Shown here one piece after another: positions 1-64,000 of a stretch of 64,000 nucleotides of DNA. This DNA is from Glycomyces sp. TRM65418 (GTDB lineage: Bacteria; Actinomycetota; Actinomycetes; Mycobacteriales; Micromonosporaceae): the NCBI RefSeq assembly GCF_019710475.1, contig NZ_JAJFAX010000001.1, forward strand, positions 248,001 to 312,000. Reading direction: 5' to 3'. The position numbers and the translations under genes were made by a program. The notes beneath the pieces are model-generated. The model was not told the origin of the DNA. It did not search any database and worked only from the letters and a program-made list of their open reading frames with translations. Each line of letters starts with the position of its first letter. Within the stretch, counting starts at the first letter, position 1.

Positions 1-3000
1 ACTCGCGCGGGATGACCTTCGTGAAGCCGCTCGCGGCCCTCGGCCAGTCGGCCAGGAGCTCCGCGGCCACGGCCGAACCGGTGGCCCGCTCGTGGCGCTG
101 CAGCAGCGAGTGGACCAGGTCGATGTCGGAGGCCGACAGCGGGTCCAGATCCGCCAGCGCGGTGTTGGTGCGGGACTCGTCCAGGCGCCACACGTAGGCG
201 GTGCCGCCGGACATGCCGGCCGCGAAGTTGCGGCCGGTGGGGCCGAGGACGAGGACGGTGCCGCCGGTCATGTACTCGCAGCCGTGGTCGCCCACGCCTT
301 CGACGACGGCGACGGCGCCGGAGTTGCGGACGGCGAAGCGCTCGCCGACCTTGCCGCGCACGTACAGCTCACCGGAGGTGGCGCCGTACAGGATGGTGTT
401 GCCGGCGATGACGTTCGCCTCGGCCTTGAAGGGCGCGGTCGGGTCGGGCATGAGCGCGATGCGCCCGCCCGAGAGGCCCTTGGCGACGTAGTCGTTGGCG
501 TCGCCGAGGAGCCTGAAGCTCGCGCCGCGGGTGAGGAACGCACCGAAGGACTGGCCGGCGGTGCCCCGGAAGGTGAGCGAGACGGTGTCGTCGGGCAGGC
601 CTTCGCGGCGGGCGCGGCTGACCGCGGCGCCGAGGAGCGCGCCGACCGAGCGGTCGGTGTTGCGGATGTCGAGTTCGGCCTCGACCCGCTCGCCGGTCTC
701 GATGGCGGGACGGGCGAGGTCGACGATGCGGGCCCCGAGGGTCGCTTCGACGCCGTGGTCCTGGACGGCGGCCTGCGTGCGCGGGCCCTCGACGGGAGCG
801 GCGATGACGTTCGACAGGTCCACCCGGGCGGCCTTGCGGCCGGGGGCGGGGACCTGGCGGAGGCGTTCGACCGCGCCGATGGCCTCGTCCAGCGAGCGGT
901 AGCCGAGCTCGGCGAGGATCTCGCGGACCTCTTCGGCGATGTAGCGGAAGAAGTTCTCGACGAACTCGGGGCTGCCGGTGTAGCGCTGGCGCAGGACGGG
1001 GTCCTGGGTGGCGACGCCGACGGGGCAGGTGTCGAGGTGGCAGACGCGCATCATGACGCAGCCGGCGACGACGAGTGGGGCGGTGGCGAAGCCGTAGCCC
1101 TCCGCGCCGAGGAGCGCGGCGACGACGACGTCGCGGCCGGTCTTCATCGCGCCGTCCACTTCGAGCCTGACGCGGTCGCGCAGGCCGTTGCGGACGAGGG
1201 TCTGCTGGGCCTCGGCCAGGCCGATCTCCCACGGCGTGCCCGCGTGCTTGATCGAGTTGGCCGGGGACGCGCCGGTGCCGCCGTCGTAGCCGGAGATGAG
1301 GATCGAGTCGGCCTTGGCCTTGGAGACGCCCGCGGCGACGGTGCCGACGCCGACCTCGCTGACCAGCTTCACGTGGACCTCGGCGTCGCCGCCACCGGCG
1401 TGCTTGAGGTCGTGGATGAGCTGGGCGAGGTCCTCGATCGAGTAGATGTCGTGGTGCGGGGGCGGGCTGATGAGCCCCACCCCGGGCGTGGCGTTGCGGG
1501 TCTCGGCGATCCACGGGTGGACCTTGTACCCGGGCAGCTGCCCGCCCTCGCCGGGCTTCGCGCCCTGGGCCATCTTGATCTGGATGGCGTCGGCGGTGGC
1601 GAGGTACTCGGAGGTGACGCCGAAGCGGCCGGAGGCGACCTGCTTGATGGCGCTGCGCCGCTCGGGGTCGTAGAGGCGGTCGACGTCTTCGCCGCCTTCA
1701 CCGGAGTTGGAGCGGCCGCCGAGGCGGTTCATGGCGATCGCGAGGGTCTCGTGCGACTCGATCGAGAGCGCGCCGTAGGACATCGCGCCGGTGTGGAAGC
1801 GCTTGACGATCGCTTCGACCGGTTCGACCTCCTCCAGCGGGACGGCCTCGCGGCTGTCGTCGAAGCCGAGCATGCCGCGCAGGAGCCCGGAGTCGGCGGC
1901 GAGGGCGTCGACCTTCTCGGTGTAGCGCTTGAACACCTCGTACTGGCCCGAGCGGGTGGCGTGCTGGAGCAGGAACACCGTCTCGGGGTTGAACAGGTGG
2001 ACTTCGCCGTCGCGGCGCCACTGGAAGTCGCCGCCCGGGGGCAGCGGCTCCGAGGTCTCGATCTTGCGCTCGTAGGCGGCGCGATGGCGTTCGGCGACCT
2101 CTTTGGCGAGGGTCTGGAGGCCGATGCCGCCGATCGAGGAGTCGGTGCCGGTGAAGTAGCGGTCGACGAAGTCGGCGTCGAGGCCGACGGCCTCGAAGAT
2201 CTGCGCGCCGGTGTAGGAGGCGATGGTGGAGATGCCGATCTTCGACATGACCTTGAGGACCCCGGTGCACAGGCCCTTGATGTAGTTCTCGACGGCCTGG
2301 GCCGGTTCGGCGTCGACGACGCCCTGGGCGCAGAGCTCTTCGATGGAGTCGAAGGCCAGGTACGGGTTGATGGCGGCCGCGCCGTAACCGAGGAGGACCG
2401 CGGCGTGGTGCACGGTGCGGCAGTCGCCGGTCTCGACCAGGAGCGCGACCTTGGTGCGGGTCTGCTCGCGCACGAGGTGCTGGTGCACGGCGGCGGTGAG
2501 CAGGAGCGACGGGATCGGCGCGAGGTCGGCGGTGGAGTCGCGGTCGGAGAGCACGAGGATCCGCACGCCGTCCTCGATGGCCTCGGAGACGTGGCGGCAG
2601 ATCTCGACCAGGCGGTCCTTGAGGCCGCGCGAGCCGTGGCGGGCCTTGTAGACCCCGGAGACGCGCACGGCCTTGAAGCCGGGCATGTCGCCGTCCTCGT
2701 CGATGTGGAGGATCTTGGCGAGCTCCTCGTTGTCGAGGACCGGGCGGGAGAGTTCGATCTGGCGGCACGAGTGCGGGCCGGGCTCGAGCAGGTTGCCCTC
2801 GGGACCGACCGTGGTGCCCAGGGCGGTGACGAGCTTCTCGCGGATGGCGTCCAGCGGCGGGTTGGTGACCTGCGCGAACAGCTGCGTGAAGTAGTCGAAC
2901 AGGAGCTTGGGCCGCTTGGAGAGGCCGGCGATGGGCGTGTCGGAGCCCATGGAGACCAGGGGCTCTTCGCCCTTGGCGGCCATGGGGGCCAGGATGAGGC

Positions 3001-4426
3001 GCAGCTCTTCGTCGGTGTAGCCGAAGGTGAGCTGGCGGCGGCGCACCGACTCGGGGTCGTAGGGCGTGTGCTCGCGGTCGGGCAGCTCCTCGAGGCGGAT
3101 GAGCCCGGCGTGGAGCCAGTCCCCGTACGGGTGCTGCTTGGCGAGGGCGTCCTTCACCTCCTCGTCGTCGAGGATGCGGCCGAGGCCGGTGTCGACGAGG
3201 AACATGCGGCCCGGTTCGAGGCGGCCCTTCTCGGCGACCTGGCTCGGCTCGACGTCCACGACGCCGGCTTCGGACGCGAGGACGACGAGGTCGTCGGTGG
3301 TGCGCCACCAGCGGGCGGGACGCAGGCCGTTGCGGTCGAGGACCGCGCCGATCTGGACGCCGTCGGTGAAGCAGACCGCGGCCGGGCCGTCCCACGGCTC
3401 CATGATGGAGGCGTGGTAGCGGTAGAAGTCGCGGCGCTTGGGGTCCATGGTCGCGTTGTGCTCCCAGGCCTCCGGCATCATCATGAGCATCGCGTGGGGC
3501 AGGCTGCGCCCGCCCAGGTGCAGCAGCTCGACGACCTCGTCGAAGTTCAGGGAGTCGGATCCGCCCGGGGTGTTGATCGGGAAGAGCCGGCGCAGCCGCC
3601 CGGGCAGGTGCTCGGTGGCGAGTTCGGCCTGGCGGGCGGTCATCCAGTTGCGGTTGCCGCGGATCGTGTTGATCTCGCCGTTGTGCGCGACCATCCGGAA
3701 CGGGTGGGCCAGCGGCCATGACGGGAACGTGTTGGTGGAGAAGCGCGAGTGCACGAGGGCGATGGCGCTCTGCATGCGCTCGTCGGCCAGCTCGGGGTAG
3801 AACTGCGGCACCTGCGCGGGCGTGAGCATGCCCTTGTAGACCACGGTGCGGGCCGAGAGGCTGACGATGGCGGCGCCGTCGAGGTGGCGTTCGCGCAGCT
3901 CGCGCTCGGCCTGCTTGCGGACGGCGAAGGCCAGCCGGTCGAGGTCGATGCCGGACGCGAGGCCGTCCTCGGCGGCGAGGAAGACCTGGGAGACGCGGGG
4001 CTTGGAGGACAGCGCGGCCGCGCCGAGGCCGGAGGCGTCGGTGGGCACGTCGCGCCAGCCGAGGACGCGGCAGCCCTCGGCGACCGCGTACTTCTCGACG
4101 ATCGAGCGGGCGCGGGAGGTCTCGTCGTCCGATTCGGGCGTGAAGACCAGGCCGGCGGCGTAGTGGCCGGGCTCGGGCAGGCCGAAGTCGACCGTGTCGC
4201 GGTAGAAGGCGTCCGGGATCTGGAGCATGATGCCCGCGCCGTCGCCCGAGTCCGGGTCCGGGGCGGTGGCACCGCGGTGCTCCATGCGCACGAGGGCGGA
4301 GAGTCCGCGCTCGATGACGCTGTGGGCGACCCGGCCTTGCATGTCCGCAACGAAGGCGACGCCGCAGGCGTCGTGTTCCCAAGCGGGGCGGTAAAGACCG
4401 GGCTCTGAGTTCAGGGCAGAACGCAA
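1..4426 (-). CDS. gltB: Glutamate synthase large subunit (partial, C-terminus beyond window)
   Basis: Makes glutamate from glutamine and 2-oxoglutarate (ammonia assimilation). About 1475 residues are visible. The reading frame is open to base 1 and ends in FTKVIPRE, close to the usual C-terminus, so only a short tail is missing. The start is TTG at 4426, preceded by GAAGGAGG at 4433-4440. The N-terminal glutaminase nucleophile is Cys21 in HDACGV, after a short propeptide. Further on are the FMN/synthase region ([12 protein letters not shown]) and the 3Fe-4S cluster spacing C-x5-C-x4-C ([13 protein letters not shown]). The C-terminal GXGXG beta-helix is present. gltD would be expected just beyond base 1. 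Identity is certain; the TTG start is inferred from the ribosome site and the Cys distance. Confidence 0.97.
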
Positions 4427-4779
4427 CCGTGGCCTCCTTCGTCGTCGAGGGCTCCAGCAGCAGGTGGGGGCGCGGAGCACTACGGTGTTTCATACGGGAC
4501 GACGTCGGCCCGAGAGAATGCAAAGTGTCAGACGAGTGTAATGCATCGCTCATCTGGCGGACACCATCGTCCTACGATCCGAGCAGGTGGCGCGGTTTTT
4601 CTCCTGCAACGCGCCCTTGACGCAACGGAATCGCAACGGCCGCGTAACCGACCGGGGCGGACGGGCGGTCCGCGCCGGGGCCGTGGCAGCCGGTGGCTAG
4701 AGTGATCCGATATCGCACGGCGCCTCTCCCGTGCTTCGAACCCCCCTTTCAGAGTACGTTCGCAAGGAGCTATGCACCA
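4427..4779. other. Divergent intergenic region gltB / proline-rich membrane protein
   Basis: This 353-base gap lies between two divergent genes and contains no supportable ORF. It holds the gltB leader. A small symmetric element has ATGCA (4518-4522) and TGCAT (4542-4546) flanking two direct AGTGT repeats (4524-4528 and 4535-4539), which could be an operator for gltB. A possible rightward -10, TAGAGT, lies at 4698-4703. No riboswitch was recognised. Confidence 0.4.
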
Positions 4780-5817
4780 ATGAGCTATCCCCCGCCCCCT
4801 GGCTACGGGCAGCAGCCGCAGCAGCCCGGCTATCCGCCGCCGCCGCAGCCGGGCGGGTACGCCCCGCAGCAGCCGTACGGCCAGCCGTCCCAGCCCGGGT
4901 ACGGCGCCCCGCAGCAGCCCGGGTACGGCGCCCCGCAGCAGCCCGGGTACGGCGCGCCCCAGCAGCCCGGTTACCCGCCGCAGCCCGGCGGCGCCTACGG
5001 GGCTCCCCCGCCCCCGCCGATCCCGCCGGGCGGCGGAGGCGGCGGCTTCGGCAACTTCGCCAAGGAGACCGGCAAGGGCCTGCTGTGGAAGATCGTGCCC
5101 GCGGTCCTGGCCGTGGCCGGCCTCGGCATCTTCTTCGTCATCCGGCTCGTGGCGAACGACGGCGACGCCGGCCACGCCCTCCAGGACATCAGCGACTCGG
5201 ACACCAGCGCGGGCGTCGCCACCGGCGACTGCCTCTCGTCGTGGGACTACGCCTTCAGCACGTCCGAGGACCCGCTCGCCGATCTCTTGGTCGACTGCTC
5301 GTCCGCGGACGCCCTGTGGTCGGTGACCTCGGTGCACGAGGACGTGGACGACATCCGGGCGGACGCCAGCGGCTACGCCGAGGACCTGGCCCCCATCACC
5401 GCGATCTGCGGCGAGGAGATCCTCAGCTACCAGTTCGGCCAGACGTGGAAGAACTACAACTACGTCGTGGACGCCTCCGGCGGCAGGCTGGACTACCTGA
5501 TCTGCGTCGAATCCGTCGACAAGCCGGACGCGTCCGGCCGCACCCCGCGGATGCCCGACGTCGGCGACTGCTTCAACGAGGACTACGACGGCTGGTTCGT
5601 CACCGACTGCGCCTCGGCCTCCTACCAAGTCACCGTGACCATCCCGATCGATCCTCCGGTCGCCATGACCGACGACGAGATCTTCGCGCAGGGCGAAGGG
5701 CAGTGCGGCGCCGAGGACTACTACTTCTCGATCTACCAGATCACCGACCCGACCGCGACCGAGGTCACCACCTCGGACCCGGTGACCGGCGTCCTCTGCG
5801 CCTCCACCACCTACTAG
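4780..5817 (+). CDS. Proline/glutamine-rich one-pass membrane protein with two four-cysteine extracellular modules
   Basis: 345 residues. The start ATG at 4780 follows AAGGAG at 4764-4769; the frame is open further upstream but has no ribosome site. Residues 1-90 are a cytoplasmic Pro/Gly/Tyr/Gln-rich tail that includes three PGYGAPQQ repeats. Residues about 102-124 are one membrane helix. The rest is outside the cell and contains two copies of a module with four cysteines: Cys151/173/210/242 and Cys264/277/309/340, each with a conserved DC-S...A pattern. The architecture resembles LppU/SCO3897-type actinobacterial proteins (weak recollection). The function is unknown. The downstream gene encodes a paralogue with one module, so the two probably do related envelope work. 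Confidence 0.85.
   Translation: MSYPPPPGYGQQPQQPGYPPPPQPGGYAPQQPYGQPSQPGYGAPQQPGYGAPQQPGYGAPQQPGYPPQPGGAYGAPPPPPIPPGGGGGGFGNFAKETGKGLLWKIVPAVLAVAGLGIFFVIRLVANDGDAGHALQDISDSDTSAGVATGDCLSSWDYAFSTSEDPLADLLVDCSSADALWSVTSVHEDVDDIRADASGYAEDLAPITAICGEEILSYQFGQTWKNYNYVVDASGGRLDYLICVESVDKPDASGRTPRMPDVGDCFNEDYDGWFVTDCASASYQVTVTIPIDPPVAMTDDEIFAQGEGQCGAEDYYFSIYQITDPTATEVTTSDPVTGVLCASTTY
4894..4965 (+). repeat. Three tandem 24-bp repeats inside a coding region
   Basis: Units 4894-4917, 4918-4941 and 4942-4965 are near-identical (the third differs by a swap near its end). They encode PGYGAPQQ three times in the proline-rich tail. Unit number could vary by slippage without breaking the frame. Confidence 0.9.
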
Positions 5818-5849
5818 TCGAACGCACGGATCCGCACTGGTCCGCGGCG

Positions 5850-5893
5850 AACGCGAGAGGGCCGTCCCGGCTGTGGGGCGGCCCTCTCGCGTT
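5850..5893. terminator. Strong hairpin terminator
   Basis: Perfect 15-bp stem: AACGCGAGAGGGCCG (5850-5864) pairs with CGGCCCTCTCGCGTT (5879-5893). It starts 32 bases after the stop of the proline-rich protein gene and has no long U-tract, as is usual in actinomycetes. Confidence 0.85.
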
Positions 5894-5984
5894 CCTGGCG
5901 GCACGCCCGCTCGCAGGGGCCCAATATGATGGACCGCAAGCGCACCCACGACGCCCTGAGCCCGGCCACGCGACGGAGACCCCC

Positions 5985-6797
5985 ATGACCTATCCGCCCC
6001 AGAACCCCTACGATCCCAGCCAGCCGCCGGGCCCCGGGCAGCCCTCCCCCGGGCCGCAGCACTACACGACCGACGCGGACCCCTATTCGCGTCCGGACCC
6101 GTACGGGCCCGGCTCCGGGTACGGCAACCCGCCGCTGAACCTCCGGCCCGGCAGCGCCCCGCCCGGGCAGCCCTACTCCCCCGGGCCCGCGTACACGCCC
6201 GCGCAGCCGGGCGGGTACCAGCCGGCCCCTCCCGGTCCTCCGGGGCCGCCCGTCGGCCCCTTCCAGCCCGGCCAGGCCGCGCCGCCCCCGCCCGGCGGTT
6301 CGGCCAACATCCCGCTGATCGCCACACTCGCGGTGGTGCTCCTCGTGGTCATCGGCGGCGGCGTCCTGCTGGTCATGAATCTCAACAAGGACGACGGCGA
6401 CCCCGACGCCGCCTCGACCACCAGTGCCGAGGCGACCTCCGAGGCCGAGCCCACCGAGGAGGCGACCACGGAGGCGGAGCCCACGGCCGAGGCGACTTCG
6501 GAGGGCGAGTCGGTCTACCGCGTGCCCGTCGAGGGCGAGTGCATCGAGAACGTGACCACCGGCTTCTACGTCGTCGACTGCGAGTCCCCCGACGCCTACT
6601 GGAGCGTCCTCAAGATCGTGCAGAACCCCGAGGACCCCGATCCGACCGATCCGTACCACGCGGTGGCCGCCGCCGACGCGTGCGCGGGCTCGGGCAACAC
6701 CCAGTACTACTACACCGACACCGCGATCGCGGCCGGCCGCGACTGGGACCCCGAGATCGACTCGATCACCGCGATCTACTGCGTCAAAGAGGTGTGA
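5985..6797 (+). CDS. Proline-rich one-pass membrane protein with one four-cysteine module
   Basis: 270 residues, paralogue of the gene at 4780. ATG at 5985 opens MTYPPQNPYD. The frame is open far upstream, but there it runs antisense-like through the neighbour and terminator. A candidate -10, TATGAT, lies at 5925-5930. Residues 1-105 are Pro/Gly/Tyr-rich, a membrane helix spans about 108-132, and an acidic Thr/Glu/Ala stalk covers 141-176. The extracellular module has Cys186/199/233/266, spaced x12, x33, x32 like the modules of the neighbour. The function is unknown. Disulfide pairing within the module is an inference from the even, conserved cysteines. Confidence 0.85.
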   Translation: MTYPPQNPYDPSQPPGPGQPSPGPQHYTTDADPYSRPDPYGPGSGYGNPPLNLRPGSAPPGQPYSPGPAYTPAQPGGYQPAPPGPPGPPVGPFQPGQAAPPPPGGSANIPLIATLAVVLLVVIGGGVLLVMNLNKDDGDPDAASTTSAEATSEAEPTEEATTEAEPTAEATSEGESVYRVPVEGECIENVTTGFYVVDCESPDAYWSVLKIVQNPEDPDPTDPYHAVAAADACAGSGNTQYYYTDTAIAAGRDWDPEIDSITAIYCVKEV

Positions 6798-6841
6798 CCA
6801 AGGGTCCCTTCGCGACCCGGCTCGCGCACCGGCCCGCGGGC

Positions 6842-6847
6842 TACGAT
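6842..6847 (+). promoter_or_regulatory. -10 element of a leaderless promoter for the ECF41 sigma gene
   Basis: TACGAT lies 6 bases before the ATG at 6854, and no Shine-Dalgarno sequence is present. Transcription would start at or next to the A of ATG. Confidence 0.5.
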
Positions 6848-6853
6848 CGGGTC

Positions 6854-7798
6854 ATGTCCGTGACCGTGAGCGAACTCGACCGGTTCGAGGCCTCCAGGCC
6901 GCGCCTGGAGGCCATCGCCTACCGCCTGCTCGGGTCGGCGAGCGAGGCCGAGGACGCCGTGCAGGAGGCGTTCCTGCGCTGGCAGGCCGCCGACCGCGAC
7001 CTCGTGGAGGTCCCGGAGGCGTGGCTGACGAAAGTGCTCACCAACCTATGCCTCAACCAGCTCACCTCGGCACGGACGCGGCGCGAGACCTATGTGGGCC
7101 AATGGCTGCCGGAGCCGCTGCTCGCGGGCGACCCGATGCTCGGCCCTGCCGACACCGTCGAGCAGCGCGAGTCGGTGTCGCTCGCCGTGCTCACCCTCAT
7201 GGAACGACTGTCTCCTGTGGAGCGCGGCGTGTACGTGCTGCGCGAGGCGTTCGCGTATTCGCACCGCGAGATCGGCGAGATCCTCGATCTCACCGAGGCC
7301 GCCAGCCAGCAGATCTTCCACCGCGCCAAGAAGCACCTCGCCGCGGGCAGGACCCGCGCCGAGATCGACGAGGCCGCCGCGCGGCGGATCGTCGAGGAGT
7401 TCCTCGCGGCCGCCACCAGCGGCCGGACCGAGCCGCTCGTGCGGCTGCTCACCGAGGACGCCACCTCCGTCGGCGACGGCGGCGGGAAGGTCCCGGCCCG
7501 CGCCAAGCCCTTCGAGGGCGCGATCGCGGTCGCCAAGTTCATCTGGGGCCTGTTCAAGCCCGGCGAGGCCAAGCGGAACCTCCTCGGCGGGCCCGCCGAC
7601 GTGTACGCGACGACCGCCAACGGCGACCCCGCCGTCGTGGTGGTCGTCGAGGGGCGGGTCTTCGCCGTCATGTGCCTGGAGGTCACCGCCGAGGGGATCG
7701 TCGCGATCCGCAACCAGGTCAACCCCGACAAGCTGGGACGCGCGGCCCGGCGGTGGGCGGCCGCCGAGCACGAAGCGCCGCTGCTCAGGGCCTGGTAA
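6854..7798 (+). CDS. ECF41-family RNA polymerase sigma factor with C-terminal SnoaL-like domain
   Basis: 314 residues. Region 2 lies at about 10-80 and region 4 at about 105-165 (helix-turn-helix EILDLTEAASQQIFHRAKK). A SnoaL/NTF2-like extension of about 130 residues replaces a separate anti-sigma factor. All hallmark motifs of ECF41 are visible: WLPEP (84-88) in the linker, DGGGK (208-212) and NPDKL (290-294) in the extension. In this family the C-terminal domain modulates sigma activity, and the partner gene usually encodes a carboxymuconolactone decarboxylase, oxidoreductase or epimerase. Here a flavoprotein oxidoreductase follows 92 bases downstream, fitting that rule. SigJ of mycobacteria is a relative. 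The start ATG appears leaderless. Confidence 0.93.
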   Translation: MSVTVSELDRFEASRPRLEAIAYRLLGSASEAEDAVQEAFLRWQAADRDLVEVPEAWLTKVLTNLCLNQLTSARTRRETYVGQWLPEPLLAGDPMLGPADTVEQRESVSLAVLTLMERLSPVERGVYVLREAFAYSHREIGEILDLTEAASQQIFHRAKKHLAAGRTRAEIDEAAARRIVEEFLAAATSGRTEPLVRLLTEDATSVGDGGGKVPARAKPFEGAIAVAKFIWGLFKPGEAKRNLLGGPADVYATTANGDPAVVVVVEGRVFAVMCLEVTAEGIVAIRNQVNPDKLGRAARRWAAAEHEAPLLRAW

Positions 7799-7828
7799 CG
7801 ATATGTGATCGGCTTCACTCCCGAGACC

Positions 7829-7850
7829 TGTCAGGAATCGGCGGGCCGTC
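7829..7850 (+). promoter_or_regulatory. Candidate ECF41-dependent promoter of the oxidoreductase gene
   Basis: TGTCA at 7829-7833 and CGTC at 7847-7850 match the TGTCA...CGTC signature reported for ECF41 targets. They lie in the gap between the sigma gene and its presumed target. The 13 bases between them are shorter than a typical ECF spacer, so the assignment is tentative. Confidence 0.4.
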
Positions 7851-7890
7851 CGGTTCAGGTGGCGAACCCGAACCAGACAGGAGCAAGGCC

Positions 7891-9087
7891 ATGCAGCACC
7901 GCATCCTCGTCCTCGGCGCCGGCTACGCCGGGGCCACCGCCGCCGGGCGCCTCGCCCGCCGCCTGCACCCCGAGGACGTCGCCGTCACCCTCGTCAACGC
8001 CGAGCCCGACTTCGTCGAACGGGTCCGGATGCACCAGCTGGCCGCGGGCCAGGACCTCACGCCACGGCCGCTGGCCGAGATGTTCGAGGGCACGGGCGTC
8101 CGGTTGCGACTCGCCGAAGTGACCGCCGTCGACGCCGACCGCAAGACCGTCGCCGTCGTCGACGCGGACGGCGCGGACGAACTCCACTACGACACGCTCG
8201 TCTACGCGCTCGGCAGCCGCTCGAACGACCACGGCGTCCCCGGCGTCGTCGAGCACGCCCACGAGATCGCGAGCCGACCGGGCGCGCTGCGGCTCCGGGA
8301 GCGCCTGGCGCGCCTGGACGCCGGCGGCACGGTCACCGTCGTCGGCGGCGGCCTCACCGGCATCGAGGCGGCGACCGAGTTCGCCGAGGCCCGACCCGAC
8401 CTGCGCGTGTCGCTCGTCGCCCGCGGCGGCCTGGGCGACTGGGTCTCCCCGAAGGGGCGGGCGCACCTGCGGAAGGTCTTCGCCGGGCTCGGCGTCCAGG
8501 TCCACGAGCACACCGCGGTCGCCCGGGTCGAGGCCGGGGCGGTCGTCACGGACGACGGCGCCGAGATCCCCTCGGCGGTCACCGTGTGGACCACCGGCTT
8601 CGCGGTCCATCCGATCGCCGCCGCGACCACCTTGGAGACCACCGCGAACGGCCAGATCGTCGTGGACCGGTCCATGGCCTCCGTGTCGCACCCGGACGTG
8701 TACGCCGTAGGCGACGCCGGCTACGCGATCGGCGACGCCGGGAAGCCGCTGCGCATGTCCTGCGCGTCGGGGATCCCGATGGCGTGGCAGGCCGCCGATG
8801 CGATCGCGGCCCGCCTCGCCGGCGGGAAGGCGAAGCGCACGCCGCTGCGCTACTTCAACCAGTGCATCAGCCTGGGCCGCTCGGAGGGCCTCATCCAGTA
8901 CGTGACCGCGGACGACCAGGCCAGGAGCTTCTCGCTCCGCGGCCGCTTCGCCGCCCGGTACAAGGAGTTGGTCTGCAAGGGCGCGGCCTGGGGCGTCGCC
9001 CACCCGGGCATCGGCGTCCTCAAGCGCCACCAGCGCGTCCGCGGCGCCGGGACCGGCGCCGCCCGGAGGGCCGCCACCGCGCGGTAA
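7891..9087 (+). CDS. NAD(P)H dehydrogenase-like FAD oxidoreductase (Ndh/pyr_redox_2 family)
   Basis: 398 residues. ATG at 7891 is preceded by AGGAG (7879-7883). The FAD-binding motif LGAGYAGATAA is at the N-terminus. A second Rossmann motif, VVGGGLTGIEAA, follows at about 151-162 for NAD(P)H, then the FAD-contacting VYAVGDAGYA near 270. Such proteins pass electrons from NAD(P)H to quinones or other acceptors at the membrane. No transmembrane helix is seen, so the protein would be soluble or peripheral. It follows an ECF41 sigma gene and is its probable target, which suggests expression under a specific stress. The physiological acceptor is unknown. Confidence 0.88.
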   Translation: MQHRILVLGAGYAGATAAGRLARRLHPEDVAVTLVNAEPDFVERVRMHQLAAGQDLTPRPLAEMFEGTGVRLRLAEVTAVDADRKTVAVVDADGADELHYDTLVYALGSRSNDHGVPGVVEHAHEIASRPGALRLRERLARLDAGGTVTVVGGGLTGIEAATEFAEARPDLRVSLVARGGLGDWVSPKGRAHLRKVFAGLGVQVHEHTAVARVEAGAVVTDDGAEIPSAVTVWTTGFAVHPIAAATTLETTANGQIVVDRSMASVSHPDVYAVGDAGYAIGDAGKPLRMSCASGIPMAWQAADAIAARLAGGKAKRTPLRYFNQCISLGRSEGLIQYVTADDQARSFSLRGRFAARYKELVCKGAAWGVAHPGIGVLKRHQRVRGAGTGAARRAATAR

Positions 9088-9169
9088 GAGGGACATGGCG
9101 ATCGGCCGTGCGGGGCCGACCGGTGCGCGACCCGCCGGCCGGCCCTGCCGCCCGGCCCGTGCGGGGAGA

Positions 9170-9210
9170 CGAGCACGGGCCGCACTCGTCACGAGCGCGG
9201 CCCGTGCTCG
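9170..9210. terminator. Bidirectional terminator between oxidoreductase and hisS
   Basis: Perfect 14-bp stem CGAGCACGGGCCGC (9170-9183) with GCGGCCCGTGCTCG (9197-9210). It sits between two convergent genes and ends 7 bases before the hisS stop codon region. Confidence 0.85.
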
Positions 9211-9217
9211 CGTCGGC

Positions 9218-10540
9218 CTACTCGGCGACGATGGTCGGGTGGAGGTCCGCGGCCGGGGGCTCCCAGGCGTCGACGTCCACGGTGGTCTGCTCGCCGGAGC
9301 GGATGTCCTTGATCTGCGTGCCCTCCTCGTTCGTGAAGAGCACGAAGGGGATCCCGCGCTTGTCGGCGAACTTGATCTGCTTGCCGAACTTGGCGGCCGA
9401 GGGCGAGACCTGGGTCGGGACGCCGCGGCGGCGCAGGCGCTGCGCGAGGGCGTTCGCGGCGGACCGGTCCTCCTCGTCGGCGAGCGCCACGATCACGCAC
9501 GTGGGCACCTCGCGGGTGGCGTCGATCTTGCCGGCCTGCAGCAGCGGCACCAGGATCCGCGAGACGCCGATCGACAGTCCCACACCGGGATAGGTGTGCT
9601 TGCCGTCGGAGGCGAGCTTGTCGTAGCGCCCGCCCGAGCAGATCGAGCCGAGGCCCTCGTAGCCCTCCATGACGGTCTCGTAGACGGTGCCGGTGTAGTA
9701 GTCGAGGCCGCGCGCGATCTTCATGTCGGCCACGACGAACCCGGGGGCCTCCTTCGCGGCGGCGTCCACGACGGCGGCCAGTTCGCTCAGGCCCTCGTCG
9801 AGCAGCGGATCGGACACCCCCAGGGCGCGGACCTCCTCCACGAACGACGTGTCCTCGGCGCTGATCGAGGCGAGCTTGAGGCAGGCCTCGGCCTGCTCGG
9901 GCGTGGCGTCCACGGTGTCGATGAGGAGCTTGGCGACCGCGTCGTGGCCGATCTTGTCGAGCTTGTCGATGATCCGCAGCGCCTCGTCGGTGTCGTGGAT
10001 GCCGAGGCCCTGGTAGAAGCCCTGGGAGAGCTTGCGGTTGTTGACGTGCATGCGCACGGGCGGCAGCGGCAGGCCGCGGAGGGCGTCGGCGATCACCAGC
10101 GCGACCTCGACCTCGTAGTGCGCGGGCAGCTCGCCCAGGTCGACGATGTCGATGTCCGCCTGCAGGAACTCGCGGTAGCGGCCCTCCTGGGGGCGCTCGC
10201 CCCGCCAGCAGGGCTGGATCTGGTAGCGGCGGAACGGGAAGTTGAGCTTCCCGGCGTTCTCGAGGACGTAGCGGGCGAAGGGCACGGTCAGGTCGAAGTG
10301 GAGGCCGAGTCCGGCGTCGCCGCCCTCGGCGTCGGCCTGGAGGCGGCGCAGCACGTAGACCTCCTTCGAAGTCTCGCCCTTGCGCAGGAGCTGGTCCATC
10401 GGCTCGACGGCGCGGGTGTGGAGGTTCGCGAAGCCGTGGAGCTCGAAGGCGCGGCGGAGATGGTCGACGACCTGCTGCTCGACGATCCGCTGCCGGGGCA
10501 GCAGTTCGGGGAAGCCCGAGAGCGGCTGAGGTCGTGACAT
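9218..10540 (-). CDS. hisS: Histidyl-tRNA synthetase
   Basis: 440 residues, the normal length of the short bacterial type. Charges tRNA-His with histidine in the cytoplasm. Class II motifs are visible: motif 2 FRRYQIQPCWRGERPQEGRYREF, of which the RGERPQ-GRYREF core is diagnostic, then the histidine-specific ARGLDYYTGTVYE and motif 3 VGLSIGVSRI. The C-terminal anticodon-binding domain begins near 340. ATG at 10540 has AGGAG upstream. It lies 52 bases after the MBL hydrolase gene, with which it is probably co-transcribed, as in other actinobacteria. Confidence 0.97.
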   Translation of the reverse strand: MSRPQPLSGFPELLPRQRIVEQQVVDHLRRAFELHGFANLHTRAVEPMDQLLRKGETSKEVYVLRRLQADAEGGDAGLGLHFDLTVPFARYVLENAGKLNFPFRRYQIQPCWRGERPQEGRYREFLQADIDIVDLGELPAHYEVEVALVIADALRGLPLPPVRMHVNNRKLSQGFYQGLGIHDTDEALRIIDKLDKIGHDAVAKLLIDTVDATPEQAEACLKLASISAEDTSFVEEVRALGVSDPLLDEGLSELAAVVDAAAKEAPGFVVADMKIARGLDYYTGTVYETVMEGYEGLGSICSGGRYDKLASDGKHTYPGVGLSIGVSRILVPLLQAGKIDATREVPTCVIVALADEEDRSAANALAQRLRRRGVPTQVSPSAAKFGKQIKFADKRGIPFVLFTNEEGTQIKDIRSGEQTTVDVDAWEPPAADLHPTIVAE

Positions 10541-10592
10541 GGCGGTCTCCTAGCGTTGGTTCGGTGGAACGATGCGCGCGGCGAGGCCGCGG

Positions 10593-11267
10593 CTAATGGG
10601 CGCGCTGAGCCGCGCGCTTGAGGTACGGGTTGCGGGCGCGTTCGGCCGCGATGGTGGTCGCCGGGCCGTGCCCGGGGAGGACGATCGTCGCGTCGTCGAG
10701 CGGGAGGACCTTGTCGCGCAGCGTGTCCTGCATGGCGGCGTCGGAGCCGCCGGGCAGGTCGGTGCGGCCGATCGCGCCGCGGAAGAGCACGTCGCCGGTC
10801 ACGGTGTACGGGGCCTCGGCGCCCGCGGTGTGGAACATGGCCGAGCCGGCGGTGTGGCCGGGCGCGTGGTCGACGGTGAAGCGCATCCCGGCGAGCTCGA
10901 CGACCGCGCCGTCGGCGAGCGCCCGCACGTCGTCGGGCTCGGTCCACTCGAGACCGGTGCCCACGAGCGACATCATGTTCGCGCTGAAGCCCTTCGCGGG
11001 GTCTTCGAGGAGGTGGCGGTCGTCGGTGTGGATGAAGGCCGGCACGTCGGAGGCGCCGCACACCGGGGCCACGGAGAACGTGTGGTCCAGGTGGCCGTGG
11101 GTGAGCATCACGGCGACGGGCTTGAGCCGCCGCTCGGCGAGCAGGTCGTCCAGGCGCGGGGCGATGCCGATGCCGGGGTCGACGACCACGCATTCGGATC
11201 CGGGACCGGCCGACAGCACGTAGCAGTTCGTGCCGAACGCATCCGCCACCAGCGTCTCGATGAGCAA
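10593..11267 (-). CDS. Metallo-beta-lactamase-fold hydrolase (glyoxalase II-like)
   Basis: 224 residues with the zinc-binding signature THGHLDH (HxHxDH), a downstream metal-binding His (APGHTAGS), an Asp ligand (TGDVLFRG) and a C-terminal PGHGPAT. It is the counterpart of Rv2581c, which lies next to hisS in mycobacteria. The reaction is likely thioester or similar ester hydrolysis, possibly of S-lactoylglutathione-type or mycothiol adducts (inference). The frame is open to an ATG at 11384, but that part reads across the promoter of the divergent gene. TTG at 11267, with GGAGGGGG just upstream, is preferred. Confidence 0.85.
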   Translation of the reverse strand: MLIETLVADAFGTNCYVLSAGPGSECVVVDPGIGIAPRLDDLLAERRLKPVAVMLTHGHLDHTFSVAPVCGASDVPAFIHTDDRHLLEDPAKGFSANMMSLVGTGLEWTEPDDVRALADGAVVELAGMRFTVDHAPGHTAGSAMFHTAGAEAPYTVTGDVLFRGAIGRTDLPGGSDAAMQDTLRDKVLPLDDATIVLPGHGPATTIAAERARNPYLKRAAQRAH

Positions 11268-11315
11268 CCGCTCCCCCTCCCTTCGCCGGGTCAGGATACA
11301 CGGGGCATCCTGCGG

Positions 11316-11344
11316 TGACGCGTCTGACGTGGCCCCGTTAGACT
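11316..11344 (+). promoter_or_regulatory. Promoter for the small membrane protein / cyclophilin pair
   Basis: -35-like TGACGC (11316-11321) and -10 TAGACT (11339-11344) are separated by 17 bases. They lie 83 bases upstream of the GTG start at 11427. Confidence 0.5.
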
Positions 11345-11426
11345 GCGGAACTCGTACCCCCCGGAACGCGCGAGCGGTATGCACCGCACGCGGCGTTCAC
11401 CCAGACCGGTCGACCGAGGAGGCCAG

Positions 11427-11744
11427 GTGCCCGCCAAGTCCAAGCACATGGAGCAGCGCAAGCAGCGCATCGCGAACGCGAAGAAGAACGCGCGCCTCGC
11501 GGAGAAGTTGCGCCGCCGCCGCCAGCTCCAGGCGCTGTTCGGGCTCATCGCGATCGCCGCCGTGCTGACCCTCGCGTTCCTGTGGCAGACGGGGTTCTTC
11601 GAGGACGAGGAGCCCGCGGCCGAGGAGACCCCCACCTCGGAGATCACCGAGATGCCGTCCCTGGACCCGAGCGCCACGGCGGACCCGACCGCGACGCCCA
11701 CCGCGGAGTCCGCCGAGACCCCTGCCGACACCGAGACCGAGTAA
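11427..11744 (+). CDS. Small membrane-anchored protein with acidic Thr/Glu/Pro-rich tail
   Basis: 105 residues, not recognised as a named family. GTG at 11427 has AGGAGG at 11418-11423. Residues 1-35 are strongly basic and probably helical (KSKHMEQRKQRIANAKKN). A membrane helix spans about 36-53, and the remaining 50 residues are acidic and low in complexity (EETPTSE, TADPTATPT). The layout copies the N-terminal anchor of the cyclophilin encoded 31 bases downstream but lacks a catalytic domain. The pair is probably one transcript. A structural or partner role with the cyclophilin is inference only. Confidence 0.75.
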   Translation: MPAKSKHMEQRKQRIANAKKNARLAEKLRRRRQLQALFGLIAIAAVLTLAFLWQTGFFEDEEPAAEETPTSEITEMPSLDPSATADPTATPTAESAETPADTETE

Positions 11745-11775
11745 GCACCCCTAACCGCGCGAAGGAGATCCGACG

Positions 11776-12672
11776 GTGGCGTCGAAACAAGCCCAGCGCC
11801 TGGCCGCCCGGCAGCAACTGCAGCAGCGCATGGCCGTGAAGGCCGAGGAAGAGCGCCGCAAGCGCACCGTCCTGTGGAGCATCGGCGGCGTGGCCGCGCT
11901 CGTGGCCCTGGTGCTGGTCGCCTGGGGCGCGGTGACGGTCTTCGGCGCGGACGACGACGAGGCCGGCGCGTCGGACCCCGACGTCGCCGAGCTGGTCGAC
12001 GAGGCCGAGGCCGCCTCGGACCGCTGCGCGGACGTCGAGCCCAGCGGGGAGGGCGCGCTCGGCACGCCGACCGAGGGCCTCACTGACGGGCGTCCCGCCC
12101 AGGACGTGTACCTCGAATGCCTCCAGATGAGCACCCCGGACGCCTCGGCGACCGAGTCGTGCATGTACACCTCGGTCGACGGCACCAGCCCGACCCCGCT
12201 GTCGGTGCAGCCCGCCGCGGGCACGCAGAAGATGACGATCGTGACCAACCTGGGCACGATCACCGCGGAGATCGACACCGCGGGCGCGCCGTGCACCGCC
12301 GGGTCGTTCACCTACCTCGCCAAAGAGGGCTACTTCGACGGCCAGCAGTGCCACCGGCTGACCACCGAGAGCATCTGGGTCCTCCAGTGCGGTGACCCCG
12401 ACGCGCGCGGCGCGATCGAGGCCGGCACCCCCGAGATGGCGGGCGCGGGCTCCCCGGGCTACCAGTACGAGGAGGAGAACCTGCCGGTCGAGGCCGAGGC
12501 GAACTACCCGGCCGGGACCATCGCGATGGCGAACGCCGGCGCGGGCACCACCGGCAGCCAGTTCTTCATCGTCTACGAGGACACGAGCCTCCCCGCGGAC
12601 TACACCGTCCTCGGACAGGTGACGTCGGGCCTCGACATCGTGGAGCAGGTGGCCGCCGCGGGCGTGATGTAA
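11776..12672 (+). CDS. Membrane-anchored cyclophilin-type peptidyl-prolyl cis-trans isomerase
   Basis: 298 residues. GTG at 11776 follows GAAGGAG. A basic N-terminus (1-34), a membrane helix at about 35-57 and a linker lead to an extracellular cyclophilin domain from about residue 150. Domain signs are MTIVTNLGTITAEID, CHRL (the FHR position), VLQCGDP and GSQFFIVYED. Extra cysteines in the domain suggest a disulfide outside the membrane. It speeds folding of proline-containing exported proteins. The place immediately before relA is the conserved actinobacterial one (ppiB/Rv2582). Confidence 0.93.
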   Translation: MASKQAQRLAARQQLQQRMAVKAEEERRKRTVLWSIGGVAALVALVLVAWGAVTVFGADDDEAGASDPDVAELVDEAEAASDRCADVEPSGEGALGTPTEGLTDGRPAQDVYLECLQMSTPDASATESCMYTSVDGTSPTPLSVQPAAGTQKMTIVTNLGTITAEIDTAGAPCTAGSFTYLAKEGYFDGQQCHRLTTESIWVLQCGDPDARGAIEAGTPEMAGAGSPGYQYEEENLPVEAEANYPAGTIAMANAGAGTTGSQFFIVYEDTSLPADYTVLGQVTSGLDIVEQVAAAGVM

Positions 12673-12796
12673 GCCCGCCGGTGGGCGCGCACGCCCCGCG
12701 AACGTGCAGGAGAGCGTGTCCCGCGTCCCGCCGTCGGTGGGGGATCACACTGGCCCGCACGGCCAGCCGAATTTATGGCTCGCACGCATCGCCAAG

Positions 12797-12828
12797 TAGG
12801 ATGGGCATCAAAGCTCTGTCGAGCTTTG
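12797..12828 (+). promoter_or_regulatory. relA promoter -10 and leader hairpin
   Basis: -10-like TAGGAT lies at 12797-12802. A perfect palindrome, CAAAGCTC (12809-12816) / GAGCTTTG (12821-12828) with a four-base loop, starts at about the expected transcription start. It could be a protein operator or an RNA hairpin at the 5' end of the relA mRNA. It is unusually AT-balanced for this genome. Confidence 0.4.
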
Positions 12829-12865
12829 AGAAACTGTAGGCCGTGTTGAGACCGAGGAGGCGTGC

Positions 12866-15214
<2,349 letters not shown>

Positions 15215-15295
15215 GGCGTCGACCTCGTCTCGCCGGGCGAGCCCGTCCGCAGTATGGTGTGGCGGTCCCCCACTGCCGCAAGAGGAAGCAATGCC

Positions 15296-15775
15296 ATGAC
15301 GGACCTGTCCGACTTCAACGAGGACGAACGCGCCCTCATCGTCACGACTCCCGGTGTGGTGCTGAAGGGCGCGATCGTGTCCGACGGCTTGAGGAAGCCG
15401 ATCGCGTTCCTCAAGGAGGTGACGGCCGGCGCCAAGGCGTTCCGCCAGGCCCAGCAGCACCGGAACCCGCTCGTGAAGTCGGTGGCGATCTCCTTGCGCG
15501 ACAGCGGCTCCTCGATCGAGGAGGACCGGGAACTGCCGTTCACCGACGAGGCGATGGCCAAGGCGCTCCACATGGCGCGGCAGGCGATGGTACTCCTGCA
15601 CGAGCGGGCCGCTGCGGAGGACGCGGCGGCGTACGGCGCGTGGCTGATCAGCATCGCCACCGACGTCGCGAAGGCGGCCAGCTCGAAGCCGGCCGGCTTC
15701 TTCAGCCGAAAGGTCGCGATCACCCCGGCCGAAGAGGCCTTCATCGAAGAACTCCGCCAGGCCGTCGCAGGCTGA
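15296..15775 (+). CDS. Soluble helical protein of unknown function
   Basis: 159 residues, not recognised. ATG at 15296 follows AGAGGAAG, and a possible -10 TATGGT is near 15254. The protein looks mostly alpha-helical, with no signal peptide or membrane helix. A C-terminal stretch (KAASSKPAGFFSRKVAITPAEE) is more polar. It sits where apt is expected after relA but shows no phosphoribosyltransferase motif, so it is not a replacement. Confidence 0.75.
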   Translation: MTDLSDFNEDERALIVTTPGVVLKGAIVSDGLRKPIAFLKEVTAGAKAFRQAQQHRNPLVKSVAISLRDSGSSIEEDRELPFTDEAMAKALHMARQAMVLLHERAAAEDAAAYGAWLISIATDVAKAASSKPAGFFSRKVAITPAEEAFIEELRQAVAG

Positions 15776-15805
15776 CCCGATCGGCCCGCCGCGGCGGCAC
15801 CGTCG

Positions 15806-16363
15806 TCATCCCACCCGGGTAACGGTCATATTCAGGCCATCGTCCGGATGGTAGTTCCACGTCGCGGTGAGACCGTCGAACGTCGCCTCCTGATAGCCGT
15901 CGAGCGCACGAGTGTTCTGGATCCGGTCGACGACGGCATACGGAACGTCGAGCTCTTCGAGGAGGCAGTCGAGCTGCAGGAGGGTCGCGCCGGGCATTTC
16001 CTCGGCACCGGCTCGGTCGATGCTCAAGGTGTCACCGTCGTCGCCGATTCGGATGTCAGAGGAGCCGGACGCGCAGGTCTCCTTTGCGGACTCGAAGATA
16101 TCGGGGTCCGATGCGCCGGCGCCGTCGGAGCCGCCGCTGGCGAGACCCACGATGAGCCCGACGAAGAAGGCGGCCACCGCGGCGGCGATTGAGAATATGA
16201 GGCGGAGGTCGGGCCGTCGACGGACCGGCGGCGCAGTCGGGCCATTGGGCCGCCACAGGCCCGGGGTGGTGGACGGAAGTGCCGATGACGTTTCCGATTC
16301 GGCGATCCGGTCCTGTTCTGCGGCGGGATCAGGCGGAGGAGGGGAGGGTGCGGGAGTCATCAT
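15806..16363 (-). CDS. One-pass membrane protein with extracellular actinobacterial domain
   Basis: 185 residues, function unknown. Two ATGs (16363, 16360) begin MMTPAPSPPPP; the open frame before them lacks signals. The proline-rich cytoplasmic part is residues 1-50, a membrane helix spans about 54-77, and an extracellular domain follows. That domain has a first Cys in SAKETCASGSSDIRIGDDG, a second in LLQLDCLLEELDV, and ends in ATWNYHPDDGLNMTVT. This end pattern recurs in uncharacterised actinobacterial envelope proteins (from memory). The two cysteines probably pair. Confidence 0.8.
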   Translation of the reverse strand: MMTPAPSPPPPDPAAEQDRIAESETSSALPSTTPGLWRPNGPTAPPVRRRPDLRLIFSIAAAVAAFFVGLIVGLASGGSDGAGASDPDIFESAKETCASGSSDIRIGDDGDTLSIDRAGAEEMPGATLLQLDCLLEELDVPYAVVDRIQNTRALDGYQEATFDGLTATWNYHPDDGLNMTVTRVG

Positions 16364-16489
16364 TGGAGCGTTCCATGTTCCGGGCCGACCAGCGCCATGT
16401 ACCACTCGTTCGTGTCGGTGCACGCCCGTCCCCCACCCGGTCGATGTCGCCGAACGGCGGGCGGCGGCATCCGTCTGAGCCGGTGTCCG

Positions 16490-17449
16490 TCAAACGCCGA
16501 GCTGCGGCAGGACGTGTTCGCCGAAGGCGTCGATGAATCGTTCCTGCTCGGGGCCGACCTGGTGGACGTAGACGCGGGCGAAGCCCATGTCCGCGTAAGC
16601 GGCGAGCTGTTCGGCGTGCCGGTCGAGGTCGGCGCCGATGTGGACGCCGGGATCGATCGCGTCGACGGGAATGTGCCGGCAGGCCGCGTCGAACTGCTCG
16701 GGCAGTTCGAGCTCCTCGTTCAGGATCGGCGGCAGGACGCAGAAGCGCCACTGCTCCCAGGCCTGGGCCCGGGCGCGGTCCTCGTCGGGGTCCCACGAGA
16801 GGTGGACCTGCAGGTGGACCGGCTTGCCTTCGCCGCCGCCTTCGCGGAAGGCGTCGATGACCTCGCGGAGGTGCTCGGGGGCGGCGTTGACGGTGATGAG
16901 GCCGTCGGCCCAGGGGGCGACCTCGCGGGCGGTGCGGGGGGTGAGCGCGGCGGCCATGAGCGGCGGTGGCGTCTCGGGGCGGGTGTAGAGGCGCGCGCCC
17001 CGCACCGTGACGGTGCCCTCGTGGTCGACCGTCTGGCCGTCCAGCAGGCGGCCGATGATGTCCGCGCACTCGCGCAGCCGCACGTTCCGTTCGGGCTTGC
17101 GCGGCCAGTGCGCGCCCGTGACGTGCTCGTTCAGTGCCTGGCCGCTGCCGAGCGCGGGCGTGAAGCGCCCGGGGAACAGCTCCTCCACGGTGGCGATGGC
17201 CTGCGCGGTGATCGCCGGGTGGTAGCGGTCGCCGACGGCGGTGACGATGCCGAAGGGCACCGTGGTGTGGGCCATCGCGGCCCCCAGCCAGGTCCAGGCG
17301 AACCCGGACTCGTCCTGGTCGGCGCTCCAGGGCGAGAAGTGGTCGGACGAGAGGACCGCCTCGAATCCGGCCTCCTCCGCGGCGGCGGCCAGCGCGGCCA
17401 GGCGCGAGGGCGCGAACTGCTCGTGCGATGCGTGGTATCCGATCTCCAC
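16490..17449 (-). CDS. LLM-class flavin/F420-dependent oxidoreductase
   Basis: 319 residues, luciferase-like TIM barrel. Signs are EIGYHASHEQFAP at the N-terminus, SSDHFSPW near 50, FGIVTAVGDRYHPA, and LGSGQALNEHVTG. The GTG start at 17449 is preceded by AGAGGGAG. It lies 17 bases after the TreS-like gene and is surely co-transcribed with it. The sequence resembles the TIGR03885-type subfamily (non-F420 flavin oxidoreductases), but cofactor choice (FMN or F420) cannot be decided by eye. The substrate is unknown; partnership with a glucan/trehalose enzyme suggests a sugar-linked role (inference). Confidence 0.85.
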   Translation of the reverse strand: MEIGYHASHEQFAPSRLAALAAAAEEAGFEAVLSSDHFSPWSADQDESGFAWTWLGAAMAHTTVPFGIVTAVGDRYHPAITAQAIATVEELFPGRFTPALGSGQALNEHVTGAHWPRKPERNVRLRECADIIGRLLDGQTVDHEGTVTVRGARLYTRPETPPPLMAAALTPRTAREVAPWADGLITVNAAPEHLREVIDAFREGGGEGKPVHLQVHLSWDPDEDRARAQAWEQWRFCVLPPILNEELELPEQFDAACRHIPVDAIDPGVHIGADLDRHAEQLAAYADMGFARVYVHQVGPEQERFIDAFGEHVLPQLGV

Positions 17450-17466
17450 CGGTGACTCCCTCTCGT

Positions 17467-19095
17467 TCAGTCGAAGACGCTCGCGCGGGGCCGCATCCAG
17501 CGGTACCCGTGGCCCCGCAGCCGCAGCAGGCGCGGCTGGTCCTCGTCGGGCGGATAGTCGCTGTCGGCCATGACGTCGACGAGGTCGCCCAGGTCGTCGG
17601 GGACTTGCACTTTGACGTCCTCGCCGCTCAGGTTGACGAGGGTGATCGCGACGCCGTCGCCGTCGTCCTGGTGGCGCAGGGCCACCACGGACCGGCAGCC
17701 GGTGTCGATGACGCGGTGGCGGCCGAATCCGATCTGGCGGAGGCCGTGACGAGCTCGGACCAGGTCGCCGATCCTGCTCAGGAGACTGTGAGGACGGCGC
17801 TGCTGGTCGTAGACGTTGATCTCCCTGTAGCCGAACGGTCCGTCCCGGACCGGCTCCGCGACGAGCCGATCGGACGGGGCGGAGGAGAATCCGGCGTGCT
17901 CGTCGGAGCTCCACTGCATGGGGATGCGGACGGAGAGGCGTTCGCGGCGGGAGAGGTCGTCGCCCATGCCGATCTCGTCGCCGTACTGCAGGACCGGCGC
18001 GCCGGGCAGGGAGAGCAGCAGGGCGTGGGCGGCGGCGATGCGCCGTTCGTCGCCGCCGAGGATCGGGGCGAGTCGGCGCCGGATGCCGCGGCCGTAGAGG
18101 CGCATGTCCTCATCGGGTGCGAAGGCCTCAATCACCTCGGCGCGTTCGGCGTCGCTGAGCCGTTCGAGGTCGAGCTCGTCATGGTTGCGCAGCCAGTTGG
18201 CGTACTGGCTCAGGTGGGGCGGCTGCGGCATCGCGTCCAGGGCGCGGTGCACCGGTTCGGCGTCGCCGCGGGCGAGCGCGAGGAACATGTGGTTGTTGAG
18301 CCAGAAGTTGAGCAGCATGGTCATGCCGCGGCCGTCGCAGAAGTAGTCGTTGTACTCCTCGATGGGGACGTCGACTTCGCCCATGAGCACCGCTTCGGGG
18401 TGGCGCAGGGAGACGAGTTCGCGCATCTCGCGCAGCAGCCACGCGCCGCCTTCATGGGGGTCGGCCGCTCCGGCGGCCTCGACCATGTACGGCACGGCGT
18501 CGACGCGGAAGCCCGAGACGCCCAGCCGGAGCCAGAAGGACATGATGCGGCGGATCTCGCGGCGCACCGCGGGGTTGGCGTGGTTGAGGTCGGGTTCGTG
18601 GGAGTAGAAGACGTGCCGGTAGTACTGGCCGGCCTGCTCGTCCCAGGTCCAGATGTCGTCCTCGACGGTCGGGAAGATGGGTTCCTGCCCGGTGTCCTTC
18701 GGCTCGTCGGACCAGATGTAGTAGTCGCGGTAGGGGGATTCGGGGTCGGAGCGGGCCTCCTGGAACCAGGGGTGCTGGTCGGAGGTGTGCTGCACGACCA
18801 GGTCGAGGAGCACGCGGATGCCGTTCTCCTCGGCCTCCTCCAGGAGTTCGACCACGTCGGGGAGCGCGCCGAAGCGGGGGTCCACGCCGAGGTGGTCGGT
18901 GATGTCGTAGCCGCCGTCGCGGAACGGCGAGGGGTAGAACGGCAGGAGCCACAGGCAGGTGACGCCGAGTCCGCGGAGGTGGTCGAGCCGGTCGGTGATG
19001 CCGCGCAGATCGCCCCATCCGTCCCCGTCGGAGTCGCGGAACATGGCGGGGTCGACGGCGTAGATGACGGCGTTGCGGTACCAGAGCGGTTGCAC
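17467..19095 (-). CDS. GH13 glycoside hydrolase, trehalose-synthase-like
   Basis: 542 residues. An alpha-amylase-type barrel with all three catalytic residues: nucleophile Asp199 in GFRVDAVPYM, acid/base Glu240 in LMGEVDVP, and Asp306 in LRNHDELDLE. The RNHDEL form and YYIWSDEP are typical of trehalose synthase (maltose alpha-glucosyltransferase). It is shorter than classical TreS and has a reduced C-terminal beta domain, so alpha-glucosidase or another glucan isomerase remains possible. GTG at 19095 with GGGAG upstream is the chosen start; the longer open frame reads into the neighbouring gene. It forms an operon with the LLM oxidoreductase. Confidence 0.87.
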   Translation of the reverse strand: MQPLWYRNAVIYAVDPAMFRDSDGDGWGDLRGITDRLDHLRGLGVTCLWLLPFYPSPFRDGGYDITDHLGVDPRFGALPDVVELLEEAEENGIRVLLDLVVQHTSDQHPWFQEARSDPESPYRDYYIWSDEPKDTGQEPIFPTVEDDIWTWDEQAGQYYRHVFYSHEPDLNHANPAVRREIRRIMSFWLRLGVSGFRVDAVPYMVEAAGAADPHEGGAWLLREMRELVSLRHPEAVLMGEVDVPIEEYNDYFCDGRGMTMLLNFWLNNHMFLALARGDAEPVHRALDAMPQPPHLSQYANWLRNHDELDLERLSDAERAEVIEAFAPDEDMRLYGRGIRRRLAPILGGDERRIAAAHALLLSLPGAPVLQYGDEIGMGDDLSRRERLSVRIPMQWSSDEHAGFSSAPSDRLVAEPVRDGPFGYREINVYDQQRRPHSLLSRIGDLVRARHGLRQIGFGRHRVIDTGCRSVVALRHQDDGDGVAITLVNLSGEDVKVQVPDDLGDLVDVMADSDYPPDEDQPRLLRLRGHGYRWMRPRASVFD

Positions 19096-19199
19096 GGCAC
19101 TCCCATCGATTCGGTGACGGTCCTCTTCGAATGCGATGGCGGATGCCCGCGGCGCCGATTCGTGAAACCTTCCGCATGTGCGGAGGCCCGCGCGGGCGT

Positions 19200-20408
19200 T
19201 CAGCGGACGCGGCGGCCCCAGTCGATGGCGTGGGCGTGCTGCCACGCGGTTCGCTCCGGAGTCATGAAGCGCTCCATGACGAACGGCATCACGGCGTCCC
19301 GGATGCGGGCCGCGATCGGACCGGCGGCCTTGGACTGGTTGGTGCGGGCCGCGGCGGCGATGATCCGTTCGACGCGGCCCCGGCGGATCGCCTCGTAGGC
19401 CTGGAAGGCGCGATCGACGGGCAGGTCGCGGAGGCACCGGGCCAGTTCGATCGCCGATTCGGCCGCGAGGCTCGCGCCCTGGCCGGAGGAGGGCGAGGCG
19501 GCGTGCGCGGCGTCGCCGATGAGCGCGATGCGGCCCTTGGACCAGTGCGGAAGGTGCGGGAGGTCCTCCAGGGGCGAGGGCGGGATGAAGGAGGCGGGGG
19601 TGACGTGGTCGAGCAGCCGCAGGGCCGGGCTCGCGTCGTCGGCGAAGGCCGCTCGCATCCGCGCCGTCCACTCCTCGAAGGCCGTGGCCCGCAAGGCGTC
19701 GCGGTCGAGCCGCTTGACGGGAAGGTTGGCGAACCAGCCGGTGCGCTCGCCGTCGGAGAGGTGCCCGAAGAAGGCCCGGCGGCCGAAGACCATGTGGAAG
19801 GCGCCGCCGGTGTCCACGACGCCCGCGGGTCCTTCGATGAACCCGCCGAGGCCGATGAGGCCGGTGTAGCGCGGCCGGGGTCCGGCGGGGTCGATATGAC
19901 TGCGCACAGTGGAGCGGATGCCGTCGCAGCCGATGAGCACATCGGCTTCGGCGGTGGTGTGGTCGTCGAACTGGGCGATGACGCTGCGGCCGGTGTCGGT
20001 GGCGTCCACGAAGCGCCTGCCGTAGACGATCGGGACGCCGGCGGCCTCGGCGCGGGCCTGGAGGAGCTCGGTCATGCGGCCGCGGGAGAGGGTGACCATT
20101 GTGGGCAGTTCGGGTGCGTGCTCGATCGCGCCGAGCACTTTGCCGGCACCGGAGTGGACGACCATGCGCGGGGTGGGGATGCCGGTTTCGGCGAGGTCCG
20201 CGTCGGCGCCGACCACGCGCAGGGCGCTCAGGCCGTTCGGAGCGAGCGTGAGCGGCCCGCCCTTGGAGCCGGTGCCGGGTCGGTGGGCCTCGTACACCGT
20301 GGCCGCGATCCCGGCCTTCTGGAGCGCGAGGGCGGCGACGGGTCCGGCGACGCCGCCGCCGATGACGACGGCGGTCCTGGCCCGTCCGCTGGGGTGCTGT
20401 GCGTTCAT
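19200..20408 (-). CDS. FAD-dependent monooxygenase (aromatic hydroxylase type)
   Basis: 402 residues. FAD motifs are in order: VIGGGVAGPVAALALQKAG at the N-terminus, the DG motif CDGIRSTVR at about 175-183, and GDAAHAASPSSGQGASLA near 295. These define the PHBH-fold NAD(P)H-dependent hydroxylases acting on aromatic or polyketide-like substrates. The start ATG at 20408 has TAGCGT (20416-20421) seven bases upstream, suggesting a leaderless mRNA. No biosynthetic cluster surrounds it, so the substrate is unknown. Confidence 0.88.
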   Translation of the reverse strand: MNAQHPSGRARTAVVIGGGVAGPVAALALQKAGIAATVYEAHRPGTGSKGGPLTLAPNGLSALRVVGADADLAETGIPTPRMVVHSGAGKVLGAIEHAPELPTMVTLSRGRMTELLQARAEAAGVPIVYGRRFVDATDTGRSVIAQFDDHTTAEADVLIGCDGIRSTVRSHIDPAGPRPRYTGLIGLGGFIEGPAGVVDTGGAFHMVFGRRAFFGHLSDGERTGWFANLPVKRLDRDALRATAFEEWTARMRAAFADDASPALRLLDHVTPASFIPPSPLEDLPHLPHWSKGRIALIGDAAHAASPSSGQGASLAAESAIELARCLRDLPVDRAFQAYEAIRRGRVERIIAAAARTNQSKAAGPIAARIRDAVMPFVMERFMTPERTAWQHAHAIDWGRRVR

Positions 20409-20503
20409 GGGCCCGACGCTAGGGATCGAGGTCTCCCGCGCGCGTCATCCCGCAGTAGCGTTCGGCGGTCGACCGGGGGTGTACGGAAACTCTGGAAACT
20501 TCC

Positions 20504-20531
20504 TTCACAGGAGTCACTCTGCTCATATAGT
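20504..20531 (+). promoter_or_regulatory. Housekeeping-like promoter of the small helical protein
   Basis: -35-like TTCACA (20504-20509), 16-base spacer, -10 TATAGT (20526-20531). The start GTG at 20564 follows a short leader with GGGAGGGG. Confidence 0.6.
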
Positions 20532-20563
20532 GATACCGACTCACACAGGGAGGGGTTTGCATC

Positions 20564-20764
20564 GTGGGTATGCAGGACAAGTTCAACGAGGCGAAGGACA
20601 AGTTCTCCGACAACACGGAGGACATGAAGGACAAGGCCGAGAATCTGTACAACAAGGCCAAAGGGTCCGAGTCGGGCGATAGGATCGACGACGTCTCCGA
20701 TTCCGCCAAGGAACGGGCGCATGACACCGTCGGCGGGATGAGGGACGAACGGCGCACCGAGTAG
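20564..20764 (+). CDS. Small hydrophilic helical protein, CsbD-like / Rv0909-antitoxin-like
   Basis: 66 residues, very rich in Lys, Asp, Glu and Ala. Repeating FNEAKDKFSDN and KDKAENLYNKAKG blocks fit an amphipathic helix. This composition is that of CsbD-type general stress proteins and of the small Rv0909-like family; the two cannot be separated by eye. No toxin gene lies next to it. GTG at 20564 has GGGAGGGG eight bases upstream; ATG at 20570 is an alternative start. It has a strong promoter and a strong terminator of its own, so it is a single-gene unit. Confidence 0.8.
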   Translation: MGMQDKFNEAKDKFSDNTEDMKDKAENLYNKAKGSESGDRIDDVSDSAKERAHDTVGGMRDERRTE

Positions 20765-20805
20765 TCGAGGCGAACTGCCGCGGGCTCTCGATGGAGCCAC
20801 CAGCG

Positions 20806-20846
20806 CGAAACGGCGGGCGGACCGAAGAGGTCCGCCCGCCGTTTCG
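20806..20846. terminator. Bidirectional terminator between small helical protein and secF
   Basis: Perfect 18-bp stem: CGAAACGGCGGGCGGACC (20806-20823) with GGTCCGCCCGCCGTTTCG (20829-20846), loop GAAGA. It lies between convergent genes. Confidence 0.9.
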
Positions 20847-20861
20847 TCGGTTCGCAGAGCG

Positions 20862-22073
20862 CTAGCGGCGCCGGCGCTTCTTCGGGGCCGGCCGGGACGG
20901 TCCACCGGAACGGGACGGTCCGCCCGAGCGGGCCGGGGCGCCGCTCGCGGCCTTGGTGCGCTCCTCCAGGAGCTCCAGCGGGATCTCGTCGCTCTTGGCG
21001 AGCACGAGGCGGTCGTCGTCCTCGTCGACCTGCCCGGGCTTCGCCGCGGACTTGCGGAGCGGCTTCCCCTCGTCGTCCACACCGGCGCGCTTGTTGGCGA
21101 TCTTCTGGTTGTGGCGCTGGTAGACCGCGCTGCGCTCGGCCATGTCGACGACGAACGGCGAGGCCAGGTAGATCGAGGAGTACGTGCCCACGATCATGCC
21201 GACGAACAGCACCAGCGCGAGGTCCTTCAGGGTGCCCACCCCGAGCATGCCGACGCCGACGAACAGCAGCGCCGCCACCGGCAGCACGCCGATGATGGTG
21301 GTGTTGATCGACCGCATGAGCGTCTGGTTGATCGCGTCGTTGACGCCTTCGGCGAAGGTCTTCATCCGGGTCTGGAGCAGCTGCGCGGTGTTCTCCTGGA
21401 CCTTGTCGAAGACCACGACCGTGTCGTAGAGCGAGTAGCCCAGGATCGTCAGCATGCCGACGATGGTGGAGGGGGTGATCTCGAAACCGACCAGCGAGTA
21501 GATGCCCGCGGTGAGCACGAGGTCGTGCATGAGCGCCCCGAGGGCGGCGATGGCCATGCGCCGCTCGAACCGGATCCAGATGAAGATCGACACCAGGATC
21601 AGGAAGACCACCAGCGCGATCAGGGCCTGCTGGGACACCGACTCGCCCCAGGTCGCCGAGACTTCGGAGACCGAGATGTCGTCGGGGTCCAGGCCCGTGG
21701 CCTCGGCGATGGCCGCTTCCACCGCGACCGACTCGTCGGACTCGAGCGTGCCGACACGGACGATGTAGGAGCGGCCGTCCCCGGAGCCGGCGACCTGGCC
21801 CGAGGCGACCTCGGCTCCGGCCGCTTCCGCCGCGTCCTCGACCTCCTGCAGCGACACCGAGGTGTCGGCGGCGGGCACGTTGTACATGATGCCGCCGGCG
21901 AAGTCGATGCCGAGGACGAAGCCCTTGGCGATCATGACCACGACGAGCGCGGCGACGACCACCGCGGAGGCGATGTAGAACCGCTTGCGGTGCTGGACGA
22001 TCTGGAAGTTCGTCTCACCGCGGTAGAGCTGGCTGAGGACGCCGGGTCGCTTTTCGGTCTGCTTGGTGCTCAT
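20862..22073 (-). CDS. secF: Protein translocase subunit SecF
   Basis: 403 residues. With SecD it forms the RND-type proton-driven complex that helps proteins leave the Sec channel on the outer face. Six membrane helices are expected: the first near 33-52 (RKRFYIASAVV), then GIDFAGGIMYN opening the periplasmic-side P1 domain, and the other five at about 150-330. The tail from 355 is charged and ends in Ser/Gly/Pro and Arg-rich repeats (RSGGPSRSGGPSRP). ATG at 22073 follows AAGGAA and lies 9 bases after the secD stop, so the genes are one operon with yajC. Confidence 0.97.
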   Translation of the reverse strand: MSTKQTEKRPGVLSQLYRGETNFQIVQHRKRFYIASAVVVAALVVVMIAKGFVLGIDFAGGIMYNVPAADTSVSLQEVEDAAEAAGAEVASGQVAGSGDGRSYIVRVGTLESDESVAVEAAIAEATGLDPDDISVSEVSATWGESVSQQALIALVVFLILVSIFIWIRFERRMAIAALGALMHDLVLTAGIYSLVGFEITPSTIVGMLTILGYSLYDTVVVFDKVQENTAQLLQTRMKTFAEGVNDAINQTLMRSINTTIIGVLPVAALLFVGVGMLGVGTLKDLALVLFVGMIVGTYSSIYLASPFVVDMAERSAVYQRHNQKIANKRAGVDDEGKPLRKSAAKPGQVDEDDDRLVLAKSDEIPLELLEERTKAASGAPARSGGPSRSGGPSRPAPKKRRRR

Positions 22074-22082
22074 CGGAGTTCC

Positions 22083-23915
22083 TTAGCCTTTCGCGGCCGC
22101 GTCGCCGGTGGCCGGGGCCGTCTTGGTGTGCAGCCCGGACAGGCGGGGCTTGTTGAGGAGGTTGCCTCGGGTGAGCCATTCGGCGATCGGGTGGGTGAAC
22201 AGGAAGACCACCATGACGTCGACCAGGGTCGACAGGCCGAGGGCGAACGCGAAGGCGCGGACCGGGCCGATCGCCAGGATGTACAGGACGATCGCGGAGA
22301 GCATCGAGACGGCCGCGGCCGAGAGGATGGTCCGGCGGGTCCTGACCCAGGCGCGCGGGACGGCCGAGCGGGACGACCGGCCTCCCGCCATCTCCTCCTT
22401 GATGCGTTCGAAGTAGACGATGAAGGAGTCGGCGGTGATGCCGATGGCGACCACGAAGCCCGCGATGCCCGCGAGGGTCAGCGTCAGGCCGATCTGGGAG
22501 CCCAGCAGCGCCACGGTCGGGTAGAGGACGACGGTGGCGGCGAGGAGGCTGCCGAGGACCAGGAAGCCCATCAGCCGGTAGTAGACCATGCAGTAGAGGA
22601 AGACCAGGATGAGGCCGAACAGCATGGCGAGCAGGCCGGCTTCGAGCTGGTCGACGCCGAGCGTCGCGGTGACCTCGTTGACGGTCTCGACCACGAAGGT
22701 GGTCGGGAGCGAGCCGAAGTTGAGCTGGTCGGCGAGCTGGTTGGCCTCGTCCGCGCTGAAGTCGCCGGAGATCTGCGTCGAGTTGGTGGAGACCTCCCGG
22801 ATGGTGGGGGCGCTGACGACCTCGTTGTCGAGGACGATCGCGACCTGCGACTGCAGGTTCTCGGTGGTGAGGGCCCCCCACTTCTCGGCGCCTTCGGCGG
22901 AGAACTGGACGTTGACGACGAACTGGTTGAGGTTCGCCTGGTCGTTGCCGACGTCGGCCGAGGTCACGTCCGAGCCGAGCACGGTGGCCGGCTGGAGGAG
23001 GTACTTGTACGAGAACGTCAGCGTCGGGTCCTCGGCCGCGGCGGACTCGGGGGCCGAGCATGCAGTGACCTCGATGTCGGGCTGCTGGACGGCGCCCGGC
23101 GGCCGGTTGTCGAGCTGCTCGCAGGAGATCTGCGGGACGTAGAACTGGACGGGCGCCGGGAGGAGCGAGACCTCCTCGGGCGTGAGCTCGCCGAAGGGCT
23201 CGAGCAGGGGCAGGGTGGACTCGTCGGGGGCGGCGGTGAGGGCCTGGGCCGCGGCGGCGGCGTCAGGGCCGACCTTCGCCCACACGTCGTCGAGGGTGGG
23301 GCTCACGTCGTCGGTGCCGGCGGCCTGGCCGGAGCCGGGGGCCTCTTCAGTGGCCTCGTCGGTGGGGGTGGCCGAGGCGTCCTCGGCCGGGGCCTCGGAG
23401 GACTCCGCGGTGGGGGTCTCGGCGCCCTCGTCGGTGGGCTCCTCGGCCGGGGTCTCCTCGGCGAGGGCGTCCTCGAGCGCGGAGGTGTCGGCGACGGAGT
23501 TGGTGACGATGCGGAACCGGAGTTCGGCGGGGGCGCCGACGTCGCGGAGGGCCTGCTCGTCGATGTCGTCGCCGGCGACGTTGACCACGATGTTCTCGGT
23601 GCCTTCGACGAAGACCTCGGGCTCGGCGACGCCGGTGGAGTTGACGCGGCTCTCGATGATCTGGCGGGCCTGCTCCATGGTCTCGGCCGAGGGGGGCTCG
23701 TCGCTCCCCTGCTGGTAGGCCGTGAGCGTCATCGACAGGCCGCCTTGCAGGTCGAGACCGAGCTTCGGCGTGGGGAACTTCCATCCGGAACCCGCCAGCG
23801 CGGACACCCACAGGATCGCGAGCACCAGGAGCAGCGCCGTGAAATAGGGGGCGACTGGCAGGCGCTTGCGCTGGATCTTCTTCCGTGGGCGGTCAGCGCC
23901 CGTTACTGAAGCCAA
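22083..23915 (-). CDS. secD: Protein translocase subunit SecD
   Basis: 610 residues, Sec export accessory protein. The first membrane helix lies at 22-42, followed by the conserved LGLDLQGGLSMTL. The remaining five helices are at about 430-590, with GIAGFVVAIGITADSFIVYFERIKEE split between them. Residues 148-203 are an acidic Thr/Glu/Ala/Pro insert in the extracellular domain, absent from typical SecD; other high-GC actinobacteria also have variable inserts. No ATG fits: TTG at 23915, preceded by GAGGAAGAG, begins LASVTGADRPRKKIQ. secD lies upstream of secF and downstream of yajC in transcription order. Confidence 0.96.
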   Translation of the reverse strand: MASVTGADRPRKKIQRKRLPVAPYFTALLLVLAILWVSALAGSGWKFPTPKLGLDLQGGLSMTLTAYQQGSDEPPSAETMEQARQIIESRVNSTGVAEPEVFVEGTENIVVNVAGDDIDEQALRDVGAPAELRFRIVTNSVADTSALEDALAEETPAEEPTDEGAETPTAESSEAPAEDASATPTDEATEEAPGSGQAAGTDDVSPTLDDVWAKVGPDAAAAAQALTAAPDESTLPLLEPFGELTPEEVSLLPAPVQFYVPQISCEQLDNRPPGAVQQPDIEVTACSAPESAAAEDPTLTFSYKYLLQPATVLGSDVTSADVGNDQANLNQFVVNVQFSAEGAEKWGALTTENLQSQVAIVLDNEVVSAPTIREVSTNSTQISGDFSADEANQLADQLNFGSLPTTFVVETVNEVTATLGVDQLEAGLLAMLFGLILVFLYCMVYYRLMGFLVLGSLLAATVVLYPTVALLGSQIGLTLTLAGIAGFVVAIGITADSFIVYFERIKEEMAGGRSSRSAVPRAWVRTRRTILSAAAVSMLSAIVLYILAIGPVRAFAFALGLSTLVDVMVVFLFTHPIAEWLTRGNLLNKPRLSGLHTKTAPATGDAAAKG

Positions 23916-24083
23916 TGGTCGGTCTCTTCCTCAGAACTCGAATAGGGGCGGACACCAAAGCGTGAACCGCGCAGAGGGCAGCGGGCGCCGGTCGACCGCG
24001 GGGCCGACCGGAGGGAGTGGGCTCGCACACATACCTTCGGCGGGGCTCATTCTAGGACGGGTGCCTCAAAGGCGCAGAAGCGC

Positions 24084-24542
24084 CTAGTACTCCTTGCGGT
24101 CGGGCTTCCCGGCGTGCTTGTCCTTGTCGTCCCCGCCGGTCTCGCCGTCGGTCGCGCGGAGCTTGTCGAGGTCCTCGTCGGTGAGGGTGGCGTCCTCTTC
24201 GGCGACGACCTCCTCGACGGTCTCGGCCTCGGCTTCGGTCTCGGCCGGGGTGAGGACCTTGGCGATGGCCTGGCGGGCGAAGACGAGGAAGTTGTCGTCA
24301 CTGGCCTCGAGGGTGACGGTCTCCTCGTCGGCGTCGACCACGGTGCCGTAGAGGCCGCCGATGGTCATGACGCGCGCGCCGGGGGCGACGGTGTTCTGCA
24401 TGTTCTGCTGCTCCCGCTGCCGCTTCTTCTGCGGGCGGATCATCACGAAGTACATCAGGGCGATGAAGCCCACGATCATGATGATGAACGTCAGGTTGCT
24501 GCCACCCGAGCTTTGGGCGAGAACGTCTGCGGCTGAAAGCAC
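24084..24542 (-). CDS. yajC: Preprotein translocase subunit YajC
   Basis: 152 residues, the first gene of yajC-secD-secF. One membrane helix at about 18-36 is followed by MIRPQKKRQREQQNM, the diagnostic YajC segment, and GARVMTIGGLYGTVVDADEET. The C-terminal 60 residues are acidic and low in complexity, an extension common in actinobacteria. GTG at 24542 has GAAAGG upstream. The 168-base gap to secD shows no terminator, so read-through is likely. Confidence 0.95.
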   Translation of the reverse strand: MLSAADVLAQSSGGSNLTFIIMIVGFIALMYFVMIRPQKKRQREQQNMQNTVAPGARVMTIGGLYGTVVDADEETVTLEASDDNFLVFARQAIAKVLTPAETEAEAETVEEVVAEEDATLTDEDLDKLRATDGETGGDDKDKHAGKPDRKEY

Positions 24543-24637
24543 GATGGTGCCTTTCGTGTTGTTCGGTCACTGTTTCAGTGGGTGACGTGGGCGGAGTCTA
24601 TCCCGTGGCCGGTGCCGCCCCGTCCTCACGGCCCACC

Positions 24638-25711
24638 CTACGCGTTGCCCGACCCGAAGAGCCCTTCGGCGTTCGGGGGCTGGAGCCCGAGATGGTGCCA
24701 GGCCGCGGGCGTGGCGACGCGGCCGCGGGGGGTGCGGGCGAGGAGTCCGGCGCGGACGAGGAACGGCTCGCAGACCTCTTCGACGGTGTCGGGCTGCTCC
24801 CCCACCGCGACGGCGATGGTGGTGAGGCCGACCGGCCCGCCGCCGAAGGTGCCGCAGAGGGCGCGCAGGACGGCGCGGTCGAGGCGGTCGAGACCCAGGT
24901 CGTCGACGTCGTAGAGAGCCAGGGCTTCGGCGGCGACCTTCGCGTCGATGGTGCCGTCGGCGCGGACCTGCGCGAAGTCGCGGACGCGTCGCAGCAGCCG
25001 GTTGGCGATGCGGGGCGTGCCGCGGGAGCGCCCGGCGATCTCCGCGGCCCCTTCGGGGGTGATGGCGACGTCGAGGATGCCCGCCGAGCGGGTGACGATC
25101 GCTTCGAGTTCGGACTCGCCGTAGAACTCGAGCTGCCCGAGGAAGCCGAAGCGGTCGCGCAGGGGTCCGGTGAGGAGCCCGGCGCGGGTGGTGGCGCCGA
25201 CGAGGGTGAACGGTTCGAGTTCGAGCGGGATGGCGGTCGCGCCGGGGCCCTTGCCGACGATGACGTCGACCCGGAAGTCCTCCATGGCGGTGTAGAGGAG
25301 CTCTTCGGCGGGGCGGGCGATCCGGTGGATCTCGTCGATGAAGAGGACTTCGTTCGGGCCGAGGCTGGTGAGGATCGCGGCGAGGTCGCCGGAGCGTTCG
25401 ATGGCGGGGCCGGAGGTCTGGCGCAGGCCGACGCCGAGCTCGGCGGCGACGATCATCGCGAGGGTGGTCTTGCCGAGGCCGGGCGGGCCCGACAGGAGCA
25501 GGTGGTCGGGCGAGGCGCCGCGGCGGCGGGCGCCTTCGAGGAGGAGGCTGATCTGCTCGCGGACGCGGGCCTGGCCGATGACGTCGTCGAGCTTGCCGGG
25601 GCGGATGCCGGCCTCGGCCAGGCGGTCGAGCTCGGTGGCCTCGGCGGCGGTGAGCGCCGCGCTCCATTCCTCCGGCGTGTAATCGGGTTCGTCCGTGGTT
25701 TCGTACGCCAT
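24638..25711 (-). CDS. ruvB: Holliday junction branch migration helicase RuvB
   Basis: 357 residues, AAA+ motor that pumps DNA through RuvA at Holliday junctions. Walker A is GPPGLGKTT near 73, Walker B is FIDEIHR, and sensor 1 is [10 protein letters not shown]. The arginine finger region is PLRDRFGF, and the C-terminal winged helix contains [15 protein letters not shown] at 25711 lies 3 bases after the ruvA stop. Third gene of the ruvC-ruvA-ruvB operon. Confidence 0.98.
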
Positions 25712-25714
25712 GGC

Positions 25715-26314
25715 TTATCGCTTCCCGAGGAGTCGGATGGCCTGCTTGAGGAGCGTGGGGACGTCGGTGCCGTCGGCGCCCTCGGCGTCGAGCTTCTCGA
25801 TGGCGGTCTCGGCCTCCTTGGCGGACCAGCCGAGCGCCTGGAGACCCTGGGAGACCTGGGTGCGCCAGCCGCCGGGGCGGTTGCCGCCCTGCTTGGGGGG
25901 ACCGCCGAGGTCGACGGGGCCGATCTTGTCGGCGAGGTCGAGCACGATGCGCTCGGCGCTCTTCTTGCCGACGCCGGGGATGCGCGAGAGGGTCGCGGTG
26001 TCGCCGGTGGCGATGGCGCGGCGGATGACGTCGGGCCGCAGGGACTCGACGGCGTCGCGGGCGATGCGCGGGCCGATCTTCTGGGCGTTCTGCAGCAGCT
26101 CGAACAGGTCGCGTTCCTCGGCGGTGTTGAAGCCGTGCAAGGTGATCGAGTCCTCGCGGACGACCGTGGAGATCGCGAGGACGACTTCGGAGCCGACCTT
26201 GAGGTTCGCGAGCGTGTGGGGGCCGGCGTGCACGGCGTAACCGACGCCGCCGACGTCGATCACGGCGTAGGACTCCCCTGCGGCGGCAACGGTTCCGGTG
26301 AGCTGGGCGATCAT
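25715..26314 (-). CDS. ruvA: Holliday junction DNA-binding protein RuvA
   Basis: 199 residues. Tetramer that holds the four-way junction for RuvB. The N-terminal OB fold begins MIAQLTGTV, the helix-hairpin-helix DNA-binding region includes IPGVGKKSAERIVLDL, and the C-terminal RuvB-contact domain covers about 150-199. ATG at 26314 overlaps the ruvC stop by four bases (ATGA), indicating translational coupling. Confidence 0.98.
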   Translation of the reverse strand: MIAQLTGTVAAAGESYAVIDVGGVGYAVHAGPHTLANLKVGSEVVLAISTVVREDSITLHGFNTAEERDLFELLQNAQKIGPRIARDAVESLRPDVIRRAIATGDTATLSRIPGVGKKSAERIVLDLADKIGPVDLGGPPKQGGNRPGGWRTQVSQGLQALGWSAKEAETAIEKLDAEGADGTDVPTLLKQAIRLLGKR

Positions 26315-26865
26315 CGGCGGCGCTCCTCGCCGACCGCGGCGCTGCCGTGGCGGGCGGCGTTGTCGTCGAGAGCGGCGCTGATGCGGGCCTTCACGCCGCC
26401 GCGCCACAGGTGGCACACGGCGATCGCCAAGGCGTCCGCGGCGTCGGCGGGTTTCGGCGGCTCCTTCAAGCGGAGGATGCGGGTGACCATGGTGGTGACC
26501 TGGCGCTTGTCGGCGGTGCCGTTGCCGCAGACGGCGGACTTGACTTCGGAGGGCGTGTAGGTCGCGGTCGGCAGGCCGAGGCGCGCGCCGGCGAGCAGCG
26601 CGATGCCGGAGGCCTGGGCGGTGCCGATGACACTGGCCACGTTGTGCTGGCTGAAGACCCGTTCGACGGCGACGGCCTCGGGCTGGTGCTCCTCGAGGAT
26701 CGCGCGCAGGCCGTCGTCGAGAGCGAGGAGCCGTTCGGCAAGGGGCGCTTCGGGGTCGGTGCGGACCACGCCGACGGCGACCATGGCGCCCGGCGCGCCG
26801 GCGCGGCCGTCGACCACCCCGAAGCCGCATCGGGTCAGACCCGGGTCGATCCCCATGACGCGCAC
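26311..26865 (-). CDS. ruvC: Holliday junction resolvase RuvC
   Basis: 184 residues. Endonuclease that cuts Holliday junctions. The first catalytic Asp is in MGIDPGLTRCGFGVVD, a Glu in VAVERVF, and the C-terminal acidic pair in PADAADALAIAVCH. GTG at 26865 with AGGAGG just upstream begins VRVMGIDPG; the open frame continues upstream without a start signal. First gene of ruvCAB. Confidence 0.97.
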   Translation of the reverse strand: MRVMGIDPGLTRCGFGVVDGRAGAPGAMVAVGVVRTDPEAPLAERLLALDDGLRAILEEHQPEAVAVERVFSQHNVASVIGTAQASGIALLAGARLGLPTATYTPSEVKSAVCGNGTADKRQVTTMVTRILRLKEPPKPADAADALAIAVCHLWRGGVKARISAALDDNAARHGSAAVGEERRR

Positions 26866-27160
26866 GCGTTCCTCCTGTCGCTCGGTTCGCGCCAGCTTAT
26901 CCGGCCGCACCGACGTTCGGCTCGAAGCACGTCGGCGGGCCCGGCGGCGGTGCGAATCGGGACGGTCCCGGCATGTCACCGTCCTCCGCGAATCGACCTG
27001 GTGGCCTTGCCCATAAACCACTTGCCGGTCGGCTAGTGACGTGATTGGGTGGGAAGCGGCCGGACGCACCGCACCGCCTCCCATCGGCGAGCAGGCGAGC
27101 CGTGGGTCCGGTTCCCCGTTGTCCTGCAATCCACTCCGCGAACCTCTGGTTGGGATCACC

Positions 27161-28408
27161 GTGTCTGCTGCCGCCTTCATGCCGCCCGCCACCGCGTCCG
27201 GACACTCGCGACGATTCATCGCCACGATGGTGTTCGTGCTCGGTGCCCTCTCGGCGACCGCGCCGATCGCCATCGACCTCTACCTCCCCGCGTTCCCCGC
27301 GATGGCCGACGCCCTCGGCTCGCCCGAGAGCCGCATCCAGCTCACGTTGACCTCCATGATGATCGGCATGGGGATCGGGCAGGCCTTCATCGGCCCGCTC
27401 TCCGACCGCTTCGGCCGCCGACGGCCGCTGCTCATCGGCATGTCGGTGTTCACGCTGACCTCGCTGGTGTGCGCGATCGCCACGAGCGCGGACCTGCTCA
27501 TCGCGATGCGGTTCGCGCAGGGCCTCAGCGGCGCGGCCGGCGTCGTCGTGGCCCGCGCGGTCATCCGCGACCACTTCCACGGCGACGACATGACCCGGTT
27601 CACGGCGAAGATGATGTTCGTCACGATGCTCGCGCCGATGCTGGGGCCGATCGTCGGGGCGCAGCTCATCCGCTTCGGCCCGTGGCAGACGGTCTTCGTG
27701 TTCATGGCGGTCCTGTCGGTGCTCTCGACCTTCCTGGTGTGGAAGTTCCTGCCCGAGAGCCTTCCGGCCCGGGAGCGCCGGTCGATGGGCGGGCGCGAGT
27801 TCGCCGCCTCGCTCGGCACGCTGGTGCGGGACGCGCACTTCATCGCGCCGACGCTCGTCGTGATCATGAACTTCTCCATGCTCTTCACGTACGTCTCGAC
27901 GTTCAGCTTCATCGCGCAGGAGGAGCTGGGGGCCTCTCCGGGCTTCTATTCGCTCCTGTTCGCCGCGGGCACGCTGGCGCTGCTCGCCGGGAACCAGGCG
28001 AACATGCTGATGATCGACCGCAGCCAGTCGAACCAGCGCATGATCGTGGGCATGGTGATCTCGCTGGCCGGCGTCCTGTGGATCGCCGGGGTCCAGTTCG
28101 CGGGCGCCGAGAACCTGTGGACCGTCCCGGCCGGGATCGTCCTCATGATGTTCGGCTGCGGCGTGGTCTTCCCGAACGCGGGCGCGGCCGCGATGTCCTC
28201 GCAGCCGCCGCAGATCGCCGGCACCGCCTCGGCCTTCATGGGCTCGCTCCAGATGGGCGCGGGCGGCGCGATGCCCGCGCTGGCCACGATCGGCGGGGTG
28301 ACCCTGGCGAACATGACCTTGGGCCTGTCGGTCTACGCCGCCGCCACGGCGCTCGCGGTCGCATGGACCATCCGGGTCTACCGCCGCGACCCGGTCGTGA
28401 ACGCGTAG
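27161..28408 (+). CDS. Bcr/CflA-type multidrug MFS efflux transporter
   Basis: 415 residues, 12 predicted membrane helices. The DHA1 signature motif A, GPLSDRFGRRRPLLIG, follows helix 2, and IDLYLPAFPAMA in helix 1 is typical of Bcr/CflA exporters. It exports drugs or metabolites by proton antiport; the substrate is unknown. The start is uncertain: GTG at 27161 gives MSAAAFMPPATASG, ATG at 27179 is an alternative, and neither has a clear ribosome site. The 295-base gap to divergent ruvC holds no other ORF that can be supported. Confidence 0.88.
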   Translation: MSAAAFMPPATASGHSRRFIATMVFVLGALSATAPIAIDLYLPAFPAMADALGSPESRIQLTLTSMMIGMGIGQAFIGPLSDRFGRRRPLLIGMSVFTLTSLVCAIATSADLLIAMRFAQGLSGAAGVVVARAVIRDHFHGDDMTRFTAKMMFVTMLAPMLGPIVGAQLIRFGPWQTVFVFMAVLSVLSTFLVWKFLPESLPARERRSMGGREFAASLGTLVRDAHFIAPTLVVIMNFSMLFTYVSTFSFIAQEELGASPGFYSLLFAAGTLALLAGNQANMLMIDRSQSNQRMIVGMVISLAGVLWIAGVQFAGAENLWTVPAGIVLMMFGCGVVFPNAGAAAMSSQPPQIAGTASAFMGSLQMGAGGAMPALATIGGVTLANMTLGLSVYAAATALAVAWTIRVYRRDPVVNA

Positions 28409-28437
28409 CCCATGCCGGGTCGGGTACTCCCGGCCGC

Positions 28438-29076
28438 ATGGAAACGACATCCGTGACGATCCCTGTCGGCTCCGACGAACGCGAAGCCGACCTGGCGCTG
28501 CCCGACGATCCCGGGGCCGTGGTGCTGTTCGCCCGCGACTCGGGATCGGTCCGCCGCGACGACCGGGACCGCATCGTCGCCCATACGCTGCACCAGGCCG
28601 GTATCGGGACGCTGGGGATGGACCTGGTCGCCCCGTACGAGACGCAGGCCCGCGGGAACCTGCCCGAGGTGCCGCTGCTCGCCGAGCGCCTCGCGCAGGC
28701 GACCGGCTGGCTCCGCGATCAGCAGGAGACCCGAGGCCTCCCGATCGGGTATTTCGGGGAGGGCGCCGGCACCGCGGCCGCACTCTGGGCCGCTGCCGAC
28801 GTGCATGTCGGCGCGGTCGTCTCGTTGAGCGGGCAGCCCGAACTCGCGAGCGAGCGGCTCGGCGACGTGACCGCGCCCGTGCTGCTCATCGTCGGCGGAC
28901 GCGACGAGGCCGCGCTCGACGGCCACCGCGAGGCCAAGCGGTTGCTGGGCGGGGCCGGCAATCTCACCGTGGTGCCCGAGGCGGGCGGGCTGTTCGAGGA
29001 GGCGGGACCCCTGGGGGACGCGGCGGAGCTGGCCCGGGACTGGTTCAAGCGGTACCTGACCCCGAAGGCGTCCTGA
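28438..29076 (+). CDS. Dienelactone-hydrolase-like protein, catalytic residues apparently lost
   Basis: 212 residues with the alpha/beta-hydrolase pattern of the DLH proteins often found beside or fused to phosphoribosyltransferases. In that family the nucleophile lies in a G-A-S-T-G elbow; here the aligned stretch YFGEGAGTAAAL has Gly instead of Ser. The catalytic His, normally in THLFEE, is Gly in EAGGLFEEAG. The HGSGS oxyanion segment is ARDSGSV. Only the Asp region (IVGGRDEAAL) is kept. It is probably not a hydrolase and may bind a ligand or partner. It converges with the phosphoribosyltransferase gene, 9 bases away. Confidence 0.8.
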   Translation: METTSVTIPVGSDEREADLALPDDPGAVVLFARDSGSVRRDDRDRIVAHTLHQAGIGTLGMDLVAPYETQARGNLPEVPLLAERLAQATGWLRDQQETRGLPIGYFGEGAGTAAALWAAADVHVGAVVSLSGQPELASERLGDVTAPVLLIVGGRDEAALDGHREAKRLLGGAGNLTVVPEAGGLFEEAGPLGDAAELARDWFKRYLTPKAS

Positions 29077-29085
29077 CCGAGGCGC

Positions 29086-29751
29086 TCACTCCTCCTCCTT
29101 GCCGTCGCCGGAGGCGGCGGTGAGGAGGTTCGCCACCTCCTCGTCGGTGGTCTGGCCGAAGTCGACGTACCACTCGCCGACGGCCGTGAAGTCCCTCGGG
29201 GTGTGCGCGCAGACGACCTCGTCCACGAGCGGGGCCAGCTCGCGCAGGGCCGCATCGGGGGCGACGGGGACTGCCGCCACGACCCGCGCGGGCCCCAGTT
29301 CGCGTACCGCCCGGACCGCCACGCGCATGGTCGCGCCGGTCGCGAGTCCGTCGTCGACCAGCAGCGCCGTCTTGCCTGCGAGGTCCAGCGGCGGCCGGTC
29401 GTTCCGATAGGCATCCTCGCGGCGCCGCAGTTCGGCGCTCTCGCGTTCGGCCGCCCGGTCGAACTCCTCGGGGGAGATGCCGAAGGCGTGGACCACCTGG
29501 TCGTTCGTGACCGTGGCGCCACCGGAGGCGATCGCGCCCATCGCCAGCTCGTGCTGGCCGGGGGCGCCGACCTTGCGCACGGCGAAGACGTCGAGGGGCG
29601 CACGGAGGTTCCGCGCGATCTCGAAGGCCACCGGCACGCCGCCGCGCGGCAGTCCCAGGACCACGGTGTCCTCGCGGCCCCGGTACTCCCCCAGCCGACG
29701 GGCCAGCGCCCGTCCAGCGGCACTCCGATCGGCGAAGACTTGCTCGGTCAT
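29086..29751 (-). CDS. Phosphoribosyltransferase-domain protein
   Basis: 221 residues, type I phosphoribosyltransferase fold. The PRPP-binding loop is ALLVDDGLATGATMR, and the N-terminal PRGGVPVA and VRKVGAPGQHELAMGAI motifs are those of the actinobacterial stand-alone family that usually pairs with a DLH-type hydrolase. The base substrate is unknown. ATG at 29751 begins MTEQVFADR; the longer open frame crosses a terminator and is rejected. Confidence 0.88.
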   Translation of the reverse strand: MTEQVFADRSAAGRALARRLGEYRGREDTVVLGLPRGGVPVAFEIARNLRAPLDVFAVRKVGAPGQHELAMGAIASGGATVTNDQVVHAFGISPEEFDRAAERESAELRRREDAYRNDRPPLDLAGKTALLVDDGLATGATMRVAVRAVRELGPARVVAAVPVAPDAALRELAPLVDEVVCAHTPRDFTAVGEWYVDFGQTTDEEVANLLTAASGDGKEEE

Positions 29752-29801
29752 GCGCGGGAAGTGCCCGCTCGCGCCGTGGGGCAAACCCGCCGGGAACGCG
29801 A

Positions 29802-29864
29802 GGCGGGCCCGGAGCGCCCGCGCACTCGCTGAACCGCGAGTGCGCGGGGCGCTCCGGGCCCGCC
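29802..29864. terminator. Very long hairpin terminator of the pdxT-yebC operon
   Basis: Left arm from 29802 (GGCGGGCCCGGAGCGCCC...) pairs with the right arm ending at 29864 over about 28 bp with a single bulged G, loop TGAACC. It lies 54 bases beyond the yebC stop. Confidence 0.9.
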
Positions 29865-29917
29865 GCATCCGCCTCGGCCGGTGTCCTCGTCCGGCTCGGG
29901 CTGGCGTCTTCGTCCGC

Positions 29918-30682
29918 CTAGACCTCGGCGTCGAGTTCGGCGAGGACCTCGTCGGAGATGTCGGCGTTGGTCCACACGTTCTGGACCTCGTCCGAGTCCT
30001 CCAGCGCGTCGACGACGCGCATGACCTTGCGGGCGCCCTCGGCGTCGACCGCGATGTGCACGGAGGGCTGGAAGCCCGCCTCGGCCGAGTCGTAGTCGAT
30101 CCCGGCGTCCTGGAGGGCGGTGCGCACCGCGACCAGGTCGGTGGGTTCGCACAGGACCTCGAAGCCGCCCTCGCCGAGGTCGTTGACCTCTTCGGCGCCC
30201 GCGTCGAGCACCGCCATGAGGATGTCGTCCTCGGTGAGCTCGCCGCCGGCCGGGACGATGATGACGCCCTTGCGGGAGAACATGTAGCCGACCGAGCCGG
30301 CCTCGCCCAGGGAGCCGCCGTTGCGCGTCAGCGCCACGCGGACCTCGGCCGCCGCCCGGTTGCGGTTGTCGGTCAGGCACTCGATGAGGACCGCGACGCC
30401 GCCCGGCGCGTAGCCTTCGTACATGAGCGTCTCGTAGTCGACGCCGCCGCCGTCCAGGCCGCCGCCGCGCTTGACCGCGCGGTCGATGTTGTCGTTGGGG
30501 ACCGAGCTCTTCTTGGCCTTCTGGATCGCGTCGAACAGCGTCGGGTTGCCCGCGGGGTCAGGACCGCCAGTGCGCGCCGCGACCTCGATGTTCTTGATGA
30601 GCTTCGCGAAGATCTTGCCCCGCTTGGCGTCGATCGCGGCCTTCTTGTGCTTGGTCGTCGCCCACTTGGAGTGGCCACTCAT
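29918..30682 (-). CDS. yebC: YebC/PmpR-family transcriptional regulator or translation factor
   Basis: 254 residues, full length. Opens [22 protein letters not shown], of which HSKW and KRGKIF are diagnostic. The central [14 protein letters not shown] and VGYMFSRKG are conserved. YebC proteins regulate transcription in some bacteria and relieve ribosome stalling in others. ATG at 30682 has GAGGAA upstream. Second gene after pdxT (33-base gap), as in the mycobacterial order. Confidence 0.96.
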
Positions 30683-30715
30683 TCCGGCGTTCCTCGTTCC
30701 TACTGCTCGACGTTG

Positions 30716-31354
30716 CTAGCGGACGGCGGGTTCCGCGGCCGTGCCGCGGACCATGTCCACGAAGTACTCGTGCACCCGCGCGTCAGGGGTCACCTCAGGG
30801 TGGAAGGAGGTGGCCAGGCAGGCGCCGGCGCGTACGGCGACGATCCTACCGTCCGGCGCGTCACCGGAATCGCCACCGTTCTCGACCCTGCCGAGCACCG
30901 CGACCCCGTCGCCGACCCGCTCGACCCACGGAGCGCGGATGAACACCGCCCGGAACGGGGCGCCGGATATCCCCTCGATGCCGATCTCGGTCTCGAAGGA
31001 GTCCACTTGGCGGCCGAAGGCGTTGCGGCGAACGGTCATCGGGATGACGCCGAAGGAACGCTGGTCGGGTCGTCCGTCGAGGACCTCGTCGGCGAGCATG
31101 ATCATGCCCGCGCAGGACCCGAACGCGGGCATCCCCTCGTCGAGGCGCTTCTTGACCGGGTCGAACAGGTCGAAGGCCTCCAGGAGCTTGCTCATGGCGG
31201 TGGACTCCCCGCCGGGGATCACCAGGCCGTCGACGGCGTCGAGCTCGGCCGCGCGGCGCACCGGGACCGCCTTCGCGCCCGCGGCCTCCAGCGCGCGCAT
31301 GTGGTCGACCACGTCGCCCTGCAGGGCGAGCACGCCGATCAAGGGCACGGTCAT
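30716..31354 (-). CDS. pdxT: Pyridoxal 5'-phosphate synthase glutaminase subunit PdxT
   Basis: 212 residues. Releases ammonia from glutamine for PdxS. The class I amidotransferase triad is visible: Cys81 in [10 protein letters not shown] and the His/Glu in [15 protein letters not shown] is the family oxyanion motif. ATG at 31354 begins [14 protein letters not shown]; the 13 preceding codons lack support. pdxS is 2.1 kb away, separated by accessory genes. Confidence 0.97.
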
Positions 31355-31533
31355 GAGAGCACTCCAAACAAGTCGGGTCGACGGGCGCGTCAAGCGTAAT
31401 TCCGGTTCTCCCGCCTGCCCAGCCGCGCGATCGTCACTGTGACCGAAACCGGCCTGAACTCGGAGGGCAGGTGACGATCCGTTAAAGTCTGCGATCGAAC
31501 GTGCCTCACCCCTGAGCCTGGAGTAAGACGATC

Positions 31534-31956
31534 ATGCCGAAGACCATGCCGAAGACGTCGAAGCGCAATCCGATGCCCCGCGCCGTCCGAGCCGGTCGCA
31601 ACGCGATGTGGATCGAGGCGGCGATCGCCCTGGTCGTCGGCGGTCTCCTCGTGCTGCTGCACCACACCGCACGGGACTTCGTGCCGCCCGCCGCCGAGCA
31701 CGACGTCTACCGCGGCGCGGCGGGCCTCGGCGGACTGGCGCTCTTCCTGCTGCTGGCGATCGCGCTCATGCACTTCCAGTGGCGCGTCCTGTGGGTGCTG
31801 ATCCTGCTCGTGCAGGTCGCCGCCATCGTCGGCCTCGCCTGGCTGCTGTTCACCAGCGGACTGTACTGGGCGCTGTGCATCGGCCTGCTCATCGCGCCGA
31901 TTACGATCATCGGGACGCTGACCGAGCGCTTCGCCCGCCGCTGGTTCAACCACTAG
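31534..31956 (+). CDS. Small integral membrane protein of unknown function
   Basis: 140 residues. Basic N-terminus (MPKTMPKTSKRNPMPR), then about four hydrophobic helices (near 25-43, 64-82, 84-103, 108-127) and a short basic end. A promoter-like TAAAGT lies at 31483-31488 and CTGGAG is the ribosome site. Not recognised. It is followed 54 bases later by another small four-helix membrane protein in the same direction, so the two may form a pair. Confidence 0.75.
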   Translation: MPKTMPKTSKRNPMPRAVRAGRNAMWIEAAIALVVGGLLVLLHHTARDFVPPAAEHDVYRGAAGLGGLALFLLLAIALMHFQWRVLWVLILLVQVAAIVGLAWLLFTSGLYWALCIGLLIAPITIIGTLTERFARRWFNH

Positions 31957-32010
31957 CCCCCGGGCGTGGCCGCGAGGCGGCCCCGCCGACACCGCTGAAA
32001 GGCCACATAG

Positions 32011-32583
32011 ATGCTCCCGCAACCGAACTTCGGCCGCGACAAGGACCCCGTCGGTCCCGACGAGGACGCCGACGACGCGATGCCCCGCCGGAAGCTCCTC
32101 CGGTTGCAGATCGCGATGTGGATCCAGGTCGTCTGCGCCGTGATCGCGGGCAACATCCTCGCCTTCTACACCTTCTCGCTGCGCGGGGCCACGGTCGAGG
32201 ACCTCCAGTCGATCTATGAGGGGAGCGACGCCGTCGACGACCCGGCGGCGACCGCCCAGCAGGCCTTCGAGCTGTACCAGAGCACGAACTTCATGGTCTC
32301 GAACCTCGTCATCGCGGGCTTCGCGATCGTCGCCGCGATCATCGGCGCGCTGTGCGCCATCCGGTTCAAGACCCGCCTCAAGGTCGTGCGCTGGTGGGCC
32401 GTCGGCGCCACCGCGGTCCTGTTCATCATCGGGATGTTCATGTCGACGGTGTTCGGTCTGTACGTGGCCCCGTGGGTCTTCGCTTCGGTGCTGGCCCTGT
32501 GGTGGCTCTTCTCCAGCGACATCCGCTACTGGCTCAGCGAGTCCGGAACCCGGCGGGCGAAAGCCGGCGAAGCGGAGGACTAA
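32011..32583 (+). CDS. Small four-helix membrane protein of unknown function
   Basis: 190 residues. The acidic N-terminal tail (1-30) is cytoplasmic. The first helix is about 33-55, an outside loop holds EDLQSIYEGSDAVDD, then helices lie near 88-110, 120-142 and 145-160, and a charged tail ends the protein. GAAAGG before the ATG is the ribosome site. The stop overlaps the converging gene's stop by four bases. Not recognised. Confidence 0.75.
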   Translation: MLPQPNFGRDKDPVGPDEDADDAMPRRKLLRLQIAMWIQVVCAVIAGNILAFYTFSLRGATVEDLQSIYEGSDAVDDPAATAQQAFELYQSTNFMVSNLVIAGFAIVAAIIGALCAIRFKTRLKVVRWWAVGATAVLFIIGMFMSTVFGLYVAPWVFASVLALWWLFSSDIRYWLSESGTRRAKAGEAED

Positions 32584-32882
32584 TCCTTCGGGCCCTCCGA
32601 CTCTGAGCCGTGCTTCAGGATGTAGTCGATGAAGGCGGCGCGGGCCAGCGGCTCCGCTGAACCCCAGTCGCCCTTCGTGGCCTCGCGCCACATCCCGAGC
32701 AGGTCGTCGATCGCCACCCCGATCTCGGCCACGTCCGGGTCGAGGTCCTCGGAGTCCAGCGCGGTCGGGGTGTGCCGGAACAGTTCGATGAAGAAGCGCC
32801 AGTCGCGGCGCTCGCGCGCCAGGGCGAAGGCGCGGTGCTGGAGGTCGGCGGTCGGGAGCTGATCGAGGTCGGTTGCTTTCAT
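32580..32882 (-). CDS. Small conserved-looking soluble protein
   Basis: 100 residues starting MKATDLDQLPTADLQHRAF. Mostly helical, acidic, without signal peptide. Contains FFIELFRHTPTALDSEDLD and a C-terminal FIDYILKHG. Function unknown. TACGCT (32890-32895) lies seven bases before the ATG with no Shine-Dalgarno, fitting a leaderless mRNA. The frame extends 20 codons further up, but that would place the start inside the promoter of the divergent inhibitor gene. Confidence 0.75.
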   Translation of the reverse strand: MKATDLDQLPTADLQHRAFALARERRDWRFFIELFRHTPTALDSEDLDPDVAEIGVAIDDLLGMWREATKGDWGSAEPLARAAFIDYILKHGSESEGPKD

Positions 32883-32953
32883 GGTTCCAAGCGTAGGCGG
32901 GGCTCGGAGTGTCGAAGTCCGATTGCGCGCCTTCGGCTCCATATGATCGGCCC

Positions 32954-33394
32954 ATGAAGAAGCTCACCGCGGCCGGCGCCGCCATCGTAGGCGCCTCCGC
33001 TCTCTTGGCCCTGGGTTCCGCACCCGCCCATGCGATGTCGTTCCAGCAGGTGCATTCGATGCCGGCCGGTCCCGGCGGCGCCGACCGCCCGCACAGCCAG
33101 ATGATGATCCGCATCGCCTCCTCGAACGGCGAAGGCGTGGAGGCGATGACCCTCTCGTGCCCGCAGGAGTCGAGCGAGCACCCGAACGCCGCCGCGGTGT
33201 GCGACCAGCTGGAGCGGGCCGAGGGGCACGTCGACGCGATCGAAGCCGCCGACGGGCTCTGCACGAAGGAGTACGCGCCGGTGCACGTGGTCGTGGCCGG
33301 TCACTGGCACGGGACGCCGCGGTTCTTCATGGGGACCTACGGCAACCGCTGCGAGGCGGTCGTGCAGACCGGTGGGGCGCTCTTTGATTTTTGA
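32954..33394 (+). CDS. Secreted Streptomyces-subtilisin-inhibitor-like (SSI) protease inhibitor
   Basis: 146 residues with a signal peptide MKKLTAAGAA...SAPAHA cut after residue 27. The mature part keeps SSI features: four cysteines (69, 83, 103, 133) for two disulfides, the reactive loop C-T-K-E-Y-A-P (103-109) and the C-terminal ALFDF. By alignment to SSI (C-P-M-V-Y), P1 is Lys105, which predicts inhibition of trypsin-like rather than subtilisin-like proteases. TATGAT (32942-32947) sits six bases before the ATG, so the mRNA is likely leaderless. It probably guards against own or foreign extracellular proteases. Confidence 0.88.
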   Translation: MKKLTAAGAAIVGASALLALGSAPAHAMSFQQVHSMPAGPGGADRPHSQMMIRIASSNGEGVEAMTLSCPQESSEHPNAAAVCDQLERAEGHVDAIEAADGLCTKEYAPVHVVVAGHWHGTPRFFMGTYGNRCEAVVQTGGALFDF

Positions 33395-33402
33395 GACGCA
33401 CG

Positions 33403-33438
33403 CGGCAGGGCCCGAGCGCACGCGCTCGGGCCCTGCCG
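33403..33438. terminator. Bidirectional terminator between inhibitor gene and pdxS
   Basis: CGGCAGGGCCCGAGCGC (33403-33419) is a perfect inverted copy of 33422-33438, with almost no loop. It lies between convergent genes. Confidence 0.88.
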
Positions 33439-33449
33439 TTCGTCCGGTG

Positions 33450-34370
33450 CTACCAGCCGCGCTTGGCGAGCTTCTGCTCCTCGCTCAGGGAGTCGACGTT
33501 GATGCCGACCATGGCCTCGCCGAGGCCGCGCGAGACCTCGGCGATGACCTTCGGGTCGTCGTGGAAGGCGGTGGCCTTGACGATCGCGGCGGCGCGCTTG
33601 GCGGGGTCGCCGGACTTGAAGATGCCCGAGCCGACGAAGACGCCCTCGGCGCCCAGCTGCATCATCATGGCCGCGTCGGCCGGGGTGGCGATGCCGCCGG
33701 CGGTGAAGAGCACCACCGGGAGCCTGCCGAGCCGCGCGACCTCCGCGACGAGCTCGTACGGCGCGCGGAGTTCCTTGGCGGCGGCGTAGAGCTCGGCGTC
33801 GTCGAGGGTGGTGAGGCGGCCGATGTCCTGGCGGATCTGGCGCATGTGGCGGGTGGCCTCCACGACGTTGCCGGTGCCGGCCTCGCCCTTGGAGCGGATC
33901 ATGGCCGCGCCCTCGCCGATGCGGCGCAGGGCCTCGCCGAGGTTGGTCGCGCCGCACACGAACGGCACGTTGAACTGCCACTTGTCGATGTGGTTGGCCT
34001 CGTCGGCCGGGGTGAGGACCTCGGACTCGTCCACGTAGTCGACGCCGAGGGACTCCAGGACCTGGGCCTCCACGAAGTGGCCGATCCGGGCCTTGGCCAT
34101 CACCGGGATCGAGACGGCCTCGACGATGCCGTCGATCATGTCCGGGTCGCTCATGCGCGAGACGCCGCCCTCGGCGCGGATGTCGGCGGGGACGCGTTCG
34201 AGCGCCATCACCGCGACGGCTCCGGCGTCCTCGGCGATCCTGGCCTGCTCGGGGGTGACGACGTCCATGATGACGCCGCCCTTCAGCATGTCGGCCATAC
34301 CGCGCTTGACGCGGGCGGTCCCGATCTCGGCCTCGGTCTTCTGGGTCTCTGACACGGTCACCGGCTCCAT
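33450..34370 (-). CDS. pdxS: Pyridoxal 5'-phosphate synthase lyase subunit PdxS
   Basis: 306 residues. Builds vitamin B6 (PLP) from ribose 5-phosphate, glyceraldehyde 3-phosphate and ammonia from PdxT. Landmarks are [42 protein letters not shown] and [12 protein letters not shown] (active-site lysines), ending in the usual RGW. ATG at 34370 is chosen. A GTG at 34394 gives eight more residues, and neither start has a strong ribosome site. A possible -10 TAGAAT lies at 34417-34422. It is separated from pdxT but in conserved order. Confidence 0.97.
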
Positions 34371-34461
34371 CTGAGGTAGGTTCGTCGCAATCACAGGGGT
34401 GGATCTGACCTGGACGATTCTACGCCGCGACCCGCCTCACAAGCCCCTCGATACAAACCGT

Positions 34462-34956
34462 TCACCGTGAGCCGGAATCGCCCACCGGGTCCTCGATGTC
34501 CCAGTACGCGGGGCGCGGCAGCCGGTGGTGCAGGCGGAGCAGGACCGCCATCGGCAGGGAGCGCGAGGCGACCGCGTCGCGCACGAAGTCGGAGTGGATC
34601 TGCCGCGCCAGCGCGACGCGCCGGTTCGCGGACTCCAGGTCCTCGCTCCAGACCGGGTCGGCCGCGAGTTCGCGCAGCGCCCGGGTGAGGTCGTTCTCGG
34701 CGTATTCGCGCAGCTCGCGCTGCCGCTGGGTGTCGGCGGGGACGGCGACGACGGAGAGGGCGAGGGCGACGACCTCCTCGAAGCCGGGGTGGCCGACGAA
34801 CTTGAGGACGGTCTCGGCGCGGTCGTCGAGTTTGGCGAGGAGGGCGCTCTCGGCGGCGCGGGCGCGGCGGTGGAGACGTTCGACCCGGGTGACCGTCCAC
34901 GTCGCGTACGCGCCGACGACGGCCACGATCGTCACGAGCACAGCCAACCACCACAT
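34462..34956 (-). CDS. Membrane-anchored helical protein (LemA-like architecture)
   Basis: 164 residues. An N-terminal membrane helix (MWWLAVLVTIVAVVGAYATW) is followed by a long helical cytoplasmic or extracellular domain rich in Arg, Glu and Ala, with VERLHRRARAAESALLAKLDDR and LHHRLPRPAYWDIEDP near the end. It lies between pimA and pdxS, as uncharacterised genes do in other actinobacteria. The start is set at ATG 34956 because TACGAT (34964-34969) lies seven bases before it; an ATG at 34965 would overlap that hexamer. Function unknown; the LemA likeness is only architectural. Confidence 0.75.
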   Translation of the reverse strand: MWWLAVLVTIVAVVGAYATWTVTRVERLHRRARAAESALLAKLDDRAETVLKFVGHPGFEEVVALALSVVAVPADTQRQRELREYAENDLTRALRELAADPVWSEDLESANRRVALARQIHSDFVRDAVASRSLPMAVLLRLHHRLPRPAYWDIEDPVGDSGSR

Positions 34957-34980
34957 CGGCCTCATCGTACGGGCAGGCGT

Positions 34981-35004
34981 CCGCCGCCGGTTCCCCGGCG
35001 GCGG
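34981..35004. terminator. Hairpin downstream of pimA
   Basis: Perfect 10-bp stem CCGCCGCCGG (34981-34990) / CCGGCGGCGG (34995-35004) with a TTCC loop, 46 bases beyond the pimA stop. It may end the HIT-pgsA-patA-pimA transcript. Confidence 0.55.
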
Positions 35005-35050
35005 GTGCTCCGGACGGGCCGCGGGCCCGCGCCCGCGGCGTGAGCGGGTC

Positions 35051-36178
35051 TCAGCGGCGGCGTTCGGTGCCCGCTTCGATGGCGGCCCGGTAGACCTCCA
35101 GGAGCCGGGCGGCGACCTCGGGCCAGTCGTAGCGCCGGACCCATTCGTCGGCGCGTTCGACGTAGGCCTTGCGCAGGGTGTGGTCGTCGAGGAGGCGGCC
35201 GGCCTTGGCGGCGAGGTCGGCGGCGTCGCCGACGGCGAAGAGCTCCCCGGCGGTGCCGTCGTCCAGGACCGAGCGGAACGCCTCGATGTCGGAGGCGAGG
35301 ACGCAGGTCCCGGCGGCCATGGCCTCGGTGAGGATCATGCCGAAGGACTCGCCGCCGGTGTTGGGGGCGACGTAGAGGTCGACGCCGGTGAGCATGGAGG
35401 CCTTCACCTCGTCGGAGACACCGCCGAGGAAGTGGATGCGGGAGGCGATCGCGGGGTCGAGTCCGTCGACGGCGGCTTCGGGATCGCCGCGGCCGACGAC
35501 GACCAGGTGCAGGTCGGGCCGGTCGGCGGCGAGCTGCGTGAAGGCCTCGCGGAGGATCGGGAAGCCCTTGCGGGGCTCTTCGTAGCGGCCCATGAAGCCG
35601 ATCGTGGGGCCGTCGGGCAGGGATTCGAGGGGGGCGGCGTCGCGGTAGAAGGCGACGGGCACGCCGTTGGGGATCTCGACCGCGCCGCCGCCGAGGTGCT
35701 CGACCTGGACCTTGCGGGCGTAGGGGCTGACGGCGATGCGCGCGGAGAGGCTTTCGAGGACGAGCTGGGCCATGTGCTTGCCGGCGGCGAGCATCCGGGA
35801 GCGGGTCATCGCGGTGTGGAAGGTGGCGACGACGGGGCAGCGGGCGTTGAGGACCGCGAGGCACGAGAGGGAGGGGGTGAGCGGCTCGTGCACGTGGACG
35901 ACGTCGAAGTCGCCTTCACTGCACCATCGGCGCACCCGCGCGGCCGAGCGCGGGCCGAAGGCGAGGCGGGCGATGGAGCCGTTGTAGGGCACCGCGACGG
36001 CCTTGCCGCCGGGGACGACGAAGTCCGGCAGGCCCTCGGTCTCGGTGGCGGGGGCGAGCACCGAGACGTCGTGGCCGGCGGCGATGAGCGTCTCGGCCAG
36101 GTCGCGGATGTGGAACTGGACGCCGCCGGGAACGTCGAAGGAGTACGGGCTGACGATCCCGATCCGCAGGGCCTCCAT
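35051..36178 (-). CDS. pimA: Phosphatidylinositol alpha-mannosyltransferase PimA
   Basis: 375 residues, GT4 glycosyltransferase. Adds the first mannose from GDP-mannose to phosphatidylinositol on the inner membrane face. The N-terminal domain has VPGGVQFHIRDLAE and HVHEPLTPS. The C-terminal domain has GFMGRYEEPRKGF and the E-x7-E donor site ESFGMILTEAMAAG. ATG at 36178 overlaps the acyltransferase stop by one base (TGATG). It acts directly after PgsA and the acyltransferase encoded by the same operon. Confidence 0.96.
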   Translation of the reverse strand: MEALRIGIVSPYSFDVPGGVQFHIRDLAETLIAAGHDVSVLAPATETEGLPDFVVPGGKAVAVPYNGSIARLAFGPRSAARVRRWCSEGDFDVVHVHEPLTPSLSCLAVLNARCPVVATFHTAMTRSRMLAAGKHMAQLVLESLSARIAVSPYARKVQVEHLGGGAVEIPNGVPVAFYRDAAPLESLPDGPTIGFMGRYEEPRKGFPILREAFTQLAADRPDLHLVVVGRGDPEAAVDGLDPAIASRIHFLGGVSDEVKASMLTGVDLYVAPNTGGESFGMILTEAMAAGTCVLASDIEAFRSVLDDGTAGELFAVGDAADLAAKAGRLLDDHTLRKAYVERADEWVRRYDWPEVAARLLEVYRAAIEAGTERRR

Positions 36179-37065
36179 CAGGAGTCCCGGGACTCGAAGT
36201 CGGCCGTCCAGAAGCGCTGGAGCATGTGCCAGTCGGCCGGGTGGGCGCGGATGCCCGCCTCGAAGGCCTCGGCCATGCGCTGGGTCGTGACGGCGACGCG
36301 CTCGCGCAGCGGGCCGGTGCCGGTGTCGACCGGGCCCGTGATGTGGCAGACGGCGCGGTCGGGCTCGTAGTGGATGTTCGCGGTGAACAGCTCCACGCGG
36401 TTGCGGATGGCCAGCAGCGCCGGCCCGGTCGGGAACGTCGTGGCCTCGCCGAAGAACTTGACGTCGGTGCCGCTGCGGCTCAGGTCCCGGTCGGCGACGA
36501 GCGCGACCACGTGACCGGCGCCGAGCGCCTCCCCGAGGGCCGCCTGCGGGTTGCGGTCGCTGCCGGAGGTGGGGATGATCTTCATGCCGAGGGACTCGCG
36601 GTATTCGAGGAAGCGGCGGTAGACCCCTTCGGGTTTGAGGCGCTCGGCGACGGTGGTGAGCTGGTCGCCCGCGACCGAACCGACCCAGGCCCCGGCGAAG
36701 TCCCAGTTCCCGCAGTGGGGCAGGGCCACGATGGATCCCAGGCCGCGTCGGGCGCGCTCGTGGACGGGTTCGTAGCCGTTCATCTCGAACTTGCGCTCGA
36801 GGTCGGCGGTGCTCATCGACGGGAGCCGGAAGGCCTCGATCCAGTAGCGGGCGTAGGAGCGCATGGCCTCGCGGATCAGGTCCTCGCCCGGTTCGCCGTC
36901 GACGACGCGCGCGAGGTTCCTGCGCAGCTGCCGGACGGCGCGGCCGTCCTGCTTCACGGCCCGGTCGGCGAAGCGGTTGCCCAGCGCCGCGGCGGCGCGC
37001 TCGGGCAGGAGCCGCACGCCCCGCCAGGCGGCCAGGTAGGCCAGCTCGGTCATGCGCTCAGACAT
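36178..37065 (-). CDS. patA: Phosphatidylinositol mannoside acyltransferase (PatA/HtrB family)
   Basis: 295 residues. Transfers an acyl chain to the mannose of PIM1/PIM2 (Rv2611c counterpart). The HX4D catalytic motif is LPHCGNWDFAG, and the second conserved block is DRDLSRSGTDVKFFGE, followed by FPTGPALLA. Lysophospholipid acyltransferase fold with a hydrophobic N-terminus for membrane contact. The start overlaps the pgsA stop by eight bases and its stop touches the pimA start, so translation is coupled along the operon. Confidence 0.95.
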   Translation of the reverse strand: MSERMTELAYLAAWRGVRLLPERAAAALGNRFADRAVKQDGRAVRQLRRNLARVVDGEPGEDLIREAMRSYARYWIEAFRLPSMSTADLERKFEMNGYEPVHERARRGLGSIVALPHCGNWDFAGAWVGSVAGDQLTTVAERLKPEGVYRRFLEYRESLGMKIIPTSGSDRNPQAALGEALGAGHVVALVADRDLSRSGTDVKFFGEATTFPTGPALLAIRNRVELFTANIHYEPDRAVCHITGPVDTGTGPLRERVAVTTQRMAEAFEAGIRAHPADWHMLQRFWTADFESRDS

Positions 37066-37687
37066 CGACGCGCTCCTCCCCCGCGGCGAGGACGTTGCGC
37101 GCGTGGAGGAGCCGCTGGACCACGGTGATCGACGCGAGCACGGCGAGCAGGCCCAGGCCGGCCTCCAGGGACCACGGGACGCCGAGGATCTCGACGAGGA
37201 CCGCGAGCGCGGCGATGATGAGGCGTTCGGGCCGTTCGGCGATGCCGACGTTGCATTCGGCGCCGAGGCCTTCGGCGCGGGCCTTGACGTACGAGACCAG
37301 CTGGGAGGCGATGAGGACCCACAGCGCCAGCGCGCAGCCGAGACCGCGGTCCTCGGTGAGGAGCCAGTAGGCCAGTCCCGCGAAGATCGCGCCGTCGGCG
37401 AGGCGGTCGCACGTGGAGTCGAGGAGCGCGCCGAAGCGGCTGATGGTGCCCTTGACGCGGGCGATCGCGCCGTCGAGCATGTCGGTGAGGACGGACAGCC
37501 CGACCACGATGAGGCCCGCGAGGAGCGCGCCGCGGGCGAGCAGCAGCACGGAGGCGGCCACGACGACGGCGGTCCCCGTGACGGTGACGGCGTTGGCGGA
37601 CACGCCCGCTCGGATGAGGACCTTCGCGGCGGCGTCGACGTACCGGCGTACGCCCGCTCGGCCGGAGGTCCGGAGGAACTTCGCCAT
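37058..37687 (-). CDS. pgsA: CDP-alcohol phosphatidyltransferase, phosphatidylinositol-phosphate synthase type
   Basis: 209 residues, about six membrane helices. Makes the phosphatidylinositol precursor that PimA and PatA use. The CDP-alcohol motif D-G-x2-A-R-x8-G-x3-D-x3-D is complete in DMLDGAIARVKGTISRFGALLD followed by STCDRLAD, when read across the two parts. ATG at 37687 is preceded by AGGAG; the open frame before it is not supported. It follows the HIT gene by 114 bases, as in mycobacteria. Confidence 0.95.
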   Translation of the reverse strand: MAKFLRTSGRAGVRRYVDAAAKVLIRAGVSANAVTVTGTAVVVAASVLLLARGALLAGLIVVGLSVLTDMLDGAIARVKGTISRFGALLDSTCDRLADGAIFAGLAYWLLTEDRGLGCALALWVLIASQLVSYVKARAEGLGAECNVGIAERPERLIIAALAVLVEILGVPWSLEAGLGLLAVLASITVVQRLLHARNVLAAGEERVDV

Positions 37688-37801
37688 GGTCTCCTGTTTT
37701 CTCGGCATCGCCCAGGTGGGTGTTCGGGCGAGTGGGTGCGGGGCCCGTTCCCGGATCGGGCCCGGGAGCGGCATGCCTTGACTCTAACGGTGCCGGTCCG
37801 G

Positions 37802-38347
37802 TCACACCCGCTCCCATGCGGCCGCCAGGTCGGCGCGGGTGTCGGACAGGAGCTGCGGGAGGGTCTTGGTGCGGCCGATGATGGGCATGAAGTTGGCGTC
37901 GCCGCCCCAGCGGGGGACGATGTGCTGGTGGAGGTGGCCGGCGATGCCCGCCCCGGCGACCTGGCCCTGGTTCATGCCGATGTTGAACCCGTGCGCGCCC
38001 ATGACGGCGCGGAGGACGGTCATGGCGCGCTGGGTGAGCCGGCCCATCTCGGCCACCTCGTCGGCGTCGAGGTCGGTGTAGTCGGGCACGTGCCGGAAGG
38101 GCACGACCATGAGGTGGCCGTTGTTGTACGGGTACTTGTTCATGACCGTGTACATCGTCTGCCCGCGGGCGACGATGTTGCCGCCGACGTCGTCGAGCTT
38201 GGGGATCTCGCAGAACGGGCAGCCCTCGATGTCGGCGTCGTCGCCGGTGGGCTTGCCCTCGCCTTTGATGTAGGACATGCGGTGCGGCGTCCACAGCCGC
38301 TCGTACCCGTCGGTGACGCCGACGCCTTCGCCTTCGCGCTCTTCCAC
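37802..38347 (-). CDS. HIT-family nucleotide phosphorylase/hydrolase
   Basis: 181 residues, counterpart of Rv2613c (diadenosine tetraphosphate phosphorylase). The histidine triad is HLHQHIVP. CPFCEI near residue 43 and the N-terminal WTPHRMSYI mark this subfamily. GTG at 38347 follows TAGGAT (38354-38359) by six bases, so the mRNA is probably leaderless. It heads the pgsA-patA-pimA operon. Confidence 0.93.
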   Translation of the reverse strand: MEEREGEGVGVTDGYERLWTPHRMSYIKGEGKPTGDDADIEGCPFCEIPKLDDVGGNIVARGQTMYTVMNKYPYNNGHLMVVPFRHVPDYTDLDADEVAEMGRLTQRAMTVLRAVMGAHGFNIGMNQGQVAGAGIAGHLHQHIVPRWGGDANFMPIIGRTKTLPQLLSDTRADLAAAWERV

Positions 38348-38428
38348 GGAACGATCCTAGGCCACGGGGTGGTGAACCGGAAACCCGACGAAACTACCGT
38401 GACACCGGGTATCGGTTAAGCTCCGGGC

Positions 38429-39922
38429 GTGACGTTGCCCCAGTTGTACATCGTTCTGCTGATCGGCTGCGTCACCGTGCTCGCCTCCATCGCCGCGATC
38501 CGGGCCACGCACCGGCTCGGCCTCCCCGCCCTGCTGGTGTTCCTGGGGGCCGGCATCGTCCTCGGTGAGGACGGTCTGGGGATTCCCTTCGGCGATTTCG
38601 AACTCGCGCAGGTCGTCGGCACGTCCGCCTTGGCGCTCATCCTCATCGAGGGCGGCCTGACCACGCGGTGGCGCGCCATCAGGGGCCAGCTGGCGCCGGC
38701 GGGCATATTGGCGACGGCCGGCGTGGGCATCAGCGTCGCGGTCGTGGCCTCGGGCGCGCACTACCTGCTCGGATTCTCCTGGCAGACTTCGCTGATCCTC
38801 GGGGCGGTGGTCGCCTCGACCGACGCTGCGGCCGTGTTCTCGGAGCTGCGCGGAGCGGGACTGCCGAAGAGGCTGTCCGGGACGCTGGAGGCCGAGTCGG
38901 GGTTCAACGACGCCCCGGCGGTGATCCTGGTGCTGGCGTTCTCCTCGGCGGCCGGCGTCCCGAGCACCGCGAACCTGATCGGGACCCTCGCCTGGCAGCT
39001 GACCGCGGGCACGGCCATCGGGTTGGCGGTCGGATTCGGCGGGGCGTGGCTGCTGCGGCGCCTGGCGCTGCCGGTGTCCGGGCTCTATCCGCTGGCGGTC
39101 TTCAGCCTCGGGCTGGCGGGCTTCGCATTGGCCGGAGCGCTGAACGCCTCGGGCTTCATCGCCGCGTACCTGGCGGCGCTGATCCTGGGCAATTCGCGGC
39201 TGCCTCACCGCGCGGCCACGCAGTCGTTCGCGACCGGCCTGGGCTGGATGGCCCAGCTGGGCATGTTCGTCATGCTCGGCCTGCTGGCGAGTCCGGGGAA
39301 CCTGCTGGACTCGGTGATCCCGGCGCTCATCCTCGGCAGCGTGCTCACCCTGGTGGCGCGGCCGCTGTCGGTGCTGCTGTGCCTCACTCCGTTCCGGTTC
39401 TCGGTTCGGGAGCAGACGTTGATCGCATGGGCGGGACTGCGCGGGGCGGTGCCGATCGTCCTCGCCACCATTCCCCGGTCCGAGAGTCTGCCGGGCGGCC
39501 AGGCGCTGTGGGACATCGTGTTCATCCTCGTGGTGGTGTTCACCCTGCTGCAGGGCCCGACGCTGCCGTGGGTGGCGAAGCGCCTCGGGCTGTCGCAGCA
39601 GGGGCTGGTGCAGGAGGTCGACATCGAGACCGCACCGCTGGACGCGGTGGACGGCGAGGTCCTGACGATCACGGTCCCGAAGCAGTCCGGGCTGGCGGGC
39701 ATCCGGATCTTCGAGCTGCGCCTGCCCGAGGGGAGCGCCATCGCCGGGATCGTGCGGGGCGACCACCTCTTCGTCCCGGCGAACCACGACCGCCTGCGCT
39801 CGAACGACCAGCTCATCGTGCTGACGACGCCGAGGCTCCGCGAAGCGACGGAACAGCGTCTCACGGCCCTGGCCAGGGCCGGAAGGCTCGCCCGCTGGCT
39901 CGGCGAGACGGGCAAGGACTGA
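38429..39922 (+). CDS. Potassium/sodium-proton antiporter (CPA1, CvrA/NhaP2-like) with TrkA-C domain
   Basis: 497 residues. About 12-13 membrane helices cover 1-390, with the ion site region STDAAAVFSELRGAG and LEAESGFNDAPAVI, where the NDAP motif is characteristic. A regulatory TrkA-C (RCK_C) domain at about 405-480 contains EVLTITVPKQSGLAG and ends in LIVLTTPR. It moves K+ or Na+ against protons, for pH or ion balance. GTG at 38429 follows TAAGCT (38417-38422) by six bases: leaderless. It is inserted between thrS and the HIT operon. Confidence 0.9.
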   Translation: MTLPQLYIVLLIGCVTVLASIAAIRATHRLGLPALLVFLGAGIVLGEDGLGIPFGDFELAQVVGTSALALILIEGGLTTRWRAIRGQLAPAGILATAGVGISVAVVASGAHYLLGFSWQTSLILGAVVASTDAAAVFSELRGAGLPKRLSGTLEAESGFNDAPAVILVLAFSSAAGVPSTANLIGTLAWQLTAGTAIGLAVGFGGAWLLRRLALPVSGLYPLAVFSLGLAGFALAGALNASGFIAAYLAALILGNSRLPHRAATQSFATGLGWMAQLGMFVMLGLLASPGNLLDSVIPALILGSVLTLVARPLSVLLCLTPFRFSVREQTLIAWAGLRGAVPIVLATIPRSESLPGGQALWDIVFILVVVFTLLQGPTLPWVAKRLGLSQQGLVQEVDIETAPLDAVDGEVLTITVPKQSGLAGIRIFELRLPEGSAIAGIVRGDHLFVPANHDRLRSNDQLIVLTTPRLREATEQRLTALARAGRLARWLGETGKD

Positions 39923-39934
39923 GTGGGCGGAGGT

Positions 39935-39965
39935 GCCGGGGAACCGCCTTCAGCGGTTCCCCGGC
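39935..39965. terminator. Bidirectional terminator between antiporter gene and thrS
   Basis: Perfect 13-bp stem GCCGGGGAACCGC (39935-39947) / GCGGTTCCCCGGC (39953-39965), loop CTTCA, between convergent genes. Confidence 0.9.
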
Positions 39966-39982
39966 GCCTCCTGTGTTCAGCG

Positions 39983-41998
39983 CTACTCGGCTGCGGCCGA
40001 GGGGCCTTCGTTGACCCTCGATTCGACTACCTCGACCACGTGGGCGATGGCCTCATCCGCTGGGACGCCGTTGCGCTGGCTGCCGTCCCGGTAGCGGAAG
40101 GAGACGGTGCCCGCGTTCTGGTCGTCGTCGCCGGCGATGATCATGAACGGGATCTTCTGCAGCTGCGCGTTGCGGACCTTCTTCTGCATGCGGTCGTCCG
40201 AGTGGTCGACCTCGCTGCGGACGCCCGCCGCGCGGAGCCTCCCGAAGAAGTCCTCCAGGTAGTCGGCGTTCTCGTCGCGCACCGGGATGCCGACGGCCTG
40301 GACCGGGGCCAGCCACGCCGGGAACGCGCCCGCGTAGTGTTCGGTCAGGACGCCGAAGAAGCGCTCGATCGAGCCGAACAGCGCGCGGTGGATCATGACC
40401 GGCTGCTTGCGGGTGCCGTCGGCCGCGGAGTACTCCAGGCCGAAGCGCACCGGCTGGTTGAAGTCGAGCTGGATGGTCGACATCTGCCAGGTCCGGCCGA
40501 TGGCGTCCTTGGCCTGCACCGAGATCTTCGGGCCGTAGAAGGCCGCGCCGCCCGGGTCCGGGACCAGGTCGAGCCCGGACTCCTCGGCGACCTGCCGCAG
40601 GGTCGCGGTCGCCGACTCCCACAGGGCGTCGTCGCCGATGAACTTCGGCGAATCGTCCTTGGTGGACAGCTCCAGGTAGAAGTCGTTGAGCCCGTAGTCG
40701 CGCAGCAGCTGCAGCACGAACTCGAGCAGGCTCTTGATCTCGCCGGGCGCCTGCTCCTCGGTGCAGTAGATGTGCGCGTCGTCCTGGGTCATGCCGCGGA
40801 CGCGGGTGAGGCCGTGGACCACGCCGGACTTCTCGTACCGGTACACCGACCCGAACTCCGACAGGCGCAGCGGCAGCTCCCGGTAGGAGCGCCCGCGCGA
40901 GCGGAAGATCAGGTTGTGCATCGGGCAGTTCATGGCCTTGACGTAGTAGTCGGCGCCCTCGAACTCCATCGGCGGGAACATGGTGTCCGCGTAGTACGGC
41001 AGGTGCCCCGAGGTCTCGAAGAGCTTCCCCTTGGTGATGTGCGGGGTGTTGACCAGCTCGTACCCGGCCTGCTTCTGGCGCTCGCGCAGGTAGGACTCCA
41101 TCTCGTACCGGATGATCCCGCCCTTGGGGTGGAACACCGGCAGCCCGGAGCCGAGCTCGTCGGGGAACGAGAACAGGTCGAGCTGCTGCCCGAGCTTGCG
41201 GTGGTCGCGCTTCTCGGCCTCGGCCAGGCGCGCGAGGTAGTCCTTCTGGTCCTGGACGGTCGGCCAGGCGGTGCCGTAGATGCGCTGCAGCTGCGGGTTC
41301 TTCTCCGAGCCCATCCAGTACGCGGCGGCCGAGCGCATGAGCTTGACGGCGCCGATGAGCTTGGTGGACGGCAGGTGCGGGCCCCGGCACAGGTCGGACC
41401 AGACCTTCTCGCCGGTGCGGTCGCGGTTGTCGTACGCGGTCAGCTCGCCGCCGCCGACCTCCATGATCTCGTCGGCGTCGGTGCCCTCGCCCTTGGTCTC
41501 GATGAGCTCGAGCTTGTACGGCTCGTTCGCGAGCTCGGCGCGGGCCTCGTCGAGGGAGGCGAACTTCCGGCGGTGGAAGGTCTGCCCCTGCTTGATGATC
41601 TGGAGCATCCGCTTCTCGACGGCTTTGAGGTCGTCGGGGTTGAACGGCTCGGCGACGTCGAAGTCGTAGTAGAACCCGTCGGTGATCGGCGGGCCGATGC
41701 CGAGCTTGGCCTCGTGCAGTTCCTGCACCGCCTGCGCCATGACGTGCGCGGCGGAGTGGCGCATGACGTTGAGCCCGTCCGGGCTGTTCAGCGGCACGGG
41801 TTCGACCTTGGTGTCGGCCTCGGGGGCCCACGCGAGGTCGCGCAGCCGCCCGTCGGCGTCGCGGACCACGACGATCGCGTTGGGGCCGTTCACGGGGAGG
41901 CCGGCCTCGGCCACCGCTTCAGCGCACGTGGTGCCAGCAGTGACCCAGAGCGGTTCGGTGACGGCTGGGTTGCTGTGGTTCGGCGCTGCGGATGCCAC
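39983..41998 (-). CDS. thrS: Threonyl-tRNA synthetase
   Basis: 671 residues, full length. An N-terminal TGS domain is followed by the editing domain with [11 protein letters not shown] and [12 protein letters not shown]. The class II core has zinc ligands in AMNCPMHN, then [14 protein letters not shown] and [13 protein letters not shown]. The C-terminal anticodon-binding domain starts near 570. GTG at 41998 is preceded by GAGGAGAA. No T-box or other leader structure was recognised upstream. Confidence 0.97.
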
Positions 41999-42131
41999 GG
42001 TTCTCCTCGGAAGTCGTGAGCCGGTCGGTTCCGGCGGTGAATGTCCGGGTCAATGGTAGTCGCCCGGGCCCGATGCACTCCATCGCATTCCAGCGGGGGT
42101 GACCGCGTCGGAAATTTCCTCGGAGCAGGAC

Positions 42132-42163
42132 TTGACCTTGGACCCGGCTCCAAGGTTTACGGT
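42132..42163 (+). promoter_or_regulatory. MerR-type operator/promoter
   Basis: -35 TTGACC (42132-42137) and -10 TACGGT (42158-42163) are 20 bases apart, the over-long spacer characteristic of MerR-controlled promoters. Between them lies a perfect dyad ACCTTGG (42135-42141) / CCAAGGT (42150-42156). The transcription start should fall at the merR start codon. Confidence 0.8.
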
Positions 42164-42169
42164 CGTTCC

Positions 42170-42637
42170 ATGACCGCCGCAACCGCCGCCCTCACCGTCG
42201 GGAAGCTCGCCGAGCAGATCGGCGTGACCCCCGACGCCATCCGCTACTGGGAGCGCGAGGGCCTGTTCCCCGCTCCGGAGCGCAGCCCTTCCGGGTACCG
42301 CCGGTACGGGGCCGACGCGCTCGACCGGGCCCGGTTCATCCGGGCCTGCCAGCGCGCGGGGCTGCGCTTGTCCGACATCGCGGACCTGCTCTCGGTGCGG
42401 GACACGGGCACGTGCCCGTGCGAGCCGGCCGAGACGCATCTGGAGCGGCGGATCGCGGAGGTCACGGCCGAGATCGCGCGCCTGGAGGGACTGCGGTCCC
42501 AGTTGACGGCGATGCTCGGGGCGGTCGAGGCGGGGACGTGCGACCCGCCGCTGCCCGAGAACTGGTGCCCCCCGACGGACCCGCCCGTGGACCGCGGATC
42601 CGCTCGATCCGTGCCCGGAGGAGGTGAATGCGAATGA
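42170..42637 (+). CDS. MerR-family metal-responsive transcriptional regulator
   Basis: 155 residues. Winged helix-turn-helix at about 9-75 (LTVGKLAEQIGVTPDAIRY, then SGYRRYG), then a long dimerisation helix. Cys82 in TGTCPC aligns with the cysteine that marks divalent-metal sensors such as ZntR and MerR. The C-terminal metal loop is Cys124-x8-Cys133. Zn, Cd, Pb or Hg is therefore more likely than Cu(I), as an inference. ATG at 42170 begins directly at the predicted transcription start. The final GGGECE residues are coded by the Shine-Dalgarno of the next gene, whose ATG overlaps this stop codon. It probably controls its own promoter. Confidence 0.9.
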   Translation: MTAATAALTVGKLAEQIGVTPDAIRYWEREGLFPAPERSPSGYRRYGADALDRARFIRACQRAGLRLSDIADLLSVRDTGTCPCEPAETHLERRIAEVTAEIARLEGLRSQLTAMLGAVEAGTCDPPLPENWCPPTDPPVDRGSARSVPGGGECE

Positions 42638-42726
42638 ACGTGTCCGAGGAATGCTGCACCTGCTGCGACGACGCCGCCTGCGACTGCGGCGGCCAGGAAT
42701 GCTGCCACGGCTGCTGCGAGAAGTAG
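42634..42726 (+). CDS. Cysteine-rich 30-residue metallothionein-like peptide
   Basis: 30 residues with ten cysteines: Cys7, 8, 10, 11, 16, 18, 23, 24, 27, 28, arranged CC-x-CC, C-x-C, CC, CC, plus His25 and many Asp/Glu. This density is that of a metal-thiolate cluster protein. It does not match the SmtA/BmtA pattern or mycobacterial MymT as recalled, and it is too short for common ORF calling. A perfect AGGAGGTG lies at 42619-42626, seven bases from the ATG. The ATG overlaps the merR stop (ATGA), so translation is coupled. A 19-bp hairpin follows. It probably sequesters the metal sensed by the MerR protein. Confidence 0.8.
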   Translation: MNVSEECCTCCDDAACDCGGQECCHGCCEK

Positions 42727-42740
42727 CCCGTGCGGTATGA

Positions 42741-42780
42741 GCGCCCGCCGCCGTCCCCGTTCGGGGACGGCGGCGGGCGC
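42741..42780. terminator. Terminator of the merR-metallothionein operon
   Basis: Perfect inverted repeat: 42741-42759 (GCGCCCGCCGCCGTCCCCG) pairs with 42762-42780 with only TT between, giving an 18-bp stem and a four-base loop. It begins 15 bases after the peptide stop. Confidence 0.92.
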
Positions 42781-42843
42781 GTTTCGGCGATTCTGCGCAA
42801 ATCGGGCGCGCGGAGGCGCCCCCGACACAAGGGTGCCCGGCCG

Positions 42844-42915
42844 GTCCGACAGTCCGGGCGGGACGAAGGCAGGCGCGCGACCGAGCCGCAGACGAGCAAG
42901 ACTCGACTGTCGGAC
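42844..42915. repeat. Spaced inverted repeat in the merR / quinone oxidoreductase gap
   Basis: GTCCGACAGTC (42844-42854) is repeated inverted as GACTGTCGGAC (42905-42915) with a 50-base interval. The flanking CCGGCCG/CGGCCGG extend the symmetry imperfectly. The surrounding 200 bases hold no supportable gene. It may be a 3' structure of the leftward oxidoreductase mRNA. Confidence 0.6.
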
Positions 42916-42978
42916 GGTACGGCCGGGGACCGGGCGTCGGACTGGTCGCCGCCTCCGGCTCCGGGCGGGACGGTCGCG

Positions 42979-43944
42979 CTACTTGACGGTGAGGACGATC
43001 TTGCCGAAGTGGCCTCCGGCGTTCATGAGGCGGTGCGCCTCGGCGGCTTCCCCCAGCGGGAGGCGCGTGGTGACGACCGGTTCGATCTCGCCGGAGTCGA
43101 GGGCGGGCCAGATGCGCTCGAAGGACTCGGCGAGGATCTGGCGGCGCTGCTCGATCGGTCGGGCCCGGAGGGTGGTGCCGGTGATCGTGGCGCGCTTGGC
43201 GAGCAGGCCCCCGAGGTGGATCTGCGCGGCGTTGCCTTTCTGGAGGCCGATGATCGCGAGGCGCCCGTCCTGGGCGAGCGCCTTGAGGTTCGGCTCGAAG
43301 TAGGCCGCGCCGATGACGTCGAGGATCGCGTCCGCGCCTCCGGCTTCCATCGCCAGGGCGGCGAAGTCCTCGTTGCGGTAGTCGATCACCCGGTCGGCGC
43401 CGAGGGCCTGGAGCTTCTCGGCCCACTCGCCGCGGGCGGTCGTCCAGGTCTCCGCGGCGGCGAGCTTGCGGGCGAACTGGACCGCGAAGGTGCCGATGCC
43501 GCCGGCCCCGCCGTGGACGAGGACGCGGCGCTTGCCGGGGGCGTCCTCGCGGAGCAGGTAGCCGAGGTTGGAGTAGACGGTGGCGGCGGCCTCGGGCAGG
43601 CCGGCGGCGTCCACCAGGTCGACCTTCTCGGGCTTGGGGAGCACCAGACCGGCGTCGACGGTCACGTACTGGGCGTAGCCGCCGCCGGGGAGGAGCGCGC
43701 AGACCTCCGCGCCGAGGAAGGCCGCGTTGTCGTCGCTGCCGACGTTGACGATGGTGCCGGAGACTTCGAGGCCGGGCCAGGCGGGGGCGCCGGGCGGGCT
43801 CGGGTAGTGGCCGGCGACTTGGAGGAGGTCGGCGCGGTTGACGCCGGCGGCGGCGACCTCGATGAGGACTTCATCGGGGCCGGGCGCGGGCTCGGGCACC
43901 TGGGCGGCGGTGAGGCGGCCGTCGGCGACGGTCATGGCAAGCAT
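42979..43944 (-). CDS. Zinc-free quinone oxidoreductase (MDR superfamily, PIG3-like)
   Basis: 321 residues. Medium-chain dehydrogenase with the NADPH motif VHGGAGGIGTFAVQFAR near 142-158 and N-terminal GVNRADLLQVAGHYP, typical of the TP53I3/PIG3 group that reduces quinones with one or two electrons. No catalytic zinc ligands are seen. ATG at 43944 follows TACTAT (43951-43956) by six bases, so the mRNA looks leaderless; a second ATG three codons on is an alternative. Confidence 0.9.
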   Translation of the reverse strand: MLAMTVADGRLTAAQVPEPAPGPDEVLIEVAAAGVNRADLLQVAGHYPSPPGAPAWPGLEVSGTIVNVGSDDNAAFLGAEVCALLPGGGYAQYVTVDAGLVLPKPEKVDLVDAAGLPEAAATVYSNLGYLLREDAPGKRRVLVHGGAGGIGTFAVQFARKLAAAETWTTARGEWAEKLQALGADRVIDYRNEDFAALAMEAGGADAILDVIGAAYFEPNLKALAQDGRLAIIGLQKGNAAQIHLGGLLAKRATITGTTLRARPIEQRRQILAESFERIWPALDSGEIEPVVTTRLPLGEAAEAHRLMNAGGHFGKIVLTVK

Positions 43945-44044
43945 TCCCGCATAGTATGACTGCGCCCGAAGGACAAAGCGGCATACCCGTCAGTAAGTCA
44001 TGTCCGTCCCGGCGCGATTGCCAGTTCCCTTGCGCTGCAGCGCA

Positions 44045-45034
44045 TCACGGGTTCTCGCTCGAATGGCCGGGGAAGAGGTGAGCGTCGGGGTCGATCGCGA
44101 CCGCGGCGTTGTTCACGGCGGTGGCGGCCTCGCCGAAGCCGGTGGCGATGAGCTTGACCTTGCCCGGATACGAGGCGATGTCCCCGGCGGCGTAGACGCG
44201 CGGCAGATTGGTGGCCATGGTCGAGTCGACGGCGATGGTGCGGTGGTCGAGGCCCAGGCCCCACTCCCCCAGGGGGCCGAGGTCGGCGGTGAAGCCGAGC
44301 GCGGCCACGATGGCGTCGGCCGGGAGCGACTGCGGCCCTTGGTCTTTCACGTCGATGTCGATACCGCTGACGCAGACCGTGCCGTCGCGTTCGGCGCCGT
44401 GGACGGCGGTCACCTGGGCGTTGACGACGACGGGCACGCCGAGCGCCCGCACTCGGTCCACAGTGCCCTGGTGGGCGCGGAACTTCTCGCGGCGGTGCAC
44501 GATCACGACGCTGCGGGCGACGCCGTGGAGGGCGAGGGCCCAGTCGAAGGCGGAGTCGCCGCCGCCGACGATGACCACGTCCTGGCCCGCGTGGGCGGCG
44601 AGTTCGGGGACGAAGTAGACGATGCCCGTGCCGTGGAAGTCCGCGGCGGCGGGCAGGGGGCGGGGAGCGAAGCTGCCGAGGCCGCCGGTGATGAGCACGG
44701 CCTCGGTCGCGAGGCGCTGGCCGTCCGCGAGTTCGAGGACGGGCCTGCCGTCGACGTGCTCGAGCTTCGTGGCCTGGCGGCCGAGGAGGTAGAGGGGGGT
44801 GAAGGGGGCGGCCTGGCGCACGAGGTTCTCGACGAGGTCGCGGCCCTTGATCTCGGGGAAGCCGCCGACGTCGAAGATCTGCTTCTCGGGGTACATGGCC
44901 GTGATCTGGCCGCCCGCTTCCGGGAGCGCGTCGAGGACCGCGGTCTTCAGGCCGCGGAAGCCCGCGTAGTAGGCGGCGAAGAGGCCGGTGGGACCCGCGC
45001 CGACGATCGCGAGGTCGACGGTGAGGACGGACAT
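44045..45034 (-). CDS. Ferredoxin/flavodoxin-NADP+ reductase, thioredoxin-reductase-like type
   Basis: 329 residues. FAD motif GAGPTGLFAAYYAG at the N-terminus, NADPH motif VIVGGGDSAFDWAL at about 155, and C-terminal YAAGDIASYPGKVKLIATGFGEA. The CxxC redox pair of thioredoxin reductase is absent, which identifies the YumC-type FNR. It reduces ferredoxin-like proteins with NADPH or the reverse. A -10-like TAGGAT lies at 45088-45093. No ferredoxin gene is adjacent. Confidence 0.9.
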   Translation of the reverse strand: MSVLTVDLAIVGAGPTGLFAAYYAGFRGLKTAVLDALPEAGGQITAMYPEKQIFDVGGFPEIKGRDLVENLVRQAAPFTPLYLLGRQATKLEHVDGRPVLELADGQRLATEAVLITGGLGSFAPRPLPAAADFHGTGIVYFVPELAAHAGQDVVIVGGGDSAFDWALALHGVARSVVIVHRREKFRAHQGTVDRVRALGVPVVVNAQVTAVHGAERDGTVCVSGIDIDVKDQGPQSLPADAIVAALGFTADLGPLGEWGLGLDHRTIAVDSTMATNLPRVYAAGDIASYPGKVKLIATGFGEAATAVNNAAVAIDPDAHLFPGHSSENP

Positions 45035-45111
45035 GGGCGATCACCGGCTTTCGTAGGCGGCACACCGTTGTCAGGACGGCTCAGGACATCCTAGCGATCG
45101 AGCGGCCCCGG

Positions 45112-45158
45112 CGGGGACTTCGCGGCCGGTCTTCCGGCGCCGGCCGCGAGGTCCCCGG
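45112..45158. terminator. Terminator of the phoX-like gene
   Basis: CGGGGACTTCGCGGCCGG (45112-45129) pairs with CCGGCCGCGAGGTCCCCG (45140 onward) with one mismatch. It lies just beyond the stop of the leftward PhoX-like gene. Confidence 0.75.
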
Positions 45159-45161
45159 CGG

Positions 45162-46310
45162 TCACGCGCCGCGGAAGGGACCGGTGACCTCGAAGGTCAT
45201 CCCGGCCCAGCTGGAGCCGGACGTGCCGCGCTGGGAGGAGAAGTAGAGGCGGTCCCCGGCGGGGCTCAGCGCCGGGCCGGTGATCTCGGAGGCGCCGTGC
45301 CCGACCAGCCGCAGGAACGGGGCCACGACGTCCTCGGGGGTGATCACGCAGATCTCCATGTTGCCGCCGTCCTCGGCGACGAACAGGTCTCCGCTGGCGG
45401 GGCTGCCGGTGATGTTGTCGACGCCCGACAGCGGCGGGTTCGACGTCAGGTTGTCGTCGTAGGCGAGGACGAGGGTGTTCGCGGCGGTGTCGTAGGCCCA
45501 GACCCGGTTGTCGCCCTTGGTGGTGAAGAAGCAGACGCCGTCGGCGTAGTAGCAGCCCTCGCCGCCGTTGAAGCGCTTGGTGTTCGCGACCTGGTGGCGG
45601 GTGGCCGTCGGCGAGCCGTCCGGGTCGGGCACGGTCTTCCAGGCGAGGGTCCCGCCGGACTCGGTGAGGACCTCGAGGCGGCCCGAGCCCAGGTTGCCCC
45701 ACGTGGTGGGCACGAAGCGGTAGAAGGCCCCGTCGGAGACGTCCTCGGTGAGGTAGACGACTCTCCGGTCGGGGTCGCAGGCGGCGGCCTCGTGCTTGAA
45801 GCGGCCCATCGCGGGCCGCTGCACGGCCGCGCGCTCGCCGAAGGGGTCGGTCTCGTAGACGTAGCCGCGGTCGACCTCCTCGCAGGAGAGCCAGGTGTGC
45901 CACGGCGTGGCGCCGCCCGCGCAGTTGGTGCGGGTGCCGTTGAGGATCCGGTAGGCGTCGACGATGGTGCCGGAGGCGTCGAATCGGAGCGCGCCGGCCC
46001 CGCCGCCGGTGGAGAGCTCGGCGTTGGAGACGTAGATCCAGCCGTTCCCGTCGGCGAAGCAGGCGCCGCCGTCGGGGGCGCCGTGCCACGTGTAGGAGGT
46101 GCCGGGGACGGTGCGGGAGGAGCGGGCCACCACGCGGGAGGTGAAGCCCTGGGGGAGCATGACGCCGTTGGCGTCGGCGGAGCGGAGGGAACCGTAGGGG
46201 CTCGGGCCGGTCTGGGCCGGGGCCGCGAACGAGGGGCGGGTCATGGTGAAGCCGAAGGCGACCGATCCGGTGCCGACGGCGGCGGCTCGCAGGACGTGGC
46301 GTCGTTGCAT
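45162..46310 (-). CDS. PhoX-family (DUF839) phosphatase-like protein with Tat signal
   Basis: 382 residues. The twin-arginine signal MQRRHVLRAAAVG...SFAAPA predicts Tat export. The body is a beta-propeller of the PhoX type, with TYTWHGAPDGGACF-like and NGTRTNCAGGATPWHTWLSCEE segments; the latter is the family's hallmark (of which NCAGGATPWHTWLSCEE is the core). FKHEAAACDP and DVSDGAFYRFVP follow. Such enzymes are Ca/Fe-dependent alkaline phosphatases, though many members are untested. ATG at 46310 has AAAGGA upstream; the 28 codons before it would destroy the Tat signal. Confidence 0.88.
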   Translation of the reverse strand: MQRRHVLRAAAVGTGSVAFGFTMTRPSFAAPAQTGPSPYGSLRSADANGVMLPQGFTSRVVARSSRTVPGTSYTWHGAPDGGACFADGNGWIYVSNAELSTGGGAGALRFDASGTIVDAYRILNGTRTNCAGGATPWHTWLSCEEVDRGYVYETDPFGERAAVQRPAMGRFKHEAAACDPDRRVVYLTEDVSDGAFYRFVPTTWGNLGSGRLEVLTESGGTLAWKTVPDPDGSPTATRHQVANTKRFNGGEGCYYADGVCFFTTKGDNRVWAYDTAANTLVLAYDDNLTSNPPLSGVDNITGSPASGDLFVAEDGGNMEICVITPEDVVAPFLRLVGHGASEITGPALSPAGDRLYFSSQRGTSGSSWAGMTFEVTGPFRGA

Positions 46311-46516
46311 GGGGGGAGTTCCTTTGCGGACGAACTGGTGCAAGCTATCGCTGCTGCCCAATACGGTAGGGAATCCGGCGGGGCGCTGAGCCAATGCGAC
46401 GCGTCGGGTCGGTGATGAATCGGCGGACGGGAGGTGAACGTCCCTCTCTCGATCCCGCCGGCGCGGCCGCGGGGTCCGATTAGACTCGAACGCGCACCTC
46501 CACAGGAAGGCGGACC

Positions 46517-47551
46517 ATGCCAGCAGCGAACCCGGACCCGGCCGCGCCGAACAGCACGGCGGGCAGGACGGCCTTGATCACCGGGATCACCGGCCAGGAC
46601 GGCTCCTACCTGGCTGAACTGCTGCTCGCCAAGGGCTATGCGGTGCACGGGATCGTGCGGCACACGTCGTCGCTCATCGCCAACACCTCGCGGCTCGACG
46701 CGGTCTATCAGGACCCGCACGAGTCGGAGCGCAAGCTGTTCCTGCACAAGGGGGACGTCACCGACGCCGGGATGCTGGTCAACCTCATCCGCGACATCCG
46801 GCCCGACGAGATCTACAACCTCGCCGCCCAGAGCCATGTGCGCGTCAGCTTCGACCTGCCCGAGTACACCGCGAACGTGACCGCGCTGGGGGCGATCCGG
46901 CTCCTGGAGGCGGTGCGCGCCAGCGGGATCGACACCCGGATCTACCAGGCGTCCACATCGGAGATGTTCGGGCTGGCCGCGCCGCCGCAGGACGAGACGA
47001 CGCCGTTCCACCCGCGCAGCCCGTACGGGGTCGCGAAGGTCTACGCGCACTGGGCGACGGTGAACTACCGCGAGTCCTACGGCATGTTCGCCGCGAGCGG
47101 CATCGCGTTCAACCACGAGAGCCCGCGCCGGGGCGAGACGTTCGTGACCCGCAAGATCACCCGCGCCGTCGCCCGGATCGCGGCGGGCCTGGAGAAGCAG
47201 GTCTTCCTCGGGAACCTCGACGCGGTGCGCGACTGGGGCTACGCCCCGGAGTACGCCGAGGCGATGTGGCTCATGCTCCAGCACGACGAACCGGTCGACT
47301 ACGTGATCGCCACCGGCAAACCGGCGACCGTCCGCGAATTCGCCGAGGCGGCCTTCGCGCACGCCGGGCTCGACTGGCGCGACCACATCGAGCACGACGA
47401 CCGCTACGAGCGTCCCGCCGAGGTCCCCGAGCTCACCGGCAACCCGGCGAAGATCGAGCGCGAGATCGGCTGGAAGGCGAAGGTCCACTGGGACGAACTC
47501 GCGCGGATCATGGTCGACGCGGACCGGAGGGCGCTGCAGAGCGGCACCTGA
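46517..47551 (+). CDS. gmd: GDP-mannose 4,6-dehydratase
   Basis: 344 residues, extended SDR. Converts GDP-mannose to GDP-4-keto-6-deoxymannose for fucose, rhamnose or related sugars. NADP motif [14 protein letters not shown]; catalytic STSEMFG and Y-x3-K in [12 protein letters not shown]; substrate region [18 protein letters not shown] at 46517 has AGGAAGG upstream; -10-like TAGACT lies at 46481-46486. No following reductase or epimerase gene is adjacent, so the final sugar is unknown. Confidence 0.95.
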
Positions 47552-47686
47552 CCGGCGTCGCGATGCCGGCCTCGGACGCCGGAGACGCACGGGTCCGCCG
47601 GCGTCGCGGCCGGGGCCGGGGCCGGTAACGAGTCGAACATCGCGATCCGGAGCGCCCGCGCCGCCGGCGCGGTTACCATCGCGGGC

Positions 47687-48523
47687 ATGACTGATCTCCG
47701 CGCACCGGTACAGCTCAACGACGGCGTCGCCATGCCCCGCATCGGCTACGGCACCTACAAGGTCGGTGACGACGAGGCCCAGGAGGCCGTCGCGACCGCC
47801 CTCGAGACCGGGTACCGGCTGATCGACACGGCCGAGATGTACGGCAACGAAGTGGGCGTGGGGCGCGCCATCGCCGCCTCCGGCGTGCCGCGCGAGGAGG
47901 TCTTCCTGACCACGAAGGTCTGGAACGACCACCACGGCGCCGACGCCGCCCGCGCCGCGCTCGAGGCCTCGCTGGAGCGCCTGGGCACCGACTACCTCGA
48001 CCTGTACCTGATCCACTGGCCCTCCCCCAAGCAGGGCCTGTACCCCGAGACCTTCGCGGCGCTGCTCAAGGCCCGCGAGGAAGGGCTGATCCGCTCGGCG
48101 GGCGTCTCGAACTTCCTGCCCGAGCACCTCGAGCGCGTCTTCGAGGAGACCGAGACGTGGCCCTCGGTGAACCAGGTCGAGCTGCACCCGTACTTCAACC
48201 AGCCCGAGCTGCGCGCCTGGCAGGCCGAGCGCGGCATCGCCACCGAGTCGTGGGGGCCGCTCGGCCAGCGCACCGGCTCGGTCCTGGAGGAGCCCGCCGT
48301 CACGGCCGCGGCCGAGGCCCACGGGAAGAGCCCCGGCCAGGTGGTCATCCGCTGGCACCTGCAGAACGGCTGCATCGTGATCCCCAAGTCCTCCAAGGCG
48401 AGCCGCATCGCGGAGAACTTCGACGTGTTCGACTTCGCGCTGACGGAGGCCGAGATGGAGGCGATCGACGACCTGGAGACCGGGCGGCGCCAGGGCATCG
48501 ACCCCGGCGGCGATGAGCGATGA
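47687..48523 (+). CDS. Aldo/keto reductase (2,5-diketogluconate reductase type), copy 1
   Basis: 278 residues, TIM-barrel NADPH-dependent carbonyl reductase. The tetrad is visible: Asp and Tyr in IDTAEMYGNE, Lys in LTTKVW, His in YLIHWP. NADPH-site residues lie in VIPKSSKASRIAEN. ATG at 47687 follows TACCAT (47674-47679) by seven bases, leaderless. The next gene is a paralogue, so this is a tandem duplication. Confidence 0.92.
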   Translation: MTDLRAPVQLNDGVAMPRIGYGTYKVGDDEAQEAVATALETGYRLIDTAEMYGNEVGVGRAIAASGVPREEVFLTTKVWNDHHGADAARAALEASLERLGTDYLDLYLIHWPSPKQGLYPETFAALLKAREEGLIRSAGVSNFLPEHLERVFEETETWPSVNQVELHPYFNQPELRAWQAERGIATESWGPLGQRTGSVLEEPAVTAAAEAHGKSPGQVVIRWHLQNGCIVIPKSSKASRIAENFDVFDFALTEAEMEAIDDLETGRRQGIDPGGDER

Positions 48524-48626
48524 CGCCGGGGCGGCGGACGGCGCGGCGAGTCCCCCGAACCGACACGTCCCGTCCATTGCGCCAAGCGGCTTGGCAATCG
48601 CTTCCGCACTGAGTAGGCTCGCGCGC

Positions 48627-49454
48627 ATGAGCGAACTGAGCACTGCGATCACCATGTCGGGCGGCGCCGAGATCCCGCGTTACGGCTACGGCACCTTCAA
48701 GATCGACGACGACCGGGCGCAGGCCGCCGTCGAGACGGCCCTCGCCACGGGCTACCGGCTCGTGGACACCGCGGTCGGGTACCAGAACGAGGTCGGCGTC
48801 GGCCGCGCCATCGCCGCGTCGGGTCTCAAGCGCGAGGACGTCTTCCTGACGAGCAAGACCTGGGACCACGGCTACGACGAGGTCCGCCGGAACCTCCGGG
48901 AGTCCCTGGAGCGCCTCGGCACCGACTACCTCGACCTGTACCTCCTGCACTGGCCGCGGCCGGCGGTCGACAAGTACGTCGAGTCCTTCCAGGCGCTGCT
49001 CGACGCGCGCGCCGAGGGCCTCATCCGCTCGGCGGGCGTCTCGAACTTCACGATCGAGCACCTCGCCCGCGTCGAGTCCGAGACCGGGGCCGCCCCGGAG
49101 CTCAACCAGGTCGAGCTGCACCCGTACTTCAGCCAGCCCGAGCTGCGCGCCTACCACGACGAGCACGGCATCGTCACCGAGTCGTGGGGTCCGCTGGCCC
49201 TGCGCGGCGGCGGGCTGTTCGACGAACCGGTCGTCCAAGCGGTGGCCGAGGCCCGCGGCCGGACCGTGGCGCAGGTGGTGCTCCGCTGGAACCTCCAGCG
49301 CGGCAACGTGGTCATCCCGAAGTCGGAGACGCCCGAGCGGATCCGCGAGAACTGGGAGGTCCTCGACTTCGCCTTGACCGATGAGGACCTCGCGAAGATC
49401 GACGCGCTCGACACCGGGAACCGCCAGGGCGGCGACCCGCTCGACGTCAACTGA
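48627..49454 (+). CDS. Aldo/keto reductase, copy 2
   Basis: 275 residues, clear paralogue of the gene just upstream, sharing GTDYLDLYL, EGLIRSAGVSNF and NQVELHPYF blocks. The tetrad is kept: Asp/Tyr in VDTAVGYQNE, Lys in LTSKTW, His in YLLHWP. Differences around the active site (AVGY for AEMY) suggest another substrate. TAGGCT (48614-48619) lies seven bases before the ATG. An open frame 38 codons longer is not needed. Confidence 0.92.
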   Translation: MSELSTAITMSGGAEIPRYGYGTFKIDDDRAQAAVETALATGYRLVDTAVGYQNEVGVGRAIAASGLKREDVFLTSKTWDHGYDEVRRNLRESLERLGTDYLDLYLLHWPRPAVDKYVESFQALLDARAEGLIRSAGVSNFTIEHLARVESETGAAPELNQVELHPYFSQPELRAYHDEHGIVTESWGPLALRGGGLFDEPVVQAVAEARGRTVAQVVLRWNLQRGNVVIPKSETPERIRENWEVLDFALTDEDLAKIDALDTGNRQGGDPLDVN

Positions 49455-49463
49455 GGCGACGCC

Positions 49464-50150
49464 GTGGCCGCCTCGCTCATCGCCCTGGTGCACAGCCCGC
49501 TCACCGGGCCGAGCGCCTGGACGCCGGTGGCCGAAGCGCTGCGGCGACGCGGACGGACCGTGGCGGCGCCGACGCTCACCGAAGCGATCGGCGCCGCCCC
49601 GTCGCACTACGGAGCCGTCGCGGCCTCGGCCGGGCGGCAGATCACCGAAGCGGTCCAAGGCGAGGCGGTGACGCTGGTGGCGCACAGCGGCGCGGGCGCC
49701 CTGCTCCCGGCCATCGCCGAGGCGACGCCGGGCGTCGTCGGCGCGGTGTTCGTCGACGCGCTGCTCCCCCACCCGGGCGAGTCCTGGTTCGCGACCGCGC
49801 CGGAGCCGCTGCGAGAACACGTGCGGGCCTTGGCCGAGGGCGGCCTGCTGCCGAAGTGGACGGACTGGTTCCCCCCGGAGGCGATCGCCGAACTCCTCCC
49901 CGACCCCCGACTGCGCGAACGGTTCAGGGCGGAACTGCCGCGCGTCCCGCTGTCGTACTTCGAGGAGGCGGCCCCCGAGTCGAAGGCCTGGCCGCCGCCG
50001 AGATGCGCCTACGTGCGCTTGAGCGAGGCCTACCGGGACCAGGCGGACGAGGCGGTCCGCCGCGGCTGGCGAGTCCACGCCGTCGAAGGCGACCACCTGT
50101 CGATCCTCACCGACCCGGAACCGGTCGCCGAGTTCATCGCCCGCTGGTGA
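49464..50150 (+). CDS. Alpha/beta hydrolase
   Basis: 228 residues. Nucleophile elbow AHSGAGAL near residue 72, and a C-terminal His in EGDHLSIL. The acid is not certain. No signal peptide. GTG at 49464 lies nine bases after the aldo/keto reductase stop, so the two are likely co-transcribed. It resembles small esterases or haloalkane-type hydrolases; the substrate is unknown. Its last 17 bases overlap the converging hydrolase gene. Confidence 0.82.
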   Translation: MAASLIALVHSPLTGPSAWTPVAEALRRRGRTVAAPTLTEAIGAAPSHYGAVAASAGRQITEAVQGEAVTLVAHSGAGALLPAIAEATPGVVGAVFVDALLPHPGESWFATAPEPLREHVRALAEGGLLPKWTDWFPPEAIAELLPDPRLRERFRAELPRVPLSYFEEAAPESKAWPPPRCAYVRLSEAYRDQADEAVRRGWRVHAVEGDHLSILTDPEPVAEFIARW

Positions 50151-50970
50151 GGCCGAGGCGGTCGGCCAGGGCGGCGACGCCGTCGATCACTTCGGGGCCC
50201 TGGACCAGGGCCGGGTCGTTGTGCCCGGACGCCTCCACCGCCACCACGGTGACCGGGGTTCCCGCCGATTCGGCGGCATCGGCGACCGCCCGGCTCTGGC
50301 CGGCGGGCACGACCTCGTCGGACTCGCTGTAGATCACCACCACCGGGGCCTCGTTGCCCGCCAGGTGCTCGGTCACGGCGAACTCGTCCCGCAGGAGCAG
50401 TCCCACCGGCAGGATCGGGTAGTGCTTCTGGCCGACGGCGGCGAGGTCGGTGAACGGCGAGCGCAGGACCAGGCCGCCGGGGTCGACCTGTGCGGCCAGC
50501 GCGGCGGCGACGCCCGCGCCGAGGCTCTCGCCGAACAGCAGGATCCGCTCGGCCGCGAATCGGGTGCGCAGGTGGTCCCAGGCGGCCGCGGCGTCCTGCG
50601 CCAAGCCCTCCTCGGCGGGCGAGCCGGGATTGCCGCCGTAGCCGCGGTATTCGAGCAGCAGGACCGTGAACCCCTCGGCCGCGAGCGACTGGCCGAGGCC
50701 GATCCTGTCGCCCCGGTTGCCGGCGTTGCCGGGGGCGACGAGCACCGCGGTCTCGCGGTCGGCGGCGGCGTCGGGCGCGAGTTCCCACGCGGTGAGGTCG
50801 AGCCCGTCGTCCGTGCGCAACGCGACCTCGACGACGCCTTCGGGCAGGGGCGGCGTGGCCTGGTCGGGGTGGTAGACGAGGGCCCGCTGGCCGAGCCAGG
50901 CGGCGAGGAGCACCAGCGCCCCGACGAGGAGGGCGATGACGGCGATGCGCGCGATCGCGGCCCACGGCAT
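50134..50970 (-). CDS. Membrane-anchored alpha/beta hydrolase (BEM46-like)
   Basis: 278 residues. An N-terminal membrane helix (about 6-27) anchors a hydrolase with YRGYGGNPGSPAEEGL, nucleophile elbow GESLGAGVA, Asp in YSESDEVVP and His in EASGHNDPAL. This is the ABHD13/BEM46 pattern. The start is set at ATG 50970 because CATAAT (50978-50983) lies seven bases upstream; an ATG at 50979 overlaps that hexamer. It converges on and overlaps the preceding hydrolase gene by 17 bases. Confidence 0.85.
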   Translation of the reverse strand: MPWAAIARIAVIALLVGALVLLAAWLGQRALVYHPDQATPPLPEGVVEVALRTDDGLDLTAWELAPDAAADRETAVLVAPGNAGNRGDRIGLGQSLAAEGFTVLLLEYRGYGGNPGSPAEEGLAQDAAAAWDHLRTRFAAERILLFGESLGAGVAAALAAQVDPGGLVLRSPFTDLAAVGQKHYPILPVGLLLRDEFAVTEHLAGNEAPVVVIYSESDEVVPAGQSRAVADAAESAGTPVTVVAVEASGHNDPALVQGPEVIDGVAALADRLGLTSGR

Positions 50971-51033
50971 AAGGGCCATTATGCAGGCGACGGGCGGCTC
51001 GTGACGGCCGCATCGAACCGGAGGCCGGCTGCG

Positions 51034-51669
51034 TCAGCCTATGCCGTGGCGGACCGCCCACAGCGCGGCCTGGGTGCGGTCGGCGGCGTCGATGCGCCTG
51101 AGCAGGTTCGTGACGTGGGTCTTGACGGTCTTCTCCGAGACGCCGAGGGCCCGTGCGATCTGGCGGTTGGTCTGCCCTTTGGCGATCAGGCCGAGGACCT
51201 GACTCTCCCTCGGGGTGAGCGACGGGGTGGACGCGGCGTTGCCGTTGCCGCTCATGAGGCCCCGCATCGCGACGGGCGAGAGCAGCATCTGTCCGGCATG
51301 GACGGTGCGGATGGCGTTCGCCAGCGCGTCGGGGTCGATGTCCTTGTACACGAACCCGGCGGCTCCGGCGGCCATGGCGGCCGGGACGCGTTCGGCGTCG
51401 GTGGCCGAGGTGAGGACCAGGATCCGCGGGCAGTCGGCGGCCCGGGACCCGCCGCCGAGGCGTTCGAGGACGCCTTGGCCGTCGAGGCCGGGCATCTTGA
51501 GGTCGAGGAGGACCACGTCGGGCGCGAGGTCGTCGATGGCCTTCAGGGCCTCCTCGCCGTCGCCGGCCTCGCCGACGACGGCGAAGTCGGGTTCGAGTTC
51601 GAGGTAGCCGCGCAGGCCGCGGCGGACCACGGGGTGGTCGTCGACGAGCAGGAGTCGGATCTCAGCCAC
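51034..51669 (-). CDS. NarL/FixJ-family response regulator
   Basis: 211 residues. The receiver domain has acidic pocket VDDH, phospho-acceptor Asp56 (LLDLKMPG) and Lys (VYKDID). The LuxR-type helix-turn-helix at about 148-205 has LTPRESQVLGLIAKGQTNRQIA and SEKTVKTHVTNLLRR (read in two parts). It overlaps the histidine kinase gene by eight bases and forms its cognate pair. Targets are unknown. Confidence 0.95.
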   Translation of the reverse strand: MAEIRLLLVDDHPVVRRGLRGYLELEPDFAVVGEAGDGEEALKAIDDLAPDVVLLDLKMPGLDGQGVLERLGGGSRAADCPRILVLTSATDAERVPAAMAAGAAGFVYKDIDPDALANAIRTVHAGQMLLSPVAMRGLMSGNGNAASTPSLTPRESQVLGLIAKGQTNRQIARALGVSEKTVKTHVTNLLRRIDAADRTQAALWAVRHGIG

Positions 51670-52873
51670 GGTCGGCCTCGCTCTCGTCGTCGGGGGCGCT
51701 GTCGAGGCGGAGGGTGACGACGGTGCCTTCGCCGGGGGCGGTCGCGAGGTCGAGGTCGCCGCCGAGGGCCTTGGCGCGTTCGCGCATCGAGAGCAGGCCG
51801 AGGCCGCGCGTGGCGGCTTCGGCGGCGTCGAAGCCGACGCCGTCGTCGGCGATCTCGATCCGGTCCGAGGCGATCATGATGCGGACGTGGGCGGCCTTGG
51901 CGTGCCGGAAGGCGTTGCCGAGGGCCTCCTGGACGAGCCGGAGCACTTCGACCTCGCCGTCCCGGGAGAGGTCCACCGGCGAGCGGACCTCGAAGGCGAC
52001 CTCGGTGTCGTGCAGGCGGTCCAGGAGCGCGACATGGCGTCGGAGGGTCTCGACCAGGCCGTGGACGTCGAGGTCGGCGGGTCGCAGCTCGACGATGACG
52101 CCGCGCAGTTCGGTGATCGCCTCGGCCGCGAGCGCCTCGACCTCGCCGAGCCGCGCGACGGCGGCCCCGGGGTCGGTGTCGACGAGCTTGCAGGCGGCGC
52201 GGGCCGAGAGCCGCAGGGAGAAGAGGCGCTGCATGACCGCGTCGTGGAGTTCGCGGGCGAGGCGGTTGCGCTCTTCGACGACGGTGAGCTCGCGGCTGCG
52301 CTCGTACAGGCGGGCGTTGGTGATCGCGATGGCGGCGTGGGAGGCGAGCAGTTCGATGAGCTCGGTGTCGGCCTCGGAGAAGCCGGGCCTGCCGAGGTCG
52401 TTGGTGAGCACCACGATGCCGAGGATCCGGTCGCCGTCGAGGATGGGGACGCCGAGGAGCGCGGCCATGGCCGGGTGGGCCTTGGGCCACCAGCGGTAGC
52501 GGGGGTCGCGGCGCAGGTCGTCGAGGCGGATCGGCTCGGTCTCGGTGAGGATCGCGGCGAGCATGCCGTGCTGGCGCGGGAGCGGCCCGATCTTCAGGCG
52601 CTGCTCCTCGCCGATGCCGTCGGTGATGAACTCGGCGAAGCCGCCTTCGTCGTCGGGGATGCCGATCGCGGCGTAATCGGCGCCGACCAGGCGCCGGGCC
52701 GAGGAGACGATCACTTCGAGCACCTGGCGCACGGACAGGTGCCGGGTGATCGCGCCGACGGCCGCCGACACCTCGTGCAGCAGCGCGGCGGGCTCCGAGA
52801 AGGACGCCGCAGGGGCGGGTCCCGTCGAAGCGGGCCCCGCAGGAGCGGGTTCGGCCGAATGGGAGGCGGTCAC
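51662..52873 (-). CDS. GAF-domain sensor histidine kinase (HisKA_3)
   Basis: 403 residues, soluble. A short Ala/Pro/Gly-rich head, a GAF domain at about 45-190 (LSVRQVLEVIVSSARRLVGADYAA), the HisKA_3 dimerisation domain with His210 in RLARELHDAVMQRL, and an HATPase domain with DDGVGF and GLGLLSMRERA. It is of the DevS/NarX-like class that senses small molecules or redox through GAF. The start is GTG 52873: TATATT (52880-52885) lies six bases before it, while a GTG at 52891 precedes that hexamer. Confidence 0.92.
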   Translation of the reverse strand: MTASHSAEPAPAGPASTGPAPAASFSEPAALLHEVSAAVGAITRHLSVRQVLEVIVSSARRLVGADYAAIGIPDDEGGFAEFITDGIGEEQRLKIGPLPRQHGMLAAILTETEPIRLDDLRRDPRYRWWPKAHPAMAALLGVPILDGDRILGIVVLTNDLGRPGFSEADTELIELLASHAAIAITNARLYERSRELTVVEERNRLARELHDAVMQRLFSLRLSARAACKLVDTDPGAAVARLGEVEALAAEAITELRGVIVELRPADLDVHGLVETLRRHVALLDRLHDTEVAFEVRSPVDLSRDGEVEVLRLVQEALGNAFRHAKAAHVRIMIASDRIEIADDGVGFDAAEAATRGLGLLSMRERAKALGGDLDLATAPGEGTVVTLRLDSAPDDESEADRG

Positions 52874-52996
52874 GCTGCGAATATAGTCCACGAAGCGGCC
52901 GCCGGGCCTCCGTCGCTGGTCCTAGGACCTGCGGAGCAGGACGGACCGCGACCTCAGCCGGAGGCGTCGCGGCGCGGGCGGCCATAGCGTGGGGTC

Positions 52997-53752
52997 ATGA
53001 ACGACATGCTGCTTCCGCAAGTGCACGACCGCACCGCCATCGTCACCGGGGCCTCGGCGGGCCTCGGCGAGGCCCTCGCCGAGCGCCTGGCCGCCTCGGG
53101 CTGGGACCTGGTCCTGACCGCCCGGGGCGGCGAGCGTCTGGCGGCGGTCGCCGATCGGCTCGGCGCCCGGTACCTCGCCGGGGACGTCCGCGATCCCGGC
53201 CACCGCGAGGCCCTGGTGGCGCTGGCCGGCGACCGGCTCGACCTGCTCGTCAACAACGCGTCGACGCTGGGCGAAGTGCCGCTGCCCCGGCTGAGCGCGG
53301 CCGACCTGTCGGTCTGGCCGCGCCTGTTCGACGTGAACGTGGGGGCTCCGATCGCCTTGGCGCAGCAGGCGCTCCCGGTGCTGCGCGAGCGCGGCGGGGC
53401 GATCGTCAACATCACTTCGGACGCCGCGACCGGGCCGTACGCGACGTGGGGCCCGTACGGGGCGACGAAGGCCGCGCTCGACCAGCTGTCGAACGTGCTC
53501 GCCGCCGAGGAGCCCGCCGTCGCGGTGTGGGCGATCGACCCCGGCGAGATGGCGACGGGGATGCTGGCCGACGCGGTCGGCGAGGCCGACGCCGCCGAAG
53601 CGGATCCGCCCGCGACGGCCGCCGAGGCGATCGTCTCCATGATCGGGGCCCGATGGTGCACCTGCGACCGCGGCGCCCCCCAGAGCGGGCGCTACCTCGC
53701 CCGCGAGCACGCCGCGCTGCACACCCACACGTACGAGGAGGCACGGCCGTGA
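52997..53752 (+). CDS. Short-chain dehydrogenase/reductase coupled to a QueA-like gene
   Basis: 251 residues. NADP motif TGASAGLGEAL, NNAS, catalytic Ser in NITSDAA and Tyr-x3-Lys in YGATKAAL. The C-terminal part WCTCDRGAPQSGRYLAREHA is unusual. TAGCGT (52985-52990) is six bases before the ATG, leaderless. Its stop overlaps the next start (GTGA), so the two proteins are made together. Substrate unknown. Confidence 0.9.
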   Translation: MNDMLLPQVHDRTAIVTGASAGLGEALAERLAASGWDLVLTARGGERLAAVADRLGARYLAGDVRDPGHREALVALAGDRLDLLVNNASTLGEVPLPRLSAADLSVWPRLFDVNVGAPIALAQQALPVLRERGGAIVNITSDAATGPYATWGPYGATKAALDQLSNVLAAEEPAVAVWAIDPGEMATGMLADAVGEADAAEADPPATAAEAIVSMIGARWCTCDRGAPQSGRYLAREHAALHTHTYEEARP

Positions 53753-54759
53753 GCACCACGTTGACGTCCCCGTTCGAGTTCGCGCTCGACGCGGCCCTGG
53801 AGGCCGACCAGCCCGCGGAGGTCCGCGGCGCCTCCCGGTCGGACGTGCGGCTGCTGGTGTCGGACAAGGCGACCGGCGCGATCGCGCACCGGCACTTCGA
53901 GGACCTGCCGAGCCTGGTGCGCCCCGGGGACCTGCTCGTGGTCAACAACTCGACCACGCTCCCGGCGGCCGTGCCGACCCGGCAGGGTTTGGGGGTCCAC
54001 TTCTCGTCCACGCGACCCGACGGGTCGTGGCTGGTGGAGCTGCGCGACCGCGGCAAGCCCTACCTCGGCGAGGCGCCGGGCGGGATCGTGGACCTCCCCG
54101 GCGGGGTGGCGCTGCGTCTGGAGCGGTGGTTCGGCAAGCGGCTGTGGGTGACGCGGCCGCCGGTCGAGTCGGTGCCGGAGTACCTCGCGCGGCACGGCAG
54201 GCCGATCCGTTATTCGTACCTCGACCGCGCCTGGCCGTTGAGCGCCTACCAGACCGCCTTCGCCACCGTCCCCGGCTCAGCCGAGATGCCGAGCGCGGCA
54301 AGGCCGTTCACGCCGGAGATCGTCACGAGGCTGGTGTCGGCCGGCGTCGGGATCGCCCCGATCACGCTCCACACCGGGGTCGCGTCGCTCGAGAGCGACG
54401 AGGACCCGTACCCGGAGTGGTTCGAGGTCGGCGAGTACACGGCGCGGGCGGTGAACGCGGCGAGGGCCGCGGGGGCCCGCGTGATCGCCGTCGGCACGAC
54501 GGCGGTCCGGGCCTTGGAGAGCGCCGTGGTCGACGGCCGGGTCGTGGCGGCCTCGGGCCACACCGACCGGATCGTGTCGCGCGCGAACCCCGTGGCGGTG
54601 GTCGACGGCCTCCTCACGGGTTTCCACGAGCCGCGATCGACGCACCTCTCGATGCTGGAGGCGATCGGGGACACCGATCTGCTGCGCGAGTCCTACACGG
54701 CCGCGATCGGAGCCCGCTACCTCTGGCATGAATTCGGCGACGTCCACCTCATCGCGTGA
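53749..54759 (+). CDS. QueA-like protein (divergent SAM:tRNA ribosyltransferase-isomerase homologue)
   Basis: 336 residues with the QueA fold signature: DLLVVNNSTTLPA, ITLHTGVASL, VIAVGTTAVRALES and a C-terminal LLTGFHEPRSTHLSML. Classic QueA has PTAGLHF and TNFHLPxST; here these are PSAARPF and TGFHEPRST, so key positions differ. It is coupled to an SDR rather than to tgt, and no other queuosine gene is in the window. It may act on a substrate other than preQ1-tRNA. GTG at 53749 overlaps the SDR stop. Confidence 0.85.
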   Translation: MSTTLTSPFEFALDAALEADQPAEVRGASRSDVRLLVSDKATGAIAHRHFEDLPSLVRPGDLLVVNNSTTLPAAVPTRQGLGVHFSSTRPDGSWLVELRDRGKPYLGEAPGGIVDLPGGVALRLERWFGKRLWVTRPPVESVPEYLARHGRPIRYSYLDRAWPLSAYQTAFATVPGSAEMPSAARPFTPEIVTRLVSAGVGIAPITLHTGVASLESDEDPYPEWFEVGEYTARAVNAARAAGARVIAVGTTAVRALESAVVDGRVVAASGHTDRIVSRANPVAVVDGLLTGFHEPRSTHLSMLEAIGDTDLLRESYTAAIGARYLWHEFGDVHLIA

Positions 54760-54831
54760 GGCGCGGGCCGCCGGGGCCGGGCCTCCGGTCTCGGCAGTAC
54801 GCGCAGGTCGGGCACGCAGTAGCATGGACGT

Positions 54832-55257
54832 GTGGTGCATCCAGTGGGACCCGCGATGGGCGACGGGCCGAAGCGCCGGGCGCGCTTGGCGATTCCCGAC
54901 TCGCCTGTGGTCGCCGTGGTCACGGCGCTGATCACGCTGGCCTTCGCGGTGGTCCTGTTCCTCACGGCGCTGCCCGGCGAGGAGCGCGTGCTCTATTACG
55001 AGGGCCGCGAAGTGAGTCCGGGCGCGGTCTGCGAGGTCACCGGCGCCGACGGCGAGACCGAGCACCGCGCGTGCGCCGAGGTCGGCGAGGTCGAGACCCG
55101 GCCCACGGGCTGGAGCGTGCCGTCGGTCGTGATCGCCGCGGTCCTCGCCGGACTCGCCGGTGTAGTCCTCGCCGGCGTCCCGAAGCAGCTCAGGGAGCAC
55201 CGCGCGGAAGAGGCCGCCAGGTTGGCGCGCCTCACCGACGAGGACTTCAAGCGTTAG
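54832..55257 (+). CDS. Two-helix membrane protein of unknown function
   Basis: 141 residues. Helices at about 27-46 and 97-115, with an extracellular loop that contains two cysteines (GAVCEVTG, HRACAEVG), probably disulfide-linked. The C-terminal tail is cytoplasmic and charged. GTG at 54832 follows TAGCAT (54820-54825) by six bases. The last four bases overlap the converging SDR gene. Not recognised. Confidence 0.75.
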   Translation: MVHPVGPAMGDGPKRRARLAIPDSPVVAVVTALITLAFAVVLFLTALPGEERVLYYEGREVSPGAVCEVTGADGETEHRACAEVGEVETRPTGWSVPSVVIAAVLAGLAGVVLAGVPKQLREHRAEEAARLARLTDEDFKR

Positions 55258-56090
55258 TCGACGTAGATGTCCGGCTGGAAGTCGGTCTGGCCCGGGACGA
55301 CGGCGTAGCCGCTCAGGTCGGTGATCCCCTCCGCCGCCAGGAGGTCCTCCACCAGGACCGCGTTGCCGGTGTAGGCGTCGGGGTCCTTCGCGAGGATCGC
55401 CACCGCGGCGTCGGCGACGATCTCGGGTTTGCGGCTGCGGTCGATCATGGGCTGCCCGCCGAGGGCGAACTCCACGGCGGCCGTGGCGATGGTCGTCTTG
55501 GGCCACAGGCAGTTCGCGGCGATGCCCGGTTCGGTCTGGGCCGCGCCGAGGGTCATGATCGTCATGCCGTACTTGGTGGCGGTGTAGGGCCCGCCCTCGA
55601 ACCACCGGGCGTCGGTGTTCAGCGGCGGGCTGACGGTGAGCAGGTGGGCGTGGTCGGAGCCGCGCAGGTACGGCAGGGCGGCGCTGATGGTGGCGAAGGT
55701 GCCGCGCAGGTTGACGCCGGCGATGAGGTCGAACTTCTTCAGGCTCATCTCGCCGATGCCCGTGATGTCGAGCGCCGAGGCGTTGTTGACGCAGATGTCG
55801 AGTCCGCCGAACGCGGCCGCGGCGGTGTCGACGGCCTCGCCGACGGCCTCGGCGTCGCGCAGGTCGCCGACGATCGGGAGCGCCTGGCCTCCGGCCGCTT
55901 CCACGGCCTTCGCGGTCTCGTAGACCGTGCCGGGCAGTTTCGGATGGGGCTCGCCGGTCTTGGCGAACAGCGCCACCTTCGCTCCGGCCGCGCCGAGCGC
56001 GACCGCGATGGCCGCGCCGATGCCGCGGCTGGCGCCGGTGACGAATGCGGCCCGCCCGTTGAGCGCCTGAGTGTTGACGGCTCGCTCCAT
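55254..56090 (-). CDS. SDR-family dehydrogenase (HSDL2-like)
   Basis: 278 residues. NAD(P) motif TGASRGIGAAIA, NNASALDI, and Tyr-x3-Lys in GGPYTATKYGM. The conserved Ser position reads TVSPP, and LWPKTTIATAAVEF follows, which is the pattern of hydroxysteroid-dehydrogenase-like 2 proteins of peroxisomal or actinobacterial origin. Lipid or fatty-acyl substrates are likely. ATG at 56090 is preceded by GGAGG; -10-like TAGTAT lies near 56125. Confidence 0.88.
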   Translation of the reverse strand: MERAVNTQALNGRAAFVTGASRGIGAAIAVALGAAGAKVALFAKTGEPHPKLPGTVYETAKAVEAAGGQALPIVGDLRDAEAVGEAVDTAAAAFGGLDICVNNASALDITGIGEMSLKKFDLIAGVNLRGTFATISAALPYLRGSDHAHLLTVSPPLNTDARWFEGGPYTATKYGMTIMTLGAAQTEPGIAANCLWPKTTIATAAVEFALGGQPMIDRSRKPEIVADAAVAILAKDPDAYTGNAVLVEDLLAAEGITDLSGYAVVPGQTDFQPDIYVD

Positions 56091-56333
56091 TGCTCTGCCT
56101 CCAAGTGTTCGGTGTCACCCGAATACTACTAGCCGGTAACTTCCGGGGGAAGCCCGCTCGGCCCGACACTCCGGATTCCTTGCTGAACGGAAGCTGAGAG
56201 CCCGTCCAGAACTCGCGTGGAAACGATCGCGAACCCTTTCAGCGGCACAAACGGTGCAATAGGCTGGCCGGGCGATCGAAACGCGGCACGCGGGCAACCG
56301 AAGCGCGCCCGCACGAGTACTTAGGAGCGGTGG

Positions 56334-57095
56334 ATGACTTCGACCAGCGGGCCGGCCGGGGCCACACCGCCTGCGGTGCCGCTCCGGGGAGACGGGTCCC
56401 CGGCGCGCCTCCTCGTCGTCGACGACGAGGAGAGCCTGGCCGATCTGCTGGTCGAAGCCCTCTCGTTCCAGGGGTACGAGGTCACCGCCGCCCGCTCGGG
56501 CACCGAGGCGCTCACCGCCGTCGAGGAGACGCGCCCCGACCTGGTGATCCTCGACGTGAACATGCCCGGACTCGACGGCTTCAGCGTGGCCGACCGGCTG
56601 CGCGCCTCGGGCGACGAGACCCCCATCATCTTCCTGACCGCGCGGACCGCGCCCGACGACCTGCGCGACGGCTTCGGCTCCGGCGGCGACGACTACCTGA
56701 TGAAGCCGTTCCGGCTCGAAGAGCTGTCGCTGCGCGTCTCGGCGGTGCTGCGCCGCACCCTCGGCAAGGAGTCGGCCTCCTCGCGCGGGAACGACACGGT
56801 CGCCGTGGCCGACCTCCTCCTCGACCTCGCCGCCCACCAGGTGACGCGCGGGGGCAGGACGATCGACCTCTCCCCCACCGAGTTCCGGCTGCTGCGGTAC
56901 CTGGCGGCGAACACCGGCCGCGTCGTGTCCAAATCGGAGCTGCTGCGGCAGGTGTGGGGCTACGACTTCGAGACCGAGTCGAGCCTGGCCGAGACCTACG
57001 TGTTCTACCTGCGCCGCAAGCTCGACAAGCTCGGGCCGCGCCTCATCCACACCGTCCGGGGCGTCGGCTACATGCTGCGCCCGCCGCAGGGATAG
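56334..57095 (+). CDS. OmpR/PhoB-family response regulator
   Basis: 253 residues. Receiver domain from about 24 with VVDDEES, phospho-acceptor Asp74 (LDVNMPGL) and Lys in LMKPFRLEE. The winged-helix DNA-binding domain at about 155-250 has LSPTEFRLLRYLA and RRKLDKLGPRLIHTVRGVGY. ATG at 56334 follows AGGAGCGG. It lies three bases before its histidine kinase gene. It resembles actinobacterial TcrX/PrrA-type regulators. Confidence 0.95.
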   Translation: MTSTSGPAGATPPAVPLRGDGSPARLLVVDDEESLADLLVEALSFQGYEVTAARSGTEALTAVEETRPDLVILDVNMPGLDGFSVADRLRASGDETPIIFLTARTAPDDLRDGFGSGGDDYLMKPFRLEELSLRVSAVLRRTLGKESASSRGNDTVAVADLLLDLAAHQVTRGGRTIDLSPTEFRLLRYLAANTGRVVSKSELLRQVWGYDFETESSLAETYVFYLRRKLDKLGPRLIHTVRGVGYMLRPPQG

Positions 57096-57098
57096 TCC

Positions 57099-58484
57099 GT
57101 GGCCATCAGGACGAAGATCGCCGCGGCCATGGCGGTCCTGCTCATCGTGGCCGTGAGCATCATCGGTTTCGTCACGGTCCAGACCGTCTCGAACCACCTG
57201 ATCGACCAGGTGGACCACAAGCTGCGCGGGCTGATCGAGCAGGGCGGCATCCGCTCGGACCCCACCACTCCGGACCGCGTCCCCTACAACGAGTTCGCCG
57301 TCATGATCTTCGACGAGGGGGGCGAGTTCGTCCTCGCCGCCCCCGCCGGCTACAAGGCCGCCCCCTACTCGCTGCCCGACGTCGCCTCCCCGCCGAGCGA
57401 GAGCGGGTACTTCACGGTCGACAGCGCCGACGGCCGGATGACGTACCGGGCCGTGACGCTGGCCGACATCGACGCGACGGTCAACGACGTCGACGGGACT
57501 TACACCATCGTGGTCGCCACCTCGATGGAAGGCGTCGAGGCGACCTCCGCGACGCTGACCAAGACCGTGGTGATCACCGGCGTCGTCGTCGCCGCCATGG
57601 GGATCCTGGCCGCCTGGATCATCACCCGCCGCGGCCTGCGCGTGGTCGACCACATGGTCGCCGACGCCGAGACGGTCGCCTCCGGGCACATCGGCCACCG
57701 CATCACCGCCGCCGACCCGCACACCGAGATGGGCCGGCTCTCCTCGGCGCTCAACCGGATGGTCTCGCGCCTGACCGACGCGATCGCCGAACGGGACCGC
57801 CAGCACGGGCGGCTGCGGCAGTTCGTGGCCGACGCCGGGCACGAGCTGCGCACCCCGCTGACGGCCATCGGCGGCTACGTCCAGCTCTACCAGTCCGGCG
57901 CCGCCGCCCAAGGCGAGAAGCTCGACCGGGCCATGGACCGGATCGGCAGCGAGAACGCGCGACTGGCGAAGCTCGTCGACGACCTCATGGTCCTCTCGCG
58001 ACTCGACGAGGAGGTCGGCGGCGACCGCGAACTCGTCGAGCTCACCCAGCTCGCCCAGGACGCCGTGGACGACTCCGAGGTCGCCGACCCGACGCACCCC
58101 GTGACCCTCCATGCGGCGCAGGCGGTCACGGTCGTCGCCAACGAGGGGCAGCTCCGGCAGGTGCTCGTGAACCTCCTGACGAACGCCCGCGTCCACACCC
58201 CGTCCGGGACGGCCATCGACGTCTCGGTCGAGGTCGACCGCGGCTGGGCCGTCATGCGCGTCCGCGACCACGGGCCGGGCATCCCCGCCGAGCACCGCCA
58301 GAAGGTCTTCGACCGGTTCTACCGGGCCGATCCCTCGCGCTCGCGCGCCACCGGCGGCTCCGGCCTCGGACTGTCCATCGTGTCCTCGATCGTGGCCGCC
58401 CACGGCGGCCGGATCGACCTCGAGAGCGAAGAGGGCCAAGGCACCCGGATCGACGTGCGGCTGCCGGTCGCGCGCCTCGAATAA
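57099..58484 (+). CDS. HAMP-domain sensor histidine kinase
   Basis: 461 residues. Two membrane helices (about 8-28 and 156-176) enclose an extracellular sensor region. HAMP at about 178-230, HisKA with His248 in DAGHELRTPL, HATPase with NLLTNARVHTP, DHGPGIP and GGSGLGLSIV. GTG at 57099 starts right after the regulator stop. It phosphorylates the OmpR-type partner. The extracellular ligand is unknown. Confidence 0.95.
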   Translation: MAIRTKIAAAMAVLLIVAVSIIGFVTVQTVSNHLIDQVDHKLRGLIEQGGIRSDPTTPDRVPYNEFAVMIFDEGGEFVLAAPAGYKAAPYSLPDVASPPSESGYFTVDSADGRMTYRAVTLADIDATVNDVDGTYTIVVATSMEGVEATSATLTKTVVITGVVVAAMGILAAWIITRRGLRVVDHMVADAETVASGHIGHRITAADPHTEMGRLSSALNRMVSRLTDAIAERDRQHGRLRQFVADAGHELRTPLTAIGGYVQLYQSGAAAQGEKLDRAMDRIGSENARLAKLVDDLMVLSRLDEEVGGDRELVELTQLAQDAVDDSEVADPTHPVTLHAAQAVTVVANEGQLRQVLVNLLTNARVHTPSGTAIDVSVEVDRGWAVMRVRDHGPGIPAEHRQKVFDRFYRADPSRSRATGGSGLGLSIVSSIVAAHGGRIDLESEEGQGTRIDVRLPVARLE

Positions 58485-58644
58485 GCGGTCAAGGGAGCGG
58501 CCCGAGCGGTCCCGGGAGTGGCGCGCGTCGATGCCGCCGCCCTCGCTCGGTCTTCGCCGCGGTGGTCCTCGCCCTCGCGCCGCCGGGCCTGGCCGACGCC
58601 GGGATCCAGTCGGGCACGATCGCGTTCGCCGTGGAGTGCGGCGC

Positions 58645-59454
58645 TCAGGCCACGGCCGCGACCGGTGCCAGTGCCTTCGGGATGACCAAGGGCGTGCCGG
58701 TCTCGGGGTCGTCGATGATCCGGCACGGCAGGTCGAAGACCCGGTGCACGGTCTCGGCGGTGACGATCTCGGCCGGGGCGCCCTCGGCGACGACCGCGCC
58801 GTCGCGCATCGCGATGAGGTGCGTGGCGTAGCGCGCGGCCTGGTTGAGGTCGTGGAGCACCGCCACGAGGGTGCGGCCCTCGCGGTGGAGCTTCGCGCAC
58901 AGGTCGAGGACCTCGATCTGGTGCGTGATGTCGAGGAACGTGGTCGGCTCGTCCAGGAGCAGCAGCGGGGTCTGCTGCGCGAGGACCATCGCGATCCACA
59001 CGCGCTGGCGCTGACCGCCGGAGAGCTCGTCGACGCCGCGGCCGGCGAGCTCGGTGATGTCGGTGGCGGCCATGGCCTCGGCCACGACCTCCTCGTCCCG
59101 GTGCGACCACTGGCGCAGGATCCCCTGGTGCGGGTACCGGCCGCGGGCCACGAGGTCGGCGACGGTGATCCCGTCGGGCGCGACCGGGGACTGCGGCAGC
59201 AGGCCGAGGCGGCGAGCGACGGCGCGGGTGGGCTGGGAGTGGATGTCCTTGCCGTCGAGCAGGACGTGCCCGGCGGTGGGCTTGAGCATGCGCGCCAAGG
59301 CCTTCAGGAGGGTCGACTTGCCGCAGGCGTTGGGGCCGAGGATGACGGTGAACTCCCCTTCGGGGACGTCCACGTTCAGTCCTTCGCTGATGGCGACGCG
59401 GCCGTATCCGATCGTGGCGTCCTGCACCTGGAGCGGACTCTGCGATGCGGTCAA
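58645..59454 (-). CDS. Siderophore ABC transporter ATP-binding protein (FepC-like)
   Basis: 269 residues. Walker A GPNACGKSTLLK, signature LSGGQRQR, Walker B LLLLDEPTTFLD, and H-loop VLHDLNQAARY. It powers ferric-siderophore import with the two permeases upstream. TTG at 59454 overlaps the permease stop by four bases. The operon is permease 2, permease 1, ATPase, read leftward from the iron box at 61611-61629. Confidence 0.95.
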   Translation of the reverse strand: MTASQSPLQVQDATIGYGRVAISEGLNVDVPEGEFTVILGPNACGKSTLLKALARMLKPTAGHVLLDGKDIHSQPTRAVARRLGLLPQSPVAPDGITVADLVARGRYPHQGILRQWSHRDEEVVAEAMAATDITELAGRGVDELSGGQRQRVWIAMVLAQQTPLLLLDEPTTFLDITHQIEVLDLCAKLHREGRTLVAVLHDLNQAARYATHLIAMRDGAVVAEGAPAEIVTAETVHRVFDLPCRIIDDPETGTPLVIPKALAPVAAVA

Positions 59455-60515
59455 GACATGACCCCCTTCTTGCGGTGAGCGATGAGCAGCCAGATGAGGT
59501 AGGCGCCGCCGACCACGCCGGTGACGACCCCGGTCGGCAGTTGGCGGTCGCCGATCCCGGCCACCGCGACCGCGTCGGCCGCGGTGACGATGAGCGCGCC
59601 GATGATCGCGGCGACCGTGAAGCTGCGGGTCGAACCGGTGAGCCTGGCGGCGATGTGCGGGGCGGCGAGCGCGACGAACGCGAGCGGCCCGGAGACGGCG
59701 ACGGCCCCGGCGGTCAGCACCGAGGCGACCACGAGCGCGACGACGCGGGTGCCGGTGACGCCGACGCCCAGGCCCGTCGCGGTGGCCTCGCCGAGGCGCA
59801 GCGCGTCCAGGCCCCGGGAGAGGAGCACGATCGCGAGCACTCCGGCGGCCAGGACGAACGCCACGGTCCGGGCCTGCTCCCAGTCGCGGCCCGAGAGGTC
59901 GCCGGTGAGCCAGTAGACCGCGCGGAACGCGTCCACGATGGTGGTCCGGGTGAGCAGGTAGCCGTTGATCCCGGCGAGGATCGCGGCGACGCCGATGCCC
60001 ACGAGCACGAGCCGGTACCCGGACGGGTCGCCGCCGCGGGTGAGCGACCAGATGAGCATCCCCGTCGCGAGCGCGCCGATCGCGGCGAACGCGGCGGTGA
60101 CCTGGAGGCCCGCGTCGGTGAGGACGATCGCGATGAGCGCGCCGGACGTCGCGCCCTGAGTGAGGCCGAGGATGTCGGGGCTGCCGAGGGCGTTGCGGGT
60201 GAGGTTCTGGAACAGGGCCCCGGCCAGGCCCATGCACGCCCCGACGGCCAGGCCCGTGGCGAGGCGCGGCAGGCGCAGGGTCCAGAGGATGAACTCGTCG
60301 CCCTTGGTGCCTTCACCGATCAGGGCGGCCCAGACGCGTTCGAGGCCGAGCGCGGTCGAACCGGTCGCGGCCGACCACATGGCGATCGCGACGAGCGCGG
60401 CGAGCGAGCCGAGGATCGCGGCGAGCGTGCGGTGGCGCAACCGGATCGAGTAGCCGCCCGCGCGGACGACCGTGGCGCGACCGCCGGGCCGGAGGGGAGT
60501 CGACACCGTGGTCAC
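59451..60515 (-). CDS. FecCD-family siderophore permease 1
   Basis: 354 residues, about nine to ten membrane helices. Family marks are LRLPRLATGLAVGACMGLAGAL and the NxLxSPDILGLTQGA loop, with SGPLAFVALAAPHIAARLTG contacting the ATPase. GTG at 60515 overlaps the stop of permease 2. Forms the heterodimeric channel for ferric siderophores. Confidence 0.94.
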   Translation of the reverse strand: MTTVSTPLRPGGRATVVRAGGYSIRLRHRTLAAILGSLAALVAIAMWSAATGSTALGLERVWAALIGEGTKGDEFILWTLRLPRLATGLAVGACMGLAGALFQNLTRNALGSPDILGLTQGATSGALIAIVLTDAGLQVTAAFAAIGALATGMLIWSLTRGGDPSGYRLVLVGIGVAAILAGINGYLLTRTTIVDAFRAVYWLTGDLSGRDWEQARTVAFVLAAGVLAIVLLSRGLDALRLGEATATGLGVGVTGTRVVALVVASVLTAGAVAVSGPLAFVALAAPHIAARLTGSTRSFTVAAIIGALIVTAADAVAVAGIGDRQLPTGVVTGVVGGAYLIWLLIAHRKKGVMS

Positions 60516-61579
60516 AGGCGGGCCACCTTCCTGCGGCTGACGAGGTAGAGGAAGAACGGGCCGCCCGCGACGGCGCAGACGATGCCGACCTGGACTTCGG
60601 CGGGCCGGGCGACGACGCGGCCGAGCACGTCGGCGGCCATGAGGAACGCCGCGCCCGAGAGCATCGAGTACGGCAGGACCCAGTTCTGGTCCGGTCCGGT
60701 GAAGGCCCGCACCACGTGCGGGACGACGAGGCCGACGAAGACGATCGGACCGCACACGGCCGTGGCCGTCCCGGCCAGGACGGTGATGACCGTGATGCCG
60801 GCGACGCGCAGGACCCGCGGGTCCACGCCCAGGCCGGTCGCGGTCGCGTCGCCGAGGGCGAGGGCGTTCAGCGGGCGGGCGAGCAGGACGCCGATGAAGG
60901 CGGCGCCGCCGATGAGGAGCACGACCGGGACCATCGGGGCGACATGGGCGTTCACGAGCGAGCCGACCGACCAGAACCGCATCTGCTCCAGGGTGGCCGC
61001 GTCCATGAGCTGGATCGCCGAGACGTACGCGTACCCGGCGGCGGTGACCGCGGCGCCGGCCAGCGCGAGCCTCGCGGGGGTCGCGCCGGCGGCCCCCGCG
61101 ATGAGGTAGCAGCCGACGGCGGCGACCGCGGCGCCGACGAAGGCGAAGCCGATGGTCTCGCCGAATCCGAAGGAGCCCAGGAAGAACGAGGCGGTCACGA
61201 CGGCGGCGGCGGCGCCGGTGTTGACGCCGAGGAGGCCCGGGTCGGCGAGGGGGTTGCGGGTCATGGCCTGCATGAGCGCCCCGGCGAGGCCGAGGGCGGC
61301 CCCGGCGGCGAGGCCGAGGACGGTGCGCGGCAGGCGCAGTTCGGTGACGACCGGGTAGGACTCGGAGGTCGCGTCGGTGAGCCCGGCCCAGACCTGGCCG
61401 AGGTCCATCGCGCGGGAGCCGACGGCGATGCTGAGGACCGTCAGGACGGCCAGCGCGGCGACGAGGGCGAGGAGACCCAGGAGGCGGCGAGCCATGGGCG
61501 AGCGGGGGACGGACTCGCCTGCGACCCTTGGCGAGTCGAGCGTCGGGGCCGGCACCCTGGCGCTGTGGGCGGTTGACAA
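60512..61579 (-). CDS. FecCD-family siderophore permease 2
   Basis: 355 residues with a long N-terminal tail, then nine to ten helices. LRLPRTVLGLAAGAALGLAGAL and NPLADPGLLGVNTGAA are the family signatures, and VCGPIVFVGLVVPHVVRAF is the coupling region. TTG at 61579 begins LSTAHSARVP after GGAG. It is the first gene of the leftward importer operon, 32 bases from the iron box. Confidence 0.93.
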   Translation of the reverse strand: MSTAHSARVPAPTLDSPRVAGESVPRSPMARRLLGLLALVAALAVLTVLSIAVGSRAMDLGQVWAGLTDATSESYPVVTELRLPRTVLGLAAGAALGLAGALMQAMTRNPLADPGLLGVNTGAAAAVVTASFFLGSFGFGETIGFAFVGAAVAAVGCYLIAGAAGATPARLALAGAAVTAAGYAYVSAIQLMDAATLEQMRFWSVGSLVNAHVAPMVPVVLLIGGAAFIGVLLARPLNALALGDATATGLGVDPRVLRVAGITVITVLAGTATAVCGPIVFVGLVVPHVVRAFTGPDQNWVLPYSMLSGAAFLMAADVLGRVVARPAEVQVGIVCAVAGGPFFLYLVSRRKVARL

Positions 61580-61610
61580 GTGCGATCTCCGGAGGGATAG
61601 TGGCTGCGGT

Positions 61611-61629
61611 TTTGTTTAGGCTAACCTAA
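61611..61629. promoter_or_regulatory. DtxR/IdeR-type iron box, divergent importer promoter
   Basis: TTTGTTTAGGCTAACCTAA matches the 19-base consensus TTAGGTTAGGCTAACCTAA at 17 of 19 positions. It lies between the permease operon and the divergent binding-protein gene and can repress both when iron is plentiful. Confidence 0.88.
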
Positions 61630-61675
61630 CCGCGATCGCCCCGCTACGATCCCTCACCTTCTGAAGGAGTTCCCC

Positions 61676-62743
61676 GTGCCACTTCACGCTCGTCCCCCCG
61701 CCCCGGGCCGCCTCTCCCGCCGCGGCCTGTTCGCGGTCGGCGGCGGCCTCGGCGCCGCCTCCGTGCTGGCCGCCTGCGGCCCGGACGCGGATGCCGGGGA
61801 CGAGGACGGCGGCGCGTCGGGGTCGTTCTCCTTCGTCGACGAGCGCGACCAGACCGCCGTCGAGCTCGACCGGATCCCGAGCACGGTGGTCGCCTTCACC
61901 GGCCTGGGCGCCGCACTGTACGACTACGGGGTCGAGGTCGCGGCCGTGTTCGGGCCGACGACGCTCGCCGGCGGGTCCCCCGACATCCAGGCCGGGCGGA
62001 TGCCCGTCGACGGGCTCACCGTCCTGGGCAACGCCTGGGGCGAGTTCGACGTCGAGCAGTACGCGCAGCTGAACCCCGAACTCCTCGTCTCCCACTACTA
62101 CGACGGCTTCGACCTGTGGTTCGTGCCCGAGGAGCGCCTTGAGGAGGTCGAGTCGCTCGCACCGGGCATCGGCATCGAGGTCTCCCAGCCCGCATTGGAC
62201 CAGATCATCGACCGCCACGCGGCCCTCGCCCAAGCGCTCGGAGCGGATCTCAGCTCCGACGAGAACGTCGCGGGGATCGAGCGCTTCGGCGCGGCGATGG
62301 CGTCGATCTCGGATGACTACTTCGAAGTCCAGATGTCCACCGGCCATGAGTACAAGGCGATGGCCGTCGGCGCGTGGCCCGACGGCCTGTACGTCGCCGA
62401 CCCCTCCGCCTTCAACCTGCTCGCGAAGAGCGTCGAACTCGGGGTCGACTTCGTCGTTCCGGAAAACCCCGACCAGAACGGCTACTGGGAGCTCCTCTCC
62501 TGGGAGAACGTCGACAAGTACGAGGCGGACGTGATCTTCCTGGACCGGCGCACCGGCAACATCCCGGCCGAGGAGCTGCTCGCCGAGTACCCGACCTGGG
62601 CGGCGCTTCCGGCCGTCGCAGCCGGGCAGGTGTACAGCTGGAATGCCGAGCCGGTGTACTCGCATGTCGGCGGCGCGGTCGAACTCGAGGCGATCGCGGA
62701 AGGGCTCGCGACCGGGAGGCCGCTCCGCTTCCTGAACGACTGA
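61676..62743 (+). CDS. Ferric-siderophore-binding lipoprotein 1 (FecB/BtuF fold)
   Basis: 355 residues. A Tat-type lipoprotein signal with Arg15-Arg16 and lipobox LAAC (Cys34). The two-lobe binding domain has VVAFTGLGAALYDYGV and LNPELLVSHYY. It delivers the ferric siderophore to the FecCD permeases. GTG at 61676 follows GAAGGAG. It is divergent from the permease operon and shares its iron box. A second, related binding protein follows, so two siderophores may be served. Confidence 0.92.
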   Translation: MPLHARPPAPGRLSRRGLFAVGGGLGAASVLAACGPDADAGDEDGGASGSFSFVDERDQTAVELDRIPSTVVAFTGLGAALYDYGVEVAAVFGPTTLAGGSPDIQAGRMPVDGLTVLGNAWGEFDVEQYAQLNPELLVSHYYDGFDLWFVPEERLEEVESLAPGIGIEVSQPALDQIIDRHAALAQALGADLSSDENVAGIERFGAAMASISDDYFEVQMSTGHEYKAMAVGAWPDGLYVADPSAFNLLAKSVELGVDFVVPENPDQNGYWELLSWENVDKYEADVIFLDRRTGNIPAEELLAEYPTWAALPAVAAGQVYSWNAEPVYSHVGGAVELEAIAEGLATGRPLRFLND

Positions 62744-62793
62744 GCAGTGGCCGGCGCCACGCGACGACCCCAGTTCATCAAGCCCGGATCCGT

Positions 62794-62812
62794 TTAGGTT
62801 AGCCTAACCTCC
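62794..62812. promoter_or_regulatory. DtxR/IdeR-type iron box of the second binding-protein gene
   Basis: TTAGGTTAGCCTAACCTCC matches the 19-base box at 17 of 19 positions under the S (G/C) centre. It lies 69 bases upstream of the ATG at 62882. Confidence 0.88.
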
Positions 62813-62881
62813 ATTCGGTCGGGCCGCGCCCGCGGACGGTTCCGACCCGGCCCTCACCTGCCCTTCGACAAGGAGACACAC

Positions 62882-63919
62882 ATGGCTTTCGATGCCGACA
62901 GCGTCAAGTTCGGCCGACGCGGCCTGCTCGCGGGCGGTGGCGCCCTCGGCCTCACGGGCGCGCTCGCCGCCTGCGGCGCGGGCGACGACGAGGACGGCGG
63001 CAGCGCCGAGCGGACCGACCCCTGGTCCTTCACCGACGACCAGCCGGCCACGGTCGAGCTCCCCGCCACCCCCACCAAGATCGTCGCGTTCACCGGCATG
63101 GCCGCCGCGCTGTACGACTTCGGCATCGAGGTCCCGGCCGTCTTCGGCCCCACCACCAACGAGGACGGCACCGCCACCAGCCAGGCCGGGAACCTCCCCG
63201 TCGCCGACCTGGAGGTCTTCGGCAACGTCTTCGGCGAGTTCGACGTCGAGGCCTACGCCGCCTGGGGCCCCGAAGTGCTCATGACGCACTACTACTACGA
63301 CCCGGCGACCCTCTGGTACGTGCCCGAGGAGCGCAAGGACGAGATCACGAGCCTCGCCGAGGTCACCGCCCTCAACGTGGACGACGGCGCGAACACGCTC
63401 GACCAGATCATCGGCCGGCACGCCGAACTGGCCGAGTCCCTCGGCGCCGACCTCGCCTCCGAGTCCAACGCCGCCAACAAGGAGCGCTACGACGCGGCCG
63501 TCGAGGCCCTCCGGGAGGCCGCCGCCGCGAACCCGGTGACCGTGCTCGCCTGCTCGGCCGCCGCCGAGACGTTCTACGCCTCGAACCCGGCCATGGGCAA
63601 CGACATGCGGTTCTTCACCGAGCTGGGCGTCGACTTCGTCGTCCCCGACGCGCTCGACGAGTCCACCGGCGGCTACTACGAGACCCTCTCGTGGGAGAAC
63701 GCCGACAAGTACCCCGCCGACATCCTCTTCCTCGACTCGCGCGTCCAGGCCCTCCAGCCGGAGGCGCTCACCGACTTCCCCACCTGGAACGCGCTCCCGG
63801 CCGTCCAGGAAGGCCAGATCGTCGGCTGGGAGGCCGAGCCGATGTACGGCTACGGTCTCGCCGCCGCCTCCATCGAGGCCCTCGCCGAGGCGATCACGAA
63901 CGCGAAGAAGCTGTCCTAG
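62882..63919 (+). CDS. Ferric-siderophore-binding lipoprotein 2
   Basis: 345 residues, paralogue of the preceding binding protein. Twin arginines at 12-13 (KFGRRGLLAGGG) and lipobox LAAC (Cys31). Binding-domain blocks match the neighbour: IVAFTGMAAALYDFGI, FGEFDVEAYAAW, YETLSWENADKYPADI. ATG at 62882 has AAGGAG upstream. It is under its own iron box, so it can be expressed separately from copy 1. Confidence 0.92.
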   Translation: MAFDADSVKFGRRGLLAGGGALGLTGALAACGAGDDEDGGSAERTDPWSFTDDQPATVELPATPTKIVAFTGMAAALYDFGIEVPAVFGPTTNEDGTATSQAGNLPVADLEVFGNVFGEFDVEAYAAWGPEVLMTHYYYDPATLWYVPEERKDEITSLAEVTALNVDDGANTLDQIIGRHAELAESLGADLASESNAANKERYDAAVEALREAAAANPVTVLACSAAAETFYASNPAMGNDMRFFTELGVDFVVPDALDESTGGYYETLSWENADKYPADILFLDSRVQALQPEALTDFPTWNALPAVQEGQIVGWEAEPMYGYGLAAASIEALAEAITNAKKLS

Positions 63920-63956
63920 CGGCTTCGAGAGACCGCAGCTGAAGAACGCCGAGTGA

Positions 63957-63988
63957 GAAAGGGCGGGCCCTCGCGGACCCGCCCTTTC
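63957..63988. terminator. Terminator after the second binding-protein gene
   Basis: GAAAGGGCGGG (63957-63967) pairs with CCCGCCCTTTC (63978-63988), 11 bp, 38 bases after the stop. Confidence 0.85.
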
Positions 63989-64000
63989 GCCTGCTCGCTC

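Follow-up and report, generated by a model that had tools for sequence, protein, structure and literature searches.

A MerR-type regulator gene coupled to a cysteine-rich micropeptide gene in Actinomycetota, a candidate minimal metal-resistance cassette

What is the role of a 30-residue peptide with ten cysteines that is encoded directly behind a merR gene in Glycomyces? The question was raised by a stretch of 64,000 nucleotides of Glycomyces sp. TRM65418 (hereafter the window, meaning the whole stretch analyzed), in which a sequence-only reading had proposed an autoregulated operon and a probable new type of bacterial metallothionein. We confirmed that positions 42132-42780 form one self-contained unit, made of a MerR-type promoter/operator, merR, a coupled peptide gene and a hairpin. 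The promoter/operator (42132..42163, + strand) combines a -35 TTGACC (42132-42137, +) and a -10 TACGGT (42158-42163, +) with a 20-bp spacer carrying a dyad (42135-42156, 11-nt arms, 91% complementary), and it ends 6 nt 5' of the merR ATG. The promoter scan of the window, which was limited to spacers of 16-18 nt, returned nothing. The merR gene (42170..42637, +; ATG 42170, TGA 42635-42637) is predicted to be leaderless and encodes a putative metal-responsive regulator of 155 aa. Inside its 3' end lies the perfect Shine-Dalgarno (SD) sequence AGGAGGTGA (42619..42627, +) of the peptide gene (42634..42726, +; ATG 42634, TAG 42724-42726), whose product MNVSEECCTCCDDAACDCGGQECCHGCCEK contains the ten cysteines and one histidine, and whose start overlaps the merR stop as ATGA. 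All these parts agreed with the sequence-only reading. The 18-bp terminator that it had also announced was recovered as a perfect hairpin of 18 bp with a 4-nt loop (42741..42780, +; MFE z-score of -5.2 versus shuffles), but a T-run was absent and the terminator scan of the window gave zero, and we consider it a probable terminator without U-tract.

The unit is flanked on its 5' side by a divergent threonyl-tRNA-synthetase-type gene and on its 3' side by a convergent gene of the zinc-type alcohol dehydrogenase/quinone oxidoreductase-like type. A search of the window against Rfam gave no match at the gathering score. A PhoX-type alkaline phosphatase domain protein is encoded nearby (45165-46394, -), and positions 42780-42860 are a copy of a dispersed intergenic repeat, with matches at E up to 0.001 in the genome itself (G000, two including this copy), G007 (5), G002 (4) and G012 (16); in all four genomes searched, one match was located no more than about 300 bp away from the merR-peptide unit.

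To place the regulator, MerR loci were gathered by protein searches among relatives, in the order, in the class, in named genome contigs and in plasmids (5 of 410 matching plasmid records were examined), complemented by one DNA motif search. With a threshold of E 1e-12 and after removal of identical MerRs, the set comprised 101 proteins. A clade of 78 members, 77 with CPCE or CPCG plus L107 with CACE, was delimited from 21 other MerRs; L063 (broken merR) and L064 (partial merR), each of which has a Cys-rich ORF, were dropped from the count. The clade bears the signature RDTGxCPCEP and occurs in Actinomycetota. To count as a peptide, an ORF had to encode 10-60 aa with no fewer than 5 Cys and a Cys share of 20% or more, and to start between -45 and +160 nt from the merR stop. 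A separate Cys-rich micropeptide directly 3' of merR was thus found for 68 of the 78 distinct clade members, 67 by the rule itself and L068 added on account of a 19-aa, 6-Cys peptide obtained when the start beside the SD is taken. None of the 21 other MerRs had a qualifying ORF, even when the requirement was lowered to 4 Cys. The total rises to 70/78 if one counts L065, in which the peptide is fused in frame to the MerR C-terminus with internal SD and ATGs retained (a fusion noted for L065 and L142, G210), and L120, in which the peptide is present but merR, in another frame, reads past it.

A chance origin of these ORFs was rejected. As a control, 985 stops of long ORFs at the same loci yielded 20 matches; 17 of them were the family peptides themselves seen via overlapping frames, and the remaining three came down to one unrelated ORF in L034. 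The peptide of the window is moreover the sole ORF on the two strands of the 64 kb to satisfy the same limits on length (10-60 aa) and Cys content (5 Cys and 20% Cys or more), which together with the invariance of its ten cysteines across the 12 Glycomyces species that carry the long form indicates more than chance. In a tree of 97 MerRs (77 clade members and 20 others; L030 was too short to be included), built from few columns and with 34 forks left open, the clade obtained a support of 100/100. Peptide presence was spread through the clade tree, requiring 5 changes versus a mean of 24.8 after shuffling.

The exceptions were of several kinds. In L030, one of the 68, merR has an early stop and the peptide is intact. 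In L015, the peptide is cut after its sixth Cys and the frame runs on, with merR and operator intact; it is found in one species (L015 = L043), and apparently corresponds to a recent loss. In both L015 (G007) and L043 (Glycomyces lechevalierae), the frame past the sixth Cys continues into sequence resembling the intergenic repeat. L119 is a second copy in G797, without recognizable operator or peptide. L035, L122, L123 and L124 form a CPCG subclade that likewise shows neither, so that a regulator of this clade can exist without the peptide; a crude gene finder pointed to no clear output gene in their surroundings.

The peptides themselves are 11-30 aa long with 5-10 Cys. The commonest form, with 6 Cys, accounts for 33 of the 68; the others have 5 (7 peptides), 7 (11), 8 (3), 9 (2) or 10 Cys (12). 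Without the first Met, their composition is 36% Cys, 24% Asp plus Glu and 9% Gly, and they are poor in aromatics and histidine (W+Y+F about 1.3%, His 0.9%). In these respects they fit the broad functional notion of metallothioneins as small, very Cys-rich proteins with few aromatics or His. We counted 43 different Cys spacings, for instance MRGCCGCGCDCGC, MTCPCCEGPCDCC, MNDCCEDPTCPPESCGCGCDC, MRYDECGCGCGCGCGCG and MDECCTCCECC, the last one being the shortest form with 11 residues. The 10-Cys form was confined to Glycomyces in the set examined, where it represents 12 of 17 peptides, beside four forms of 15-18 aa with 5-6 Cys and one shortened form. The coding signal of the peptide in Glycomyces is one of purifying selection; pairwise averages over 26 codons of the 12 long forms were 0.46 for dS and 0.11 for dN, a ratio of about 0.23. 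The fixed property of the peptides is thus their thiol content and not their sequence. The cysteine pattern, whose conservation the sequence-only reading had proposed to check, is itself variable, and what is kept is the Cys richness, together with the SD and the operator.

The distribution of the cassette is patchy. The genomes with strong matches to the clade, peptide-less members counted, numbered 17 out of 22 for Glycomyces (E below 1e-60), 43 out of 397 sampled for the order (E below 1e-40) and, the own genome being counted as well, 6 out of 394 for the class. By hand tally, 25 genus labels occur among peptide-bearing loci, one of them being represented by the fusion, and named records of Micrococcus, Citricoccus and Rhodococcus are peptide-bearing in addition. 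The same merR with a 19-aa peptide is present on the Rhodococcus plasmids pGA1 and pGS01, with recombinase genes adjoining. At the scale of the phylum, a strict 29-base DNA motif matched 3 of 396 genomes, the own one included, indicating that this is not a universal gene. Among viral contigs, no relative was found in 16 pattern stretches. The checks by which the sequence-only reading could have been overturned from sequence, i.e., loss of the operon in relatives, of the Cys richness or of the open frames, were all run and all spoke for it: the merR-peptide arrangement persists under the 25 genus labels and most peptide frames are intact. That reading is therefore supported, and its scope is wider than proposed.

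A TTGA-dyad promoter faces merR at all 68 peptide-bearing loci. Scored against the sequence of one member, it reached 20-32 of 32, versus 16-20 for the best of 20 shuffles per locus, and the dyad showed 6-11 of 11 symmetric pairs. Both hexamers followed the strict pattern TTG-N22/23-TANNNT at 63 of the 68 loci; in L059, L061, L083, L084 and L085 the -35 and the dyad are kept and the -10 has diverged. The promoter ends 6 or 7 nt 5' of the first in-frame merR start in 62/68, which is why merR is predicted to be leaderless. The SD of the peptide would then be the first SD on the mRNA, and more peptide than sensor would probably be made. This SD, at or over the merR end, is a perfect match of 7-9 nt for 63 of the 68 peptides; the core-to-start spacing equals 9 nt for 42 peptides and falls within 8-10 nt for 55.

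The dyads of L025 and L062 are identical to the ZntR site ACTCTGGAGTCGACTCCAGAGT at 16 of 22 positions and that of the window at 15 of 22 (hand count); the available part of PMC1526738 places the ZntR site within a 20-bp spacer. The outer half-site ACCTT matches the CueR signal given in the same portion of that paper (PMC1526738). A wider regulon was sought and rejected. The own site was the sole such operator in 6 of 8 Glycomyces genomes, G004 and G015 having one extra site each, and ten other genomes gave a single extra one, in G823; all three lie beside another MerR gene. These adjoining genes, L139 (G823), L140 (G004) and L141 (G015), fall outside the clade, and the similarity of their operators makes cross-talk between MerR paralogues possible.

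The MerR of the window matched Pfam PF13411 (MerR_1), PF00376 (MerR) and PF09278 (MerR-DNA-bind), all above the gathering score. It remained below every NCBIfam equivalog cut-off of the named subfamilies MerR (83.3 bits vs 150.85), ZntR (75.7 vs 167.95), CadR-PbrR (74.6 vs 151.45) and CueR (63.2 vs 147.4), and the SoxR and NmlR models also matched below cut-off. Its cysteines are at positions 60, 82, 84, 124, 133 and 154. Cys82, Cys84 and Cys124 are invariant in the 20 aligned clade MerRs; Cys133 is replaced by Leu in five of these 20 and in L068 of Rhodococcus, all of which keep the peptide, so that the sensor site is not uniform. The aligned clade MerRs have at least two of the three putative ligand cysteines (Cys84 and Cys124 in 20/20). 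Cys84 aligned with one Cys of Tn501 MerR and of CadR, which we take to lie near the start of the dimerization helix, and Cys124 and Cys133 are spaced by nine residues, a spacing also present in MerR, ZntR and PbrR. Tn501 MerR was the best PDB sequence match. An AlphaFold model of the monomer (mean pLDDT 82.7, pTM 0.55) retrieved CadR with zinc and DNA as the first fold match and HiNmlR, a MerR protein without metal-sensor domain, as the second; CueR, PbrR691 and Tn501 MerR were among the 50 fold matches listed.

Two plasmid members, L070 (pGD22-1) and L071 (pFRL4), were nested among peptide-bearing members in the tree. Neither has a peptide that qualifies by the ORF rule, and here the same operator is directed at a divergent P-type ATPase gene. 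Both ATPases scored above the NCBIfam heavy-metal and cadmium-family (TIGR01512) cut-offs and also, narrowly, above the copper-family cut-off. The same kind of regulator can thus serve a pump or a peptide, and of the contextual arguments for a metal role this swap, with its two cases, is the strongest. No relative of the ATPase was seen beside peptide-bearing loci within flanks of 1.5-3 kb (8 kb for plasmids), some of them shortened where the contig stops; at L123, which has no peptide, a partial relative occurs at a distance of about 2 kb. In the two plasmid ATPases the membrane (channel) motif reads CSC, not CPC, and their short Cys-rich N-terminus resembles the micropeptides.

Divalent soft metals are favored by the location of the cysteines, a spacer of 20 bp, the fold match with CadR and the cadmium type of the ATPase. 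The description of the regulator as a divalent-metal-type MerR is retained as the favored assignment and no more than that. Copper is possible as well, in view of the ACCTT half-site, of ATPases narrowly above the copper cut-off and of a likeness of the peptides to fungal copper thioneins.

How does the cassette compare with known systems? Metallothioneins and metallohistins of actinobacteria were reportedly surveyed in silico by Schmidt et al. in 2010. Phytochelatins, (gamma-Glu-Cys)n-Gly, are very short, acidic, Cys-repeat chelators made by enzymes; the peptides described here share the short acidic Cys repeats but are gene-encoded. MymT, the mycobacterial copper metallothionein, is likewise actinobacterial, small and Cys-rich; it is longer than these peptides and is copper-controlled through RicR. 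The SmtA/BmtA systems resemble the cassette in that a small Cys-rich chelator adjoins a metal-sensing regulator, SmtB, which belongs to a family other than MerR. Here, by contrast, the regulator is MerR-type and co-directional instead of divergent and SmtB-type, and the peptides fall well below the SmtA/BmtA length, probably leaving too few residues for the SmtA fold. The proposed dissimilarity to SmtA/BmtA agrees with the regulator type and with Pfam searches, of low power at such length, that gave no match for the window peptide (E 1) nor for eight others of the 68 (E 10); a PDB sequence search with the peptide also gave none. The other type of regulator and the lack of Pfam matches suggest that the cassette, presumably metallothionein-like in function, lies outside the SmtA family.

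In the accessible portion of PMC7387436 (2020), SmtB is presented as a divergently transcribed zinc-dependent repressor, MymT is given a role in copper, and the bacterial metallothioneins of investigated function are few, namely two. The copper thioneins of Neurospora crassa and Agaricus bisporus, with 26 aa and 7 Cys, were once the shortest metallothioneins reported, according to PMC4755600; they too are very short and CxC-rich, but they are eukaryotic and share one Cys pattern, whereas 43 spacings occur here over 11-30 aa in a bacterial operon. The ZntR, CadR and PbrR units also have a MerR-family sensor and a similar palindrome, with the 20-bp spacer as for ZntR. Their output is usually an efflux pump, and zntR was not autoregulated in the genomes studied, as stated in the available text of PMC1526738; here, unlike in those units, the operator precedes merR itself and the peptide. 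Among the open-licence papers screened by title and opening of the abstract, none described a Cys micropeptide coupled to MerR; an earlier description elsewhere is possible.

Other roles of the peptide have to be weighed against sequestration. It might donate or buffer metal for its own sensor, acting as a metallochaperone or a device tuning MerR rather than as a bulk sequestrant. The natural in-frame fusion of L065 would fit such a role, as would the close coupling of the peptide to one MerR clade and the probable capacity of the 6-Cys forms, about two divalent ions. We nevertheless consider it unlikely: a strong SD behind a merR that is predicted to lack a leader points to an excess of peptide over MerR, free peptide may still arise from the fusion through its internal SD and ATGs, and a sequence that varies so widely is more in keeping with a chelator than with a specific docking partner. 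A defense against thiol oxidation or electrophiles, with MerR sensing the oxidant or electrophile and the peptide as a sacrificial store of thiols, is very unlikely. The SoxR and NmlR matches, HiNmlR in second rank and the quinone-oxidoreductase-like neighbor in the window are all compatible with it, but the operator is ZntR-like, the MerR cysteines coincide with metal-ligand positions or lie close to them, the output that takes the place of the peptide is a heavy-metal ATPase, and the best matches by PDB sequence and by fold are Tn501 MerR and CadR.

Two further readings concern translation. Polycysteine leaderless sORFs of mycobacteria were reportedly described by Canestrari et al. in 2020, and the present peptide, a short Cys-rich ORF followed by a hairpin, again in actinobacteria, could be taken for a similar leader peptide or Cys-codon attenuator. 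The mycobacterial sORFs are described as regulating the downstream gene in the accessible section of PMC9094748. A crude gene finder could call the next gene at 62 of the 68 loci; this predicted gene was on the same strand at 13 of them and on the opposite strand at the other 49, as in the window. The peptide gene is thus last in its unit at most loci and the polycysteine-sORF model does not fit; moreover, merR comes before the peptide, whose translation begins from a strong SD, and we give an attenuator hardly any credence. An extension of the MerR C-terminus through frameshifting or read-through appears just as improbable. It could draw on the fusion and on the 54 of 68 peptides that are in one frame relative to merR, but the others are divided between the two remaining frames (8 and 6), and this variable frame combined with the steady SD spacing points to conserved independent initiation, on which ground it was rejected as the general case.

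We therefore return to sequestration, and regard the merR-peptide unit as probably a minimal metal-induced operon that unites a sensor with a metallothionein-like sequestering peptide; the word metallothionein is used here for the presumed function of a candidate metal binder. MerR would be bound at its own promoter, the one with the 20-bp spacer. Once Cys84, Cys124 and Cys133 had taken up a thiophilic metal ion (the Zn, Cd, Pb or Hg class being most likely), MerR would remodel the promoter, inducing more of the presumably leaderless merR-peptide mRNA. Ribosomes re-initiating at the strong SD at the merR end would then produce the Cys- and Asp/Glu-rich micropeptide, presumably in excess over the sensor, and its thiolate clusters would chelate the metal. 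As the free metal falls, MerR would be reset to its repressing form, closing a feedback loop.

Beyond the single locus, we lean, with less assurance, towards an overlooked class of gene-encoded, phytochelatin-like micro-metallothioneins in Actinomycetota, down to 11 residues in length. Their sequence would be nearly free to drift, the number of thiols, the acidity and the dosage being all that counts, and they would be tied to one MerR clade as a cassette of roughly 0.6 kb that is plasmid-mobile and could be traded for an efflux pump with the operator unchanged. This candidate class would be far shorter than the known bacterial metallothioneins and linked to a MerR-type sensor. Its genes are probably below the usual annotation length; no gene was listed at the position of the Rhodococcus peptide in the gene tables, which are incomplete. 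Direct synthesis of peptides of 11-20 residues is feasible, so that one can test which metals they prefer and how small a thiolate cluster still works; the cassette also offers a ready-made part for biosensing or sequestration. In a survey of Frankia, merR genes related to metals were reported to lie apart from operons that encode resistance proteins (PMC4531530). The cassette could explain such orphan metal-type merR genes in actinobacteria.
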